Of a stretch of 64,000 bases of DNA, positions 1 through 64,000 are shown one piece after another. A program made the position numbers and the translations under genes. Source of the DNA: Gaiellales bacterium (GTDB taxonomy: Bacteria; Actinomycetota; Thermoleophilia; BMS3ABIN01); assembly GCA_003599855.1 (NCBI GenBank), contig QZKG01000006.1:1-64000 (forward strand), read 5' to 3'. Every line of letters begins with the position of its first letter. The first letter of the stretch is position 1. A model generated the notes under the pieces. That model had not been told where the DNA came from. It saw only the letters and a list, made by a program, of their open reading frames with translations, and made no database searches.

Positions 1-152
1 GATGGCGGAGGTGGTCGAGGGAGTCAAATTTGTTGATGGAGTACGGCAGGAAAGGATCGCCGCCTGAATCCTTCAAACACAACTTTTGACAATAACTCCA
101 CAATTCGCACATCAGGATAGCAGAAAGGCGGCACTGAAAAAACTTCTTCTTT

Positions 153-1103
153 CTAACCCTTGAACACGAACTGTGCGTGCCAGTCCAGCAGTTCTCGACT
201 CGGCTCCTGGATTTCTGCCGCCGGCAAGTTGATTTTCGAGCCGTTCAGGCCATAATAGCTGTGCCCGTTGTGGAACTCATCACGGAGGCTATCGCCCACC
301 CGAAAGATATGATCCGGAGTCACTGTCACGTAGCCCCGGTCGTAAAGCCTGTGGATATCGCTCCGAAGTAAAAGGCCGTTTTCAATCTTGTGCTCGCCGC
401 CCAGTCTATACGGTTTGATGTGGGCAGCGTCCAGCACAGGCCCGGAATGCTCGGCGGTCACGGCACAGGCTCCTCTGTACGCTTCCCTCACACCGAGACT
501 GAAGAGACCCTGTCCCAGACGCGGTCTCACCGGTATGGGACTGCCATACCTTGATGTCCCATCGGCAACCAGCGGTTGCTCCGTTTCGACATTCCAGTAT
601 CTGCTGCCGGTCTGGGCCTGCTGCATGCAATCCTGAAAAACACGCCTCCCTTCACCGGAATCAAGCTCATATCTCTTCCCTTGCTGTATCCCGCTTGGCG
701 CCCAGTCAGCAGGGGGCTCTACCCATTCATCCTGCTCAAAGAAGATCGGCGCCGAGATCATGATGCAGCCGATTTTGAAATCCCCCGAGCGTACCGACTT
801 TCCATTTTCACCCCTTAAGCGAACAATCCGGTCGATCATCGAATCAAAATCCTGCGCGCCGTTCATCTCGTCGAAGCACTCCCAGGCCAACCAGGCAGGA
901 AGGCTCTCAAAACGCTCGAAAAAACCGAAACCAGCGATTGCTTTGTAAGGAGCCCGAAGCTTGAAGAAGAACGGCTCGCCCTGATTCAAAGCACGGAATG
1001 AGCGATTTCCGTGCGGCTGCCAGAAGTTGACCTCGTCCACTCGCGGTTGAGCGCAGAGATAGGAATACCAGTCCGGATCGGTCAGGCCGATAAAGCCTTT
1101 CAC
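153..1103 (-). CDS. HNH endonuclease domain protein
   Basis: The 316-residue product ends in an HNH module at about residues 212-260: a Cys-Ala-Val-Thr start, then AAHIKPY (first His), the GGEH/IENGLLL stretch (Asn) and SDIHRLYD (final His). This is the layout of stand-alone HNH nucleases of the HNH_2 type, which cut DNA using one metal ion. The N-terminal 200 residues match nothing I recognise and may be a sensor or DNA-recognition part. It is transcribed alone, leftward, next to a dispersed repeat and other accessory genes. A role in defence or mobile-element biology is inference only; no methylase partner is visible. Confidence 0.8.
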   Translation of the reverse strand: MKGFIGLTDPDWYSYLCAQPRVDEVNFWQPHGNRSFRALNQGEPFFFKLRAPYKAIAGFGFFERFESLPAWLAWECFDEMNGAQDFDSMIDRIVRLRGENGKSVRSGDFKIGCIMISAPIFFEQDEWVEPPADWAPSGIQQGKRYELDSGEGRRVFQDCMQQAQTGSRYWNVETEQPLVADGTSRYGSPIPVRPRLGQGLFSLGVREAYRGACAVTAEHSGPVLDAAHIKPYRLGGEHKIENGLLLRSDIHRLYDRGYVTVTPDHIFRVGDSLRDEFHNGHSYYGLNGSKINLPAAEIQEPSRELLDWHAQFVFKG

Positions 1104-1147
1104 TATAGTCCTCTCACTATAGGCATCTTGCGCCTAGCAAAGTGCCC

Positions 1148-1306
1148 ACCCCGCCCGCCCGCAGCAGGAATATATCGCATAGGGGCGGTGTTTGACCAGA
1201 ACGCTGTTTGTGGGCGGAAGAGCAGATCCCTCGTCGCTTCGCTCCTCGGGATGACAAGGGGTGCGTTCCTCAGGATGACAGGGGGGTGAGGCTCCTCGGG
1301 ATGACA
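1148..1306. repeat. Composite dispersed repeat, copy 1
   Basis: The first half (1148-1200) is an imperfect palindromic unit with CCCCGCC at the left, ATATCGCA in the middle and GGGGCGG followed by TTGACCAGAA at the right. The second half (1220-1256) is a 37-bp unit starting GAGCAGATCCCTCGTCGC and ending CGGGATGACA, identical to 3355-3391. Two truncated echoes of its TCCTC-(A/G)-GGATGACA end follow, near 1266-1280 and 1292-1306. Related copies occur at about 2339, 3355, 6554, 24321, 28999 and 52191. Confidence 0.8.
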
Positions 1307-1339
1307 AACACCTTGCGGTCCCTGCCTGTTCGATATCCA

Positions 1340-2260
1340 TCAACTATCGAGGTCGTCAGGAATCTCGTCCCGCAGCTTGTCCACATCCGACGACAGGCTC
1401 TGCAGGCTGTCATCTATTTCCCGGGCCACCTCGAATGCGTGGATTATCAGCCCATTGAAGTAGCGAATCTCTTCGGAGGCGGTGTTAAGCGCAGCATCCT
1501 GCGTCTGCATCATCATGGCATCATCAAGCGCATTGAGCGCATTGATCTCCGCCTGCGTTGCCTCGATCAGTTTTTGCTGCACGGCGATGAGCTCATCCAG
1601 GTTAGCCTTCAAATCCGCGGAGGGCTCGATAGCCTGATACGCGGCCAGCGCCTTTTCGTATGAACCCTTGGCCGCCTCCCAGGGCGACGCGGCGGCGGAA
1701 AGGTCAAGAATCGCTCCCGGAATGGGTATCGCCTTGACCTCCCCCAGCTCCGCGTTCCTGGCCGTGGCCACTGCATTGGCCGTCATGATAACCTCTTTAC
1801 CCCTGCTCATGTCTGAAACGGCTTGTTCGCGCAAATCCACGAGTTTGGTAGCAAGCTCGCCGCATGCCGCGCAATCCGCCGGAGCCTCAGGGAGGGAAAG
1901 ATCAGCAGAAAGCTGGAGTGTCAGGCTATCGAACTGTGTCGCCATCGCTTGGATCTCTTCGGGTGACGGTCCCCGATCTTCACCTGCAGCCCCGGGATTC
2001 ACGTACTGATCCATGGTCTGGGCGCCGTATAATATGACCTCAGTCGATTCATCAAGTCCAACAGCGGACACGAGCTGCGACGCCTGGTCGATGCTGGTGT
2101 TGGTCTCATTGATGAAAATCTCGATCTCCTTGTAGAAGTCGATCTCGGCCTGGCTGGGGCCGCCACAGCCGGCGACAAGCGCCGTCGACACCAGGAACAG
2201 GGATAAAAGGATCGCAGCGAGGATCATTCTCTTCCGGAACTTCTTCTCATCGATCATCAA
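1340..2260 (-). CDS. Lipoprotein, helical, unknown function
   Basis: The 306-residue product begins with lysines and arginines and a hydrophobic stretch ending in a lipobox (LVAGC, Cys at residue 32), so it is predicted to be exported and lipid-anchored. The mature part is Ala/Glu/Asp-rich and looks almost wholly helical, consistent with a coiled-coil or helical-bundle solute- or envelope-associated protein. A CAACG-type pair (DCAACGE, near residues 130-136) is the only other cysteine cluster. It stands alone between repeat copies. I do not recognise the family. Confidence 0.8.
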   Translation of the reverse strand: MMIDEKKFRKRMILAAILLSLFLVSTALVAGCGGPSQAEIDFYKEIEIFINETNTSIDQASQLVSAVGLDESTEVILYGAQTMDQYVNPGAAGEDRGPSPEEIQAMATQFDSLTLQLSADLSLPEAPADCAACGELATKLVDLREQAVSDMSRGKEVIMTANAVATARNAELGEVKAIPIPGAILDLSAAASPWEAAKGSYEKALAAYQAIEPSADLKANLDELIAVQQKLIEATQAEINALNALDDAMMMQTQDAALNTASEEIRYFNGLIIHAFEVAREIDDSLQSLSSDVDKLRDEIPDDLDS

Positions 2261-2338
2261 TCACCTCATTGTTAAGGGATGAATGGACGAAGGGGCCGTT
2301 CCTGTCCAAACCGTCCTGGTCTGCTCTTTCCACCAACC

Positions 2339-2385
2339 TGCCCCGCCGGTTGACTATATCGCAGCGGGGCGGGATTGACCAGAAC
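2339..2385. repeat. Composite repeat, palindromic half only
   Basis: CCCCGCC and GGGCGGG arms flank a GACTATATCGCAGC centre, followed by ATTGACCAGAAC. This matches the left half of the copies at 1148-1200 and 6554-6600. The 37-bp right half is absent here. It lies in the gap between the lipoprotein gene and the frameshifted nuclease-like gene. Confidence 0.65.
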
Positions 2386-2431
2386 AATTACCACCGCGCC
2401 AAAGATTGACAGGCGATTTGCCGCAAAGGAT

Positions 2432-2447
2432 GATTGACTGGTCAATC
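2432..2447 (+). promoter_or_regulatory. Palindrome upstream of the frameshifted gene
   Basis: GATTGAC-TG-GTCAATC is a 7-bp-arm inverted repeat about 30 bp before the ATG at 2478. An AT-rich stretch and a strong ribosome site (GGAGGAAGGA) follow it. This looks like a repressor operator overlapping a promoter; the regulator is unknown. Confidence 0.4.
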
Positions 2448-2477
2448 AAATAATTTGCCGGTGGAGGAAGGAATCGC

Positions 2478-3340
2478 ATGCTTGATTACAGGAAGTTCGC
2501 GAAAGCGCTCGACAGGGAGCTGCCCATCAACCGCAAGGAGCGTTTCTACACCGGCACCGTGCTGCCGTCTATTCTTTTTCATAACGGAACACCGAATCTT
2601 TTCCGCTTCCTTAGGGAGATCAATGGCTTCCCGCCGGAAGTAACCGCCGGGAGCACCGGCGACAATTTCCTTTTTTTATACCGAGTACAACCTGAAGGAG
2701 TCCGCCGGCAAGAAAAGCGTCGGCGTGGAGATCAGCACCGATTCGGGGGACACCCCGGACGCGATCATCGAGATCCTTGAGCCGGTGAAGGTCTTCGTCG
2801 TCATCGAGGCCAAGATGTTTTCCAGCATCAAGCAGGGTGAGCTAGAGAAACAGATCAGGGCTCAGAAAAGAGCTGTCATCGACAGGCTGGCTGGGAAATA
2901 CAGCGACAGCCAGATGTTCCACGTCGCCCTGCTGCCCGAAAAGCTCAAGATCGAAGGTAACGACGACTTCCAGGTGATCCACTGGGAATTCCTGCAGGAC
3001 GAAGATATTCTCGATCTCCGCGAGAACTACTTCGTGAATTACCTGAAGTATGCTCTGGAGAATTACGCTAGGCTCGTGTCGACGACTTCCTGGAGAGAGC
3101 CTTCTACGGCCACCGGCAAATTAAAGGGCCTGGAAATATACGATGACCATCAAAGCGGCAAACCACGCTGGGTCGTGCAATGGCGGCAGGGTCACTATCA
3201 AAGACGATATCATCAAGGGGACCTGGCGGAATTTCAAATACTACATCAATGACCACAAGCCGCATGCGGGCATGGCTGGCAACTGGATTCACAGCAGCGA
3301 ATTCGTAGAGCTCATTGAAGGAAGCGGCGCGGTGTCCTGA
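2478..3340 (+). pseudogene. PD-(D/E)XK nuclease-like gene with two frameshifts
   Basis: Three overlapping reading frames read as one protein. The first (from ATG 2478, after a GGAGGAAGGA ribosome site) runs to a run of seven T at 2671-2677; removing one T joins it to the second frame as DNFLFYTEYNLKES. The second frame carries PDAIIE followed by FVVIEAKMF, a D...ExK pattern typical of PD-(D/E)XK nuclease folds, and a long charged helix. A second shift between about 3155 and 3200 is needed to reach the third frame (GTWRNFKYYINDH), which ends at 3340. The gene is either decayed or carries assembly errors; the homopolymer makes an error plausible. The function of the family is unknown to me. Confidence 0.65.
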
Positions 3341-3354
3341 AAGCCCAGGTAAAC

Positions 3355-3450
3355 GAGCAGATCCCTCGTCGCTTCGCTCCTCGGGATGACAGGTTTTTCT
3401 GGCATGGGCGATTATCTATCTTGTCGCAGCGGATCGGCATTGACCAGAGT
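3355..3450. repeat. Composite dispersed repeat, copy 2 (rearranged)
   Basis: Positions 3355-3391 repeat 1220-1256 exactly over 37 bp. The other half (GGGCGATTATCTATC, TTGTCGCAGCGG, ATTGACCAGAG) follows here instead of preceding it, and reaches the end of the radical SAM gene. The half order is therefore swapped relative to copy 1. Confidence 0.7.
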
Positions 3451-4892
3451 TATGTGTTCGTCCTGCCCAGGATTATTTTCTTCCTGTGCCGCCTCGTTGC
3501 TGTTGCCGGTCCCCGGCGCGGCTGGCGCTCGCCGTGATCGCCTCCGTTCAGCACCCGCTCCAGTGACGGCAGGGCCAGGTCCAGCTGGCGCAGCTTGATG
3601 ATCGCCGACCATATCGGATCGCACTTCTTCCAGCCGGCGACATAAAGCAGATGACGGAGCGACGCGAGCGAACGGTCCTTCGTTCTTGCTGCCCGGGCGA
3701 TGTTCGACCACTTATAGAACCGTTTGTATGAACGCCAGTAGCCTGCCTCGAGCGTCTGCGTCGACATCTTCGGGTGGGCGAATACGGCGTGCCGGGTGTC
3801 GTAGCGGTCCCAGTCCCGGTTGAGGATGCGCCCCTGCGCCTCGAGGCTCTGGTAGAGCCCCGTACCCGGATAAGGCGTGAGGATATGGAAGGTCGTCGTC
3901 TCCAGACCCATGGCGATCGCCCAGTCAACCGTCGTGTCGAAGACAGTCTCGTCGTCCTCTTCCATACCGTAGACGAAGCTGGCATTGATCATCACTCCAC
4001 GGTCATGCAACGCCTTGATCGCCTCCTCGTATTGACTCACCAGGTTATGCCCCTTGCCGTGCCACAGCATCGCATCCTGGCTGAGTGACTCGAAGCCGAC
4101 AAACAGGCTGCGCAGGCCGGCTTCGACAGCCACGTCCAGCAATTCGGTGTCGAGGATCGAGCGCACGGTGGCTGCTCCCTGCCAGATACGGCCCATCCCT
4201 CTCATGCCGTGGAAAAGGCTGGAAGAGAAGCGGCGGTCGGCGAAAATGTTGTCGTCGAGGAAGAACAGGTGCCGCCCGGGCATCCGCTCGATCTCCCCCA
4301 GCGCCCATTCCACCGAACAGGTGTAAAACCGCTTGCCCTGCTGGAAGAAGGAGTCCGTGTAGCAGAAGTCACAGTTATGGGGGCAACCGCGGGAGACGAC
4401 GAGCGAGTTAGGGACGAGGTAGTTTCTGCTGTTGATCAGATCGCGCCGCATGGGAGGCAGCTCGGCGATGTCCCTGCGCGTCGACTGGTAGATCTTCTGC
4501 GCGTACCCGCGGCGAAAATCGTCAAGGAAGCGCGGCCATGCCTCCTCGGCCGGCCCCAGGACGATCGTGTCCGCATGCGCCAGCGCCTCTTCCGGGCAGG
4601 CGGTGACATGCAGGCCTCCCATCACGACTGGGACACCGCGGCGCCGGTATGAATCGGCGATCGCGAAGGAGCGGCGGGCCGAGGTCACGTATACCTCGAT
4701 GGCGACCAGGTCGGGTTCATCATCAATGGAGAGGAGTTCGACGTGCTCGTCACAGATCTCGGCTTCATCGTCCTCGCGGAGAAAACTGGCGAGAGTGGCA
4801 AGGCCGAGGGGCGGGAACAGTGAGTACTTGATCGGGCGCCAGTTGTCGCTGTTGGCCTCGGTCAGGGCGGGCAGGATGAATTTGATTCGCAT
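3450..4892 (-). CDS. B12-binding-domain radical SAM protein
   Basis: The 480-residue product has a cobalamin-binding-like N-terminus (residues 1-140) and a radical SAM core. The core starts with SRGCPHNCDFCY, whose CxxxCxxC at residues 170-177 binds the 4Fe-4S cluster. A DEH at residues 48-50 resembles the DxHxxG cobalamin motif, but Leu replaces the Gly. The C-terminal 150 residues fit the SPASM-free tail common in B12 radical SAM methylases and oxidoreductases. The start at 4892 is chosen because AAGGAGGA lies just before it. No substrate genes are adjacent, so the reaction is unknown. Confidence 0.85.
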   Translation of the reverse strand: MRIKFILPALTEANSDNWRPIKYSLFPPLGLATLASFLREDDEAEICDEHVELLSIDDEPDLVAIEVYVTSARRSFAIADSYRRRGVPVVMGGLHVTACPEEALAHADTIVLGPAEEAWPRFLDDFRRGYAQKIYQSTRRDIAELPPMRRDLINSRNYLVPNSLVVSRGCPHNCDFCYTDSFFQQGKRFYTCSVEWALGEIERMPGRHLFFLDDNIFADRRFSSSLFHGMRGMGRIWQGAATVRSILDTELLDVAVEAGLRSLFVGFESLSQDAMLWHGKGHNLVSQYEEAIKALHDRGVMINASFVYGMEEDDETVFDTTVDWAIAMGLETTTFHILTPYPGTGLYQSLEAQGRILNRDWDRYDTRHAVFAHPKMSTQTLEAGYWRSYKRFYKWSNIARAARTKDRSLASLRHLLYVAGWKKCDPIWSAIIKLRQLDLALPSLERVLNGGDHGERQPRRGPATATRRHRKKIILGRTNT

Positions 4893-5174
4893 CGAATCCT
4901 CCTTGCTGTCATGACGGCGCGGCACACCTCCGCCAGTTTTCTCTTGACGCTGTTGACGACCTGCGTCAAGACAAACAACCGGAGTATAGAGAATGCTCCG
5001 AGGTATGGAAAGGGGAAAGATGAAACCTTAATGAAGGTTAACTTGGATGTAGAAGGGCGCAGGGAAACGCCTTGTAACTTTCTTAACTTTCACGCGGCCA
5101 CACCACCCCAGCCCGCCCGCCGGATGAAAAAGGTGGTCGCGCTTTGCGATGAGTTCCTGCTTCTCGCCTGTCCG

Positions 5175-5777
5175 CTACCTGTTTTTTCCCTGTCCCTTCT
5201 TCTCAATAATGAAGCCCACCGGCCGCTTGCTGCGTTTGTTCGGGCCGAGCATCTTCTGGATCTCGCCCACCAGGACTCGAATAGCGGCGTCATGTTTCTC
5301 TACGCGCCGCTCGAGCTCATCCATCTTCTTCGCCAGGCGCGCGTTAGAAGCGAGGTAATCACGCAGGCCGACGAAGGCCCTCACCACGAAGATGCTGGCC
5401 TCGTTTGCTTTGGGTGTATTGAGGACGTTCGCAGCCATGATAGCGCCATGCTCGGTGAAGACATGGGGCGGGTAGCGCCGGCCACCTCGTTGCGGAGCAT
5501 CGTTTGAGGTCGCAAGATGCGACCTCAAAGAGGCAAACTCTTCCTGGCTCAAGCGGAACATGAAGTCTTCCGGAAAGCGGTCGCGGTTGCGGCGCACCTG
5601 TTCGTTCAGCCTCTTGGTCGTCGTCCCGTAAAGCTCAGCCAGGTCAGAATCGAGCAGAACGCGCCGGTCGCGGATCATCAGGATCCTGTTCTGGATGCGC
5701 TCGGCGGGAACCATGCCTTTCGTCCCCGCCTTGCCCCCGGGTCTCGCCGCAGCCTTCTTTTTGTTTCCTTCCGCCAT
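5175..5777 (-). CDS. ORF6N domain protein
   Basis: The 200-residue product has a basic, Lys/Ala/Gly-rich leader (residues 1-25) and then the ORF6N signature: ILMIRDRRVLLDSDLAELY, TKRLNEQVRRN and RFPEDFMFRLS. This small DNA-binding fold is shared with phage KilA-N/antirepressor proteins. FTEHGAIMAA and a C-terminal coiled coil (about 140-180) are also typical. Free-standing chromosomal copies are common and usually of unknown role; phage ancestry is likely. It is alone between the radical SAM gene and a REP-like palindrome. Confidence 0.85.
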   Translation of the reverse strand: MAEGNKKKAAARPGGKAGTKGMVPAERIQNRILMIRDRRVLLDSDLAELYGTTTKRLNEQVRRNRDRFPEDFMFRLSQEEFASLRSHLATSNDAPQRGGRRYPPHVFTEHGAIMAANVLNTPKANEASIFVVRAFVGLRDYLASNARLAKKMDELERRVEKHDAAIRVLVGEIQKMLGPNKRSKRPVGFIIEKKGQGKNR

Positions 5778-5843
5778 GACATGAATTTATCATCCAGACC
5801 GGACGGAAGACTGATGCTGCTGAGGCAAGGGGGAGGGAAAAGA

Positions 5844-5910
5844 GGGACACTATACTTTTTTTCTTCAGGTGAATTAAGTATGGTGTCCCCCGATTTCGTC
5901 CCCCGATTTC
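5844..5910. repeat. REP-like inverted repeat with tandem 13-mers
   Basis: GGGACACTATACTT (5844-5857) and AAGTATGGTGTCCC (5876-5889) form a 14-bp inverted repeat with one mismatch and an 18-bp loop. GTCCCCCGATTTC then occurs twice in tandem (5885-5897 and 5898-5910). GGGACA/TGTCCC-ended palindromes of this kind resemble REP sequences mobilised by IS200-like tyrosine transposases; no transposase gene is nearby. Confidence 0.6.
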
Positions 5911-5929
5911 ATGTGTTATATTCAGCCAG

Positions 5930-6529
5930 GTGTTTCATTGTGAAATGATTGCCCGGGGTGGGATCATGCTCAGCGGCCTGCGGAAACCACTTATTTTCTG
6001 CATTCCCTGCGCGCTGTTTCTGGCGGCGGCTGGCATTGCCATGCTGCTGTCTACCAACACAATCGCGAAATCTTCGCCTGCTATATCTCTCGACGAGAGC
6101 GACTCGGGTTCGTATATCTACCTGGACCCGGGAGACACAATCGAGATCCGGCTCTCTTCCTGTGGCTCCTGCGGATATCACTGGGTGGAGGCGGCAAACA
6201 ACACCTCGGTTCTCGCGCTCGTGTGGAGCGGCTATGAGAATCAAAGCGTCGGTGGAGACGCATATGATGAAATACTTATCGGTAGCACTGGATACCGTCT
6301 TTGGCGCTATCAGGCAGCAGGCACAGGCTATTCGGAATTATCGCTGAGCTACTTACCGCCAGGAAATGGTGCCGAGCCCACAGAGTATTTCAGCCTGCAT
6401 GTGACAGTGGGCGCCGGTGAGTTGCCTGCAACCGGAGCGGGGGTCACGACTTCTCTTGTCCTCATGGGCCTGCTCTTTCTCTCGAGCCACATCCTGCTTC
6501 TGACGAGCAGGCGCACCCAAGAAAAATAA
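5930..6529 (+). CDS. Chagasin-like protease inhibitor with LPxTG anchor
   Basis: The product (up to 199 residues) has an N-terminal hydrophobic signal. A chagasin/I42-type inhibitor domain follows: LDPGDTIEIRL, then CGYHWVE (NPTTGYxW-like loop), GYRLWRYQAAGTGYSELSLSY (split here as GYRLWRYQA and GTGYSELSLSY) and a PPG turn. Members block papain-like cysteine proteases with three loops. The C-terminus has LPATG, a hydrophobic helix and a basic tail (SRRTQEK), a textbook sortase signal, so it should be cell-wall anchored. ATG 5966 is an alternative and perhaps better start. No sortase is in the window. Confidence 0.8.
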   Translation: MFHCEMIARGGIMLSGLRKPLIFCIPCALFLAAAGIAMLLSTNTIAKSSPAISLDESDSGSYIYLDPGDTIEIRLSSCGSCGYHWVEAANNTSVLALVWSGYENQSVGGDAYDEILIGSTGYRLWRYQAAGTGYSELSLSYLPPGNGAEPTEYFSLHVTVGAGELPATGAGVTTSLVLMGLLFLSSHILLLTSRRTQEK

Positions 6530-6553
6530 TAACGCCCTGCCCGCGAATCACCC

Positions 6554-6736
6554 AACCCCGCCTGCCGAATGAATATGTCGCAGCAGGGCCGGGGTTGACA
6601 ATGGTGATACTTGTGGGCGGAAACAGAGATCCTTCGTAGCTGCCCTCCTCAGGATGACAGTGTCGGTGAGTGCTGCGGACGGCTCAGCGTGACAGTGTGG
6701 GTGAGTGCTGTGCTCAGCTCAGGATGACAAAATCGA
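6554..6736. repeat. Composite dispersed repeat, copy 3 (degenerate)
   Basis: The palindromic half (AACCCCGCC, GAATATGTCGCAGCAGGGC, GGGGTTGACA) is followed by the second half (GTGGGCGGAAACAGAGATCC to CTCAGGATGACAG). Two decayed repeats of the GGATGACA end follow, near 6690 and 6720. The half order is as in copy 1. Confidence 0.65.
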
Positions 6737-6844
6737 AGTCATCGCTGCGGACGGTCCGGCTCCAGGAGAAGCTGTTTTTAAGCCGCAAGATGCGACCTGA
6801 AAGGGGCGATTCTTCCTGGCTCAGATCAAGAACCGGCCAAGCCG

Positions 6845-9322
6845 TCACGAGCCGGCGTACGGCCCGGGGTACATGAAGAGCCTGCCGCCGGGCCCCTGCG
6901 CCGTGACGTAGGTCGTGATCCTGAAGAAGGACACGCCGGGCGGCACCACGCAGGTGACCGTGTAGTCGGTGGCGCCGCTTTCCGGTAGCCCGCCCAGCGA
7001 TGCCGGCAACCCTGTCTGCACATCGACGCCGTTGGTGCTGGTGAAACCGACGACTTCTATCGCGGATGCCGGGTTGAGTTCATTGGTGATGCGGTAGTCA
7101 AGCGAGAGCTCGCGCGACTGGTACGCGGCGTAATCCTCCCAATAGGCCCGTTTCAGCCTGAGCGCCAGCGCCGGGCGCTCCCATTCGCCCTGCGTGGCCC
7201 AGGGCAGGTCATCCCGCCCGCCGGAAAAGCTGTACGCCGCGTCGACGAATCCATCCTCATCGCTGTCCGGCGCCTGCCAGCCGCTCCAGTAATTGCCGCC
7301 CCGGGGAGCGGGCAGGCTGAAAAGGTTGTCGACAGCATCATCGTGGACGTACGCCTGCACCGGGTTGCCGAGGAAGCTGTTGTTGACCACCCGGTTGCCG
7401 CTGCTGGGGGTGACGGCGTCGCCCGCCAGGCGCAAGCCGCCACTGACGTGGTGAGCCGGCGAGCTGGCCGAGATGACGTTGCGGGAGATGTCGCCGCCCG
7501 TCGCCGCCCAGCTGTCGATGCCCGCATCGACGTTGTCGGTCACGGTGTTGCCCCGCACCGCCGTGGCGCTGGAACCGTCCATGAAGACGCCGTGCCGGTT
7601 GAACCTGACGGTGTTGCCGATGATGCTGTTGCCGGCGCCGTTCATCACACGGATGCCCGTGTGGAAACCCTCAACGCCCAGGTCTTTCACTGTTGCGCCA
7701 TCAGCATCGATCAGCACGCCGCTGTGCTGCGCCCCGTGGTCGCCGTCGCCGATAAGGCGGTAGCCGTCGCCGTCCAGGGTCACTCCCGGCCCCAGAGCGA
7801 TGCCGTCCACCGGGCCGAAGTAGAGATTGTCGGTCAGCCTGCAGGCAGAGGCGTCCGGGTCCCAAAGGCCGATGGCGGCACATCCTTCCCCTGACGGACT
7901 GATGGTGACGGTCTGGGCCCTCAGCTCCTTCTGGAGCGTGAAGCTGTCGAGCACCGCCTCGGCGCCGGTCAGCTCAAAAGTCCGGTAATAACCGCTGGGA
8001 GACTCCGGCGGCGGTGGGCTGTCGCACCGCTGGTAGGGGGTCTGCTCCGAGTAATCCACGCCGACCCTGGTAGCCGTGACTTCGAGCCGGGCGGCCGTGG
8101 CATCGACGGTCACGTGCTCCGGCCTGCAGGAGTAGGGGTCGCCCGGCAGGTCCAGCAGGCAGCGCCACGCCGCCCACGGCGCGAACGTGTTCTGGCCGGT
8201 GCTGCCGGTCTCTATATAAGCGACGCCGTCGTGTTCCTGCCGCGAATACACGTGGCTGTGCCCCTCGAAGACCAGGTCGACGCCGTTATCCCTGAACAGG
8301 TCGTGAAGCTCCTCCCAGTTGACCAGGTCCTCCTCGTTGCCCACCGCCGTCAGGGCGTCCCAGACAGGACGGTGCAGGCTGACCACGACCCACGGCATCC
8401 TCGTCCGGCTGAGGTCATCCTGCAGCCAGGCGAGCTGCTCGCCGGTCACCTGCCCCCTGCCGTCATCCGCCTGCGGGCACTCGGTGCAAAGGACGATGAA
8501 GTGGGTGTCCCCGTTGTCAAAACTGTAGTACTCCTCCGCGTAGCCGTCGCTCCCGCCGTTCTCGGGCAGGGTGAACTCTTCCTCGAAGGCGGTCCTGGCG
8601 TTGGCCAGGCCGATCTCCTCGTGGTTCCCCACCACCATGTACAGGGGCGTGCGGGAGGTCAGCGGCATCGTGGAACTGAAGAGGGCGTCATACCTGGCGC
8701 GCACCATCGCCAGGGAGTCGATATCGTAGACGGGGTATCCGGGCCAGGTCTGGCCTCCATGGGAGTAGATGCTGTCGCCCACCAGCAGCGCCAGGTCGAG
8801 GTCTTCCGCCACCATCTGGCCGAGGATCAGATCGACCACCGTGGGCGGCGGTTCGACGCACCCCACCGCGTCGCTCTGGGTGTCCCCGAGGACGCCGTAC
8901 CGGACGGGATGGCCGCTGGGGCGGGCGGGCCTGAAGCTGAGGCCGGGGCCATCGTGGACCAGTTGGTTCCCCGGATCGGAGCCGTCGGTCGCCGTCACGC
9001 GGTAATAAACCGTTCCCATCCCGGCCAGGCCGTCCAGCCTCACCTCGTGCCTTGTTGAGGGATTGCTGTCCGCTTCCGTGCCGGTGGATGGATAGCTGCC
9101 CAGGGCAGGGCCGTACTCCACGGTCACCCGCGTCGCGGCGCTGGTCTTGATGACGATGACGGCCGAATCCTGCGTCACCCTGCTCACGGCCAGGTTCTTC
9201 AGCTCGATAGTCGCCTGCGCACTTGCGGGCAGGGACAATGACAGAACCAGGACCGGCAGTAGGAGTGAGAACAAGAAGAGCAGGACTACGCGGACGCCAG
9301 GCTTCCCAACCTTATACCCCAT
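6845..9322 (-). CDS. Secreted metallophosphoesterase with beta-helix domain
   Basis: The 825-residue product has a signal peptide (1-36, cut after ASA) and an FN3-like domain (about 40-130). Next is a purple-acid-phosphatase-type metallophosphoesterase with GDT (146-148), VGDS (181-184), GNHE (232-235), SLHRP (315-319) and GHSH (354-357), all expected metal or phosphate ligands. Residues 480-690 resemble NosD/parallel beta-helix repeats (GNTVRFNRHGV, GNTVTDN, NRVVNNSF). The last 100 residues match the C-terminal module of the protein at 12159-13622. It should act outside the cell on phosphate esters, possibly polymer-bound; the substrate is unknown. Confidence 0.85.
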   Translation of the reverse strand: MGYKVGKPGVRVVLLFLFSLLLPVLVLSLSLPASAQATIELKNLAVSRVTQDSAVIVIKTSAATRVTVEYGPALGSYPSTGTEADSNPSTRHEVRLDGLAGMGTVYYRVTATDGSDPGNQLVHDGPGLSFRPARPSGHPVRYGVLGDTQSDAVGCVEPPPTVVDLILGQMVAEDLDLALLVGDSIYSHGGQTWPGYPVYDIDSLAMVRARYDALFSSTMPLTSRTPLYMVVGNHEEIGLANARTAFEEEFTLPENGGSDGYAEEYYSFDNGDTHFIVLCTECPQADDGRGQVTGEQLAWLQDDLSRTRMPWVVVSLHRPVWDALTAVGNEEDLVNWEELHDLFRDNGVDLVFEGHSHVYSRQEHDGVAYIETGSTGQNTFAPWAAWRCLLDLPGDPYSCRPEHVTVDATAARLEVTATRVGVDYSEQTPYQRCDSPPPPESPSGYYRTFELTGAEAVLDSFTLQKELRAQTVTISPSGEGCAAIGLWDPDASACRLTDNLYFGPVDGIALGPGVTLDGDGYRLIGDGDHGAQHSGVLIDADGATVKDLGVEGFHTGIRVMNGAGNSIIGNTVRFNRHGVFMDGSSATAVRGNTVTDNVDAGIDSWAATGGDISRNVISASSPAHHVSGGLRLAGDAVTPSSGNRVVNNSFLGNPVQAYVHDDAVDNLFSLPAPRGGNYWSGWQAPDSDEDGFVDAAYSFSGGRDDLPWATQGEWERPALALRLKRAYWEDYAAYQSRELSLDYRITNELNPASAIEVVGFTSTNGVDVQTGLPASLGGLPESGATDYTVTCVVPPGVSFFRITTYVTAQGPGGRLFMYPGPYAGS

Positions 9323-9331
9323 AAGGGTTTA

Positions 9332-9360
9332 ATAGTACGCCAATTAAAATAATCTATCAA
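9332..9360 (-). promoter_or_regulatory. Sigma-70-type promoter for the metallophosphoesterase
   Basis: On the minus strand TTGATA (9360-9355) and TACTAT (9337-9332) are separated by 17 bp. The predicted transcription start, 6-8 bp downstream, falls almost on the ATG at 9322, so the mRNA would be leaderless or nearly so. No ribosome site precedes that ATG. Confidence 0.55.
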
Positions 9361-9477
9361 CTTTTTTTCATCCAGGCTGATTCAGGCACCGGGGGCTCCT
9401 GCGCCTCATTATATTGCCCGCAGCCTTTAGTGTCCGGGAGCCTCGCGAGTCGAGATGTGCCGGGTGGCTCCCCGGGG

Positions 9478-9897
9478 CTAGCAGGGCTCGAACCTGATGG
9501 CAGCCGTCCTCGTCCCGTCGCTGTACTCATAGTAGGTCGTCACCTTCTGCTGACCCATGCTGCAGGGTTCTACTTCCTCATAGGTGTTGATGAGAGTGAC
9601 GGCTTCCGCCTGGGGCGCTTCCTGGGCAGGCTGCTCCGCGGCGGGAGGGGCGGGTCCGGCGGGCACGGCCGGATCCTGGCCGGCGGGGGCCGCCGGCTCC
9701 GCGGGGGCTCCTGACCCTGACGCTTCCGGCGCGGTCCCGTCCGTCACGGACCGTGTTGTCGCGGTGGACGTCCTGTCCTCCCTCTCGTTCTTGCGCCGCT
9801 CGCAGCCCCGGCCCACCAGCACCGCGACGACAGCCACCGCCAGGATGATCACGATGATGCCGAAAACCTTCCATCCTCTTCCCGATTGAGAGCCCAT
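9478..9897 (-). CDS. Small membrane-anchored protein, Pro/Ala linker
   Basis: The 139-residue product has one transmembrane helix (about residues 10-30, FGIIVIILAVAVVAVLVG), then a charged segment and a long Ala/Pro/Glu linker. It ends in a compact domain with two cysteines (EPCSMGQQK and a final EPC) that could form a disulfide outside the membrane. The start at 9897 is preferred over 9930 because GAAAGGAT precedes it. It sits upstream of, and on the same strand as, the phosphoesterase. I do not recognise the C-terminal domain. Confidence 0.65.
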   Translation of the reverse strand: MGSQSGRGWKVFGIIVIILAVAVVAVLVGRGCERRKNEREDRTSTATTRSVTDGTAPEASGSGAPAEPAAPAGQDPAVPAGPAPPAAEQPAQEAPQAEAVTLINTYEEVEPCSMGQQKVTTYYEYSDGTRTAAIRFEPC

Positions 9898-10189
9898 GAG
9901 ACATCCTTTCGGTAAGGGAGACCTGGTCACGCATTCGGCTCAATCATCCTGCCCGCCCGGCGCTTCTGTCAAGGGTTTCCCTGCCTGGGGCTCGGTCGCC
10001 GCGCACTCACTGTCCGCCCCCTTTCCGCTTCCTGCGCCTGGCGGCCGGCCCGCCGAAGAGTGCATATCATTTTTTCCGCTCCGCAGCAGGCAAACATGCA
10101 TCAGGATCGATCAGCCGGGGGAATAAAAACAGCCGCCAGACGATCAGCTCGACGGGGATTTCTGCGACTCCGCAGCGCAAAATGACCGG

Positions 10190-10222
10190 TTGAGCAAATG
10201 CTGATATCAGGTTTAATATCAG
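10190..10222 (+). promoter_or_regulatory. Promoter with overlapping palindrome
   Basis: TTGAGC (10190-10195) and TTTAAT (10212-10217) are spaced as a -35/-10 pair. CTGATATCAG (10201-10210) is a perfect palindrome inside the spacer, and its left half pairs again with ATATCAG at 10216-10222. This fits an operator for the membrane-protein gene at 10250. The rest of 9898-10189 shows no gene. Confidence 0.4.
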
Positions 10223-10249
10223 ACCGTTCCTGTCGATACTGACCAAACC

Positions 10250-11101
10250 ATGGGACTCGATGGCCCATTAACAGTCGGTGGATCGCAGCACCGGACGAGC
10301 AACGAAGCATCCCTGGCCGTGAAGGTTGGTCCGGGGCCGGTGTTCTGGTGGTGGTGCCTGCTTGCCTTCGGCATACCCACTGCGGTGGCCGGGCTTACCA
10401 TGTTCGTCATAATCGCCCTCGTTTACTCCCTGTTCATTTTCGGCATCGTCGCCGCCATCACCTGGACCTCTTTAGCGTTGAACCGATCGATGCGCCCGAC
10501 CAGGCGGGGTGGGGATGTCATCTGCCCCGGTTCAGGCAGGGTGGTACTTGCCGGCACAGCGCCGGTCCTGATCATATCGCTGTTGATGGCATGCTTCGGG
10601 ATCATCACCGACCTGGATTCCAGATACCTCTGGGAAAACGTCGTCGATCTGTCCCTGCTCTCGGGGCTGGCGACCTCTGTAGCCGCCGTGATCGCGATCG
10701 GGTATGAGCGTAACCTGCGGTACCAGGTTGCGATGCTGGCTGCGGGCGACCCGCCTCTGCGGCGAACAGGGAGCTGGACACGCCGGCTCCTCAACACCGC
10801 GGCCATCACCATCATCGGCATATTCTGTGAGCTTGCGGTCCTTGCCGCAACGGTTGCGGTGCTTGAAACAGAGAATGGGGGCGACCGATGGGATTTTCTC
10901 CCTGAAGCCGTTTGGGCGCTGCCAGTTTACTCGGTCCTGCTGCTCCAATCCTGGCTGCATCACAAGGTGCTGAGCAGGGAAGCCCCCGGCGATCCACGCG
11001 CAAACCTGGTCATGGTGGCGATCAGTACCGCCATCCAGATAGCGGTCCTGTCCGTGGCCGTCACGGTTGTTTTTTTGCAGTCGGTGAAAAACCTTGGTTG
11101 A
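10250..11101 (+). CDS. Polytopic membrane protein, unknown function
   Basis: The 283-residue product has about six hydrophobic helices: two near residues 32-75, then 98-118, 133-150, 183-208, 224-240 and 258-278. They are joined by short Arg-rich loops. No transporter or enzyme motif is visible. It lies alone behind a promoter-like sequence and converges on the gene at 11126. Codon use looks like its neighbours. I do not recognise the family. Confidence 0.7.
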   Translation: MGLDGPLTVGGSQHRTSNEASLAVKVGPGPVFWWWCLLAFGIPTAVAGLTMFVIIALVYSLFIFGIVAAITWTSLALNRSMRPTRRGGDVICPGSGRVVLAGTAPVLIISLLMACFGIITDLDSRYLWENVVDLSLLSGLATSVAAVIAIGYERNLRYQVAMLAAGDPPLRRTGSWTRRLLNTAAITIIGIFCELAVLAATVAVLETENGGDRWDFLPEAVWALPVYSVLLLQSWLHHKVLSREAPGDPRANLVMVAISTAIQIAVLSVAVTVVFLQSVKNLG

Positions 11102-11125
11102 ACCGGGTGGCGGCGTCCCCGCCGG

Positions 11126-11635
11126 TCACTGGACCTCTGCCACCGCCACCACGTAATTGCTGCCGTACTGCTTGGCGCACTTCGGGCAGGTGGTGTAGAA
11201 GTAATATGTCCGCTTGAGCGCCCTGCCCCTGCTCGCCACGATCGCAGCCATCTCGTTCTCCCACTTGCGCACGTCCTTGTACGGCCCCTCGAAGACCCTG
11301 GTCAGGTAGTTCCCCGTGAGTCGCACCATCTCTTGGCCGGGGACGTCCCTGTCCACCGAGAAGAAGTGCTCGCCCTTCCATGCCGAAGGGTCGTGGGACA
11401 TGACGATGAAATTGTCCGCGTTTCCGGCCTGCGCCGCCTCGATGGCGGCGAACGTCCGGGGAAAGACCGAACTCATGTTCAGGGGGATGTGGAGGATGCT
11501 CCTGGTAGTCGCCTTGACGAACAGTTTGTCCGAGAAGTGGAGCTCCTGGCCGTCCCAGCCCTCCATATTGAATCGTGGACAGCAGCCTGTGGGGTTGTCG
11601 CTCGTATCGTATTTTGGCAGCTGGTTGGTATCCAT
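11126..11635 (-). CDS. Conserved hypothetical protein with terminal CPKC motif
   Basis: The 169-residue product begins with a characteristic NPTGCCPRF segment (residues 14-22) and ends with YYFYTTCPKCAKQYG, so Cys pairs lie near both ends and could bind one metal ion. The middle contains HFSDKLFVKAT, HIPLNM and WKGEHFFSVD. I recall similar short anaerobe proteins annotated only as hypothetical or 'hydrolase', without experimental support. No signal peptide is present. It is single and faces the plus-strand gene at 10250. Confidence 0.7.
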   Translation of the reverse strand: MDTNQLPKYDTSDNPTGCCPRFNMEGWDGQELHFSDKLFVKATTRSILHIPLNMSSVFPRTFAAIEAAQAGNADNFIVMSHDPSAWKGEHFFSVDRDVPGQEMVRLTGNYLTRVFEGPYKDVRKWENEMAAIVASRGRALKRTYYFYTTCPKCAKQYGSNYVVAVAEVQ

Positions 11636-12008
11636 GGCGCCCTCCTTGCCTCCGCCGGCGCGAGGGCGGAAGCGGTCAGATGTGTGCCTCCCTGTTCTTG
11701 CCGCCAGCGGCCAAAATCAAACCGCGTTGTTGCCTCCTTTTCTCCCCCTAGTACTGCGCCAGCGCCAGCTCGATGACCTTCCCTATTGTCACCCATGCTT
11801 GGTTCTCAACAGTCCGCCCCTGCCCGGTCCATGTGCCATATCCCGCAACCGATGTGGCAATTCATCTTGACTGAGGTCATCAGGGCCGATCTGCCCTGGT
11901 TAAAATTAATCTGTTTCCTGATGAGATTGCTTCAGATACAGCCTGACCTGGCCCCACGGTTCCGCTGAACTCCAAGGGTGCACAAATACAGGGTGTTTTC
12001 TGAATTTT
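11636..12008. other. Intergenic stretch, no gene seen
   Basis: This 373-bp stretch separates the CPKC-motif gene, which starts at 11635 and runs left, from the sigma-54 promoter at 12009. Short open frames here lack ribosome sites and recognisable products. The segment 11880-11990 is AT-richer than its surroundings and could hold activator sites for the sigma-54 promoter, but I see no clear inverted repeat. Confidence 0.4.
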
Positions 12009-12024
12009 TGGCACGCTACTTGCA
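12009..12024 (+). promoter_or_regulatory. Sigma-54 (-24/-12) promoter
   Basis: TGGCACG (12009-12015), four bases, then TTGCA (12020-12024) matches the sigma-54 consensus, with exactly 10 bp between the invariant GG and GC. It lies 135 bp upstream of the secreted Ig-like protein gene. The leader of about 120 nt contains a possible GGTTA...TAACC stem near 12081-12097. Confidence 0.7.
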
Positions 12025-12158
12025 TCTAACCGAGGGCACGAAACCCGCTGAGCGCCGAAAAAGAGAAGGAGGGATGGGGTTAGCCTGGCAGTAACCGGTG
12101 CAGCAGTAGCGGCGCATGACCGCCGCGCGAGACCAATACAACTGGAGGATGAAGACAC

Positions 12159-13622
12159 ATGAGCAGGAAATCGATGACCCGGACCATGATCCTGATAGCG
12201 TTGCTGTCCCTGGCGGGCCTGCTGACGCAATCAGTGGCGCTTGGTGTCGTGATAGACACCACCGCGCCGACCGTCAGCAGCGTCACGCCCGCTGACGGCA
12301 GCAAGATCTACACCAATGGAAGCTCGACCATCTATTACCAGATGGGCAACTCGACACCGCTGACCATCAGGGCGACCTACGCGGATGAGCCCGGCGGCAG
12401 CGGCGTCGACCCCGCCAGCGTCATGGTGCATCTGGACGGCAGCAACATGCTCTATGACTGCCCGATCCAGACGGACACCGAGGTCGCCTGCAACGCCACG
12501 GCGGCGGACCTCTTCCCGGGTACGCACCCGGTGGACATCTACGTCGGCGACCTGGAAGGCAACATGACCATGCACCGCACCTGGGTCACCGTCGTGCAGG
12601 ACAGCACCGCCCCGACCTACGCGAACCTGTCCATCCCCGACGGCAGCACCATCTATACTTCCCAGCTGAACAGCGCCGGCATCAATGACATGAGCGCCCT
12701 GCGCTTCGACTACGACATCGTCGACGGGACGGACTCCAGCGGCGTCGTGCCCATGAGCCACGTGAACGAGTCGGTGCCGCCGGGAGTGGCAGGAGCCATG
12801 ATCATGAACTCCTCCTGCGTCAAGACCCCCGACGCCAATAACACGACCCACTACTCGTGCCAGGTGAACCGGGCCAAGCTCCTGCACCTGGGCGACAACA
12901 CCCTGGCGATCCTGCTCAAGGACCGGGTGGGCAACCTTAGCAGCGACTACACCAACCTCGCCACCCACAAGCACTACACGGTGGTGGACGACGTGGCCCC
13001 GGTCGTGAGCAGCCTGGCCGCAGATGCGTCGACGATCTCCGCTAGCTTCAATGATCGGCAGCCGACCGGCGCCCTCTCCACCCAGCTGGCGGCGGGCATC
13101 GATAGCGGCACCGCCGTGGTCACGGTCGACGGCAATCCCGTCGGCGGCTGCTCGGCGAGCGCGTCCGGCGTCAGCTGCGCGACGCCTTCGGGCCTCGCCC
13201 CGGGCGTGCATGCTGTCGCGGTTTCCGTGAACGACAACGCCGGCAACACCGGTACTGCGAGCGGCACGCTGACCATCGATCCGCCGCCCTGCGTCCCCGG
13301 CAAGCCGTCTCTGACCCTGGCGAAGGGCTCCCCCTCCTGGGCCAGCATGGACGACTATGCCGCCCGGGAGTTGTCGCTGCCGCTCACAGTCAGCAATGTC
13401 GGCGCCGACGAAGCGTCAGCCGTCGCCATAACCGGTGCTACCAACACCAACGGTGTCGTCCTTATCACACCAACTGATATCCAGCTCGGCGCCATCGCCG
13501 GCGGCTCCGCGGCCGTGACGACTGTCAAGTTCTCCGTACCGCACGGGGTAGCTGCGTTCACCGCTTCGTTCACCGCCAGTGCGTCCGACGGCTGCGGCAA
13601 CAGCTACGGCTACCCGGTCTGA
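12159..13622 (+). CDS. Secreted protein with Ig-like repeats
   Basis: The 487-residue product has a signal peptide (about 1-28) and then three Ig-like/bacterial 'DTTAPTVSS' repeats that begin near residues 33, 150 and 280. These are followed by a cysteine-containing linker and a C-terminal module shared with the phosphoesterase at 6845-9322. Paired cysteines occur within single repeats, as expected of an exported protein. GGAGGAT stands before the ATG. It is the first gene after a sigma-54 promoter and ends 12 bp before the 50-residue peptide gene, so the two are probably co-transcribed. Adhesive or structural role is inference. Confidence 0.8.
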   Translation: MSRKSMTRTMILIALLSLAGLLTQSVALGVVIDTTAPTVSSVTPADGSKIYTNGSSTIYYQMGNSTPLTIRATYADEPGGSGVDPASVMVHLDGSNMLYDCPIQTDTEVACNATAADLFPGTHPVDIYVGDLEGNMTMHRTWVTVVQDSTAPTYANLSIPDGSTIYTSQLNSAGINDMSALRFDYDIVDGTDSSGVVPMSHVNESVPPGVAGAMIMNSSCVKTPDANNTTHYSCQVNRAKLLHLGDNTLAILLKDRVGNLSSDYTNLATHKHYTVVDDVAPVVSSLAADASTISASFNDRQPTGALSTQLAAGIDSGTAVVTVDGNPVGGCSASASGVSCATPSGLAPGVHAVAVSVNDNAGNTGTASGTLTIDPPPCVPGKPSLTLAKGSPSWASMDDYAARELSLPLTVSNVGADEASAVAITGATNTNGVVLITPTDIQLGAIAGGSAAVTTVKFSVPHGVAAFTASFTASASDGCGNSYGYPV

Positions 13623-13634
13623 GAGGGGATACTG

Positions 13635-13787
13635 ATGAGATCAGCAGACAGGAACCGTGGCATGACAGGCAGCAAGAGGGAGCCGTACGAGAAGCCGTGC
13701 CTGATAAAACACACCGGCCTCAGGGAGATCACCCTCGAATGCCCGGACTGGCAGTGTAGCGTGGCGGTCCCGCCGCCTCCTGCCTGA
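13635..13787 (+). CDS. Small peptide, RiPP-precursor-like
   Basis: The gene encodes 50 residues, with GAGGGG just before the ATG and the preceding stop 12 bp away. Residues 18-35 (from PYEKPCLIKH to GLREIT) resemble the YxxPxL...G...T leader recognised by PqqD/RRE-type proteins in lasso and related peptide systems, with one extra residue before the Gly. The remaining tail, LECPDWQCSVAVPPPPA, carries two Cys and a proline run and would be the core. A strong terminator follows. No maturation enzyme, RRE protein or protease is adjacent, so the RiPP reading rests on the leader alone. Confidence 0.55.
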   Translation: MRSADRNRGMTGSKREPYEKPCLIKHTGLREITLECPDWQCSVAVPPPPA

Positions 13788-13814
13788 TGCCATCCAGGTA
13801 AACCGTAAACGATG

Positions 13815-13850
13815 AAAGCGGCCCCTGCCATGGCAGGGGCCGCTTTTCTC
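13815..13850 (+). terminator. Rho-independent terminator
   Basis: AAAGCGGCCCCTGCCA (13815-13830) and its exact complement (13831-13846) form a 16-bp perfect palindrome ending in TTT. It follows the small peptide gene and can also serve the minus-strand gene at 13871. Confidence 0.85.
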
Positions 13851-13870
13851 ATGCCGATTTTAGCCTGAGG

Positions 13871-14209
13871 CTAAGCTTCGACGGGCTCGTAGACGGCGTC
13901 GCCGAAGGCCAGGATCGGGAAGAAGATGGCCCCGAGGAAGAACAGCCCGAGCCCGAAGCCGGTGCCCTTGCCGAAGTTCTTCGCGATGTCGATCGATACG
14001 ATCAGCTCCACGACGATGTTCACGACCGGGACGAGCATCAGGATCAGCCACCAGGCGGGGCGCCCCGCGATCATCAGCAGCAGGTAAACGTTATAGATGG
14101 GGATGATGGCGCCCCATCCCGGCTGGCCTGCTTTCTCGAAGACCTTCCACATGGAGACGACCACAAAGACTACCCATGCGATGACGATGATCCACCAAAA
14201 AGCGCTCAT
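13871..14209 (-). CDS. DUF5684 family membrane protein
   Basis: The 112-residue product has three to four transmembrane helices and the family's hallmark W-GA-IIPIYNVY (residues 32-42), with KVFEKAGQPGW before it and DIAKNFGKGTGFGLGL after it. Such proteins are widespread and sometimes sit beside signal peptidase genes; their function is unknown. Here it stands alone, with its 3' end at the shared palindromic terminator. A GGAGGA ribosome site lies before ATG 14209. Confidence 0.8.
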   Translation of the reverse strand: MSAFWWIIVIAWVVFVVVSMWKVFEKAGQPGWGAIIPIYNVYLLLMIAGRPAWWLILMLVPVVNIVVELIVSIDIAKNFGKGTGFGLGLFFLGAIFFPILAFGDAVYEPVEA

Positions 14210-14461
14210 CGGATCCTCCTTGTCGTTTCCCTTGCCGGTTGGGTTTCAGATTTGACCCCGGCGCCCGGATTCCTGCGGATAGATGTGCCGCGGGCTGCCC
14301 GCCAGGCCGGCAACGACACGGGACGATGCCTGAGTCAAATAAGGTCCGCTTCCACTGTTTGGCCATGATAATGTCTTGTTGTTTACTACAAACAGGGGTA
14401 ACGATTATAATCCTGATTAACTAATTGATTGTCGGATGATCGATATTTTCAGACCATACGC

Positions 14462-16576
14462 ATGACCGCAAGACCAGAGACCGTCACGGGCCGGGCAAAC
14501 CAGGCCGCCGGGTGGGGAGCCGCCCTGCCGGGCATGGCGGCGCCGGCCATCCCAAGGCAGAACGTCATCACGAGGATCAGGGCTTCCCTCGAAAACCCCG
14601 CGCTGGTCGGCAAGGACGGCTACCGCAAGCGCTATCTGAAGGTCCAGTGGTGGGTCGTGTTCTGGCGCATAGTCATCCTGCTGCAGATCCCGGAGGTCAT
14701 GCTGGCGCAGCCGGAGATCTTCGGCTCGCTGCGACGCGCCGGCATCATGCTGGCCCTGGGGGCAGGCTACACCGCGCTCTACGCCTGGCTGGCCACGCGC
14801 ACGCGCGCCGCCGGCAAGGGCTATCTGCACGCGCTCGATCTGGTGGCCTGTGCGGCGCTCATGCTGCTGGCCCTCGACCCCAAGCTGATCTTCATCATGT
14901 CCTTTTATTCCTACTCTTGCCTGTTGTCGCGCCCGACGACACAGCTCAGGATCGCCGTGCCGATCACCGTCATCCTGAGCCTGGCCTACCTCGCTGCCGA
15001 GGCCAGGGCCGGCCTGATGCCGCCAGAGCTCTTCACCCGCCTCGAAGAACTCGGCAATTTCATCCTCTACTACTTCTGGGGGCTCGGTTTCATCGGCTTC
15101 TCAGCGGTGCTGGAGCGCGTCTCATCCCTGGAGCTCGACGCGCTCATCGAGGAGCAGCGCCATTCCTACCGCCGCAGGCTCCACGACGACCTAGGCAACA
15201 CCCTTTGCGGTCTGCACTTCAAGATCCAGAGCCTCAGGTCCCGCTGCAGCAGGCAGGAGCTGATGCGCTCGCTGGTATTCCTCAAGCTGGGCTACCAGCG
15301 GGCCAACCAGGTGCTTTCCAACCTGCTGGGCGGGATAGACGACGTCGAGCCCAGGGACCTCGACGGGGCGCTGGCCCGTTTGAAGGACATCATCGAGGAG
15401 GAGATGGGCGTCGAGGTGAGCCTCAGTGTGCCTGGCGGCGTGAAGCTCAGTCCGGAGCTGCAGCGGGAGGCCCTGGCCGTGGTCCGGGAGGCCGCCACCA
15501 ACACCGCCCGGCACGGTGGCACGGACAGTGTGTCCATCGAGGTCCGGAAGCATCGGGGCAGACTGCGCTTCACGGTTGCCGACCGCGGCCGGGGCTTTGA
15601 CCGCAGGACCCTCGAGTCGAAACAGGGCCGGGGGAGCATGGGCATCAAGGGGATGCACGAAAGGGCTCGGCTGATGCGGGCGCGGCTGGATATCGAAAGC
15701 CTCGATCCGGGGACGGCGGTGATCCTGACCATCGATACCAGGGGCGGTCCAGGCTTCATCGACCGCTGGCTGGGCAGCGACCCCCAGCAGTCCGGTGGAG
15801 GGCTCTATTACTTCCTCGTGCGCCTGCGGCTGTTCATGCTCGGCTGGACGCTGATCCAGGCGTTGCTCCTGCCGGCCGTACGGGAACTGGACCTCATGTT
15901 CTTCGTCGTCAGCGGCTGCCTGGTGGCCGACTCCCTCGTCTACCTGGTATTCCGCAAACCGGCCTTCCGGGTCCTGGCGCGGCGGCCGTGGCTCCTCGTA
16001 TTCGAGCAGGTCTTCTTCGCGGCGCTCATCTACCTGACGCTGGTTTCGGGGCTTCCCTTTTTCTTCCCCCTCTACATCGGCGTGGCGGTCATCATGAACA
16101 GCGTCTTCCTCGGTCTGGTCGGCAACACGCTGATGACGCTGCTGCTGAACGCCGGCATCTACGCCGCCTACTTCCTGGCGCCTGAGTCCGCGACGATCCT
16201 GGAGCCATGGCAGCGCCTGGAGGAGTCGATGCAGCACACGACCATCTTCGTCGTCCTCGCCTTCTCCTCGGGCCTCGCCTCGGAGTTCGTCGAAAGCCTG
16301 GAAAGCCTGCAACTAAAGGCCGTCAACCGGGCGCTCCTCCGGCAGCGCGAGCAGATGACGGCCGAGACCCACCGGCAGCTTGACCTGCACGTGCGGAACC
16401 TGGGGGCTGAACTGGTCAACCTGTCGCGCCAGGCGGACGGACAGGAGCCACTGCGGGGGAGCCTCCTGCAGAAGCTGGAGAAAAGCTCCACCGACCTGAA
16501 GGCCAGGCTGCGTTCGATCCTGAGCTCCCTGGACGAGCCGCCGCCGGATTCAACCTCCCTGAAAGGCCCGGCATGA
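14462..16576 (+). CDS. NarL-type sensor histidine kinase, two membrane regions
   Basis: The 704-residue product has an N-terminal membrane region of about five helices (65-220) and a HisKA_3 box with YRRRLHDDLGN (His241 accepts the phosphate). An HATPase domain (about 320-430) has an N box near REAATNTARHG and a G box DRGRGF. Unusually, a second membrane region (about 455-570) and a coiled coil (600-660) follow the catalytic part. ATG 14462 is preferred; an in-frame TTG lies at 14429. It overlaps the response-regulator gene by ATGA, so they should work as a pair. The signal is unknown. Confidence 0.85.
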   Translation: MTARPETVTGRANQAAGWGAALPGMAAPAIPRQNVITRIRASLENPALVGKDGYRKRYLKVQWWVVFWRIVILLQIPEVMLAQPEIFGSLRRAGIMLALGAGYTALYAWLATRTRAAGKGYLHALDLVACAALMLLALDPKLIFIMSFYSYSCLLSRPTTQLRIAVPITVILSLAYLAAEARAGLMPPELFTRLEELGNFILYYFWGLGFIGFSAVLERVSSLELDALIEEQRHSYRRRLHDDLGNTLCGLHFKIQSLRSRCSRQELMRSLVFLKLGYQRANQVLSNLLGGIDDVEPRDLDGALARLKDIIEEEMGVEVSLSVPGGVKLSPELQREALAVVREAATNTARHGGTDSVSIEVRKHRGRLRFTVADRGRGFDRRTLESKQGRGSMGIKGMHERARLMRARLDIESLDPGTAVILTIDTRGGPGFIDRWLGSDPQQSGGGLYYFLVRLRLFMLGWTLIQALLLPAVRELDLMFFVVSGCLVADSLVYLVFRKPAFRVLARRPWLLVFEQVFFAALIYLTLVSGLPFFFPLYIGVAVIMNSVFLGLVGNTLMTLLLNAGIYAAYFLAPESATILEPWQRLEESMQHTTIFVVLAFSSGLASEFVESLESLQLKAVNRALLRQREQMTAETHRQLDLHVRNLGAELVNLSRQADGQEPLRGSLLQKLEKSSTDLKARLRSILSSLDEPPPDSTSLKGPA

Positions 16577-17232
16577 ACGAGACAGGAAAGCTTGCGGTGA
16601 GCCTGCTGCTGGTGGACGACCACCCAGTTGTCCTGGAAGGCCTGTCGTCAGGCCTGGCGCAGTTCCCGGAGCTGAACATAAGCGGCACCGCGGCCAGCCT
16701 CGCCGAGGCGAAGCTCCTGATCGAGCAGGGCGGCTTCGACCTGCTGGTGACGGACCTCAACATGCCCGAAGTCAGCGACGGGATCGAGCTGATCCGCTAC
16801 GCCGGCATCCAGCAGCCTGGCGCCAAGATCGTCGTCCTCACCTACTCCGATTCCGTGGACAACATCTACCAGGTGAACCAGGCCGGCGCCCACGCGTACA
16901 TCATCAAGGACTGCGACCTCGAAGAGATCGCCACGTCACTGCTCCTGGTCCACCGGGGAGGCCGGCCGCCACTCAAACCCGAGCTGGAAGCGTCGCTCTG
17001 GCGCAAATTCAGGGAGACGTCGCCGGACGAGCCGCCTTACGGGCTCAACGAGCGGGAATGGAGGATACTCGAACTGATGGCGGGCGGCGCCACCAACGAG
17101 GAGATCGCCGGCACGCTCTTCATCAGTGACCGGGTCGTCCGCCGCTCCAATACTTCCATCTATCACAAGCTCGGTGTCCGCAACCGCTCCGAGGCGATTG
17201 CGCGCGCCATCAAGGAGAACCTGCTGGGCTAG
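16573..17232 (+). CDS. NarL/FixJ response regulator
   Basis: The 219-residue product has a receiver domain with acidic pair D15-D16, phosphoacceptor D61 (VTDLNMP) and a conserved Lys in IIKDCD near residue 113. A LuxR-type helix-turn-helix (about 155-215; LNEREWRILELM, TNEEIAGTLFIS) follows. Its ATG overlaps the kinase stop (ATGA), so translation is coupled and phosphotransfer from that kinase is very likely. The recognition helix has RVVRRSNTSIYHKLG, with a Ser where many members have a Val/His. Target genes cannot be read from the window. Confidence 0.9.
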   Translation: MNETGKLAVSLLLVDDHPVVLEGLSSGLAQFPELNISGTAASLAEAKLLIEQGGFDLLVTDLNMPEVSDGIELIRYAGIQQPGAKIVVLTYSDSVDNIYQVNQAGAHAYIIKDCDLEEIATSLLLVHRGGRPPLKPELEASLWRKFRETSPDEPPYGLNEREWRILELMAGGATNEEIAGTLFISDRVVRRSNTSIYHKLGVRNRSEAIARAIKENLLG

Positions 17233-17435
17233 GCGGGGGGGAGCGTGGCCGCCGGCCCGTTTCCGCACCCGCCGCAAACGACGGCCGCATCTGCCCCCCA
17301 CGACGTCCTCTTCTTCCTCTACTCATGCACCGCCACCGGTATTACATTGGTTCAGAACCGTTTTCTGGCCACGCTTGTGTCTGGGTCATATGAAACGGCC
17401 GGATCTTGTTGTCACGAAAAAGCCCCACAAGGGTT

Positions 17436-17546
17436 GGCGCCGGCCCCCGTAACCGGCGCCTTCCCGGCCGGTGCAGCTCCTACGATGTTTCACTGCGCCG
17501 GCCGGTAAACCGGCGCGGTACTCCTACCCCGTGCCGGTTCTTTTTT
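17436..17546 (+). terminator. Terminator with competing hairpin (attenuator-like)
   Basis: Three GC stems occur in order: GGCGCCGG/CCGGCGCC (17436-17443 with 17453-17460), GCGCCGG/CCGGCGC (17495-17501 with 17510-17516), and ACCGGCGCGG/CCGTGCCGGT (17509-17518 with 17529-17538, one G-U), the last followed by TCTTTTTT. The second and third stems share bases and cannot form together. It is either the terminator of the two-component operon or an attenuator before the kinase at 17761. The remainder of 17233-17760 shows no gene. Confidence 0.6.
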
Positions 17547-17760
17547 GCTCTTGAGCTTCTGGCCCTTCCTGCCCCCCGGGGGCCGCCGTTTTTCCACTCA
17601 TGGCGCCTGAATCTTTTTTTTACCATGATGCCGTTCCTGTGGGTTATATTTTTTTCATCCGGGTAATAATATGAACCGCCATTTTTCACGGGGGTGGTCA
17701 AGCTGCAGGACGGTGTGAGGCGGGGGCCCGCTTCATGCCGGCTTCCTGTTCGAGGGAAGA

Positions 17761-20088
17761 ATGGCAACGATCGCTGACACCGACAATATCAGGGCCCTGA
17801 TGGTCGAGGGCGACCCGGACGATGCCCGCATGATCAGGGAGATGCTGGCCGGGACAAAGGACTGCAGCGTCATGCTTGAGCATGCCGACGACATGCGTTC
17901 CGGGATGAAGCTGCTGGGGGAAAAAGACTTCGATATCATCCTGCTCGACCTGCATCTCGCCGACAGCGACGGGACCGGGGCATGCCTGCGGGTGAGAGCC
18001 GCCGCGGCCGAGCTGCCCATCATCATCCTCACCACCACGGAAGACGAGGACCTTGCGGCTCGCCTGGTCGGCCGTGAGGCCCAGGACTACCTGGTCAAAG
18101 GCCAGCTGGACGGCAGGACGCTGGCCCGCAGCATCAGGTGCTCCCTGGAGCGCGAGTTGGCTGAAAGGCACTTCAGGGAGAGCGAGCTTATCATGAGGCG
18201 GGCCGAGGAGATCGCCCGGATCGGCACCTGGAAGATGGAGCTGGAAACCGGCCGGACCTACTGGTCACAGGAGATGTACAGGCTTTTCAACGTGGAGGAG
18301 GGCGTCTGCGAGAACCATTTCCAGACCTGCCTCGACAGAGTGCATGAAGACGAGCGTGAGCAGGTGGCAGCGATTATGCAGTCTTCCCTGAAGCAGGGCA
18401 AGTCGTACGATTGCACCTGCCGCATCCGGCCGGATGGCGGAGAGGAGACGATCATCACCATCAAGGGGGAGCCTTCCTACAACCAGCAGGGAAGCGTCGA
18501 GGCCCTGATAGGGACCGTCCAGGACGTCACCGAGAAGGAGCTGGCAAGGACCCATATCCGGCAGTGCGCGGAGGAGTGGCGCCACACTTTCGACTCCATC
18601 CCCGACCTCGTCTCGGTGCACGACCGCGACTTCCATATCATCAAGGCGAACCGGAGCCTGTGTGACTTCGCGGGCATCATGCCGGAGGAGCTGGCCGGGC
18701 GCCATTGCTACGAGATAATGCATGACCGGGACAAGCCCATCCCCGGCTGCCCACACCAGGCCATGCTGGAAACCGGGATGACCAGCAAGGTCGAGGTGGC
18801 TGACAGCCGCAGGGGAGCCATCCTCGAGGTGACCGCTGCCCCGCTGTTCGACTCCCGGGGGGTGGTGAGCGCCTCGATCCACATCGCGCGGGACGTCACC
18901 TCGCAGAAGGATGCCGAGGCCCGGGCCGAGGCGAGCAGGGAGCAGCTGCTGCAGTCGCAGAAGATGGAGAGCATCGGCCGCATGGCCGGCGGCATCGCCC
19001 ATGACTTCAACAACTACCTGACAGCCATCAATGGATACATCGGCCTCGCGCTAAGCCGCATGCCTCAGGACAACCATGGGCGCCAGGACCTGAAGGAGGC
19101 CCTCAGTTCGGCAGAAAGCGCGGCCACGCTGACCCGGCAGCTGCTGCTCTTCAGCCGCCGGGAGTCCTCTGACTTCAGGGCTGTCAGCCTGAACGAGCTG
19201 GTAGCGGGGCTTTCAAAGATGCTCGACCGCCTCATCGGTGAGCAGATATTCATAAACCTGGAGCTGGCCGAGCGCACGCGGATGGTCTCGGCGGATGCCG
19301 GGCACATGGAGCAGCTGATCATGAACCTCGTGGTCAACTCCCGTAATGCGATGCGAGCGGGGGGCGGGGAGATAGTCATCCGTACCGGGGACGCATGCAT
19401 CAGCCGGGAAGAGGCCGGGCGGAACCCCATGGCCCGCGAAGGCGAGTTCGTCCGGCTGAGCGTCATCGATGACGGCACCGGCATGGACAGGGAGACTCTC
19501 CTGCACATATTCGAGCCGTTCTTCACCACGAAAGAAGGGGCAGAGGGCACCGGCCTCGGCCTCGCCGTCGTCTTCGGCATCGTCGCCGACCACGACGGCT
19601 GGGTCGACGTGACCAGCGAGATAGGTCTCGGCACCAGGTTCGATGTCTACCTGCCGGCTATCAGTGAAGGCGCCCGTCAAGAGGTCGAGGAGGACAGCGG
19701 CCCGCGCGACGTGCGGGGCCACGGCGAGAGCATCCTCCTGGTGGAGGATGAAGCCAGCGTGAGGCAGATGACCGAAAGGGTGCTGGCAAGCAGCGGCTAC
19801 GCGGTGGTGGCAGCAGCTGACGGCGAATCAGCCCTGGCGGCCTTCGCGGCCAGGGGCGGCCGCTTCGACCTGGTGCTGAGCGACTATATCCTCCCGGACC
19901 TGGACGGCCTGGAGCTGGCCGAGCAGCTTTTCAGGAGCAACCCCGACATCCGCTTCATCCTGTCCAGCGGCTACAGCGAGCTCCCTGACCCCGAAGCGGT
20001 GGCGGAATCCGGGTTCAGGTTCATCGAGAAGCCCTACAGCATCGACTCCCTGCTGGGGGAGATCCGCGATGAGCTGGATTGCGGGTGA
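17761..20088 (+). CDS. Hybrid PAS sensor histidine kinase/response regulator
   Basis: The 775-residue product is soluble throughout. The order is receiver domain (1-125, D63 in LLDLHL), PAS (about 150-255), PAS (about 270-380), HisKA (H414 in GGIAHDFNN), HATPase (about 510-650; NLVVNSRNAM, DDGTGMD and GTGLGLAV) and a C-terminal receiver (about 660-775, LSDYILPDLDG). The second PAS has the Cys-His pattern HCYEIMHDRDKPIPGCPH found in many anaerobe PAS domains, which may sense redox or metal. Phosphate can move internally between His414 and either receiver. It stands alone; output is unknown. Confidence 0.88.
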   Translation: MATIADTDNIRALMVEGDPDDARMIREMLAGTKDCSVMLEHADDMRSGMKLLGEKDFDIILLDLHLADSDGTGACLRVRAAAAELPIIILTTTEDEDLAARLVGREAQDYLVKGQLDGRTLARSIRCSLERELAERHFRESELIMRRAEEIARIGTWKMELETGRTYWSQEMYRLFNVEEGVCENHFQTCLDRVHEDEREQVAAIMQSSLKQGKSYDCTCRIRPDGGEETIITIKGEPSYNQQGSVEALIGTVQDVTEKELARTHIRQCAEEWRHTFDSIPDLVSVHDRDFHIIKANRSLCDFAGIMPEELAGRHCYEIMHDRDKPIPGCPHQAMLETGMTSKVEVADSRRGAILEVTAAPLFDSRGVVSASIHIARDVTSQKDAEARAEASREQLLQSQKMESIGRMAGGIAHDFNNYLTAINGYIGLALSRMPQDNHGRQDLKEALSSAESAATLTRQLLLFSRRESSDFRAVSLNELVAGLSKMLDRLIGEQIFINLELAERTRMVSADAGHMEQLIMNLVVNSRNAMRAGGGEIVIRTGDACISREEAGRNPMAREGEFVRLSVIDDGTGMDRETLLHIFEPFFTTKEGAEGTGLGLAVVFGIVADHDGWVDVTSEIGLGTRFDVYLPAISEGARQEVEEDSGPRDVRGHGESILLVEDEASVRQMTERVLASSGYAVVAAADGESALAAFAARGGRFDLVLSDYILPDLDGLELAEQLFRSNPDIRFILSSGYSELPDPEAVAESGFRFIEKPYSIDSLLGEIRDELDCG

Positions 20089-20136
20089 ACCTCACCCCGC
20101 CTGACCATTTGTGCTATCATTCTTGAGGCTTCATCC

Positions 20137-20155
20137 GGCCTTCGGGCCTTTTTTT
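20137..20155 (+). terminator. Short terminator after the hybrid kinase
   Basis: GGCC-TTCG-GGCC forms a short stem with a stable tetraloop, directly followed by seven T. It lies between the hybrid kinase and typA. The stem is short but the T run is good. Confidence 0.6.
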
Positions 20156-20208
20156 ATGGGCCAAAAACCGACAAGGCGACATTAACAGGAAAGCGAGCAG
20201 GGACCATC

Positions 20209-22032
20209 ATGAACCTGAGGAACGTAGCCGTCATCGCCCACGTGGACCATGGCAAGACCACGCTGGTCGACGGACTCCTGAAGCAATCGAAGACCTTCCG
20301 CGAGAACGAGGCGGCCTTCAGCCAGGAGCTGATCATGGACTCCTTCGACCAGGAGCGGGAGCGCGGCATCACCATCCTGGCAAAGAACACCGCGGTCAGC
20401 TACGGCGGCGTCAAGATCAACATCATCGACACCCCCGGACACGCCGACTTCGGCGGCGAGGTGGAGCGCACGCTCAACATGGCCGACGGCGCCCTGCTGG
20501 TGATCGACGCCCAGGAGGGGCCGATGCCCCAGACGCGCTTCGTCCTCAAGAAGGCGCTGGAGCTGTCCTTGAGGCCCATCGTCATCATCAACAAGATCGA
20601 CAAGGCCAACGCCAGGGTCGAAACGGTCCTCGAGAAGACGGGCGACCTCTTCCTCGACCTTGCCACCGACGAGGCTCAGCTCGACTTCCCCGTCTATTAC
20701 GCCATCAGCCGCTCCGGCAAGGCCTGGGACGAGCTGCCCGGGAACATGGAGTCAGACGCGGACTTCACGCCGATCTTCCAGGCAATCATCAACCACGTGC
20801 CCGCCCCTGAGGAACGCGATGCGGAGCCTTTCCAGATGCTGGTGGCCTCGCTGGACCAGGACAGCTATCAGGGCAGGTACGCCATCGGCCGCATCCGGCG
20901 GGGCTCGGTACGGCCGGGCCAGGACGTCGCCCTGATCGCGCGCGACGGCTCCGTGGCGCCGGCACGGGTGGACCGGATCTATGTCTCCAGGGGCCTCAAG
21001 CGCGTCGAAGTCGAAGCGGCCGGCAGCGGCGAGATCGTCGCCCTCACCGGCGTCGACGGCGCCGGCATAGGCGAGACCGTGGCGGACAGTTCGCAGCCGG
21101 AGGCCCTCCCCACCATCAGCATCGAGGAACCGACGCTGAGGATGTCGGTGGCGGCCAACACCTCCCCCTTCGCCGGTCGTGAAGGGCAGTTCGTCACCGG
21201 CCGCCAGCTGCTGGCGAGGATCAACAAGGAGCTGGAGACCAACGTGTCTCTGAAGATGGAGCCGGGAGAGCACGGCGACTACATCCTCTCCGGGCGCGGC
21301 GAGCTGCACCTGTCGGTTTTCATCGAGACGCTGCGCCGCGAAGGCTACGAGCTGCAGGTGGGCAAGCCCCAGGTCATCTTCCGCCAGGTGGGCGGCGTGA
21401 GACATGAGCCGGTGGAAGAGCTGACGATCGACGTGGACAGCGAGTACGTTGGCGCTGTCACCGGTGAAGTCGGCCGGCGGCGCGGCTCGCTCATGAGCCA
21501 GCTGGAGGGCGCCGACGGCACTACCCGACTGGTTTTCAAGATAACCACCCGGGGACTGCTGGGGTTGCGCAACGTCCTCCTGACCCTTTCCCGCGGGACG
21601 GCGGTGATGAACTCCCTGTTCGTGCGCCACCAGCCCGCTGGGGCGCCGATCCAGACCGCCCGCGGCGGCGCGCTCATCGCCAGCGAGGCGGGCAGGGCGG
21701 TGACCTTCGGGCTCTATAACGCCCAGCAGCGCGGCGTGGTCTTCATCCCGCCCCAGACCCAGGTCTACGCGGGGATGATCGTGGGCCTGAACTCCCGCGA
21801 CGAGGACCTGGAGATAAATGTCTGCAAGGAGAAGAAGCTGACCAACATGAGGGCCGCCGGAGCCGACGACGCCCTCATGCTGACGCCCCCCACCATCTTC
21901 AGCCTGGAGCAGTGCCTCGATTTCCTCGAGGACGACGAGCTGCTGGAAGTCACGCCCGGGAGCCTGCGCCTGAGGAAGAAACTGCTGGTCAAGAGCGAGC
22001 GCGACCGGGCGCGCAAGGCCCGGATCGCCTGA
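20209..22032 (+). CDS. typA: GTP-binding protein TypA/BipA
   Basis: The 607-residue product is a full-length translational GTPase. G1 is [10 protein letters not shown] near residue 10, the switch region has ERERGITI, G3 is [15 protein letters not shown]4 is NKIDK and G5 lies near residue 175. EF-G-like domains II, III and V and the TypA-specific C-terminal domain (about 480-600) follow. TypA binds 70S ribosomes and helps assemble 50S subunits under stress and cold. It is preceded by a terminator and is probably its own transcription unit, perhaps with the small membrane gene at 22132. Confidence 0.95.
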
Positions 22033-22131
22033 GCCCTGGCTTTTCACGCAGGCCGCCGATTGCGATCTTGCGCCGCGACCCCGCACGCGGCGGCGCCGGT
22101 AGCCTGGCAGCCCTGCTGATATAATACGGCC

Positions 22132-22527
22132 GTGGCCAATGAGACCCCGACACTGACGCCGCGCTACATCATGTACGGCGCGCTCTTCACCGGCCTGGCG
22201 GCTTCCATCGCCTTCCGGACCATCGTCGTAATCGAGCATATCGAGCCTGGCTGGGTCCGCCCGGTGTGGTACTTCGCGGTCCTGGGCAACTTTTTCTTCT
22301 TCTATTACCGTTTCAGGATCTCCGAGAAACGCAAGCGGGCAGTGCGGGAACATGAGCTGCTGGACAAGCTGGAGCGGGGGGAGCCGCTCACCGACAGCGA
22401 CCGGGCGGTCATCATCTACCTGCTCAGCTCCATCAAGAAGTCGCCGGAGAACATCAACTATCTCATCATCTTCATCTTCTCGCTGGTGGCGATAGCCACC
22501 GACCTGGCCTTCGTCTATCTGGACTGA
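22132..22527 (+). CDS. Small membrane protein, unknown function
   Basis: The 131-residue product (GTG start) has helices at about 14-33, 42-60 and 108-127, with a charged cytosolic loop (EKRKRAVREHELLDKLERGE) between the second and third. It follows typA by 99 bp on the same strand and may be co-transcribed. No motif suggests a function. Its start is not certain, as no strong ribosome site precedes it. Confidence 0.65.
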   Translation: MANETPTLTPRYIMYGALFTGLAASIAFRTIVVIEHIEPGWVRPVWYFAVLGNFFFFYYRFRISEKRKRAVREHELLDKLERGEPLTDSDRAVIIYLLSSIKKSPENINYLIIFIFSLVAIATDLAFVYLD

Positions 22528-22607
22528 GGCGGGAGCTGGGGCGGGTCGCCGGCTTCAGAACCGGCGGCAGGCGGCAAGCAGCAGGAGGGGGAGTCCCGCA
22601 CGTCGTG

Positions 22608-24176
22608 TCACTGGTCCTTCCTCCCGGTCTTCACCTGGGGCATGGCCAGGGCGGCCAGTATCGCCGCCGCGATGAAGATGAGCGTGAAGAGGAAGACGTC
22701 GTGGTAGGCCTGGGCGGCAGCCTGCTTGTAAACCGGGCTGAGGGGCTCCATCGAGGTGCCGGTGAACGCCTCGGCCTCGGCGACCGGTATGCCGATGCCG
22801 ATCAGCCGCTCGGTCATGCGCCAGGACAGGAAGGCCATCAATCCAGCGGACGCGATGGAGCCGCCGATGAAGCGGCTCATGTTGGGCAGCGAAGCGGCCA
22901 GGCCGCGCTTGTGGGCGGGCACGTCGTAAAGCGCGGTGTTGTCCACCGGCGCCCAGCACAGGCCGATGCCGACCCCCACCAGGCCTACAGCGGCGGCGAC
23001 GATGAGCGCGGCGAAATATTTCGCCTCGATGGCTCCGCCCGCCCCCAGGATGAATTCGGCCCCGGGCGGGACTGACAGCGCCCGGGACACCAGAAGATAT
23101 CCGGCAGCTGAAATCAGCAGGCCGCCGATGAGGGTGACGCGGCCGCCGAACCTGGCCGTGAGGCTGCCGCCCACGGGCGCGAACATGGCATAGGTCACCG
23201 CCACCGGCGCGGCCGCCAGGCCGATCCAGGTGCTCGACAGTTCCAGCACCGAGGCAAAATAGAAGGGCAGCACCAGCATCGAGCCGAACAGGCCGCCGGT
23301 GATGAAGAAGCCGGCGATGTTCGCCGTGGTCAGCGAGCGGTAGCGAAAGAGGCCGAGGCTGACCAGCGGGCGGCGACAGCTCCCTTCCCGCAGCACGAAC
23401 AGTAACAGCAGCGCCGGCGCGGCGATGAAGACGCCCAGGATGCGGGGGCTGGTCCAGCCCCACTCGCCCCCCTTATTGACGCCGAGAGCCAGGCAGACGA
23501 GCCCGGCTACCAGCAGCGCCGCCCCGGGCACGTCGAAATCCCGGCCTTCCGGTGAAGGCTCCGTTTCTTTCAGTGCCCGGAGGGCGAAGGGTATGATGAC
23601 GGCCGCCAGAGGGAAGTTGATCAGGAAGATGGCGCGCCAGCCGATGAAGTCGACGAGGTTGCCGGCGTCAACCAGCACTCCCCCCAGCAGGTAGCCGGCT
23701 ACGGGAGCCACTCCCAGGATACCCCCCATGATGCCCACCGCGAGGGCTTTCCTCTCCGGCGGGAAAGCGCTGTAAGCGTAGGCCAGGGCCATGGGCGGCA
23801 GCGCCGCGGTGCCGACGGCCATGACCGCCCTGCCCGCGATGAGGCTCTCCACGTTCCAGGCAAGCGCGCAGAACAGCGACATGATCGTGAACAGTGACAG
23901 ACCGAAGATGAAGAGTCTCTTGCGGCCGTAGAGGTCGCCGGCGCGCCCCATCACAGGCATCAGTGTCGAATGGACCATGAAGAAGATCACCGATACCCAG
24001 GCTATGGTCGTGAAGCTGGCGCCGAAATCGGCTGTTATCGTCGGCAGGGCGACACCCAGCGTCGTCGAGGTCAGGGCGTAGAGCAGCAGGCCGCTGCTGA
24101 CCGAGCCGAGCACCATCCAGCTGTGCCGGTCCGTCTGCGTGCCGACCGCGCCCCCGGGAGAGTCCTGCGTTTCCAT
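22608..24176 (-). CDS. MFS transporter, DHA2 family (14 helices)
   Basis: The 522-residue product has about 14 hydrophobic helices. The MFS loop motif (GRAGDLYGRKR) lies after helix 2 and motif C-like glycines (GIMGGILGVAPVAGYLLGG) in helix 5. This fits the EmrB/QacA drug:proton antiporters, which export lipophilic compounds using the proton gradient. It resembles the protein at 29096-30538, with the same Met-Gly-Arg-Ala-Gly-Asp-Leu-Tyr-Gly loop. No TetR regulator or membrane-fusion partner lies nearby. GGAGGCACGC precedes ATG 24176. Confidence 0.88.
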   Translation of the reverse strand: METQDSPGGAVGTQTDRHSWMVLGSVSSGLLLYALTSTTLGVALPTITADFGASFTTIAWVSVIFFMVHSTLMPVMGRAGDLYGRKRLFIFGLSLFTIMSLFCALAWNVESLIAGRAVMAVGTAALPPMALAYAYSAFPPERKALAVGIMGGILGVAPVAGYLLGGVLVDAGNLVDFIGWRAIFLINFPLAAVIIPFALRALKETEPSPEGRDFDVPGAALLVAGLVCLALGVNKGGEWGWTSPRILGVFIAAPALLLLFVLREGSCRRPLVSLGLFRYRSLTTANIAGFFITGGLFGSMLVLPFYFASVLELSSTWIGLAAAPVAVTYAMFAPVGGSLTARFGGRVTLIGGLLISAAGYLLVSRALSVPPGAEFILGAGGAIEAKYFAALIVAAAVGLVGVGIGLCWAPVDNTALYDVPAHKRGLAASLPNMSRFIGGSIASAGLMAFLSWRMTERLIGIGIPVAEAEAFTGTSMEPLSPVYKQAAAQAYHDVFLFTLIFIAAAILAALAMPQVKTGRKDQ

Positions 24177-24644
24177 GCGTGCCTCCTTCTAAACGTCAAG
24201 AACCGATCCCCACATCACAAGCTTCCCCTGGCCCGGCTCGCCCGCTTCGGTCGTTCTGCATATCAATGCCCGCCTGGCGTCATACGCGACATCGCCCCCC
24301 CAGTCAGGGCGCGCTAAAGCAACAGGTCCTTCATCGCTCCCTTGGATGACAGGCTTTCCCGGGTTCGCTCATTCAGGATGGCTGGCAGGCCTTGCAGGCG
24401 CGTGACATGGTGATGTCAGGTTTTCCCGGGTTCACTCTTGTTGGACGATCGTTCGCCTGCGTTGGGTGATATGGTTGAGCGCACATCACACGTGTGACAC
24501 CCTATGTGCTTATGTTCCAGAAACTGGCGCGGATTCCTGCCGGACCGCCGCCCGCAGCGCCGCTCCTTATGGCTTCGGGAGCAGCGGCGGCGCTGATCGC
24601 AGCCCGGCACGACTGGACGTGGCCCAGGTGACCGCTGCCGATCT
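24177..24644. other. Intergenic stretch with decayed repeat
   Basis: No gene is supported in these 468 bp. A decayed copy of the dispersed 37-bp unit (CAGGTCCTTCATCGCTCC, TTGGATGACAG) lies at 24321-24352, and two partial TTTCCCGGGTTC-AC-C echoes occur near 24356 and 24421. ATCACACGTGTGACA near 24484-24498 is a short palindrome that could be an operator. Confidence 0.4.
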
Positions 24645-25298
24645 TCAAGCCGACCCGATGGCCTCCACGGCCGTGCTCAGCTCGACAGCGCTCGCCAGGA
24701 CCGCGGCGGCGCCGGTGAAGTCGCTTCCCCGTGTGAGGCCCGCCGGGATGACGATGCAGCGCAAACCGGCGGCCAGCGCCGACTCCAGGCCGCGGCTGGA
24801 ATCCTCCACGGCGACGCACTGGCGCGGATCGAGACCGTACCGTTCAAGCGCCGCCAGGTAGGGCTCGGGGGAAGGCTTGGAGTCGCGATAATCCTCGCGG
24901 GCCAGCACGAACTCGAAATAACCTGCCAGCCCGGTGGCGGTGTGGGCCGCGTCGAAATGCTCCCTCAGCGAGCTGGTGACGACCCCCATGCGGTAGCGGG
25001 GCGCCAGTTCGGCCAGGGCCTCCGGCACGCCGTCGGGGACGCGCACGCCAGCGAGCAGACGCTCGCGGTAGATGCGGTTCCGCTCCCGGCGGAGTTCCTC
25101 GACCCGCTCCGGGGGCACGCCCCGCTCGAGCAGGATGCCGAGCATGCTCAGGCCCGCCGTCAGCGAGACCCGCAGGAACTGGGCCGCGGTCAGCTCGACG
25201 CCCTCCAGCGCGGCCGCCTCCCGCGTCGCCGCGAAGTAAAGCTCCTCGGTGTCCACCAGGACGCCGTCGTTGTCCCAGAGTATCGCCTCGATCATCAT
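24645..25298 (-). CDS. HAD superfamily hydrolase (beta-phosphoglucomutase-like)
   Basis: The 217-residue product has the four HAD motifs: DNDGVLVDT (residues 9-17; nucleophile Asp9 and acid Asp11), a VTSS motif II, a Lys in KPSPEPY (motif III) and VEDSSRG (motif IV). The helical cap after motif I places it with subfamily I beta-phosphoglucomutase-like phosphatases or mutases acting on sugar phosphates. The exact substrate cannot be read from sequence. It diverges from the P-type ATPase gene across a short shared promoter region. Confidence 0.85.
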   Translation of the reverse strand: MMIEAILWDNDGVLVDTEELYFAATREAAALEGVELTAAQFLRVSLTAGLSMLGILLERGVPPERVEELRRERNRIYRERLLAGVRVPDGVPEALAELAPRYRMGVVTSSLREHFDAAHTATGLAGYFEFVLAREDYRDSKPSPEPYLAALERYGLDPRQCVAVEDSSRGLESALAAGLRCIVIPAGLTRGSDFTGAAAVLASAVELSTAVEAIGSA

Positions 25299-25446
25299 TC
25301 ATCAGCCTTCCAGGGTCGCCGGCATGATCTTGCCTGGCCGGCCGGGCCTTATTGGAGATAATGCCTGACACCATTATAATATCCGTTCATGACAAATCGG
25401 GCGCGCCGCGGCGGCGGCCCCGCCCAGGACCCCATACGGAGCGCGC

Positions 25447-28155
25447 TTGCAAGGACTGCCCGACCATTTCTGGTACACCTGCGGACCCGACGAGGCCTGC
25501 CAGCGAATGGACTCTTCCCCCGCCGGCCTCACCGCCACGCAGGCGCGGGAGCGCCTGGCAGAGTTCGGTTACAACGAGATCGTCTCGGGGGAGAAGGTCA
25601 CGGCCTGGCAACTCTTCCTGGCCCAGTTCAAGAACGTCCTCATCGTCATCCTTCTGGCGGCGGTTGTGCTGTCGTTCGTCGTCGGCGAGCCCATCGAGGC
25701 CGCCGTCATACTCGTCATCCTCATCTTCGCCGTGACCCTCGGTTTCATCCAGGAGTTCCGCGCGGAGAAGTCCCTGGAGGCGCTCAAGCAGATGGCCGCC
25801 CCCTTCGCCCACGTCCGTCGCGACGGCCGCGAGGAGCAGGTGCCGGCCCGCGAGCTGGTACCGGGGGACATCGTGCTGCTGGAAAGCGGCAGCCTCGTGC
25901 CTGCCGACCTCCGGCTCATCGAGGAGTTCAACCTCAAGGTAGACGAGTCCCCCCTGACGGGGGAGTCCATGGCCGTGGCAAAGCATTCCGGCCCCATCGA
26001 GGGGGAGGTTGCCCTGGGCGACCGCACCAACATGGCGTTCATGGGCACCCACGCGGTCTACGGTCGCGGAGCCGGGGTGGTGGCCGCCACTGGCATGAAG
26101 ACAGAGTTCGGCAAGATCGCCGCCGCCCTCTCGGGGGTCGAGGAGCGCAAGACCCCCCTGCAGCGCAACCTGGATGACCTGGGCAAGAAGCTGGCCATCG
26201 CCGCGCTGGCGGTGGTTATCATCATCGTCCTGCTGGGTATCGCCCGGGGCGAGGACCTGTTGGAGATGTTCATCTGGGGCATTGCCGTGGCGGTAGCCGT
26301 GGTGCCGGAAGCCCTGCCTGCAGTGGTCACCATATCACTGGCGGTGGGGGTCAAACGCATGGTGGCGCGCAACGCGCTCATCCGCAAGCTGCCGGCGGTG
26401 GAGACCCTGGGCAGCACCACCTTCATCGCCACCGACAAGACCGGGACCCTGACCCAGAACAAGATGGTGGTCAAGTCCCTCTTCGCTGACGACCGCCGCT
26501 TCGCCGTCGCCGGCGAGGGCTATCTCCCGGAAGGAGAGATCAGCCATGAAGGCCGGGCCGTCTCTGCCGCTGGCGAACCCGGCCTGATGCAACTGCTGCA
26601 GGTGGGGGTGCTCTGCAACGACGCCCACCTTTACCACGACGGCGACCAGTGGACGATCATGGGCGACCCCACCGAGGCGGCGCTGCTGGTCGTCGCGGCC
26701 AAGGCCGGTATCGACCTGGAAGAGACCGCCGCCGCCCACGAGCGTGTCAGCGAGATCCCCTTTACCTCGGAGCGCAAGATGATGACGACGGTGGCCCGGG
26801 GAGCCGGGGGGTACGCCGTCTATACCAAGGGAGCGGTGGAAGAAGTCATCGAACGTTGCGTGGCGCTTGTCGTCGGCGGCCGGGAGGAACCCCTGGACGG
26901 CGCCATGGCGGCGCAGATAATTGAGGAAGCCGACACCGCGGCCGAGGCCGGGTACCGTGTCCTCGCCGGCGCCTACCGCCGGGAACCGCAGGAACCGGGC
27001 GAGGAGGAGATCGAGAAAAACCTGGTATTCGCCGGCCTCTGGGCCATGAAGGACCCGCCGCGTCCCGAGGCCCGCGAGGCCCTGGACAAGTGCCGCCAGG
27101 CCGGCATCCGCGTCGCCATGGTCACCGGCGACCACCAGAAGACCGCCATCGCCATCGCCCGGGAGCTGGGCCTGGCAGAGAACGGCCAGGCCGTGAACGG
27201 CCTGGAGCTGGAGAAGATGGACGACGACCGGCTGGACCAGGTGGTCAACGAGGTCAGCGTCTACGCCCGCGTCTCGCCGGCGCACAAGCTCAGAATCGTC
27301 GAAGCCCTGCACCGCAACGGCCATATCGTCGCCATGACCGGGGACGGCGTCAACGACGCCCCGGCGCTCAAGCAGTCCGACATCGGCGTGGCCATGGGCA
27401 TCGCCGGCACCGACGTCACCAAGGAGGCCGGCGCCCTGGTGCTCACCGACGACAACTTCGCCTCCATTGTCGCGGCGGTGGAGGAAGGCCGCATCATCTT
27501 CGGCAACATCAAGAAGTACCTCATGTACCTGCTCTCGTCGAACCTGGGCGAGATCCTGCTGGTGTCCACCGCGGTACTCTCGGGGCAGCCGCTGCCGCTG
27601 ACGGCGATCCAGATCCTCTACATCAACCTCGCCACCGACGGCCTGCCGGCGCTGGCCCTCTCGGTGGACCCGCCGGAGAGGGACATCATGTCGCGGCAGC
27701 CCCGCGACCCGGGGAAGAGCATCTTCGCCGACAACGTCTGGAAGCTGATGATAATCGGCGGCGTCTGGTCGGCGGCGGTGAACTTCGGCATCTTCCTCTG
27801 GGACAAGTCCGGGCCAGTGGAAGGCGACCCGGTGGTGCGGGCCCAGGGGCTGGTCTTCATCTCCCTGGTGCTGATCCAGTTCTTCAAGGCCTACAACTAC
27901 CGCTCCGACACCCAGTCCGTCTTCAGGCTGGGCTTCTTCGGCAACCGCTGGCTCAACCTGTCGATTTTCTGGGAATCTCTGCTGCTCATGCTGATCGTAT
28001 ACCTGCCCTTCCTGCAGGGACCCTTCGGCACCCATGCCCCCAGCCTGACAGAATGGCTGGTGGTGCTCGTGGGCGCCGGCACCATCTTCCCGGTGCTGGA
28101 GCTGGCCAAGAAGGTGCTCAAGCCGGGCGACCGGCCGGTGGCTGACGGGAACTGA
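25447..28155 (+). CDS. Cation-transporting P-type ATPase (P2 type)
   Basis: The 902-residue product has the full P-type plan. It includes the N-terminal cation-ATPase domain (AGLTATQARERLAEFGYN), the actuator motif LTGES, PEALP in helix M4, the phosphorylation site DKTGTLT (Asp about 330), KGA in the nucleotide domain and TGDGVNDAPAL in the hinge. The six-helix C-terminal domain with DGLPALALSVDPPE marks the P2A/CtpF-like branch, usually Ca2+ or Mn2+ exporters. The start is a TTG at 25447; the correct start is uncertain by a few residues. It may be co-transcribed with 28220. Confidence 0.9.
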   Translation: MQGLPDHFWYTCGPDEACQRMDSSPAGLTATQARERLAEFGYNEIVSGEKVTAWQLFLAQFKNVLIVILLAAVVLSFVVGEPIEAAVILVILIFAVTLGFIQEFRAEKSLEALKQMAAPFAHVRRDGREEQVPARELVPGDIVLLESGSLVPADLRLIEEFNLKVDESPLTGESMAVAKHSGPIEGEVALGDRTNMAFMGTHAVYGRGAGVVAATGMKTEFGKIAAALSGVEERKTPLQRNLDDLGKKLAIAALAVVIIIVLLGIARGEDLLEMFIWGIAVAVAVVPEALPAVVTISLAVGVKRMVARNALIRKLPAVETLGSTTFIATDKTGTLTQNKMVVKSLFADDRRFAVAGEGYLPEGEISHEGRAVSAAGEPGLMQLLQVGVLCNDAHLYHDGDQWTIMGDPTEAALLVVAAKAGIDLEETAAAHERVSEIPFTSERKMMTTVARGAGGYAVYTKGAVEEVIERCVALVVGGREEPLDGAMAAQIIEEADTAAEAGYRVLAGAYRREPQEPGEEEIEKNLVFAGLWAMKDPPRPEAREALDKCRQAGIRVAMVTGDHQKTAIAIARELGLAENGQAVNGLELEKMDDDRLDQVVNEVSVYARVSPAHKLRIVEALHRNGHIVAMTGDGVNDAPALKQSDIGVAMGIAGTDVTKEAGALVLTDDNFASIVAAVEEGRIIFGNIKKYLMYLLSSNLGEILLVSTAVLSGQPLPLTAIQILYINLATDGLPALALSVDPPERDIMSRQPRDPGKSIFADNVWKLMIIGGVWSAAVNFGIFLWDKSGPVEGDPVVRAQGLVFISLVLIQFFKAYNYRSDTQSVFRLGFFGNRWLNLSIFWESLLLMLIVYLPFLQGPFGTHAPSLTEWLVVLVGAGTIFPVLELAKKVLKPGDRPVADGN

Positions 28156-28219
28156 AGGAATCCAGTACAATGAGTCGATCGCCATTGATGATCGCCACGG
28201 ATCGCGCTTGCGCTGAATC

Positions 28220-28834
28220 ATGAAGATAGTGAGACGGACATACGACTGGGTGCTGCACTGGGCCAAGACCCCCTACGGGGCCATCGCCCTGTTCGCCCTG
28301 GCCTTCGCCGAATCGTCCTTCTTCCCCATCCCGCCGGACGTGCTGCTCATTGCCCTCTGCCTGGGGATGCAGGCTAAGGCGTTCCGCTACGCGACCATCT
28401 GCACGGTGGCGTCCCTTATGGGAGGCCTCGCCGGCTACGCCATCGGCTACTTCATCTGGCTGACGCCGTCGGGGGAGTTCACCTCGGTGGCGACCTTCTT
28501 CTTCAACCATATCCCCGGCTTCACCGAGGCGGCCTACTTCGACATCAAGGACCTTTATGACCGGTACGACTTCTGGATCATCTTCACCGCAGGGTTCACG
28601 CCGATCCCCTACAAGATCTTCACCGTCTCCGCCGGCGCTTTCGACGTGAACCTGCCGATGTTCTTCGTGGCGTCGGTCCTCAGCCGCGGCGGCCGCTTCT
28701 TCCTCATCGCCTTCCTCATCTGGAAGTTCGGCCCCAGCATCGAGCGCTTCATCGACAGGTATTTCAACTGGCTCGCCATGGCCTTCACGGTGCTGCTGGT
28801 GGGGGGCTTCATCCTCATCAAGTACCTGCTGTAA
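28220..28834 (+). CDS. YqaA/DedA family membrane protein
   Basis: The 204-residue product has about five membrane helices. It shows the DedA-type motifs: ESSFFPIPPDVLL near residues 30-42, GLAGYAIGYFIW, and FTPIPYKIFTVSAGAF, in which conserved Arg/Pro-Pro-Lys residues face the membrane. DedA-fold proteins flip lipids such as undecaprenyl phosphate or phosphatidylethanolamine, and the YqaA branch is less studied. It follows the P-type ATPase by 64 bp on the same strand. Confidence in the fold is high, but not in the substrate. Confidence 0.85.
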   Translation: MKIVRRTYDWVLHWAKTPYGAIALFALAFAESSFFPIPPDVLLIALCLGMQAKAFRYATICTVASLMGGLAGYAIGYFIWLTPSGEFTSVATFFFNHIPGFTEAAYFDIKDLYDRYDFWIIFTAGFTPIPYKIFTVSAGAFDVNLPMFFVASVLSRGGRFFLIAFLIWKFGPSIERFIDRYFNWLAMAFTVLLVGGFILIKYLL

Positions 28835-28859
28835 CCCCGCGGAGAAAAAGGCACCCGGT

Positions 28860-29062
28860 CCGGCATTCACGGCGTCAGGGATAGACTTCAGGCAAACCCC
28901 GTGGGATCGCAACCGGGCGGGCAGGGTGATTTTCCGGAGCCTGCCGGAGGAAAATGCTCCCTGCCCGGCATTCACGATGTCAGGGATAAAAAAGCGAAGG
29001 AGCAGATCCTTCGTCGCTAAAGCTCCTCAGGATGACAGTGGGGCTTCGCTCCTCAGGATGAC
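28860..29062. repeat. 24-bp direct repeats plus dispersed-repeat copy
   Basis: CCGGCATTCACGGCGTCAGG (from 28860) recurs from 28965 with two mismatches, 105 bp apart; the full unit is 24 bp. Next is a copy of the 37-bp unit (29000-29036, GAGCAGATCCTTCGTCGC to CAGGATGACA) and a truncated echo ending CTCAGGATGACA (29044-29062). The block fills the gap between converging genes. Confidence 0.7.
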
Positions 29063-29095
29063 AGTGGGGGGAACGAACCGGGCGGAGGGCGCTAT

Positions 29096-30538
29096 TTACG
29101 GCTTGTCTCCGGCCTCGCGCAGCTGCGGCACCAGGGTGGCAATGATGAAGGCAGCCGCCACCAGCACCAGGGCAAAGACGAAGACGTCCTGGAAAGCCCC
29201 GTTGAAAGCCTCGTGGTACTGAGCGCTGATCGTGCCGTTCTCGCTGGCTGTGGCGATGGCGCTGGCTTCAGCAGCCGGGACCCCCATCTCCGCCAGCCGC
29301 GCCGCCACGCGTGACGAGAGGAACGCGCCAGTGACGGCGATGCCGAAGGAGCTGCCGATGAAGCGGCCCATCTGCGGCAGCGACGATGCGACGCCGCGCT
29401 TGTCCCGGGGCACGTCGTGGAGGGCGGCGGTTGTCAGCGGCGCGTTGGTCATCCCCAGGCCAATGCCTAGCACGGCGATGGCCACGCAGATCAACAGCGT
29501 GCTGACGTCGTCCGCGATCACCCGGGAGATCAGGAGAAAACCGGCGGCGGCGATCACCAGGCCGATCTGGGGCGTCGTGCGCGCGCCGAGGGTGTTGGTC
29601 AGGCGCCCGCCTATGGGTGCGATTATAAGGAACATGAGCGCCAGGGGGGCGATCTTCAGCCCGGTGACCTGGGGCGAGTCGCCCACCAGCCGCTGGAAGA
29701 AGAACGGCAGCAGCACGAAGGTCCCGAACATGGCCGCCGAGGCGAACATGCCGGCGACATTGGCGGACACCAGGGAGCGGTAACGGAACAGGCTGAGGTC
29801 GATCATCGGCCGCCGGGCGCGGCTCTCCCAGACAATGAAGAATACCAGGAAGAGCACCAGGACCGCGAAGCCAGCGATGGTCCGCTGGTCAGTCCAGCCC
29901 CAGAACCTCCCCTGGCTGACGCTGAGCAGCCCCGCGAAGAGGCCGACGGTGAGCAGCAGCCCGCCGGGGACGTCGAAGCCCCTTTCCCCGTCCCTGGCCT
30001 CGTGGCCCTTGAGCACGACCATGGCCAGGGGCAGGATGACGGCGCAGAGAGGCACCGCCACCAGGAAGACGCTGCGCCAGCCGAACGCGCCCACCAGGAA
30101 ACCGCCGCTGACCGTGCCGACTGTGGGCGCCGCTCCCATCAGGCCCCCCATGATCCCCAGGGCGGGACCGCGCTCGCGGCCCGGGAAGGCATCCATCACA
30201 AAGGAGAGCGCCATGGGCGACAGGGCGCTGGTGCCCAGGGCCATCAGCGCGCGCCCGGCGATGAGACTCTCGATGTTCCAGGCGAAGGTGCACAAGATCG
30301 ACATCGCCGTGAACATGAGCAAACCGAAGACGTAGACGTTCCGGTGGCCGTAGAGGTCGCCGGCGCGGCCCATCACCGGCATGAAGGTGGCCTGGACGAT
30401 CATGTAGATGGAGGCAACCCACATGGCGGTGGAGAAGTTGGTCTGGAAGTCGGCAGCGATCCCCGGCAGGGCGATGTTGACGATGGAGGAGCTGAGGATG
30501 GCCATCATCAGGCCGCTGGCTACCGTGGCCAGCAGCAC
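29096..30538 (-). CDS. MFS transporter, DHA2 family
   Basis: The 480-residue product has about 14 helices, the loop MGRAGDLYGHRNVY after helix 2 and the antiporter motif C region GIMGGLMGAAPTVGTVSGGF. It belongs to the same EmrB/QacA-like group as 22608-24176 and is probably a paralog. The start is a GTG at 30538; the open frame extends about 23 codons farther, but no ATG, GTG or TTG occurs there, so the cytosolic N-terminus is short. It is downstream of the AbrB/ABC operon on the same strand, 205 bp away. Confidence 0.87.
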   Translation of the reverse strand: MLLATVASGLMMAILSSSIVNIALPGIAADFQTNFSTAMWVASIYMIVQATFMPVMGRAGDLYGHRNVYVFGLLMFTAMSILCTFAWNIESLIAGRALMALGTSALSPMALSFVMDAFPGRERGPALGIMGGLMGAAPTVGTVSGGFLVGAFGWRSVFLVAVPLCAVILPLAMVVLKGHEARDGERGFDVPGGLLLTVGLFAGLLSVSQGRFWGWTDQRTIAGFAVLVLFLVFFIVWESRARRPMIDLSLFRYRSLVSANVAGMFASAAMFGTFVLLPFFFQRLVGDSPQVTGLKIAPLALMFLIIAPIGGRLTNTLGARTTPQIGLVIAAAGFLLISRVIADDVSTLLICVAIAVLGIGLGMTNAPLTTAALHDVPRDKRGVASSLPQMGRFIGSSFGIAVTGAFLSSRVAARLAEMGVPAAEASAIATASENGTISAQYHEAFNGAFQDVFVFALVLVAAAFIIATLVPQLREAGDKP

Positions 30539-30742
30539 CCAGCGGTAGCGGGGCAGGGCTTGGACTCTCGCGCTTAACTGTTCGACGACGCCCCCTTGTC
30601 TTTAATGGCTGCAGTCACCGCCGGCAAGGTCAAGCGGTCATGCAACGTCGCTGTTTCACTCAGGGTCAACTGGTTTACTCCCTGGTTTACATGGTCTGAC
30701 AAGTACCGTTAGTACAGCTACGTCCTCGCAGTCGAGCCCGGT

Positions 30743-31513
30743 TCAAGACTGCTGGCGGCTGAAGGCGGTGACCGCCACGGCCAGCATCGCCGCAGTGATC
30801 GCCAGCATCACCGTGAGGTCGGTCAGGAGCGGGAAGCGGGAGGGTACATCCTCGAGCATGATGGCGCGCATGGCGTCTACCCCGTAGGTCAGGGGGTCGA
30901 TGCGGGCCAGAGCGTCCATCCAGCGCGGCGCGTCCTGGAGCTGGAACATGGCGCCGGAGAGGAAGAACATGGGCATCATGATGAAGTTCATGATCATCTG
31001 GAACCCCTGCATGGTCTTGAGCCGCGTCGCCACCAGCACGCCGAGGCCGGTCATGGAGAATGATACCAGGAACATGGTGGGCAGCAGCCGCGCCACCATC
31101 GCGGGCGAGAGGCTGATGCCCACGAAGGGCGCCAGCAGCAGCATGACCGAACCCTGGAACGAGGCGATGGTGGCGCCGCTGATGACCTTCCCCAGCGCGA
31201 TGCTCCAGCTGGGCACCGGCGCCACCAGCATCTCCTTGAGGAAGCCGAACTCCCGGTCCCAGACGATGGAGACCGCCGAGAAGACCCCGGCGAAGAGCAC
31301 CGTCATGCCGAGGATGCCGGGAAACATGAACACCTTGTAGTCGAGCCCCGCGACGCCGCCGCCGGAGAAGCGCATCGAAGCCCCCAGCCCGGCCCCCAGC
31401 ACGAAGATGAAGATGATGGGGCTGCCCAGAGAGCCGATGATGCGGGCGCGGTCGCGGAAGTGGCGCTTGATGTCCCTGAGCCAGATGATGTAGATGGCGC
31501 GGAATCTCTTAAT
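30743..31513 (-). CDS. ABC-2 type transporter permease
   Basis: The permease has six predicted helices and the ABC-2 signature region (GQ-less variant around DPLTYGVDAMR, near the C-terminus). The first ordinary start codon (GTG 31402) would cut helix 1. Coding potential (RFRAIYIIWLRDIKRHFRD) continues upstream to ATT 31513, overlapping the ATPase stop, so an ATT start or re-initiation is likely. I annotate the longer form. It should pair with the adjacent ATPase as a drug- or lipid-exporting DrrAB-like complex. The substrate is unknown. Confidence 0.8.
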   Translation of the reverse strand: MKRFRAIYIIWLRDIKRHFRDRARIIGSLGSPIIFIFVLGAGLGASMRFSGGGVAGLDYKVFMFPGILGMTVLFAGVFSAVSIVWDREFGFLKEMLVAPVPSWSIALGKVISGATIASFQGSVMLLLAPFVGISLSPAMVARLLPTMFLVSFSMTGLGVLVATRLKTMQGFQMIMNFIMMPMFFLSGAMFQLQDAPRWMDALARIDPLTYGVDAMRAIMLEDVPSRFPLLTDLTVMLAITAAMLAVAVTAFSRQQS

Positions 31514-32573
31514 GGCGCATCACCTTCCGGCTGCGGACCCGGGCCCGCACGCCCTCCATGCCGTCGGCGGCCTCTTCGCGGATCTGGCGTCCGGTAAGCT
31601 TCAGGAAAACGTCGTCCAGGGTGGGCTCGCGCACGGTCACCGAGAGGATCTCGGCGTCGAGGCCCTTGAGCAGCCGCGGCAGGAAGGTGCGGCCGCTGGG
31701 GACCTCCAGGCGCAGGCGCTCGCCGGCGGGGCCCCCAGTCCTCCAGGGAGGAGGGGCGACCTCGGCGTCAAGGCCGAACTTCTCACCGAGCTCCCGCGCC
31801 ACGGCGCCGGCGTCCTCGACCCTAAGGGTGATGATGTCACCGCCCACCTCGTGCTTGAGGTTGCCCGGCGTGTCGAGGGCGGCGATGCGGCCGTTGTCGA
31901 TGATGGCGATGCGGTCGCAGTTCTCCGCCTCGTCCATGTAATGGGTCGTCATGAAGATGGTGATGTCATACTGCTCCCGGAGCTCGCCCACATGCTCCCA
32001 GATGTTCCTGCGGGTCTGGGGGTCGAGCCCCAGGGTGGGCTCGTCGAGGAAGAGCACGCGGGGGTAGTGCATCAGGCCGCGGGCGATCTCCAGCCGGCGG
32101 CGCATGCCCCCGGAATAGGTCTCCACCCGGTCGTCCGCCCGCGCCGTCAGCTCCACCATGTCGAGCACGCTGCGCGCCCGCTCGCGCCGCTCCCCCGGCG
32201 GCACGTTGTAGAGCATGGCGTGGAACTGAAGGTTCTCCCGGGCTGTCAGCCGCTCGTCCAGGGTCGGGTCCTGGAAGACGATGCCGATGGACTGGCGCAC
32301 CTCGTCCTGCTCGGTCGCCACGTCGTGACCGTTGAGGGTGGCGCGGCCCGAGGTGGGCCTGAGCAGCGTACAGAGCATGTTGATGGTGGTGGTCTTACCG
32401 GCGCCGTTGGGACCCAGGAAACCGAATATCTCCCGGCGGCCGACGCTGAAGCTCACGTCGTCCACCGCGGTCAGCTCCCCGAAGCGCCGGGTCAGCCCCT
32501 CGACTTCAATGACGCTGCCGCCGCTCCCGTCGGGCCGGGCCGCTTCTGCCGCGCTATCCATCAGCCCGGTCAT
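31509..32573 (-). CDS. ABC transporter ATP-binding protein (DrrA-like)
   Basis: The 354-residue product has Walker A GPNGAGKTT (about residues 53-61), signature YSGGMRRRLEIARGL, Walker B VLFLDEPTLGLD, and a switch His in MTTHYMDEAE. The C-terminal 100 residues after the ATPase core (LRVEDAGAVARELGE to REPTLDDVFLKLTG) are typical of the daunorubicin-resistance DrrA group. It overlaps the AbrB gene by 20 bp upstream and the permease downstream, so all three are one operon. It should drive export with the permease at 30743. Confidence 0.92.
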   Translation of the reverse strand: MTGLMDSAAEAARPDGSGGSVIEVEGLTRRFGELTAVDDVSFSVGRREIFGFLGPNGAGKTTTINMLCTLLRPTSGRATLNGHDVATEQDEVRQSIGIVFQDPTLDERLTARENLQFHAMLYNVPPGERRERARSVLDMVELTARADDRVETYSGGMRRRLEIARGLMHYPRVLFLDEPTLGLDPQTRRNIWEHVGELREQYDITIFMTTHYMDEAENCDRIAIIDNGRIAALDTPGNLKHEVGGDIITLRVEDAGAVARELGEKFGLDAEVAPPPWRTGGPAGERLRLEVPSGRTFLPRLLKGLDAEILSVTVREPTLDDVFLKLTGRQIREEAADGMEGVRARVRSRKVMRH

Positions 32574-32820
32574 CTCCCTCGCGGGCGATCTCCTCCATGC
32601 GGCTCAGCCGGGCCATCGCCCCGGCGACGAACTCGGTCACCTTCTCGGCCTTGATGACGTTGAGGGAGTGGTGGCCGTGCATGCTGGAGAAGATTAGCAG
32701 CTTGTCTCCTGGCCGGATGCCGAAGGCGTCCCGGGCGTCGGCGGGAATCACGATCTGGCCCCGCTCCCCCACGGTGGCGGAGCCGAAGAACTCGGGCTCG
32801 CCGCTGGCGTTCTTTGCCAT
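32554..32820 (-). CDS. AbrB/MazE/SpoVT-type DNA-binding protein
   Basis: The 88-residue product carries a swapped-hairpin AbrB domain at residues 12-50 (GSATVGERGQIVIPADARDA and FGIRPGDKLLIF), followed by a helical tail. It is the first gene of the AbrB-ABC transporter operon. A near-perfect AT-rich palindrome lies just upstream (32854-32879), so it probably represses its own operon. GGGAGGAG precedes the ATG. No toxin gene is adjacent, which argues against an antitoxin role. Confidence 0.88.
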   Translation of the reverse strand: MAKNASGEPEFFGSATVGERGQIVIPADARDAFGIRPGDKLLIFSSMHGHHSLNVIKAEKVTEFVAGAMARLSRMEEIAREGDDRADG

Positions 32821-32853
32821 TTCCAGCTCCTCCCATCCTGGAATAATAAGTAT

Positions 32854-32879
32854 GAATAATCATATTAATATAATCATTC
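32854..32879 (-). promoter_or_regulatory. AT-rich operator-like palindrome
   Basis: A 26-bp imperfect palindrome (22 of 26 positions symmetric) centred on ATATTAATAT lies 34-59 bp before the AbrB-type gene. It is strikingly AT-rich against a 63% GC background. It overlaps the expected promoter of the operon and is the natural binding site for the encoded AbrB-type protein. Confidence 0.55.
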
Positions 32880-32900
32880 GTCCCATTCAACACCGACGCG

Positions 32901-32994
32901 GGGACGTTGTTTCCTATGTTTCCCAAGTGGGTGCTTTCCAGCAGAGCAAGGATGATTTGTTGTATGAGTTAGGAAACTCAGGAAACAACGTCCC
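32901..32994. repeat. REP-like inverted repeat with 15-bp perfect arms
   Basis: GGGACGTTGTTTCCT (32901-32915) and AGGAAACAACGTCCC (32980-32994) are perfect inverted arms enclosing 64 bp, with GTTTCCCAA and GTTAGGAAAC also pairing inside. The GGGAC...GTCCC ends match the style of the element at 5844-5889. From 32995 to 33416 I see no gene, only the ribosome site for hsp20. Confidence 0.6.
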
Positions 32995-33416
32995 TCATTC
33001 ACTCATTCACTTTCGCTGCCCGCGCCATCTGTCGGGGGCAATACCACCAGCACGGTTCTGTCAGTTTGAAAACACAACAATTGTTACAGCTGATTTCAGG
33101 CCACCCGGCAGCCATCAACGTTCGGTCAGGATGATAGTCCACCCGGCACTCACGGATCGTGGCCATGCCTGTGCGGAAGCGGCCAGGTCCGCTTCAGCTA
33201 TGGATATTCCCGCCGTCTGTTTTTTCATGTACAGCTCCGCTGGGAGAAAGCGTAAATGGTGCAGATAAACTGCCTGCATTTGATGATATTTTCACCAGAC
33301 CGCCGCGGCTCGTCCGGCGTGTTTAAAAACCGGCGCATTGAGCAAAAGAATAATTAGAAACAGCAAGCAGGCCTGTCCGCCAGGGCAGGCGGGACGAAGG
33401 AGAAAGGAGGTGAATA

Positions 33417-33905
33417 ATGATGGCACTGGTACGATGGACACCCTTCAAGGAGATGCTGGACATGCCGCGAGAGATGCGGCGGCTGGTAGGACGGCCGTTC
33501 CGGCTGTTCGAAGAGCCGTTCTCGCTTGATACGTTCGGCCCGGCGCATGACATCTTCGCGCGCGGTACGGACATGGTGGTCCGCATGGAGCTCCCCGGCG
33601 TAGACGTGGAGGATATCGAGATCTCGCTGGTGGACCATACCCTGGTGATGATGGGAGAGCGCCGCGTCGACAAGGAGGTCAAGGAAGATGACTACTACCG
33701 GCGCGAACGCTCGTTCGGCAGCTTCGAGCGGAGCATCCCGGTGCCCGAGAAGGTGACCGAGTCCGACATCTCGGCCGCCTATAAGGACGGCATCCTCGAG
33801 GTGACCGTGGCCGGCGCGGTAGAGACGGAGCCGGCCAAGCGGATCGAGATCAAGACCGCCGAAGGCGAGGAGAGGAAGATAGAGCCGACCAGCGGCGAGG
33901 AGTAA
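33417..33905 (+). CDS. Hsp20/alpha-crystallin small heat-shock protein
   Basis: The 162-residue product has the alpha-crystallin domain at about 45-140 (MVVRMELPGVDVEDIEISL, YYRRERSFGSFERSI, ISAAYKDGILEVTV). A short N-terminal arm and an acidic tail flank it. The C-terminal IxI motif appears as IEI. It holds unfolding proteins in a refoldable state. AAAGGAGGTGAA lies 4-5 bp before the ATG, a very strong ribosome site; ATG 33420 is an alternative start. No CIRCE or HAIR operator was found upstream. Confidence 0.92.
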   Translation: MMALVRWTPFKEMLDMPREMRRLVGRPFRLFEEPFSLDTFGPAHDIFARGTDMVVRMELPGVDVEDIEISLVDHTLVMMGERRVDKEVKEDDYYRRERSFGSFERSIPVPEKVTESDISAAYKDGILEVTVAGAVETEPAKRIEIKTAEGEERKIEPTSGEE

Positions 33906-33950
33906 GGAATGCTCCAGCAGGAGCGGTCCGGCAGGCTCCTCCAATACGAC

Positions 33951-33979
33951 AAGGCACGACGCGGGGGGCGCCGTGCCTT
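33951..33979 (+). terminator. Stem-loop after hsp20
   Basis: AAGGCACG (33951-33958) pairs with CGTGCCTT (33972-33979), with further GCG/GGCG pairing inside the loop. No T run follows, so it may be a transcript-stabilising hairpin instead of an efficient terminator. Confidence 0.45.
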
Positions 33980-34097
33980 CCCGTTAATCATCCCTTAACA
34001 GTCCCTTCACAGTACTTTCACGATGCACGGGTAACATTACGGCAGAACAGAAACCGCCGCGCGGGAACAACGCGGCAAGAAACAAGAAGGAGCCAGA

Positions 34098-34298
34098 ATG
34101 GGAATCGGCCTGATATTCATAGTGCTGCTGGTAGTGGGCGTCGTCCTGCTCATGCAGAATAACGGAGCAGCCCGGGGGCTGTTCAATTCCGATACGGCGG
34201 CCCAGGCAGAGACGCCGCTGGAGATATTGAAGAAGCGCTACGCCCGCGGCGAGATCGATACCGCCGAGTACGAGGCGCTAAGGAGGGAACTGCAATGA
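34098..34298 (+). CDS. SHOCT domain membrane protein (first of pair)
   Basis: The 66-residue product has one transmembrane helix (residues 3-20) and a C-terminal SHOCT motif, TPLEILKKRYARGEIDTAEYEALRREL (read in two parts: LEILKKRYARGEID and TAEYEALRREL). SHOCT is a short two-helix domain often fused to membrane segments; it is thought to mediate oligomerisation. AAGAAGGAG precedes the ATG. Its last codon overlaps the ATG of the next gene (ATGATG), so the two are translated together. Confidence 0.82.
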   Translation: MGIGLIFIVLLVVGVVLLMQNNGAARGLFNSDTAAQAETPLEILKKRYARGEIDTAEYEALRRELQ

Positions 34299-34561
34299 TG
34301 CATGATTACGGATGGGGCGCCGGCTCAGGCATGGGCCTTGCCGGCGGTATCATCATGACGGTATTCTGGGTAGCCGTGCTTGCGGCTCTTATCGTTCTGG
34401 TGGTCTGGCTGGTGCGCCAGGCCCAGGGTGGCGCCACGCCTGTTGGCTCGGCCGGGACGACGGCAGCCCAGAACCCCCTCGATATCCTCAAGACCCGCTA
34501 TGCCAAGGGCGAGATCGACAAGGAAGAGTACGAGGAGCGCCGCAAGACACTGACGGAATGA
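34295..34561 (+). CDS. SHOCT domain membrane protein (second of pair)
   Basis: The 88-residue product starts MMHDYGWG with a Gly-rich segment, has one transmembrane helix (about 20-45) and ends with SHOCT (NPLDILKTRYAKGEID, EEYEERRKTL). It is a paralog of the preceding gene, with which it overlaps by four bases. The pair may form a mixed membrane oligomer. The His-Asp-Tyr-Gly-Trp start recalls copper- or cell-envelope-stress SHOCT proteins, but this is a weak hint. Confidence 0.82.
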   Translation: MMHDYGWGAGSGMGLAGGIIMTVFWVAVLAALIVLVVWLVRQAQGGATPVGSAGTTAAQNPLDILKTRYAKGEIDKEEYEERRKTLTE

Positions 34562-34597
34562 TCCCTCCTGGAGGCGCCGTTAGTCAAGTTTGACAGG

Positions 34598-35650
34598 TCA
34601 GGCACAACCGGCCTCGGGCCGGAGCAGCCTTGCCAGCAATGATTTGACTCCGGTGGCCGCCAGCCCCAGGGCCAGCCCCCATATGAGACTTCCGAAGACC
34701 ATGGAAGCGAGCGCCACCGCTGCCGCCAGGATGGACCCCGGCAGGTCATTGCGCAGGTCCCGCGCCAGCAGCGCGTGCTCAAGGCCGATGTAGAACAGCA
34801 GGAAGCCCAGGACCGCCAGCGGGATCATGCCTAAGATCGCCACTGCGGAGGAGCCCAGCGCCAGCGCCAGGAGCAGGAACATGGCGCCGATAGCTATGGT
34901 GGCGCCGCCGGTCCGGGCGCCGAAGCGGTAATGGGCGGTGATGCCACCGGAACCGTGGCACATGGGCATGGCGCCCACGAGGCCGCCGATGACATTCGCG
35001 ATCCCGAGAGAAGCACAAAGGGAGGACGGCGTGACCCGCCCCGCCGCCGGACCGAAATACCGGTGGGATACGTCTGCAGTGGCTACGACCGAGTTGCCGA
35101 ACGTGAGCGGTATCTGCGGCAGCACCAGTGTGATCAGGGCAAAATGGAATTCCTGGCGGGAGGGGAAGCCGGTCACGGCCAGGTCGGGCCCCAGGCTGAG
35201 CACGTCACGGCCGATTCCACCCAGGGCCAGGCCCGCCAGGGCCCCGAAAGACAGCACCGCGACGGACGAAGGCAGTTTCCCCCGCCTGCGGGTGGCTAAG
35301 AATATCGCGGCGCTCACCGCCCCCAGGAGCAGACCTGCCGGGATCAGCGCACCGCCGATGTCCAGATGCTGTGGTGCCCCCCCGCTGAAGAGATGGCCGT
35401 CGCTGATCCGCTCCCAGCTTGCCAGTGCGATGGCGGCCGTCGCCTTGAGCGGCTGGACGGGCATCGGTATCCGGAAGTAAAGGCCGCCGAAGATGTAGAG
35501 CAGGCCGGCAGCCCCCAGCACCACCGTGGCGTTCAATTGGTTCACCGTGATGAGCGCCACCGCCAGAGGCGCCATGACACCGATGTCCCCGAAGGAACCG
35601 GCGAGTTCATGGCGGTCGATCCGAAGCTCCTGTGCCGGTTTCAGCCGCAT
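34598..35650 (-). CDS. MOT1-type molybdate/sulfate transporter
   Basis: The 350-residue product has about ten helices. It shows the MOT1 family motifs: ELAGSFGDIGVMAPL (about 16-30), PVQPLKA (about 65-71) and MPMCHGSGG (about 225-233). This SulP-related family imports molybdate with high affinity in plants and algae and occurs in many bacteria. The start overlaps the end of nifB (ten bases), so it is the last gene of the nif operon. It should supply molybdate for FeMo-co. Sulfate transport is the alternative. No obvious terminator follows. Confidence 0.87.
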   Translation of the reverse strand: MRLKPAQELRIDRHELAGSFGDIGVMAPLAVALITVNQLNATVVLGAAGLLYIFGGLYFRIPMPVQPLKATAAIALASWERISDGHLFSGGAPQHLDIGGALIPAGLLLGAVSAAIFLATRRRGKLPSSVAVLSFGALAGLALGGIGRDVLSLGPDLAVTGFPSRQEFHFALITLVLPQIPLTFGNSVVATADVSHRYFGPAAGRVTPSSLCASLGIANVIGGLVGAMPMCHGSGGITAHYRFGARTGGATIAIGAMFLLLALALGSSAVAILGMIPLAVLGFLLFYIGLEHALLARDLRNDLPGSILAAAVALASMVFGSLIWGLALGLAATGVKSLLARLLRPEAGCA

Positions 35651-36480
35651 CGCGTCTCCACCTTCTGGCTGGTGCCGATCATGCCGGCGGCGTCAGCGCG
35701 GCAACGGGCGCAGTGGGTCATCTGGGGGAGGTATGACCCCGCCGCCTTCCTCAATTCGCGCATCCTTGCCCGGCCCGGCTCCGGCAAGCCGGCGAAGGGG
35801 GTGCCCGCCACCGGAAAGAGCGGCATGGCGTTGTATAGATCGACCCCCAGGTCCTTCATTACGGAAGCGATGACGGGCACTTGCCCTTCGTTCACCCCGG
35901 GAACCACCACAGTGTTGACCTTGACCACCAGGCCGGCCTCCTTGAGGCGCTGGATGCCCTTTAGCTGTCGCTCGACGAGCGCGGCCGCGGCCTCTCGGCT
36001 GCGGTAGACGCGGTCACCGGTATTGACCCAACGGTAGACCTTACTCCCGACGGCTTCATCAACAGCATTGACGGTAACGGTCACGTGGCTCGCGAGGCTG
36101 ACGACCTCGTCGATGTGCTCCGGCAAGGCAAGGCCATTGGTGGAAAGGCAGCGCAACAGGTCCGGGTGGGCTTCTCGCACGAGCTCGAGCGCAGCGAAGG
36201 TCTCCCGGGGGTTCGCCAGCGGGTCGCCCGGGCCCGCCACTCCCGCCACCGAGATCGGACCCATCGCCATGGCCCTCTCCAGGAAGTCGAGGGCTTCGCC
36301 GGTGTCCATCACCCTGCTGGTCACACCGGGGCGACCCTCGTTGGGGCAGTCATACAGGCGGTTGCAGTAGTTGCAGCGGATGTTGCACCGGGGCGCCACC
36401 GGCAGATGTACCCGCCCGAACCGCGCGGCCGCCTTCCCGCTGAAACAGGGGTGATCCGTGTTGTGGAACCTGTTTTCCAT
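35641..36480 (-). CDS. nifB: NifB, FeMo-co core radical SAM synthase
   Basis: The 279-residue product makes NifB-co, the 8Fe-9S-C precursor of FeMo-co, from 4Fe-4S units and SAM. The NifB signature HPCFSG opens it and CNIRCNYC (CxxxCxxC) binds the SAM cluster. Later Cys in HCARCRADAAG near the C-terminus fit ligands of the substrate clusters. There is no fused NifX-like domain, as in archaeal and clostridial NifB. ATG 36480 has a GGAG site; GTG 36501, overlapping the nifN stop, is an alternative. It is coupled to the transporter gene downstream. Confidence 0.93.
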   Translation of the reverse strand: MENRFHNTDHPCFSGKAAARFGRVHLPVAPRCNIRCNYCNRLYDCPNEGRPGVTSRVMDTGEALDFLERAMAMGPISVAGVAGPGDPLANPRETFAALELVREAHPDLLRCLSTNGLALPEHIDEVVSLASHVTVTVNAVDEAVGSKVYRWVNTGDRVYRSREAAAALVERQLKGIQRLKEAGLVVKVNTVVVPGVNEGQVPVIASVMKDLGVDLYNAMPLFPVAGTPFAGLPEPGRARMRELRKAAGSYLPQMTHCARCRADAAGMIGTSQKVETRCG

Positions 36481-36497
36481 GAGCGCTCCGTCCGTTC

Positions 36498-37844
36498 TCA
36501 CATGTAACTGTAGCCGTAGCCGAGCTCATCCTGAGCGCCGGCGATGATCGTGTTGGTCAGCAGGTCGAGCAGGGCCATCGCCCCTGCGTAGCCGACGTGC
36601 AGCATCCTCTGGCCGCCGATGCGGTCATGGATGGGGAAACCGGCCCTCATCAGGGGCACCTGCAGCTCGCGGGCGATGTGGTTGCCCTTGCTGGTGCCTA
36701 CCAGCAGATCGACACCGCTGGCGGCAGCGGCCCTGGCGATCTCGCCGAAGTCCGTGTAGGTCAGGATCTCGGGCGGGTCCTCCAGGTGGGCGCAGGCCAG
36801 TTCCAGCTCGCTGATGAACTCCCGGCCCCCGCCGCCGCTGGCGATCACAGCGGGCACGACGCCCACGTCTGCCAGGAACGAGCTGAGCCCGAGGACGAAA
36901 TCGGGGTCGCCGTATACCGCCGCCCTCTTGCCGGACAGGTACTTGTGAGCGTCCACCATGGCGTCCAGAAGGCGCTCCCTCTGCCGGGCGAAATGCTCCG
37001 GCACCGGGCGCCCGGCCCTGCGTGACACCGCCTGGAAGAAGCGGTCGCTGTAGCTGATGCCGATGGGAGCCGGCAGGCGCTCGGCGGGGACGCTGAAGCT
37101 CTCCTTGAGAAGCAGGGCGGCCGACTGACGCCCGGGCGTTGCGGCGCTGAACTCCAGGGAGAACGCCGCGGTCCCGGTGCGTCGCACCGCCTCCAGCGGA
37201 GTGCCGCCCGCAGGAATGCGGCGGTATGAATCAACTATGCCGCCGTCCAGCGTCTCGGAGATGTCGGGGATGATGACGGCAGACAGGCCGAAACCGTCCA
37301 TCACATCCTTCAGATGGCGGATGTCAGCCGGCGAGAGGAAACCGGGGAAGAGGTTGACGCCGTCGCCCCTGGGCCCGCCCTGCGCCAGCCGCGATATGAG
37401 CGCCACGCAGGAATCATGGAAACCATTGTAATGGCCGCCGCTGTAGCTGGGGGTGGACACGGGGATGATCTCCACCTCACGCAGGGCCGGCTCGTCCCTG
37501 AGCAGCTCGCCGATGATGAGCTCCACATCGTCGCCGATGGTCTCGGTCAGGCAGGTGGTCGCTATGCCGAGGACGCGGGGGGAGTACCGGTCCACGACGT
37601 TCTTCACGCCCCGCTTGAGGCTTTCGGCGCCGCCGTAGACGGCGCTCTTCTCGCTGAGGGAAGAAGAGGCGATATCCACCGGCTCCCGGAAATGGCTGGA
37701 GATGTAGCGCCGCATGTAGGTGCTGCAGCCTTGGGAGCCGTGCAGCAGCACCATGGAATCCTCGATGCCCCGGAAAGCAAGGCAGGCGCCCAGGGGCCTG
37801 CACATCCTGCAGGGGTTGGTGGTTGATACGAAGTTACCTGCCAT
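36498..37844 (-). CDS. nifN: NifN, FeMo-co scaffold subunit
   Basis: The 448-residue product is NifK-like: NPCRMCRPLGACLAF, HGSQGCSTYMRRYI, HFREPVDIASSS and TTCLTETIGDD align with the NifK/NifN P-cluster region. With NifE it forms the heterotetramer on which NifB-co matures to FeMo-co. The order after nifE and the sequence both favour NifN over a second NifK. ATG 37844 overlaps the last codons of nifE (start MAGNFVSTTNPC), and it also continues the packed operon. The start could be placed up to 22 codons upstream, but those residues are low-complexity. Confidence 0.9.
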   Translation of the reverse strand: MAGNFVSTTNPCRMCRPLGACLAFRGIEDSMVLLHGSQGCSTYMRRYISSHFREPVDIASSSLSEKSAVYGGAESLKRGVKNVVDRYSPRVLGIATTCLTETIGDDVELIIGELLRDEPALREVEIIPVSTPSYSGGHYNGFHDSCVALISRLAQGGPRGDGVNLFPGFLSPADIRHLKDVMDGFGLSAVIIPDISETLDGGIVDSYRRIPAGGTPLEAVRRTGTAAFSLEFSAATPGRQSAALLLKESFSVPAERLPAPIGISYSDRFFQAVSRRAGRPVPEHFARQRERLLDAMVDAHKYLSGKRAAVYGDPDFVLGLSSFLADVGVVPAVIASGGGGREFISELELACAHLEDPPEILTYTDFGEIARAAAASGVDLLVGTSKGNHIARELQVPLMRAGFPIHDRIGGQRMLHVGYAGAMALLDLLTNTIIAGAQDELGYGYSYM

Positions 37845-39228
37845 GAGCTGACTGCTGGCCTGAGCCGGCCCGGGGGATGAACCGCCAGACCGGGCTGAAG
37901 ATGGAGTCATGGACCTCGCGGGCGAAGTTCAGCATGCCGGCGAACCCCTCCAGGGGGCGTTTGCGCTCGTGGTTGTGGTCACAGAAGGCCACCCCCAGCT
38001 TGTAGGCCACGGGCCGCTCCTTCACACCCCCGACGAAGATGTCGACGCCGCGGCTCTGCATGAGCTGGGCCAGCTCCAGGGGGTTGGCGTCATCGACGAT
38101 GACCGTCCCCGGGTCGGCGGCGGCGCGGATCTCGTCGTAGTCGCTCTCCTTGCCGGTCTGGGAGCCCACCACCGCCACCTGCATGTCCAGGGACCGGAAT
38201 GCCCTGATCAGCGAGACGGCTTTGAAAGCGCCGCCGACGTAGACTGCCGCCACCCTGCCCGCCAGACGGCGGCGGTAGCGCGCCAGCTCCGGCTCCAGGG
38301 CTTGCAGCTCCCCTTCGATCAGCTCCCTGGTCCTGGCCGATATCTTTCCGTCCCCGAAAAAATCCGCCACGCGGGTGAGGCTGCCGGCCATGTCGTCGAG
38401 GCCCACATAGGAGACACGCAGGTGCGGGATGCCGTACGCCCTTTCCATCATGCGGGCGAGGTGCATCATCGAGCCGGAGCACTGGACGACGTTGAGGGCG
38501 GCCTCGCCCGCGCGCATCACCTGCTCGACGCGGGAGTCGCCGCTGATGTTGGCCACTACCTCCAGCCCCATGCGCTCGAAATATTCCCGCACCATCCAGA
38601 GCTCGCCGGCAAGATTGAAGTCGCCGAGGATGTTCATCGACAGCGGCCTGGCGTCCCGGCGCCCGCCGCGGCTTACCAGGTTGAAGAGGGCATGGCAGGC
38701 GGCCTTGTAGCCGGCGTTCTTGTTGCCCTTGAAACCCTCGGACTGGACCGGGATCACCGGCAGCCCATTCTCCTTCTCCACCCGGGCGCAGACGGCCTTG
38801 ATGTCGTCGCCGATGACGCCGGCGATGCAGGTGGCGTAGACGAAGGCGCCCCGCGGGCGGTGGGCCTCGATGAGCTCCGTCAGCGCCCGGTATAGCTTGT
38901 CCTCGCCACCGAAGATGACATCCTTCTCCCTGAGGTCGGTGGAGAAGCTCAGGCGATGGAGCTCGGGGCCGGAGGAAAGGCTGCCGCGGATGTCCCAGGT
39001 ATAGGTGGAGCAGCCGATGGGGCCGTGGATGAGGTGCAGGGCGTCGGCGACAGGGTTGATGACCACCCGGGCGCCGCAAAAGACACAGGCCCGCTGGCTC
39101 ACGGCCCCCGCCAGGCTCTCGGCGTCGCAGGCTATCCTGCCCGGGCCGCTGCCGGTCTTGAGGCTGATGTGGCCCTCCCGCTCCGGGATGAGTTCGAGGG
39201 CGATGCCTTCTCTGTCTCTGTCGGTCAT
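37834..39228 (-). CDS. nifE: NifE, FeMo-co scaffold subunit
   Basis: The 464-residue product is NifD-like. It has CVFCGARVVINPVADALHL, HGPIGC, ATCIAGVIGDD and the FeMo-co precursor Cys in VVQCSGSMMHLA. A His equivalent to the NifD cofactor His is lacking, as expected of NifE. It pairs with NifN as the cofactor assembly scaffold. It starts ten bases after nifK, with GGAGGGCAGG as ribosome site, and runs into nifN by overlap. The function is well supported by order and motifs. Confidence 0.93.
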   Translation of the reverse strand: MTDRDREGIALELIPEREGHISLKTGSGPGRIACDAESLAGAVSQRACVFCGARVVINPVADALHLIHGPIGCSTYTWDIRGSLSSGPELHRLSFSTDLREKDVIFGGEDKLYRALTELIEAHRPRGAFVYATCIAGVIGDDIKAVCARVEKENGLPVIPVQSEGFKGNKNAGYKAACHALFNLVSRGGRRDARPLSMNILGDFNLAGELWMVREYFERMGLEVVANISGDSRVEQVMRAGEAALNVVQCSGSMMHLARMMERAYGIPHLRVSYVGLDDMAGSLTRVADFFGDGKISARTRELIEGELQALEPELARYRRRLAGRVAAVYVGGAFKAVSLIRAFRSLDMQVAVVGSQTGKESDYDEIRAAADPGTVIVDDANPLELAQLMQSRGVDIFVGGVKERPVAYKLGVAFCDHNHERKRPLEGFAGMLNFAREVHDSIFSPVWRFIPRAGSGQQSAHGR

Positions 39229-39237
39229 CCTGCCCTC

Positions 39238-40617
39238 CTAAAGCATCAGTTCGAAGCGTTCGTCAGGGGCATCCCGGTCCAGGCGCTCCAGCAGGGTGTT
39301 GCCGATGCGCTCCACCATCCGGGCGGCGCCGGCGTAGCCCATCACCGGGAAGTGGTGCAGGTTGGCCCGGTCGGAGATGGGGAAGCCGACCCTGACCAGC
39401 GGCACGTCCTCGGCGCGGGCGATGTACTTGCAATGGGTGTTGCCGAGCATCAGGTCCACGGGCTGGTTCTTTATCTGCTGGTGCAGGTGGAAGAGGTCGC
39501 CGCCGTTCACAACGTTGACGCCGTCAGGCTCTTCCCCCAGGAGCCGCATGCACTCCCCGGCGAAGAACGCGCTTTTACCCCCTGCGACGACGTGCACCGG
39601 CTCCATCCCCATGCCCAGCACCAGGCTCATAAGGCCCGAGGCCAGGTCGGCATCGGCCGCGATGGCGACCCGCTTGCCGTGGAAGTGGGGGTGGGCGTCA
39701 TGCATCATGTCCACCAGCCGGCCGCGCTCCCATTCCAGCTCACGCGGGATCTCCCTGCCGGTGACCTCTGCCAGGCGCATCAGGAAGCTGTCGGTGTTCT
39801 CGATGCCGATGGGCGCCGGCCCCAGCATTGCCGGCACCCCGAGGTTCTTCTCCAGGTAGCGGGCCGCGGGCTCGCCGGAGTCATGGCAGAGGACGAAGGT
39901 AGCCAGGGCGCCGCCGGTCTCGCCGAGTTCCTCGACGGTGGTCCCGCCCTCGGGGTAGAGCCTGGCCTCACCGGTCAGCGGCGCGCCGAAAGCATCGCTG
40001 TTGTCGGGAAAGACGATGGCCTCGATGCCCATGAGCTCGAGTATCCTTTTGACCTCGCGGATGTCGCCGGGCTCTGCGTTGAAGCCGGGTATGACGTTCA
40101 CCTTGCCTGAGGCGCCCGTCTCCCGGGCCAGGGCCGCCACCATGGCCTCGACCATCCGGGCGTAGCCGGTGACATGCGTGCCCACATAACTGGGGGTGCT
40201 GGCGCTGATCACCTTGATGCCTGCGGGGATGTCACCGCTCAGCTCCATGGCCTCGACGATGCTGCGGACGTCGTCCCCGATGGTTTCAGCGACGCAGGTG
40301 GTGTGGATGGCGATGACGCCGGGCCGGTAGATGGCGATGATGTTACGGATCGCCTGCTTGAGGTTGCCGCCGCCGCCGAAGACCGCCGTGTCCTCCGAGA
40401 AGGAACTGCTGGTGCCCATCACCGGCTCGCGGTAATGGCGGGTGAGTTGCGTCCGCAGGTAGGAGGAGCAACCCTGGGAGCCGTGGCTGTGAGGCATGCA
40501 GTCCTTCAGCCCCGCCGCCGCGTGAGCGGCTCCCACCGGCTGGCAGGTGTTCGCCGGGTTGATCTTGACGCCCTTACGCTCGGATAACTGCCGGGGTGTG
40601 TGATCAAGCATCGCCAT
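39238..40617 (-). CDS. nifK: NifK, MoFe protein beta subunit
   Basis: The 459-residue product carries the three P-cluster cysteines: C25 in NTCQPVGA, C50 in HGSQGC and C108 in TTCVAETIGDD. It lacks the N-terminal extension of proteobacterial NifK, as in clostridial and archaeal forms. AAGGAGG lies 6 bp before the ATG, and the start overlaps the nifD stop. With NifD it forms the catalytic tetramer; electrons pass from NifH through the P-cluster shared by the two subunits. Confidence 0.95.
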   Translation of the reverse strand: MAMLDHTPRQLSERKGVKINPANTCQPVGAAHAAAGLKDCMPHSHGSQGCSSYLRTQLTRHYREPVMGTSSSFSEDTAVFGGGGNLKQAIRNIIAIYRPGVIAIHTTCVAETIGDDVRSIVEAMELSGDIPAGIKVISASTPSYVGTHVTGYARMVEAMVAALARETGASGKVNVIPGFNAEPGDIREVKRILELMGIEAIVFPDNSDAFGAPLTGEARLYPEGGTTVEELGETGGALATFVLCHDSGEPAARYLEKNLGVPAMLGPAPIGIENTDSFLMRLAEVTGREIPRELEWERGRLVDMMHDAHPHFHGKRVAIAADADLASGLMSLVLGMGMEPVHVVAGGKSAFFAGECMRLLGEEPDGVNVVNGGDLFHLHQQIKNQPVDLMLGNTHCKYIARAEDVPLVRVGFPISDRANLHHFPVMGYAGAARMVERIGNTLLERLDRDAPDERFELML

Positions 40618-42211
40618 CGGGGGCCTCCTTCTTCCAGGGCGGCGCCATGAACCTCGTGGTCGGGGTGTAAACCGCCATCTCCATGTCCCGGGCGAATGTC
40701 AGCGCCCCCTCGAACCCCGTGTAGGGCCCGCTGTAATCGTAGGAGTGCAGCTGCCGCGAGGGCACGCCCATCTTCTCCACCACGTACTTGTCCTTGATGC
40801 CGGAGCAGAAGACGTCCGGCCTGAGCTCCCTGACCAGCACCTCCGTCTCGTGGTGGTTCAGGTCGTCTACTATGAGCGCGCCCTCCTTCATGTGGGCGTT
40901 CATGCCCTCGTAGTCCAGCAGACTGCCTTCGAGCGCCGCGCCCTTGCGGCCCAGCTCCTCCTCGCTGAAGGCCGGCTCGAAACCCGACTCCAGCTCGTAG
41001 GAGATGTCCTGCACGACCTTGCTGAGGCTCGATCTGGACATCCCGGAAAGGACCTGGCGGCCCTCGTAATCGTCGCGGTGGGCGAATTCGTAGCCGGCCA
41101 GGACCACCTCCATGCCCAGGTCCTCACAGAGATGCTGGAAATGGTGGGCGCGGGAACCGCCCACGAAGAGCATGACGCGCCTGCCCGCCAGCCGCCCGCG
41201 GTAGTGGTCGAGCTGCGACCGGACACGCTCGAGCTCCTCGGCGATGACCTCCTCCGTCCTGGCCATGAGGCCGTCATCCTCGAAGAAGCGGGCCATCTCC
41301 CTGAGGGAGCGGGCGGTCTCGTCCACGCCGACGTAATTCACCTTGAGCCAGGGGAGCTGGTAGCGGTCCCAGAACATCTGGGCGGCGTAGTTGATGGAGC
41401 GGTGGCACATGAGCACGTTGAGCTTCGCCCGCGGCGCCCTCGCCAGGTCGTGGATGGAGGCGTCGCCAGTATAGGTGGAGAGGACGCGGTAGCCGATCTT
41501 CTCCAGCAGCGGCGTGATGTTCCAGAGGTCGCCGCCGATGTTGTACTCACCGAAGATGTTGACGTCGAAAGGTGTCGTCTCCTCAGGCTCCTCGCTGCCG
41601 ACGACGTTCTCCATCAGCGCGTTGCAGGCGATATGGTGCCCCACGGACTGGCTCACGCCCTTGTAGCCCTCGCAGTTGGCGGAGAAGACCTTGACGCCCA
41701 GCTCCGCCTCGGCTTCCCTGGCGACGCTGGCGATGTCGTCGCCGATGAGGCCCACCGGGCAGGTGGCGCTCACGATTATCGCTTCCGGGTCCAGCGCCTC
41801 CTTGACCTCACGGATGGCCTGCATCAGCTTCTTCTCGCCCCCGAAGACGATGTCGCCCTCCTGCATGTCGGTGGTCACGCAGTACTGCAGGTAGTTCTTG
41901 CCGCTCTCGCCAGGCCGGGCGAAGTTACGCCTGGTGAGCCAGGAATAGTAGGAACAGCCCACGGGGCCGTGGACGAGGTTGACGGCATCCTTGATGGGGC
42001 CCAGCACCACGCCCTTGCAGCCGGCGAAAGCGCAACCGCGCGTGGTGATGATGCCGGGGATGGTCTTGGCGTTAGCCTCCACCTGTTCATCCCCCTCGCC
42101 TTTCACAACCAGGTGGCGCGAACGGCGCTTGCCGACCTTGGCCGGGTACGAATCGATGATGCTGTCCCGGAGTTGCCGGTGTTTTTCGATCTTTTTCTCA
42201 GACGAGGGCAT
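40604..42211 (-). CDS. nifD: NifD, MoFe protein alpha subunit
   Basis: The 535-residue product has P-cluster cysteines C60 (RGCAFAG), C86 (GPVGC) and C151 ([10 protein letters not shown]). FeMo-co ligands are C269 (LMCHRSINY) and H489 ([10 protein letters not shown]). Residues Q188 and H192 (SQSVGHHIA) line the cofactor as in active Mo-nitrogenases. About 50 extra residues between DDYEGR and LIVDD match the insertion known in Clostridium pasteurianum NifD. ATG 42211 is chosen for the AAAGGGG site; GTG 42226 is an alternative. The gene overlaps nifI2 upstream and nifK downstream. Confidence 0.95.
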
Positions 42212-42575
42212 GGACACCCCTTTCACCGGTGCGGACCCGCACTGCGCCGCTCATGGCCGAGACGAAGATCTTGCCGTCGCCGACGTTGCCCGTCTGGTTA
42301 GCGCCGATGAGCAGGGCCACCACCTGATCGACATCCGCATCATCCACCACCAGGGTGAGCATGCGCTTGGGGATGAAGCCGACCTGGTTCACGGTGTCGT
42401 CGTCGGCGGCGTACTCCGGCTCGGGCAGCTCATGGCAGAACTCGTGCTGCAGCCCGCGCTGGCGGCCGCGGCCCAGGACTTCCTGGGCGGTCATGGAAGG
42501 GAAGCCCGCCTCCTCGAGGGCGCGCCGGGTCTTCTGGATCCTGTTCGTCCTGATGATCGCTGTTATCTCTTTCAT
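42198..42575 (-). CDS. nifI2: NifI2, PII-like nitrogenase regulator
   Basis: The 125-residue PII-family protein has the NifI2-specific T-loop ([20 protein letters not shown] and an acidic stretch before [12 protein letters not shown]) and the C-terminal [10 protein letters not shown] nucleotide-binding loop. In methanogens NifI1-NifI2 complexes bind NifDK and block NifH access when ammonium is added; 2-oxoglutarate and ATP reverse this. Its place between nifH and nifD, and not beside amtB, is diagnostic. It starts two bases after the nifI1 stop. Confidence 0.93.
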
Positions 42576-42577
42576 GG

Positions 42578-42895
42578 CTACAACCCCGACTCGCCGGTTC
42601 TGATGGTGTAGATGGCGTCCACCGGCGAGATGAAGATCTTGCCGTCGCCCAGGTTGCCGGTGCCGGCGGATTTCATCAACGTGTCGATCAGGCGCTGGGT
42701 GTCCCTCTCGTTGACCACCAGCATCAGCATCGTCTTGGGCAGCTCGTCATACTGGACGTCGCCTACCTTGATGCCCTTCTGCTTGCCGCGGCCGTAGACG
42801 TTGCTCCTGGTCATCGAGACGAACCCGGCTTCCTCCAGGGCGCAGACTACCTTGTCGGCCAGGTTCGGCCGGATGATGGCCCTCACCATTTCCAT
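42578..42895 (-). CDS. nifI1: NifI1, PII-like nitrogenase regulator
   Basis: The 105-residue product has the short PII plan of NifI1: [20 protein letters not shown], a T-loop [20 protein letters not shown] and the [13 protein letters not shown] loop. The usual uridylylated Tyr context of GlnB is absent, so control is by ligand binding. It lies 34 bp after nifH and should form a hetero-oligomer with NifI2 that inhibits nitrogenase under nitrogen-replete conditions. GGAGATTC lies before the ATG. Confidence 0.93.
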
Positions 42896-42929
42896 GGGAA
42901 TCTCCTTTGTCGGATCTTTGTCGGATGGC

Positions 42930-43834
<905 letters not shown>

Positions 43835-43895
43835 AAACTTGGGAGCGCGGGTTTGAGACAGATGCAGGGGTAGGGGGACTGCCGGGCCCGGCCCG

Positions 43896-45038
43896 TCAGC
43901 TCCCGGCGCGCTGGCGGCGCTCGCCGCTGTTCTCGGTGGCCGACAGCAGGTTGAAGACCTCGCTGAGATGCTCGAGAGTGATTATGCCAAGGAAAAGGCC
44001 GTTATCAACCACGGGGATGGCCTTGAGCCCCGACTCGTTCATCTTCTCGAAGACGCGGGCGAAGTCGGCGTCGGGGGCGACGGTGGGGAACTCGGTGACC
44101 ATCACGTCGCCGACGCTGGCTCCGGGGCCGCGCTGGTGCAGCCCCACCAGCAGGTTGCTGCGGGTGAGGAGCCCCACCAGCTGGCCCTCGCCCCCCAGCA
44201 CCGGGAAGTCCTCCTGGTATGAATGGAGGGCGATGTTGACCACATCCCCCAGGGGCATCTCCGGCCTGACCGCGTCGTGCCGGCCGGTGAGGGCCTGGCG
44301 CACAGTCAGCTTTTCGAGGATGTTCTTCATCTCCGCGCCGGTGGCCTCCTGGCTGGCGCCGAAGAAGATGAAGACGGCGATGATGATCCAGAGGTAGGCG
44401 CCGGTGTAGAGCCCGACCATGCCAAGCAGGAAGGCGAGGGTCTGCCCAACGGTCTTGGCGATGCGGGTCGCCTGGATCGACGGCATGAACATGGAGAGCA
44501 CGCTCCTGAGCACCCGGCCGCCGTCCAGGGGGAAGGCCGGCATCAGGTTGAAAACCGCCAGCATGACGTTGATGAAGAGGATGTAGGTGAAGAACCCCAG
44601 GAATGACGGCTTGAGCAGGAAGTCCAGGAACTCTTCAGCGGTCATGGACGCCAGGGAGCCCCAGTTGAACAGCACCACCGGCAGCAGCAGCAGGGCGATG
44701 ATGACATTGGTCAGGGGCCCCACTATCGACACCAGCAGCTCCTTCTTCGGCTCGTCGGGCATGCTCTTCAGCTGCGAGACCCCGCCGATGGGGAGCAGGG
44801 TGATGCTATCCACTTCGGCGCCGAAGTGGATAGCCATCTTGGAGTGGGCCATCTCGTGGATGACGACGCAGAGGAACAGGACCGTGATCACGAAGGCGCC
44901 GTAGACAGCCCCCGCCTGGGGGTTGTCTGAGTTGAAGCTGGCGAAAGCATAGGCTGCGTAGGCGACTATCAGAAAGAATGTCAGGTGGACGCGGAGCTCG
45001 ATTCCCAGCAGGCGGCCGATTTTGAAAGACCACTTCAT
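43896..45038 (-). CDS. Site-2 protease family (M50) with CBS domains
   Basis: The 380-residue product has about six helices with the intramembrane metal site: HEMAHS (HExxH, near residue 63) and FPLDGGR, whose Asp is the third ligand. Two CBS domains follow (about 250-370) and probably sense adenosine nucleotides. Such proteases cut transmembrane anchors of regulatory proteins (SpoIVFB-like group). It is downstream of the DUF362 gene on the same strand, 51 bp away, and upstream of nifH by 138 bp. The substrate is unknown. Confidence 0.9.
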   Translation of the reverse strand: MKWSFKIGRLLGIELRVHLTFFLIVAYAAYAFASFNSDNPQAGAVYGAFVITVLFLCVVIHEMAHSKMAIHFGAEVDSITLLPIGGVSQLKSMPDEPKKELLVSIVGPLTNVIIALLLLPVVLFNWGSLASMTAEEFLDFLLKPSFLGFFTYILFINVMLAVFNLMPAFPLDGGRVLRSVLSMFMPSIQATRIAKTVGQTLAFLLGMVGLYTGAYLWIIIAVFIFFGASQEATGAEMKNILEKLTVRQALTGRHDAVRPEMPLGDVVNIALHSYQEDFPVLGGEGQLVGLLTRSNLLVGLHQRGPGASVGDVMVTEFPTVAPDADFARVFEKMNESGLKAIPVVDNGLFLGIITLEHLSEVFNLLSATENSGERRQRAGS

Positions 45039-45089
45039 ATCAGGTTATCTACCTCCCGGACGGTTTGCCAAAACCAGGCGGCGGCAAGG

Positions 45090-46226
45090 CTACACCAGCC
45101 TGCGGGCCAGCCAGCTGCGCCTGAGCTCCATGGCCCCGGTGGGGCAGAGCTCGTTGCAGCAGTAACACTCGATGCAGCGCTCCCGGTCGATGACTGGGTA
45201 GGGCGCCATGCTGATAGCCGCCACCGGGCAGGCGAGCCGGCACTGCCCGCACTGCGTGCAGACAGATTCAGCGCAGGCCGGCTGGACCCTGGTCAGGCGG
45301 TCGGCGACGGCGAAGAGGAAGGAGGGCAGGTTGCGCTTCAGACCGCCGGGCTTTCTGAACCTGACGGCGGCTTCCCGGATGGACACCCCGGCGATGTCGA
45401 TCGACCCGAGGTCGCCGATGCCCAGGCCGCGGCCGGCGGCGATGCGGGTGGTGGCCACCTCGCCGGGCCTGAAGCCGGCGATGGCGGTGGCGATGGCGTC
45501 CAGGGCCACCGGGTCAGGTGAGGCCAGAACCAGCCCCACCTGCCGGGGTTCCCCGTGCCGGGGGCCGGAGCCCTCCATGCCGACGATGGCATCCATGATG
45601 GCGAAGCCGGGCTTCAGGGCCGAGAATATGTCCACCACCGCGGCGCTAAAACGCTCGTATGATCCTGCACGGTGGGCCTTCTTGCGCGTACGGGCGGCGA
45701 CGGCCCCGAACATGTTCTTCACCGCGCCGGTGTACATGGTGTTCTCGTGGGTCTTGAGCTTGGGCAGGGTGATGATGGCATCGGCCTCAAGGGCCAGTCG
45801 GGCGGCGTAGATGCTGGAGAGCCACTGGCCGCCGGGCACCTCGGTCTCGACGTAGGGCCGCTCCACCTGCTCGAACTGGAACGAATCCGCTCCCATCTCG
45901 TCGCAGGCCTGCTTCACGCCCGAAGCCTCGATAGCGCTGTCCTCGCCGCCAACGAAGAGGAACCCGGGGGAGTCCGCCACCAGCGGCTCGCCGCCGGCTT
46001 CACGCACCATGGCGATGGCTGCCTTGACCATGGCCGGGTGGGTGGTGACCGCCGCTTCGGGCGGGACCGGGGCCAGCAGGTTGGCCTTGATCAGGACGCG
46101 GTCGCCGGGACTGACAGCGGCGGCGAGTCCGCCGGCATTCTCGACCGCCGCCGCGACGGCAGCGGTCACGGCTGCCTCATCGTAGTCCTCGCAGCGCTCG
46201 ACGGCGACGGTTGCGCTATGGTTCAT
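45090..46226 (-). CDS. DUF362 protein with two 4Fe-4S motifs
   Basis: The 378-residue product has a DUF362 domain (about 1-290; VLIKANLLAPVPPEAAVTTH, ITLPKLKTHENTMYTGAVKNMFG in two pieces). A bacterial-type ferredoxin pair follows, CTQCGQCRLACP and CIECYCCNELCP, each with the fourth Cys for a 4Fe-4S cluster. DUF362 proteins are common in anaerobes and suspected to be redox enzymes. The start at 46226 (MNHSATVAVERC) is chosen because the domain begins there. It may be co-transcribed with the M50 protease. Confidence 0.87.
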   Translation of the reverse strand: MNHSATVAVERCEDYDEAAVTAAVAAAVENAGGLAAAVSPGDRVLIKANLLAPVPPEAAVTTHPAMVKAAIAMVREAGGEPLVADSPGFLFVGGEDSAIEASGVKQACDEMGADSFQFEQVERPYVETEVPGGQWLSSIYAARLALEADAIITLPKLKTHENTMYTGAVKNMFGAVAARTRKKAHRAGSYERFSAAVVDIFSALKPGFAIMDAIVGMEGSGPRHGEPRQVGLVLASPDPVALDAIATAIAGFRPGEVATTRIAAGRGLGIGDLGSIDIAGVSIREAAVRFRKPGGLKRNLPSFLFAVADRLTRVQPACAESVCTQCGQCRLACPVAAISMAPYPVIDRERCIECYCCNELCPTGAMELRRSWLARRLV

Positions 46227-46360
46227 GGGAAGATTTCGCGTCCTGTTTGCACAGAGACAGTATAGCTCAAGTCGGTGAAGGCGCCCGGGCGTGCCTGGGC
46301 GAAGGCTTGCCCTGTCCCTGCCTTGAGCCGTCAATGCCGGGGGGGTCGATCAATGACCGC

Positions 46361-46392
46361 AACAAAAAAACGGCGCGCCGGGCGCGCCGTTT
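46361..46392 (-). terminator. Terminator of the holB-rdgB operon
   Basis: On the minus strand an AAACGGCGCG stem with complementary CGCGCCGTTT and a short loop is followed by a run of T (seven or eight). It lies 128 bp after the rdgB stop. The other bases between 46227 and 46519 show no gene. Confidence 0.85.
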
Positions 46393-46519
46393 GCCTTTCC
46401 ATCAATCGGCCGGTCCGGGAGCCCCCGGCGATGCCGGTAAGGAAAGAAAACCTTAGAGGCCCTTCCGCCCTAAGCCCTAAAAGTCCTCAAACCTCCGCCA
46501 AAGCCCCAGCTAAAAAAAC

Positions 46520-47125
46520 TTAGCCTCCCCGGAGCTTGTCCAGCATTCCGAGGGCTGCCCGGGCACGGTGACTAATGCGGTTCTTCTCTTCGGCAGGAAG
46601 CTCCGAAACCTTTAGCGAATAATCCGCGGGAATGAAGAGCGGGTCATAGCCGAAACCGCCGGCGGCTCCCGGCTCATGGGCGATGCTGCCTTCGAAGATG
46701 CCCTCGGATACCAGCTCGCCTCCGTCCGGGGCCACCGCCACCAGGACGCAGACGAAGCGGGCGCTGCGGTCATCAGCCCCGGCGAGCTCCGCCAGCAGCT
46801 TCCCGTTGTTGTCTGCGTCAGTGGCGCCCTCGCCGGCGTAACGGGCTGAATAGATGCCCGGGGCGCCGCCCAGGGCCTGCACCTCGATGCCGGAATCGTC
46901 CGCCATCACCCAGGGGGCTTCCCCAGGACTCCGGGCGGCAAGCTGCTCATGAACCGCCTGGGCCTTTAGGCGGGCGTTCTCCTCGAAGGTGTCCCCCGTC
47001 TCCGGCGGCAGGGTCAGCCCGGCCGGCAGCGGCTCAACGTGGATGCCCGCCATGATCGCCTCGAACTCCCGGGCCTTGTTGGGGTTGCCGCTGGCAAGAA
47101 TTATCCTCGAAGGCAGCTCGGCCAT
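46520..47125 (-). CDS. rdgB: XTP/dITP pyrophosphatase (RdgB/HAM1)
   Basis: The 201-residue product has the Ham1 motif ASGNPNKAREFEAI (about 12-25), TFEENARLKA, the catalytic Asp in MADDSGIEVQALGG, YSARYAG, and GGFGYDPLF near the end. It hydrolyses non-canonical purine triphosphates (dITP, XTP) to the monophosphate and pyrophosphate, which keeps them out of DNA and RNA. It is the last gene of the operon and follows rph by 39 bp, an order conserved in many actinobacteria and Firmicutes. Confidence 0.93.
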   Translation of the reverse strand: MAELPSRIILASGNPNKAREFEAIMAGIHVEPLPAGLTLPPETGDTFEENARLKAQAVHEQLAARSPGEAPWVMADDSGIEVQALGGAPGIYSARYAGEGATDADNNGKLLAELAGADDRSARFVCVLVAVAPDGGELVSEGIFEGSIAHEPGAAGGFGYDPLFIPADYSLKVSELPAEEKNRISHRARAALGMLDKLRGG

Positions 47126-47164
47126 CTCATTCCTCGCGCTGCGTCCATGGATCCTGGGCGGCCG

Positions 47165-47920
47165 TCATCCCGCTACGGCCTTCAGCTGGGCCGCGGCGAT
47201 CGTTTCGATGCCGCCGGCGGCCAGGTCGATCATCCGGTCGAGGGCGTCGCGGCCAAAGGCGGCCCCTTCGGCGGTGGCCTGGACCTCGACCAGCTTGCCG
47301 GAGCCGGTCATGACCACGTTCATGTCCACTTCGGCGGCGTTGTCCTCGCGGTAATCGAGGTCCAGCACCGGCTCGCCCTCGCAGATGCCCACGCTCACGG
47401 CAGCCACAGAATCAGTCAGCGGCAGCTCGGGGATGTACTGCTCGTCCACGAGTTTCTTGAGCGCCAGGTGCAGGGCGACGTAAGCCCCGGAAACCGAGGC
47501 GCAGCGGGTGCCGCCGTCAGCCTGGATCACGTCGCAGTCCACCATCACGGTGCGGTCGCCCAGCCGGTACAGGTCGACTACGCTCCTGAGGCTGCGCCCC
47601 ACCAGCCGCTGGATCTCCAGGGTCCTTCCCTTCTGCTTCCCGGCGACCGCCTCGCGGAAGGTGCGCTCCGGGGTCGAGGCGGGCAGCATGCTGTACTCGG
47701 CGGTCACCCAGCCGCTGCCCTTCCCCCTGAGCCAGGGCGGGACGCCGTCCTGGACCATGGCGGTGCAGATGACGCGGGTTTTGCCGGCCTCGATGAGGGC
47801 CGAGCCGTTGAAGACGACTTCCGGGCGGCCTGCCGGCCCGGGCCAGTCGATGAAGCCGGGGGTCACCTTCAGCGTCCTGAGTTCGTCGGCCTTGCGCCCG
47901 GAGTTCCGCTCGAAGCCCAT
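47165..47920 (-). CDS. rph: Ribonuclease PH
   Basis: The 251-residue product trims the 3' ends of tRNA precursors by phosphorolysis. The family motifs are present: a basic patch in RTFREAVAGKQKGRTLEIQRL(split) with Arg residues for phosphate and RNA, DCDVIQADGG (catalytic Asp), and DLDYRED. ATG 47920 coincides with the last base of the queT stop, giving direct translational coupling. Function is well supported by family and neighbourhood (murI-rph-rdgB). Confidence 0.94.
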   Translation of the reverse strand: MGFERNSGRKADELRTLKVTPGFIDWPGPAGRPEVVFNGSALIEAGKTRVICTAMVQDGVPPWLRGKGSGWVTAEYSMLPASTPERTFREAVAGKQKGRTLEIQRLVGRSLRSVVDLYRLGDRTVMVDCDVIQADGGTRCASVSGAYVALHLALKKLVDEQYIPELPLTDSVAAVSVGICEGEPVLDLDYREDNAAEVDMNVVMTGSGKLVEVQATAEGAAFGRDALDRMIDLAAGGIETIAAAQLKAVAG

Positions 47921-48411
47921 CAGGAACCCTGCCCCTCGAGGCCGATCAGTGACGGACGGTTCTTGAGCATGATGAACAGCGGCACGCCCAAAGCCGCCAT
48001 CACCGCTGCCTCACCCAGCCCGACCCACAAGACCGAAGGCCAGTAAGGGAAGCCGCCGGCAACATAGAGGACGACCGCAACGCCGAAAGCGTTGGTGATG
48101 ACCGGCATGGTGAGCGCGGGCCAGCGCGGGCCGATGGCGCGCATGGCGACGGCGGCGAGCAGGGTCATGGCGGCGCCCAGGGTCACGTCCAGCATGCCGA
48201 AGGAGAAGCCCAGGGGGATGCCGATGGCGTTGGCCAGCATGCATCCGACCCACAGGCCCGGCACGGCGGCCGTGTCGAAGCAGGCCAGCACCATGAACAT
48301 CTCGGAGATGCGGAACTGCACCTGGCTGAAGCCCAGGGGGCCCAGGTTGACGGTGAGGATGGCGTACAGCGCCGCGATCAGCGCGCCCCGCGTGATCAGT
48401 TTTGAATCCAT
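47920..48411 (-). CDS. QueT-like transporter component
   Basis: The 163-residue product has five to six helices and resembles the QueT family of ECF S-components, which import a queuosine precursor. ALIAALYAILTVNLGPLGFSQ and QFRISEMFMVL near the N-terminus are characteristic. It needs an ECF energy-coupling module encoded elsewhere. It overlaps the murI stop by 16 bases and ends at the rph start. No preQ1 riboswitch can be placed here because the upstream DNA is the murI coding sequence. Confidence 0.8.
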   Translation of the reverse strand: MDSKLITRGALIAALYAILTVNLGPLGFSQVQFRISEMFMVLACFDTAAVPGLWVGCMLANAIGIPLGFSFGMLDVTLGAAMTLLAAVAMRAIGPRWPALTMPVITNAFGVAVVLYVAGGFPYWPSVLWVGLGEAAVMAALGVPLFIMLKNRPSLIGLEGQGS

Positions 48412-49232
48412 GCGACATCAATCCTTTCCAGCTCAGACAGGTCCATTCTGCTCACGTCGCCAAAGGGCATCTGCAGGAAGCGCGCCCCCGCGGTCACGAA
48501 CGATTCCAGGTCGCCGGTGCAGAGGAAGGAGTAGCCGCCCTCGTTCCCGGGGTCGCTCTCGATATCCTTGCGCTCGAGGACCTCGCCAACCTCCCGGGCG
48601 ATCTCCCGGGCGGAGTTCACCAGAGTGACCCCGCGCCCCAGCAGCCGCTGCAACAGTTGCGAGGCCAGCGGATAGTGCGTCGACCCCAGGATGACGGTGT
48701 CAACCTCCGCCTGCCTGAGCGGCTCGACGAAGCCCTTGACCGTTTCCACGTCGGCCTCGGAGATGGCCTCGCCGCGCTGGATCACCTCCGCCAGGCCGGG
48801 ACAGGCCTGCAGGGTGATCTGAAGGCCTGCGTCCAGGTTGAGCAGCGCCTTCTCGTAGCTACCGCTGGCGATGGTCGCCTCGGTGGCCAACACGCCGATC
48901 CTGCGGCTCCGCGTGGACTGCACCGCCGCCGCGGCCCCGGGCTGGACCGCGCCGATGATCGACGCCTCCAGGTGCTCCTGCAGCCAGGGCAGGGCCGCCG
49001 CCGTGGCGCTGTTGCAGGCCACTACCAGCAGCTTGATATCGCTCTCCATCAGCCTCCGGGCGATCTGGTAGGAGAACGCCCTCAGCTCCTCCAGGCTCCG
49101 GGGCCCGTACGGGAAGCGGCCGGTGTCCCCCAGGTAGATGAAATCCTCCGCGGGGTGCGCCACCAGGCACTCGTGCAGCACGGTCAGCCCCCCGATGCCC
49201 GAATCGAACATGCCTATGGGGCGGCTGTCCAA
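48396..49232 (-). CDS. murI: Glutamate racemase homologue, second Cys replaced
   Basis: The 278-residue product has MFDSGIGGLTVL, YLGDTGRFPYG and the first catalytic cysteine in VVACNSAT (Cys about 74). The second catalytic site normally reads GCTHYPL, but here it is GSTHYPL, so the second Cys is Ser (TCG codon, unambiguous in the sequence). Racemases of this family use both cysteines to interconvert L- and D-glutamate for peptidoglycan. The protein is otherwise complete. Activity may be reduced, one-sided or changed. The operon position is the conserved one. Confidence 0.88.
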   Translation of the reverse strand: MDSRPIGMFDSGIGGLTVLHECLVAHPAEDFIYLGDTGRFPYGPRSLEELRAFSYQIARRLMESDIKLLVVACNSATAAALPWLQEHLEASIIGAVQPGAAAAVQSTRSRRIGVLATEATIASGSYEKALLNLDAGLQITLQACPGLAEVIQRGEAISEADVETVKGFVEPLRQAEVDTVILGSTHYPLASQLLQRLLGRGVTLVNSAREIAREVGEVLERKDIESDPGNEGGYSFLCTGDLESFVTAGARFLQMPFGDVSRMDLSELERIDVAWIQN

Positions 49233-50051
49233 CTAACGCCTCCTCTTGCGCTTCTTCGCCCGCTCGACATCGGCAAGGCTGACCTCCACCTGCTTGCCCT
49301 CGCCCACGTCGATGACGATGGCCTCCTTGGGAACGGCATAATCGACGACGGTGCCGTCGCCCTTGCGCGTCCGGACCTGCGACCCCCGCGCCGGCGCCTT
49401 CTGCTTGAACTCGCGGTAGACCTCGTTCTCGTACTTGAGGCAGCACATCAGGCGTCCGCAGATGCCGGAGATCTTCATGGGATTCAACGGAAGGTTCTGC
49501 TCCTTGGCCATGCGGATTGAGACCGGCTGCTGGTCCCCGGCAAAGGAGGTGCAGCAGAGCTTGCGGCCGCAGGGGCCGTAACCGCCGATGAGGCGAGCCT
49601 CGTCGCGCACGCCCACCTGACGGAACTCGATCCGGGTCTTGAACTGGCGCGCCAGCTCCTCCACCAGCTTGCGGAAATCCACCCGCTCCTCGGCGAAAAA
49701 GGAGATGACGACCTTGCCGCCGTCGAAGACGACCTCGGTATTGATCAGCCTCATGTCGAGGCCGTGTTTGGCCACTTTTTCCTCGCAGGCGGCAGCCACC
49801 CGCTCGGCGAGTTTCTCGTTACGGGCGGCGGTGGACAGGTCGCTCCTGGTCGCCTTGCGCACCACTTTCTCCAGGGGAGAAGGGACCTCTTTGGGGTCGA
49901 CCTCGTGGTTGGCGACTACGACCTTCCCCAGCTCGATGCCCCGGCTTGTGCGGACGACGACCTGGTCGCCAGCCTCGAGTTCGAGTCCGTTGGGGTCGAA
50001 GGAATAGACCTTGCCGCCGCTCCGGAATACTACTTCCGCCAGTTCCGGCAC
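49233..50051 (-). CDS. PSP1 domain protein (YaaT/RicT-like)
   Basis: The 272-residue product has the PSP1 C-terminal domain with GGYGPCGRKLCCTSF and ICGRLMCCLKYE, a cysteine set that in Bacillus RicT helps bind 4Fe-4S clusters in the RicAFT complex. RicAFT supports RNase Y-dependent mRNA processing. A Lys/Arg-rich tail ends it. The gene starts directly before holB's end (two bases) and ends just before murI, the yaaT-holB order typical of Firmicutes. Partners RicA and RicF are not in the window. Confidence 0.88.
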   Translation of the reverse strand: MPELAEVVFRSGGKVYSFDPNGLELEAGDQVVVRTSRGIELGKVVVANHEVDPKEVPSPLEKVVRKATRSDLSTAARNEKLAERVAAACEEKVAKHGLDMRLINTEVVFDGGKVVISFFAEERVDFRKLVEELARQFKTRIEFRQVGVRDEARLIGGYGPCGRKLCCTSFAGDQQPVSIRMAKEQNLPLNPMKISGICGRLMCCLKYENEVYREFKQKAPARGSQVRTRKGDGTVVDYAVPKEAIVIDVGEGKQVEVSLADVERAKKRKRRR

Positions 50052-50053
50052 GG

Positions 50054-51169
50054 TTATAAGACCTCCAGCAATTCATAGAACATGGCCTGCAACGCAAGCT
50101 CCAAATCGATATTATAGCCTAGTTTCGCGCGGGTGGCCTCGACAACGGCCACTGCCCGGCGGTAGTCTTCGGTCCGGGAGGGGAGGGCGAGGCCTTCCAG
50201 CTCCAGCTCGTAATCCTTGTTGTAGACCGCTTCGATGGCTCCCGAAGCGGTCACCATCAGGTCCCTGAACCAGGTGCCGATCATGTCGAGGGCCAGCGCC
50301 ACTTCAGCGCGGCGGGCGGCCGTCTCGCGGCGGTGGGCGTCCTGCTCCTGCTGCCTGCGGGTAGCCGAGAAGAAGCCTTCCGGCGGCTGTTCCACCCCGG
50401 CTCCCTCCAGCGAGCCCTCCACCTCGGCCAGCAGTTCCGCTGCCAGTCGCGCCGGGGTCGTCCCGGTGTCTCCCCGGGTAAGGCGCGCAGCCGCCTCGAT
50501 ATAACGCTGACGCCGCCCTGCCAGGGCCGGGTCGGACGCGAGCTCCTCTGCCAGCGCCAGGTTGCCCCGGCTCACCCTGGCAAAGGCCTGGGCCATCACC
50601 GGGCTCAGGTCCGCCTGCTCCCGCAGGCGCTCCTCGATGCGCTCGGGTCTGACCGGCTGGAAGCGGATGAGCTGGCAGCGGGAGACGATGGTGGGCAGCA
50701 CCTGGTCGATGCCCGAGGCGATCAGCAGGAAGTAGGCGAAAGGGGGCGGCTCCTCCAGGGTCTTGAGGAAGGCGTTGGCGCTCTCGGAGTTGAAAGCTTC
50801 CGCCGGTGACATGATGTAGACGCGGGCCTGCCCTTCTCCGGGATGGAGGTTTACGGAGCGGTTGACCTCCCGCACCTGGTCCACGGTGATGAAGGCCCCC
50901 ACGGGCTCCACCATGACGATGTCCGGGTGGACGCCCCGCAGGGCCTTCTCGCAGTCGTCGCACCCCCCGCACCCGCCCGCGCCGCAGACCAGGGCCGCGG
51001 CGAAGCGGCGTGCGGCCTCCACCTTGCCGGTGCCGCCGGTTCCGTGGAAGAGGTAGGCGTGGCTGGGCGCGCCGCTTCCCAGGATGTTGTCCAGTATCCC
51101 GGCGGCGTGCTCCTGGCCGGTGAGGCCGTCGAATATCGATGGGCTGTCGTTTGTGGCTGCGTCCGGCAA
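50054..51169 (-). CDS. holB: DNA polymerase III delta prime subunit
   Basis: The 371-residue product has a clamp-loader AAA+ fold. There is a P-loop-like GTGGTGKVEAA (about 43-53, with Val where an active Walker A has Thr or Ser), a four-Cys zinc module in CGAGGCGGCDDCEKAL, and the SRC arginine-finger motif in TIVSRCQ. Delta prime is the rigid stator that contributes the Arg finger, so the weak Walker A fits. It is the first gene of the operon down to rdgB, diverging from the DUF1992 gene. Confidence 0.9.
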   Translation of the reverse strand: MPDAATNDSPSIFDGLTGQEHAAGILDNILGSGAPSHAYLFHGTGGTGKVEAARRFAAALVCGAGGCGGCDDCEKALRGVHPDIVMVEPVGAFITVDQVREVNRSVNLHPGEGQARVYIMSPAEAFNSESANAFLKTLEEPPPFAYFLLIASGIDQVLPTIVSRCQLIRFQPVRPERIEERLREQADLSPVMAQAFARVSRGNLALAEELASDPALAGRRQRYIEAAARLTRGDTGTTPARLAAELLAEVEGSLEGAGVEQPPEGFFSATRRQQEQDAHRRETAARRAEVALALDMIGTWFRDLMVTASGAIEAVYNKDYELELEGLALPSRTEDYRRAVAVVEATRAKLGYNIDLELALQAMFYELLEVL

Positions 51170-51282
51170 GTCCGGCTACCTCCCTGATGGTTGCATCAGT
51201 CTATATGGTAACCGTTCCGGTTAGCCAGTTGCGAGGGGATGGCTGTTCGGCGGCATTGGAAGCGGAACATGCTTCCATTATT

Positions 51283-51621
51283 ATGAGTAGAGTCATGGAA
51301 TGGTTTGAAAGACTTGCGGAGAAGCGTATCCTCGAGGCGCAGCGGGAAGGCGCCTTCGACGACCTGCCCGGCAGCGGCCGGCCCCTCCCCCGGGACCGCT
51401 TCGCCCGGCTCAACCCGGAGCTGCGCATGGCGGCGCGGGTGCTGGCCAACTCCGGCTACGCCCCGGAGGAGGTCAGCCTGCTGAAGGAGTTGGCCGCGGC
51501 GCGGCAGCAGCTGGGAGCGGCCAGAACGGCCGAGGAGCGCGAGCGGCTGATCCGCGAATACAGCCTGGCGGAGCTGCGGCTGAACCTGGCCCTGGAGCGC
51601 CACCGGCGCTTCTTCGGGTGA
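51283..51621 (+). CDS. DUF1992 (DnaJ-C28-like) protein
   Basis: The 112-residue product has the DUF1992 features: ERLAEKRILEAQREGAFDDLPGSGRPL (two adjacent motifs), RMAARVLANSGYAPEE, and a Arg/Leu/Glu-rich C-terminal helix. The family occurs as free-standing bacterial proteins and in DNAJC28 of mitochondria; its function is not known. ATG 51283 is preferred; ATG 51295 is another option. It diverges from holB and no partner is evident. Confidence 0.85.
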   Translation: MSRVMEWFERLAEKRILEAQREGAFDDLPGSGRPLPRDRFARLNPELRMAARVLANSGYAPEEVSLLKELAAARQQLGAARTAEERERLIREYSLAELRLNLALERHRRFFG

Positions 51622-51698
51622 ATTCCCAAGACCGCTCGCATTTCAAACTGACATGCTGGCCGCACATTCGGTGAATCGATTGGTTCGACATTTACGCT

Positions 51699-52117
51699 TT
51701 ATCGATGCAGCCACCCCCAAAGTAAATATAGTGCGAAGCCGGCGAAAGCGATGCGGACTACGATACTGTATAGAGAATGCCCAAGGCGTGCGCGCTCTCG
51801 ACGCATAGGAAACGGCGGATCTTCCCTCCAAAAGGATCCCCAGTTCAGACCGAAGTGATAGACCTTGTCGGTGGTCTCGAGCCGCAAAACATAGCCTGGG
51901 AGGAAGAACGGAGAACGAATACAGTAAAGAATTGCACTCTGATGTCGTCATACTGAACCATCCAGTCTCCACACTCCAGGTGGTCATCAAACAGCTTGAG
52001 TATGGCGCGACGGGATGACACCCAATCCGAACCGCGCTTCATCTGATCGCCTTCAGCCGTAGTAGCCTTGGTCATGCATTTGTGGAGGAGTCTGACCATC
52101 GCTATGCTGTCGAACAA
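51699..52117 (-). pseudogene. PH-like small membrane protein gene, frameshifted
   Basis: Two minus-strand frames join into one plausible protein. The first, with likely start ATG 52042, reads DWVSSRRAILKLFDDHLECGDWMV and FFTVFVLRS. The second continues PFFLPGYVLRLE, VYHFGLNWGSFW and a C-terminal hydrophobic helix (IAFAGFALYLLWGW). The frames shift between about 51905 and 51915, where short C/T runs occur. Proteins with a W-I/V-Y...PGYVL...FGLN...FW pattern look like small PH-type domains. Either a decayed gene or a sequence error; function unknown. Confidence 0.5.
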
Positions 52118-52190
52118 TGATTAGATGGTATGTATAATCTGCAGACAAAGACTATTACTTTCTGTCTGAGAAATGAATGGGTTCTTCGCG

Positions 52191-52308
52191 AGAAGAGCGG
52201 ATCCCTCACGCTCGCTGCGCTCGGATCGGGATGGCAGGTGGGTTTTCAGTGGCGGAAGAGCAGATCCCTCGTCGCTCGGCCTGAAAGCCTCGCTCACTCG
52301 GGATGACA
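52191..52308. repeat. Dispersed repeat, two degenerate copies in tandem
   Basis: 52191-52236 (AGAAGAGCGGATCCCTCACG ... CGGGATGGCA) and 52254-52308 (GCGGAAGAGCAGATCCCTCG ... CGGGATGACA) are two expanded versions of the 37-bp unit, each with an extra GCTCGCTGCGCTCGG- or GGCCTGAAAGCC-like insert between the halves. The inserts can pair with flanking bases, which suggests growing hairpins. Confidence 0.65.
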
Positions 52309-52323
52309 GGGTTTATATCGCGC

Positions 52324-52971
52324 TCAGGTCGAGACCGGCGCCGGCTCGATCTCCAGCCCCAGCCGCTCGCGGCAGGCGGCCACGACCGCGGCGTGCACCT
52401 CTTCAACCGTGACGCCGGCGTCGATGCCAACCAGGCGCGCCGGGTACATCTCCTCCAGCTGCCGGTATCCCGCCTCTACCTGCTGGTGGAATTCAAGGGG
52501 CTCACCCTCGATGCGGTCCCCGCCCTCGCCGCGCGCCGCCAGCCGCTCCCGCGAGCCGGTCACGTCCAGATGTAGAATCAGGGTGAGGTCCGGCATCAGG
52601 CCGCCGGTGGCCCCCAGGTTGAGGTCGAGGATGCGCTCCACGCCCAGGCCCCGGGCGATCCCCTGGTAGACCAGCGAAGAGTCGATGTAGCGGTCGGAAA
52701 GGACGATCCTGCCGCTCCCCAGCGCCGGGCGGATGACGTCCCGGACCAGCTGCGCCCGGGCGGCGGCATAGAGGAGCGCCTCGGCCCAGGGGTCCATCCC
52801 CTCATGCTCGGGCCCCAGCAGCATCTTGCGGATGCCCTCGCCCAGGGGGGTGCCGCCGGGCTCGCGCACGGTGAGGGCGTCGATGTCGGCGGCGGCGCAT
52901 GACTCAGCCAGAAGCTCGAGCTGGGTGGACTTGCCGCTCTGGTCGATGCCCTCGAAAGTAATGAAGAACAT
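52324..52971 (-). CDS. tmk: Thymidylate kinase
   Basis: The 215-residue product phosphorylates dTMP to dTDP. P-loop FEGIDQSGKST (residues 6-16) and the LID/DR motif DRYIDSSLVYQGIARGLG are present, along with REPGGTPLGE, which binds the nucleotide. It starts three bases after topA, forming a topA-tmk operon, next to the holB cluster as in several actinobacteria. The C-terminus is full length. Confidence 0.94.
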   Translation of the reverse strand: MFFITFEGIDQSGKSTQLELLAESCAAADIDALTVREPGGTPLGEGIRKMLLGPEHEGMDPWAEALLYAAARAQLVRDVIRPALGSGRIVLSDRYIDSSLVYQGIARGLGVERILDLNLGATGGLMPDLTLILHLDVTGSRERLAARGEGGDRIEGEPLEFHQQVEAGYRQLEEMYPARLVGIDAGVTVEEVHAAVVAACRERLGLEIEPAPVST

Positions 52972-52974
52972 GGG

Positions 52975-55041
52975 TCAGGATGCCCTGGCCTGACGCTCCG
53001 CCCGCTTCTTGTTGTACTCCTCCTTGGTGGGGCAGTCAGGGTCGAGGCAGAGCTCCCAGGGGCGCCGCCCGCGGGTGAGTATCTTCACCTTGGGGGAGCC
53101 GCACTGCTCGCAGGTCTTGTACATGGGCATGACGCTGCCGCGCTGGGGCAGCGGGAAGGTCGTGGCGCACTCGGGGTAGCCGCCGCAGCCGACGAAGCGC
53201 TTCTTGGTCTTCTTGGAGCGGATGACCCTGAGCTGCTCGCCGCAGTTGGGGCAGGGGCCCACCAGCTTGTCCTCCTGGATGCCCTTGACTATCTCGCCGG
53301 CCACCGCCTCCTTGTTCTTCTCCAGCGACTCGTAGGCGGAGTGCAACAGCTCCCGGGAACGCTCCACCACCTGCTCCTTGGTGAGCTCCTCGTCGGCGAT
53401 GGAGCTCATGTCGCGCTCCAGGTCGGCGGTCATCTCCGGCTTGGTGATGAGCGAGGCGTATTCGTTCAGGGCCTTGATCATGGCGATGCCGGTCTCGGTG
53501 GGCTCCGCCGGCGTGTTGCGGATGTAACCGCGGTCGTAAAGGTTCTGGATGATGGAGTGGCGCGTCGCCTTGGTGCCGAGGCCGTGCTGCTCCATGAGCT
53601 CGATGAGGCGGCCCTGCCCGAAACGGGTGGGCGGCTGGGTCTCCTTCTGCTCGTCGAAGACTTTTTTGACGTCCACTGACTCGCCCTCTTCCAGCTTCGG
53701 CACCTCGTCGTCCTTGCTGCGGGAGTAGGGGTAGACGCCCAGCCAGCCCTCCACGGCGACCCGGGTGCCCTTGACCACGAACGGCTCGCCGCCGATGTCG
53801 AGGTCGACGCGGTTGCTCTCCGAGACCGCCTCGTCGCTCAGGGTGGCCAGGAAGCGGCGCGCCACCAGGAACCAGATCTTCCAGTGGGCATCATCGATCT
53901 CGCCGGGTTTGGGCACGCCCACGGGATAGATGGGCGGGTGGTCGGTGGTCTGTTTCTTGCCCCGCGTCGGGGTCAGTTCACCCTTCTCCAGCAGCCTGGA
54001 TGCCGCCGGCTCCAGCTCCTTGCTCTTCTGGAGCTCGGAAAGTATCTCTTTCAAATCCAGCGACGCCGGGTAGACGGTGTTGTCGGTGCGCGGATAGCTG
54101 ATGTAGCCGGCCAGGTAGAGGTCCTCAGCCAGGCGGATAGCCCGCGCCGCCGAGTAGCCCAGCGCCGTGGCCGCCTTGGTATAGGCGGTGGTGTTGAAGG
54201 GGGCCGGGGGCCGGAGCTTCTTGCTGCTGGACTTGACCCGGGTTACCTGGCCCTTGTCCGCCGCCTGCGCCCTGGCCAGCGCCTCGTCGGACTCGGTCTT
54301 GTCCAGGAACCGCGCGGTCTTGTGCCCGGCGCTGAAGGGCCCCTGGGAGCTGTCGAGCTCGGCGGTGAGCTGCCAGTAGGGCACCGGGATGAAGGCGCGA
54401 CGCTCCATCTCGCGCTCGACGATGAGCGCCAGCGTCGGGCTCTGCACCCGCCCCACCGACAGGAACTGGTTGCCCAGCCGCGACGTCGCCAGGGAGATGA
54501 ACCGGGTGAGGGTCGCGCCCCAGATGAGGTCGATGTCCTGGCGGGCCTCGCCGGCCTTGGCCAGCGGGAAAGAAAGCTTAGTGGGGTTGTCGAAGGCGTT
54601 GTTGATCTCCTCTTTGGTGAGCGCCGAGTAACGGGCCCGGAGCACGCCCTCCTCCAGCTCGGGTTTGACCTCGAGCACCTGGGAAAGCGCCTCGGTGCCG
54701 ATGAGTTCCCCCTCGCGGTCGTAGTCGGTGGCGATTATGAGCGAGTCGGCGTCCTTCGCCACTTTCTTCAGGGCGTTGACCACCGACTTGGCGGCGGGGG
54801 CCTTGATGAGCTCGGCGTCGATGAGCGCCTTGGGCTCGACCTTGCGCCAGTCGGAATACTCCTCGGGATACTCCAGCTGCAGGATGTGGCCCTTCAGCCC
54901 GATGCAGGTGAAATCCCCCTTCTCGCTGGAGAACGTGTAATAGGGGACGCGCTGGTAGGAGCCCTTCTCGACCTTGCCGTGGCCGAGGATGTCGGCGATC
55001 TTTTTTGCCGCTGTGTCTTTTTCGGTGACGATCAGGATCAA
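52975..55041 (-). CDS. topA: DNA topoisomerase I, archaeal-like
   Basis: The 688-residue type IA enzyme relaxes negative supercoils. The Toprim domain begins LIVTEKDTAAKKIADILG with catalytic Glu and has TDYDREGE (DxDxE). The active-site Tyr lies in GYISYPRTDN. Two zinc-finger-like Cys clusters end it (CPNCGE...CGGYPEC, CEQCG...CLDPDC), with no Lys-rich tail. The N-terminus (IGLKGHILQLEYPEEYSDW, VEPKALIDAEL) looks closer to archaeal TopA than to the usual bacterial protein, an observation from memory that needs a tree. It is followed at once by tmk. Confidence 0.9.
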   Translation of the reverse strand: MILIVTEKDTAAKKIADILGHGKVEKGSYQRVPYYTFSSEKGDFTCIGLKGHILQLEYPEEYSDWRKVEPKALIDAELIKAPAAKSVVNALKKVAKDADSLIIATDYDREGELIGTEALSQVLEVKPELEEGVLRARYSALTKEEINNAFDNPTKLSFPLAKAGEARQDIDLIWGATLTRFISLATSRLGNQFLSVGRVQSPTLALIVEREMERRAFIPVPYWQLTAELDSSQGPFSAGHKTARFLDKTESDEALARAQAADKGQVTRVKSSSKKLRPPAPFNTTAYTKAATALGYSAARAIRLAEDLYLAGYISYPRTDNTVYPASLDLKEILSELQKSKELEPAASRLLEKGELTPTRGKKQTTDHPPIYPVGVPKPGEIDDAHWKIWFLVARRFLATLSDEAVSESNRVDLDIGGEPFVVKGTRVAVEGWLGVYPYSRSKDDEVPKLEEGESVDVKKVFDEQKETQPPTRFGQGRLIELMEQHGLGTKATRHSIIQNLYDRGYIRNTPAEPTETGIAMIKALNEYASLITKPEMTADLERDMSSIADEELTKEQVVERSRELLHSAYESLEKNKEAVAGEIVKGIQEDKLVGPCPNCGEQLRVIRSKKTKKRFVGCGGYPECATTFPLPQRGSVMPMYKTCEQCGSPKVKILTRGRRPWELCLDPDCPTKEEYNKKRAERQARAS

Positions 55042-55125
55042 AGCAGTCCTTCTATCGACTGTAGCAAAAGAATGTTGATAGCCGCCTACTCTACATGAAT
55101 CAGGCAGCGGATGGCAATTCCCGCC

Positions 55126-55788
55126 TTAGGGCTGGGCGGGAGCCGGAGCCTCGGGGGCGGCCTCTTCGGGGGTGGCTACCGGGGCTTCTACGGCAACCGG
55201 CGGCTGGGTCTCGAGCACGGCGATCTTGCCGCGGATGGTGTCAGCCAGGTTGCTGTCCGGGTCCAGCTGGAGGTAGCGGTTCCAGGCGTCGATGGCCTGG
55301 GCGTTCTGCCCCGCTTGCTCGGCGGCGATGCCCAGCTGCAGGAAGACCTCCGCGTTGTCGGGGGCGATGGCGGCGGCCTCGGCCAGCAGGCGCGTCGCCT
55401 CGCCGGGGTCGTTGAGCAGCTGCAGGTAGATGTTCGCCTTCTCCAGCCGCGCCGTGACGTTGGCGGGGTCGGCGGCGATCGCCCGGTCGAGGAGCGCCAC
55501 GCCCTCCATCCTCCGGTCCTGGGTCTGGTAGGCGTAGAGGCGGGCCAGCCCGATCATGGCCTCGACATCGTTGGGGTCGTCCGCGAGGCGGCCGTTGTAA
55601 TAATTCTCCCGCTCGACGAAATAGCTGTCCTGGTTCACCGACTCACTGCTGCCGTTGCAGCCCTGCAGCACGTTGCCGGCGGAGCTCGAGCCCACTCCCA
55701 GGAGGACGAAGCTGAGCAGGAAGATACCCGCCAGGATAATGGCAGCCCAGCGCCACCAGCGTTCGATTTTCTTCCGGTCCATCAGCAT
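55126..55788 (-). CDS. Membrane-anchored TPR protein
   Basis: The 220-residue product has a basic start, one transmembrane helix (about residues 14-32), a short linker with SSSAGNVLQGCNGSSE, and three to four tetratricopeptide-like repeats (about 60-195; DPNDVEAMIGLARLYAYQ, DPANVTARLEKANIYLQ, APDNAEVFLQLGIAAEQAG). A Pro/Ala-rich tail ends it. TPR repeats hold partner proteins; here they face outside the membrane. It precedes topA on the same strand by 84 bp. No enzyme domain. Confidence 0.83.
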   Translation of the reverse strand: MLMDRKKIERWWRWAAIILAGIFLLSFVLLGVGSSSAGNVLQGCNGSSESVNQDSYFVERENYYNGRLADDPNDVEAMIGLARLYAYQTQDRRMEGVALLDRAIAADPANVTARLEKANIYLQLLNDPGEATRLLAEAAAIAPDNAEVFLQLGIAAEQAGQNAQAIDAWNRYLQLDPDSNLADTIRGKIAVLETQPPVAVEAPVATPEEAAPEAPAPAQP

Positions 55789-56091
55789 ACGCAGTTCTTC
55801 CTTTCGGAAATCAAACCCGAACCATTATAGCGGAATCGGCGCAGATGAATGAAGCGGGCTGGATCGGCCCCCGCGAGGCCGGTTCAGGAGGCGCCAGGGT
55901 TGTGGGCGATTGTCGTGGATGGGGTGGGTTGCCAGGCTGCTCCCTGATGCCTTCCGCAGCGGTCCGGGCCCGCCGGAACCCTGCTGTTCTGTCTGGTAGG
56001 ATATATGTATGGCTACGCTCCGGCAGCGCGCCGGGCGGGCGCGGCCTTCCCGGCTGGGAGGGTCGAGGCGGACGGGTCGGAGGCCGGCCGG

Positions 56092-58125
56092 ATGGACATC
56101 CAACAACTGGGCATAAACACCTTGCGCATGCTGGCGCTGGACGCCGTGCAGAAGGCGGGCTCCGGCCACCCCGGGCTCCCCCTCGGCGCGGCGCCGATGG
56201 CCTGGGTGCTGTGGCGGGAGGTCCTCCGCCAAGACCCTGCCGACCCTGGCTGGCCCGACCGCGACCGCTTCGTGCTCTCCGCCGGCCACGGCTCGGCCCT
56301 GCTTTACACCGCCCTGCACCTGGCCGGATATGGCATCTCCATCCGGGACCTTGAGGATTTCCGCCAGTGGGGCAGCAGCACGCCCGGGCACCCGGAGTAC
56401 CTGCCGGCGGCGGGGATCGAGACCACCACCGGACCCCTGGGGCAGGGCTTCGCCACCGGGGTGGGCATGGCCATGGCCGAGCGCCACCTGGCGGCCCGTT
56501 TCAACCGGCCGGGCTTCCCCGTCGTGGACCATCGCACCTATGCCATCGTCAGCGACGGCGACCTGATGGAAGGAGTGGCGGCCGAGGCGGCCTCCCTGGC
56601 GGGGGAGCTCGGTCTCGGACGGCTCATATATCTGTACGACAGCAACGGCATCACCCTGGCCGGCGAGACGCGGCTGACGTTCACCGAGGACGTGGGCAGG
56701 CGCTTCGAGGCGTACGGCTGGCAGGTCCTGGCTGTCGAAGACGGCAACGATGCCGGCGCCATCAGGTCTGCCCTGGCCGCCGCGCGGGATGACGAGGCCC
56801 GGCCTTCGCTCATCATCGTCAGGACCCACATCGGCTACGGCAGCCCGCTACAGGATGACTTCAACGTGCACGGCGCGCCGCTCTCGCCGGAGGACTACGC
56901 CAGGACCAGGGAGTTCTTCGACTGGCCGCAGGGCAGTTATTTTTTCGTACCCCCCGAGGTGAAGGCCGATTTCCGGGAAGCGGCGGCTGCTGGGGCGGCG
57001 GCCCGCAACGAGTGGGGCGCCATGATGGAGGGATTCACCCGCGAGCACCCCGGGCTGCGCGAGGAGTGGGACACGGTCATGGCGGGGGAACTTCCCGCCG
57101 GCTGGGACGGGGACATCCCCGCGTTCGAGGCGGACCCCCGGGGCCTGGCCACCAGGGTCGCGGGAGGCCAGGTGCTCAGCGCCATCGCCGGCAGGGTCCC
57201 AGGGCTCATGGGCGGCTCCGGCGACCTCGACCCCTCCACCAGGACGGCGCTGGCGGGCAAGGGGGTGTTCCAGCGGCCCGGCAGCCCCGGCGTGGTGCAG
57301 GGGGCGGTCTCCGGTCCCTGGGGCTATGAGGGCGCGAACATCTCCTTCGGCGTCCGCGAGCACGCCATGGCGGCCATCGCCAGCGGGCTGGCCCTGCACG
57401 GCGGCATCATCCCGTATACCGCGACATTCTTCGTCTTCTCCGACTACATGCGCCCGGCCATGCGCCTGGCGGCGCTCATGGGCCTCAGGGTCACATACGT
57501 GTTCACCCACGACTCCGTCGGCGTGGGCGAGGACGGCCCGACCCACCAGCCGGTGGAGCACCTGGCGGGCCTCAGGGCCATGCCCGGCCTGACCGTCATC
57601 CGCCCCGGGGATGCCAACGAGACCGCCGAGGCCTGGAGGGTGGCCATGCAACACGGCCACGGGCCGGTGGCGCTCATCCTGTCCCGCCAGAGCCTGCCGA
57701 CCCTGGACCGCTCACGGCTCGCCGGGGCCGGGGAGCTCAAACGGGGAGGGTACATCCTGGCGCGGGAATCCGGCGCCATTCCTGATATCATACTTATAGG
57801 GAGCGGTTCGGAGCTCAGCCTGGCTCTGGCGGTCCATGACCGCCTGACCGGCGAGGGCGTCTGCTGCCGCGTCGTCAGCCTGCCCTCCTGGGAGCTGTTC
57901 GAGGAGCAGGAACAGGCGTACCGCGACGAGGTGCTGCCCCCCGGTGTGACCACCCGCGTCTCGGTGGAGGCGGGCGCCACCCTGGGCTGGGAACGCTATG
58001 TCGGCCGGGAAGGACTGGCCGTAGGCATCGACCGTTTCGGCGCGTCGGCCCCGGGCGGCATCGTCATGGAGAAGCTGGGGCTGACGGCGGACAGGCTTTA
58101 CGAGCAGGCAAAGGGGCTGCTTTGA
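56092..58125 (+). CDS. tkt: Transketolase
   Basis: The 677-residue thiamine-diphosphate enzyme exchanges two-carbon units between sugar phosphates. The TPP motif [18 protein letters not shown] (with a downstream Asn in [10 protein letters not shown]) and the first-domain [14 protein letters not shown] are present. The central domain has [16 protein letters not shown] and [19 protein letters not shown], with the catalytic Glu and His residues. ATG 56092 ([13 protein letters not shown]) is chosen; the longer frame upstream is low-complexity. It is followed by transaldolase after 42 bp, so the two non-oxidative pentose phosphate enzymes are co-expressed. Confidence 0.94.
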
Positions 58126-58167
58126 GTATGCCGGCAGCCCGTTAATGATCAAGCAAGGAGCAGTGTG

Positions 58168-59304
58168 ATGGGAAACAGTCTGCAGGAGCTGCACGGCAGC
58201 GCTGGCCAGAGCATCTGGGTCGATTACCTCGGCCGGGACCTGCTGGGCTCGGGCGAGCTGAAGCGACTCATCGAGGAGGACAGCATCAGCGGCGTCACCT
58301 CGAACCCTTCGATCTTCCGCAAGGCCATCAGCGGCAGCGCGCTTTACGATGACATGTTCCGCGCGCGCCTGGATCAGGGCGTCGTGGATGAGCGCGAGCT
58401 CTTTTTCAGCCTGGCCATCGAGGACGTCGGCGCGGCCGCGGACCTGCTCCTGCCGGTCTACGAAAAGTCCGGCGGCACCGACGGCTACGTCAGCATCGAG
58501 GTCTCGCCGGACCTGGCCCACGAGACCGACGCCACCATCGAGGAGGCGCGGCGGATCTTCCGCGAGCTGGGCCGGAAGAACATCCTGATCAAGGTACCGG
58601 GGACCAGCGCCGGCATCCCCGCCATCGAGCAGCTCATCAGCGAGGGCGTCAACGTCAATGTCACGCTGCTGTTCTCGACTGTGCGCTACGAGGAGATCGC
58701 CTGGGCCTTTGTGCAAGGTCTCGAACGGCGGGCCCAGGCCGGCGAGCCGGTGGACCACATCTTCTCGGTGGCCAGCTTCTTCATCAGCCGGGTGGACACT
58801 TTGGTGGACCGGCTGCTCTCGGAGAAGATCGAGGCTGAGGGCGACTCGCAGGAGGAGCTCAAGGCGATGCTGGGACAGGCTGCCGTGGCCAATGCCAAGG
58901 TCGCCTGGCTCAAGTACAAGCCGATCTTCGAAGGCGACCGGTTCGCCTCCCTGGCGGTGAAGGGCGCCAGCCCGCAGCGTCTCCTCTGGGCCAGCACCAG
59001 CACCAAGAACCCCGATTACAGCGACATCAAGTACGTCGAAGAACTGATCGCGCCAGCGACCATTAACACGCTGCCGGCAGAGACCATCGCCGCCTTCGCC
59101 GACCACGGCAACCCCCGGGTCAGCATCGACGAGGGGCTCGACGAAGCCGCTGCCCTCTTCGACCGGCTGGCGGCGGCGGGAGTAGACATAGAGCAGGCGG
59201 CGAAGCAGCTGGAGGACGAGGGCGTCAAGGCCTTCTCCGACGACTTCTTCGCCCTGCTGGAAGAGATAACCCGCAAGCGGGAAGCGCTGCTGGCGGGCGC
59301 CTAG
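58168..59304 (+). CDS. tal: Transaldolase
   Basis: The 378-residue product is the long bacterial transaldolase. VTSNPSIFRKAI (about 33-44) and the Schiff-base Lys in NILIKVPGTSAGIPA (about 135-150) are clear, as is NVTLLFS. It moves a dihydroxyacetone unit between sedoheptulose 7-phosphate and glyceraldehyde 3-phosphate. AAGGAG precedes the start; GTG 58165 is a codon upstream. Its TAG stop overlaps the pgi stop on the other strand (CTAG). Confidence 0.94.
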   Translation: MGNSLQELHGSAGQSIWVDYLGRDLLGSGELKRLIEEDSISGVTSNPSIFRKAISGSALYDDMFRARLDQGVVDERELFFSLAIEDVGAAADLLLPVYEKSGGTDGYVSIEVSPDLAHETDATIEEARRIFRELGRKNILIKVPGTSAGIPAIEQLISEGVNVNVTLLFSTVRYEEIAWAFVQGLERRAQAGEPVDHIFSVASFFISRVDTLVDRLLSEKIEAEGDSQEELKAMLGQAAVANAKVAWLKYKPIFEGDRFASLAVKGASPQRLLWASTSTKNPDYSDIKYVEELIAPATINTLPAETIAAFADHGNPRVSIDEGLDEAAALFDRLAAAGVDIEQAAKQLEDEGVKAFSDDFFALLEEITRKREALLAGA

Positions 59305-60977
59305 GGGGTCAGCGCCTCGCCGAGCAGTTCGTCGAGCCGGCTGAGCCCGTTCCCGGCCGGACCCAGGTGTACGCGCAGGACCCGGCGTCCGTGCTTCCTG
59401 AGCGCGTCCAGATCGCCCAGCGCCTGGGCCTGCTTGAAGACAGCGAAGGTGAAGGGTTCACCGGGGATGAGCGCGTCCCGTTCCTCGTCAGCGGTCAGCA
59501 ACAGATAGAGACCCGAGCCGGGGCCGCCCTTGTGCAGCTGCCCAGTGGAGTGGAGATAGCGCGGTCCGTAGCCCGAGGTTGCTGCTATCCCCAGGGCGTC
59601 GCGCACCCTCTTGCGGACGGCGTCGATGGCGGCCGAAGCGGCGGCGCTCTCGGTCAGGTAGGCCAGAACGGCCAGGTAATCCCCCGGCGCCGCCTGGCTG
59701 AAGAAAGCTGCCAGGGTCGCCGCCGCCGTTTCTGACGGCGTCTCCGTGTAGAACTGCAGGTGCCCTTCGGTCAGCGCCGGCTCTTCTTCCGGCAGCCCCC
59801 CCTGCTCCCTGAAGTTACGCAGGTACAGGTTCGTGTAATCCTTGCTCTCCTGGACGTTGGGCTGGTCGAAGGGGTTTATGCCCAGCACCGCGCCGGCTGT
59901 GGCGGTGGCCACCTCCCAGCGCATGAACTCCCGGCCCAGGTCCATTGCGTCCTCCAGCTCGACCCTCACCACCGGCTGCCCCGCGGCTTCCAGCTTGCCG
60001 ACAAGATCTTCCTGGTCCGGGTCGATGTCGCCCGCGAGGCGCAGGTAGACGAACAGGCGGTCGTCGCCGTAATCATCCGGACTACCCAAGGGTTCGCCCG
60101 CAACCGGGATGATGCCGGCGCCCTGCTTGCCGGTGCTCTCGGCGATCAGCTGTTCGAGCCAGACCCCCAGGGTGGCAATGGAGGCGGGCATGACCAGGGT
60201 CAGCTTGTCGCGGCCGCGGCGGGCCATGTCACCCATGAGCGCCCCCAGGGCCACTCCGGGGTTGTCCGGGGCCGGCCTGCGGCAATCCCGGGCCATGGCC
60301 GCTGCGCGCAAGAGCAGCTCCCGGACGTCGATGCCCATGAGGGCCACTGGCACCAGGCCGAACCAGGAGAGGGCCGAGTAACGGCCGCCGATGTCGGCGA
60401 AGTTGAGGAAGACGCGGCGGTAGCTGCGGTCATAAGCCTGCTGTTCCAGGGGCGTGCCCGGGTCGGTGATGACAGCGAAGTTGTCGCCGGGGTCGCCCTC
60501 TGCCATCACCCCGACGCCCTTGTAGAAATACTCGCCGAAAGCCAGGGGCTCGGCGGTCGTTCCGGACTTGCTGGCGACGATGAAGAGGGTCTTGCCCATC
60601 GGCACCTTGCCGGCCACGCCGATGACGGTCGTGGGATCGGTCGTGTCCAGGACGCTGAGCTCAGGCCAGTCCTCCTGCGGGCCGAACGTGCGCTCGAAGA
60701 CCAGCGGCGCCAGGCTGCTGCCGCCCATCCCCATGTGGACCACCTGCTCGAACCCGGCCTCCCTCACCTCGCGCGTGAAGTCATCGAGCTCATCCAGCCG
60801 CCCCTGCATCGCCTCCACCACGCCCAGCCAGCCCAGGCTCTCCCCGATGTTCCGCCGGGCTGCCTCGTCGCCGGGCCAGATGGCCGGGTCACGCTGCCAG
60901 AGGCGCTCGACGAAGTTATCCTCTTCCAGCCGCTCAAGCACCGAGTCAGCGGCGACGCTGGCGTAATAACCCTTCAC
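59301..60977 (-). CDS. pgi: Glucose-6-phosphate isomerase, tal-pgi type
   Basis: The 558-residue product interconverts glucose 6-phosphate and fructose 6-phosphate. SIS-domain motifs MGMGGSSLAP, SKSGTTAE and the Glu-containing active-site region are visible, as is the GINPFDQPNV signature of PGI. Its sequence is of the kind fused to transaldolase in some bacteria, here kept separate from tal, which converges on it. It lies with rpiB and is on the opposite strand from tkt-tal. The overlap at the stop codon is four bases. Confidence 0.88.
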   Translation of the reverse strand: MKGYYASVAADSVLERLEEDNFVERLWQRDPAIWPGDEAARRNIGESLGWLGVVEAMQGRLDELDDFTREVREAGFEQVVHMGMGGSSLAPLVFERTFGPQEDWPELSVLDTTDPTTVIGVAGKVPMGKTLFIVASKSGTTAEPLAFGEYFYKGVGVMAEGDPGDNFAVITDPGTPLEQQAYDRSYRRVFLNFADIGGRYSALSWFGLVPVALMGIDVRELLLRAAAMARDCRRPAPDNPGVALGALMGDMARRGRDKLTLVMPASIATLGVWLEQLIAESTGKQGAGIIPVAGEPLGSPDDYGDDRLFVYLRLAGDIDPDQEDLVGKLEAAGQPVVRVELEDAMDLGREFMRWEVATATAGAVLGINPFDQPNVQESKDYTNLYLRNFREQGGLPEEEPALTEGHLQFYTETPSETAAATLAAFFSQAAPGDYLAVLAYLTESAAASAAIDAVRKRVRDALGIAATSGYGPRYLHSTGQLHKGGPGSGLYLLLTADEERDALIPGEPFTFAVFKQAQALGDLDALRKHGRRVLRVHLGPAGNGLSRLDELLGEALTP

Positions 60978-60989
60978 GGCCTACCTCCG

Positions 60990-61445
60990 CTATTGTCGTT
61001 TTTCCCTTTCGAGCTCGCTCACCTTGTCCAGCCGCCGCCGGTGCCGCTCACCGCCGACGAACCCGGCGGCCAGAAACGCCTGCGCCAGCTCCCATGCCAG
61101 GGCAGGGCCGACCACCCTGCCGCCCAGGCAGATGAGGTTCATGTCGTCGTCCTCGACCCCCTGCCGGGCGGAGAAGACGTCGGTGATGAGCGCCGCCCGT
61201 GTACCCGCGACCTTGTTGGCGGCGATGCAGGCGCCCACGCCGCTGCCGCAGACGGCGATGCCGCGCTCGACTTCCCCTGCGGCTACCGCCCGCGCCAGCG
61301 GGACCACGTAATCCGGGTAGTCGTCATCGGGGTCCAGAACGGCGGCGCCGTAGTCCTTCAGTCGGTGGCCGGCGGCCTCGAGCCTGGCGGCCAGCTCCTG
61401 TTTCAGTACATACCCGCCATGGTCCGCCGCGATGCCTATCTTCAT
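60990..61445 (-). CDS. rpiB: Ribose 5-phosphate isomerase B
   Basis: The 151-residue RpiB/LacAB protein interconverts ribose 5-phosphate and ribulose 5-phosphate. AADHGGYVLK (residues 6-15), VCGSGVGACIAANK with the catalytic Cys, and the Arg-rich tail (GERHRRRLDKV) are characteristic. It lies 12 bp before pgi in a short operon. With tkt and tal it completes the non-oxidative pentose phosphate steps found in this window. Confidence 0.93.
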   Translation of the reverse strand: MKIGIAADHGGYVLKQELAARLEAAGHRLKDYGAAVLDPDDDYPDYVVPLARAVAAGEVERGIAVCGSGVGACIAANKVAGTRAALITDVFSARQGVEDDDMNLICLGGRVVGPALAWELAQAFLAAGFVGGERHRRRLDKVSELEREKRQ

Positions 61446-61465
61446 GGCTCCTCCTGGATGACGCG

Positions 61466-62851
61466 TCAGGCGCGCAGCCTGTCCTTCACCTCGCGCGCCC
61501 TGGCCCTGGTCTCCTCTTCGTCTATGGTCAGGATCACCTTCTTGTCATAGATGGTCCTGCCGGCCACCATCTTGAAGAAGACGTCCTCCTGGCTGGCGCC
61601 GTACACCAGGGATGAATAGGGGTCGTAGATCGGCGTGAAGTGGCTGAACTCCATGTCCACGACGATGATATCCGCCTGCTTGCCGGGTTCCAGGGTGCCC
61701 ACGGCATCCTCCATGCCCAGCGCCCGCGCCCCTCCCAGCGTCGCCATCTGCACGCATTCGGCGGCGCCCAGTACAGTGGCGTCCTGGCGCATCGCCCGGT
61801 GCAGGAAGATGGCGGTCCGCATCTCGCCGAAGATATCCATGATGTTGCTGCTGGCGGGGGAGTCGGTACCGAAGCCGACCCTGATGCCCGCCTCGAGGAA
61901 CGCCGGGAGCGGCGCGACGCCGCAGCCGAGCTTGGCGTTGCTCTTGGGGCAGTGGGCGATCGCCACGTCGCTTTTTGCCAGGATATCGATGTCTCGGGGG
62001 CCGGCGTTGACGCAGTGGACGGCCAGGACATCCGGTCCATAGACGCTCCATTGCTGCAGGTACTTCACCGGCGAGACGCCGAAAGGCTCGCGGCTGATGT
62101 AGTCCCAGCCCACTTTTTCCCGCAGGTCGTGGGCCAGCACGCCCGTGCCGGACTTGATGTAGGTGGATTCCGCCCGGCTCTCGGCCAGGTGGGTGGCTAT
62201 CTTCAGGCCCCGCTCGCGCGCCAGTTCCGCGATGGCCCGGTAGTGGTTGGCGCTGACGGTGTAGGGGGCATGGGGAAAGACGCCGATCTCGATCAGCCCG
62301 CCGGCCATCCCTTCCAGTTCATCCAGCCTGGCCGCCAGCGCCGCCATGTCCTCTTCCAACCGGTGGTCGTCAAGGCCGAACGCCTCCTGGTAGATGCGCG
62401 CCCGGAGGCCCGCGTCCCTGATGGCGTCGATGCTGGCGCCGAAGTACATCCCGTCGGCCAGGGTCGTTATGCCGGAGGCGACGCACTCGGACGCCCCCAG
62501 CCTGGCGCTGGCCACGTGGTCCGCCTCGCCCAGCAGCGAGCGGTAATCGATGAAGTCCAGGATCCAGGCGCCGAAGTTCTTGTCGTCGATCAGGCCGCGG
62601 AAGACCGAGTACTCCACATGGCTGTGGCAGTTGATGAAACCCGGCAGCAGGATCGAGTCGTGGAAGTCGAGAACCTTCGCCCCGGCAAAGGCGCCCATAA
62701 CCTCTGCCGCGGGGCCCACCGCCTTGATCAGCTCGCCCTCGACAGCCACCGCGCCATCCTGGACCGGCTCGGACGCGATGGGCAGGACCCAGTCAGACCT
62801 GAGAATCGTGATGCCGCCAGTGGGCGCGGCCGCTTCCCCTTGTTCAGTCAT
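61466..62851 (-). CDS. Amidohydrolase (TRZ/ATZ, MtaD-like)
   Basis: The 461-residue metal-dependent deaminase/hydrolase has the motifs CHSHVEYS (HxH metal ligands), FPHAPYTVS, THLAES, VHCVNA and FGTDSPAS (final Asp). This set is typical of the 5-methylthioadenosine/S-adenosylhomocysteine deaminase and chlorohydrolase group. Substrate cannot be fixed from sequence. ATG 62851 (MTEQGEAA) has GGAGGAG nine bases before it and is preferred to GTG 62920. It is followed closely by rpiB-pgi and diverges from the glycosyltransferase gene. Confidence 0.85.
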   Translation of the reverse strand: MTEQGEAAAPTGGITILRSDWVLPIASEPVQDGAVAVEGELIKAVGPAAEVMGAFAGAKVLDFHDSILLPGFINCHSHVEYSVFRGLIDDKNFGAWILDFIDYRSLLGEADHVASARLGASECVASGITTLADGMYFGASIDAIRDAGLRARIYQEAFGLDDHRLEEDMAALAARLDELEGMAGGLIEIGVFPHAPYTVSANHYRAIAELARERGLKIATHLAESRAESTYIKSGTGVLAHDLREKVGWDYISREPFGVSPVKYLQQWSVYGPDVLAVHCVNAGPRDIDILAKSDVAIAHCPKSNAKLGCGVAPLPAFLEAGIRVGFGTDSPASSNIMDIFGEMRTAIFLHRAMRQDATVLGAAECVQMATLGGARALGMEDAVGTLEPGKQADIIVVDMEFSHFTPIYDPYSSLVYGASQEDVFFKMVAGRTIYDKKVILTIDEEETRARAREVKDRLRA

Positions 62852-63087
62852 CTTTCGCCACTCCTCCATCGTTTCGTCTTCGCTGATGCTATCATCATAA
62901 TGGCCGGGCGTGTTTTTCACTAACCCGGCAGCACAGGCACGTCAAAACAGCCCCGTTCGCGCCAGGGCTTGAAGGCCAGGCCTCCTTGAGCATTGCTGTT
63001 TCTTTCTGTAGTATATTGCGGTCGAAAAGATAGTCCTTCCCGACCACGACGCCCGTCGGCCCGGATCGATCCGGAAAATGCCTGAAA

Positions 63088-64000
63088 ATGTTCAGCCTGA
63101 TAAAGAAAACCGAGAAGCAGACAGCAGGCGCGCCGGATGACACCGCGTCGGCCGCGGCCATCAGGAACGCAGGCCTGGCTTCACTCCTGGCATATGCCCT
63201 CTTCTGCCTGCTGGCGCTGTTCGTGCCCGGCGCCGACCGCTCCTGGTTCCCTCCATACATCGCCCTGCCGGTGTCGGCTGAAGACTCCTCGGGCCTGTTG
63301 GTGGTCGGGGTCCTCGTGCTGGCATGCGCCCTGTCTCTCTTCTTTCTCTTCTTCTATTCCCTGGGCCGGACGCGGGTGACGCTGCCGCCTTCGGACGGGC
63401 ACCAGGACAGCGCCGCCCGCACCGCCCTGCTGTTCGCGGCGGCCTTCAACATCCTGATGATCGCCTTCCCCACGCTGCTGTCCACTGACCTCTTCGATTA
63501 CGTGCGGCACGGGCGCATCTTCGCTGTCTACGGCGAGAACCCCATGACCGTGCCGGCGATCTACTTCCAGCACGACCCCTTCTTCAACCTCGGCGGCTGG
63601 GTCAGCACCGGCTCCGTCTATGGGCCTCTGCACGCTTACGTGTCCGGCGGGCTGGCGCTCTTGTCGGGCGACGGCGTCGGCGCCTCCTTCTTCGTCTTCA
63701 AGACCTTCTACATAGCCGTGAACCTGGTCAACCTGCTCCTGGTAGGCAGGATCGCCGATCGCCTGAGCCCCGGCTCCCGGACCAGGGCCATCGTCTTCTA
63801 CGGCTGGAACCCTTTCATCGTCATCATGGTGGCGGCCAACGGCCACAACGACATCCTCATGCTGGCCTTCGTCCTGGCCGCCGTGCTCTGTTACCTCGAC
63901 CGCCGCCTGATGCTGGGCGTTTTGTGCCTGACGCTGGCGACGCTGGTGAAGTTCATCACACTGCCGCTGCTGGTGCTCTACGTCGCCCTGATGCTGCGCC
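63088..64000 (+). CDS. Polytopic glycosyltransferase, MptB/GT87-like (partial)
   Basis: The reading frame is open from ATG 63088 through the window edge (at least 304 residues). It has about seven hydrophobic helices and the motifs STDLFDYVRHGRIF, YGPLHAY and GWNPFIVIMVAANGHND. The Asp after the first membrane segment fits the catalytic Asp of GT-C mannosyltransferases that use polyprenyl-phosphate-mannose (MptA/MptB-like). The N-terminal 30 residues are cytosolic and charged. The 3' end is missing, so the family call is provisional. Confidence 0.72.
   Translation, partial: MFSLIKKTEKQTAGAPDDTASAAAIRNAGLASLLAYALFCLLALFVPGADRSWFPPYIALPVSAEDSSGLLVVGVLVLACALSLFFLFFYSLGRTRVTLPPSDGHQDSAARTALLFAAAFNILMIAFPTLLSTDLFDYVRHGRIFAVYGENPMTVPAIYFQHDPFFNLGGWVSTGSVYGPLHAYVSGGLALLSGDGVGASFFVFKTFYIAVNLVNLLLVGRIADRLSPGSRTRAIVFYGWNPFIVIMVAANGHNDILMLAFVLAAVLCYLDRRLMLGVLCLTLATLVKFITLPLLVLYVALMLR

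Follow-up and report, generated by a model that had tools for sequence, protein, structure and literature searches.

A multicopy RiPP-like peptide gene family linked to secreted Ig-like proteins in a Gaiellales bacterium

RiPP precursors and their enzymes are normally encoded together in one cluster, and the products are read as antibiotics or signals. In the 64,000-nt stretch of Gaiellales DNA analysed here (the window), a 50-codon reading frame follows a gene for a secreted Ig-like protein, and a sequence-only reading had taken it for an orphan RiPP-like precursor. Is this frame a gene, what kind of peptide would it encode, and by which enzymes could that peptide be matured? The features that bear on these questions are collected in Table 1.

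Table 1. Features of the window around the peptide gene
Feature	Position	Strand	Basis
Second CTD-bearing secreted protein, metallophosphoesterase/beta-helix	6845–9322	-	CTD match, E = 3e-25; Pfam Metallophos and NosD
Promoter element of sigma-54 type, TGGCACGCTACTTGC, ahead of the CTD-protein and peptide genes	12009–12023	+	Exact match
Secreted Ig-like protein with signal peptide and family-wide C-terminal domain	12159–13622	+	Big_13/TIG matches; CTD match
CTD, lineage-specific C-terminal Ig-like beta-sandwich domain	13305–13616	+	36-row alignment; AlphaFold2 model
RiPP-type precursor peptide ORF as first read (50 aa)	13635–13787	+	ORF check; paralogs in the same genome
Peptide with family-supported start, MTGSKREPYEKPCLIKHTGLREITLECPDWQCSVAVPPPPA	13662–13787	+	Family alignment; start analysis
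Putative leader and core	about 13662–13736 and about 13737–13784	+	Core boundary from the lasso rule, Thr at -2
Probable intrinsic terminator behind the peptide gene, a perfect palindrome of 16 bp, AAAGCGGCCCCTGCCATGGCAGGGGCCGCTTT	13815–13846	.	Sequence inspection

The peptide gene and its family

The frame encodes MRSADRNRGMTGSKREPYEKPCLIKHTGLREITLECPDWQCSVAVPPPPA, and both its sequence and its coordinates check out. Judged by its homologs it is a real gene, as had been claimed in spite of its shortness: full-length paralogs in the same genome match it far above chance (E = 1e-16 to 1e-11), it is kept in 18 relatives, and the peptide is under purifying selection (median pN/pS of 0.31 across the family). 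The start first assigned to it, with a ribosome site of its own, fared less well. Since the start codons of the family mostly lie 8–11 codons ahead of a conserved Tyr, behind AGGAG-like sites, the true start is more probably the ATG at 13662 (41 aa), 27 nt inside the ATG at 13635; the stop codon of the Ig-like protein gene lies 12 nt before the latter. The word orphan was wrong, because the peptide is multicopy both here and in relatives. The genome holds seven full copies (full-length paralogs are on contigs C55, C9, C14, C6, C34 and C2), one contig-edge fragment (C38) and three divergent copies (C9 and C29), and all 18 same-family genomes searched contain 4–12 matches each; those relatives that have names are Thermoleophilia MAGs.

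Outside the family, about 80 other genomes of the class yielded only one marginal match (E = 0.0048). Of 397 genomes drawn from the phylum, only those of the same family had the full pattern, and five genomes of another family (f12) matched the leader only; the roughly 390 phylum genomes outside the family lacked the core. A match from Oscillospiraceae (L045) was judged a chance frame, and a contig taken for an out-of-family case (L044) was rejected as such, as it shares the fusA–recJ locus of the family. No description of the peptide family was found in the literature.

The family pattern, YxKPxLVKHxNLKxITFEC-xx-W-x-CSVxVPxxP, comprises a leader motif (Y-x-[KR]-P-x-L...N-L-x-x-[ILV]-T) and a core motif (E-C-x-x-W-x-C-S-[VI]-x-V-P-x-x-P). 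Near-invariant are the Y, the P, the T, both Cys, the Ser and the VP motif; at the leader positions Y occurs in 90, P in 94, L in 89 and T in 91 of 94 sequences. The leader resembles the lasso type and is RiPP-like, in line with the RRE-type pattern noticed earlier: YxxPxL and the Thr are kept family-wide, and the matches to NCBIfam models are weak (lasso_leader_L3 in three of 28 family members, best E = 4e-4, with none for the window peptide; lasso_cyano in two of 28).

Regulatory elements and the linked secreted proteins

The sigma-54 promoter and the inverted repeat that had been pointed out on either side of the gene are both present. The former is an exact site about 135 nt ahead of the Ig-like gene, and would thus serve the Ig-like gene and the peptide gene together. 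Only 0.10 matches to the pattern are expected in the window; the genome contains eight such sites against none for a reversed control pattern, and rpoN was found on contig C22. Sigma-54 sites do not generally accompany CTD–peptide units. The repeat behind the peptide stop codon is directly followed by TCTC, and was left unflagged by the terminator scanner because its Ts sit inside the stem; most paralogs in the genome are likewise followed by a hairpin (read by eye).

The Ig-like protein ends in a domain (CTD) of about 104 aa, which is nearly always C-terminal; the secreted proteins that carry it are otherwise unrelated (ethylbenzene-dehydrogenase-like, rhodanese, phosphoesterase and Ig-like). 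It has 30 matches in this genome and 11–39 in each family genome, and none in 41 genomes of the class outside the family. AlphaFold2 predicts a complete Ig-like sandwich of seven strands (pLDDT 96), and the idea that the peptide completes an unfinished CTD fold by donating a strand is therefore unsupported. No Pfam family was matched above its gathering cut-off (the window CTD scored 16.1 bits against CARDB, cut-off 22.7, so that it was not assigned to CARDB/DUF11), and the PDB yielded nothing by sequence and only generic Ig-like folds by structure comparison, none at E below 0.001. In joining many unrelated secreted proteins to one shared C-terminal region per lineage, the CTD is like the PEP-CTERM/exosortase, GlyGly-CTERM/rhombosortase and MYXO-CTERM systems; unlike their sorting signals, it is a folded Ig-like domain without a C-terminal transmembrane tail, and no sortase was identified. 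No peptide gene was recognised behind the second CTD gene of the window, and most of the roughly 30 CTD matches in the genome have none adjacent.

Seen from the peptide genes, the Ig-like/CTD neighbour is the rule and not an accident. Among 93 copies that are strong, distinct and preceded by at least 400 bp of sequence, 65 are preceded at 18–99 nt by the end of a same-strand CTD gene, with a binomial P below 1e-60 even if the background were 5%, and three have a CTD gene just downstream; this lends support to the earlier suggestion of a partnership with the upstream protein. Some copies without a CTD neighbour sit at conserved loci, in the intergenic regions of a nucleotide-binding-protein gene and hemC or of fusA and recJ (names by eye), so the product presumably acts in trans. 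Such tight linkage would also be expected if the peptide were an unprocessed small protein that serves the CTD proteins as structural or regulatory partner and whose N-terminus merely looks like a RiPP leader, and conservation over the whole length, which RiPP cores of diverse function seldom show, speaks for the same. Nevertheless, we regard this as unlikely: the peptide has no evident signal peptide and would, unprocessed, stay in the cytoplasm, whereas the CTD proteins are secreted; the leader resembles that of lasso peptides; the f12 peptides attach the same leader to unrelated cores, one set of them beside an NTP_transf_5-like gene (by eye); and in 11 relatives HPrK is linked to the peptide gene, while the B1/B2 enzymes described below are conserved in the same clade.

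Eleven relatives share a longer unit, in which the CTD gene is followed by the peptide, a lipoprotein-like gene and an HPrK-like kinase. In a twelfth the unit is cut off behind the lipoprotein gene, and in the present genome a lipoprotein–HPrK pair lies at a contig edge. The product of the lipoprotein-like gene is called a putative lipoprotein from a lipobox-like motif noticed in its sequence. Its C-terminus, W-D-S-G-G-I-E-I-V-V-P-P-x-P or a close variant, looks much like the W-Q-C-S-V-T-V-P-P-P-P tail of the peptide. When 9,899 distinct reading-frame stretches were compared with the tail pattern, only the peptides (50) and these lipoproteins (11) matched, counts that are descriptive because the pattern was devised after both tails were known.

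Candidate maturation enzymes

No modifying enzyme adjoins the peptide gene, and it had been suggested that maturation takes place through enzymes encoded elsewhere. A PqqD RRE, a B2 protease and HPrK-like kinases are indeed present in the genome, unlinked to the peptide gene; the joint absence of such enzymes and of a conserved leader, named beforehand as counter-evidence, was thus not observed. Contig C8 carries in a row genes for an HPrK-like kinase, a PqqD RRE (B1), a lasso-type B2 protease, DUF2079 and NTP_transf_5, and its B2, spotted by translation and then by family search, lies above the NCBIfam lasso_biosyn_B2 cut-off. B2 occurs in 16 of the 19 family genomes and in a minority of others. 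In those 16 its context is nearly always HPrK–PqqD–B2–DUF2079 (G012 has B2 and DUF2079 without adjacent HPrK or PqqD), and all of 17 B2 homologs keep the putative catalytic Cys and His. A CTD gene is close to the operon in about half, and no peptide gene was found beside it in the genomes with B2. In G002, G005 and G007 (97–100% complete), with 8, 11 and 7 peptide matches, the single PqqD match of each genome falls within the HPrK–PqqD–B2 operon. Peptides without a B2 match were found in G008, G016 and G018, of which two are 69% and 78% complete and G016 is 92% complete.

The peptides are probably processed by a conserved enzyme set encoded elsewhere on the chromosome. The co-occurrence of peptide and enzymes lies within one clade and is confounded by phylogeny, and since this genome encodes three PqqD-like proteins, the partner of its own peptide is not unique. 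No dedicated exporter was identified.

A lone PqqD-like protein on contig C22 (L051, 3671–3997, minus strand) lies about 150 nt behind a sigma-54-type site of its own, and a nearby C_GCAxxG_C_C redox protein has such a site too; a weak peptide match beside this PqqD, within an opposite-strand gene, was dropped as chance. Contig C50 (L053, 7975–11047) carries a RiPP cluster consisting of PqqD, radical SAM/SPASM, two near-identical precursors (..LANCKCVSPQIDGPPSGWCSGVFQVSCSVSGS) and an HPrK-like kinase. Its radical-SAM/PqqD pair is a less likely maturase for the present peptides, as it has two adjacent precursors of its own, and a second PqqD is absent from G002, G005 and G007.

Nature and role of the product

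In known systems, lasso precursors are phosphorylated on Ser by HPrK homologs and receive hexoses from a nucleotidyltransferase (PMC8498205), and B1 of Bradymonas helps in Ser phosphorylation as well as in cleavage by B2 (PMC10368454). The B1/B2/HPrK set, the YxxPxL leader and a Ser target (putative here) are common to the present system, paeninodin, pseudomycoidin and Bradymonas BsfA (PMC8498205, PMC10368454). As in phosphorylated lasso systems, a nucleotidyltransferase gene lies by the operon of this genome, and Thr would stand at -2 (on the assumed cleavage site), where BsfA has Ile; unlike in those peptides, the operon has no C protein, the core has no Asp/Glu at positions 7–9, and the precursor lies outside the cluster. 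A true lasso peptide, whose macrolactam would be closed by an Asn-synthetase-like C protein encoded elsewhere, is suggested by the leader, by B1 and B2 and by two full Asn-synthetase proteins on contig C25, but it is so improbable that we rejected it. Cleavage after Thr-x would give a core ECPDWQCSV..., aligned family-wide as ECPxWQCSVxV, with at best Glu 1 and Asp 4 and no suitable acceptor; the C25 enzymes are linked to neither PqqD nor a peptide gene; no such cyclase is found in the B1/B2 operon; and G001 (98% complete, with 10 peptide matches and B1/B2/HPrK) has only weak ATP-PPase-type Asn_synthase matches and no full-length Asn synthetase, which argues against a lasso product.

Also close in kind are the linear polyphosphorylated peptides (LPP) of Bacillota, which have a YxxP leader, no cyclase and a different peptidase (PMC13381572). 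Both systems have a YxxPx[VL] leader, a discrete RRE, an HprK-like kinase and a relation to lasso peptides, and both lack a macrolactam cyclase; however, B2 cysteine protease and DUF2079 recur here, whereas LPP systems use an SpI-type peptidase and an MsbA transporter (PMC13381572), neither of which was seen by eye in the C8 operon region. The present system also differs in its phylum, in that few genomes have NTP_transf_5 beside the operon, and in that the precursors are dispersed, tied to surface-protein genes and provided with a conserved Cys pair and a Pro tail.

The best reading is that the gene encodes a precursor, interchangeable with several others, of a linear, lineage-specific RiPP with a lasso-type leader. 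We consider it likely that this product is LPP/paeninodin-like minus the cyclase, probably Ser-phosphorylated and disulfide-bonded, and acts with the CTD surface proteins. The B1 RRE would capture the leader, an HPrK-like kinase (either the one encoded with B1 and B2 or its paralog linked to the peptide) would phosphorylate the invariant Ser after the second Cys, and the B2 cysteine protease would cut after Thr-x and so set free roughly 16 residues (about ECPDWQCSVAVPPPPA); the two core Cys would probably form a disulfide, and no macrolactam would be made. The product may then be exported and act outside the cell with the CTD proteins and the membrane lipoprotein of similar tail, most likely to display, assemble or modify the former. 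More tentatively, the processed, phosphorylated peptide could dock on, or be attached to, the co-expressed CTD proteins and be mimicked by the lipoprotein tail, a possible but doubtful scheme of lineage-specific surface display or anchoring with lasso-type enzymes. RiPPs often serve conflict or signalling, and the copies at the hemC and recJ loci have no CTD neighbour, so that linkage might reflect shared regulation only; yet a secreted antimicrobial or signal seems rather improbable, as cores are almost identical across genera and in up to 12 copies, unlike those of diversifying bacteriocins, no recurrent immunity or transporter gene was seen, and the core tail resembles that of the lipoprotein in the same gene unit.

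Prochlorosin cores are hypervariable, whereas the present cores are nearly constant. One maturation system serving many genome-scattered precursors is common to both, and the enzymes differ, prochlorosin systems using the lanthipeptide synthetase ProcM (PMC10783134). Near-constant precursors, scattered mostly behind surface-protein genes and sharing one unlinked enzyme operon, suggest a housekeeping or cell-surface role and link lasso-type enzymes to surface proteins. Cluster-based mining would miss such a precursor class, and with it the purpose of cyclase-free B1/B2/HPrK systems becomes testable.

Other tails are also found behind such leaders. Two tandem divergent peptides on contig C29 (L054, 7814–8370, minus strand), near a molybdopterin oxidoreductase gene, combine the same leader with Ser/Asp-rich tails (..WNCSLGDCGSDSSSDSDSSSDSSS), and a divergent copy on C9 (L056, 8479–8697, minus strand) has a His/Gly-rich tail (WQCSVDTHPNQHGQGHSSHGNGHGYGHCKVR) that possibly binds metal. 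The f12 genomes contain short, often tandem peptides (L188–L191) in which the leader YEKPELxEHENLxxVTKG precedes unrelated short cores; the NTP_transf_5-like gene noted above is near those of L189.
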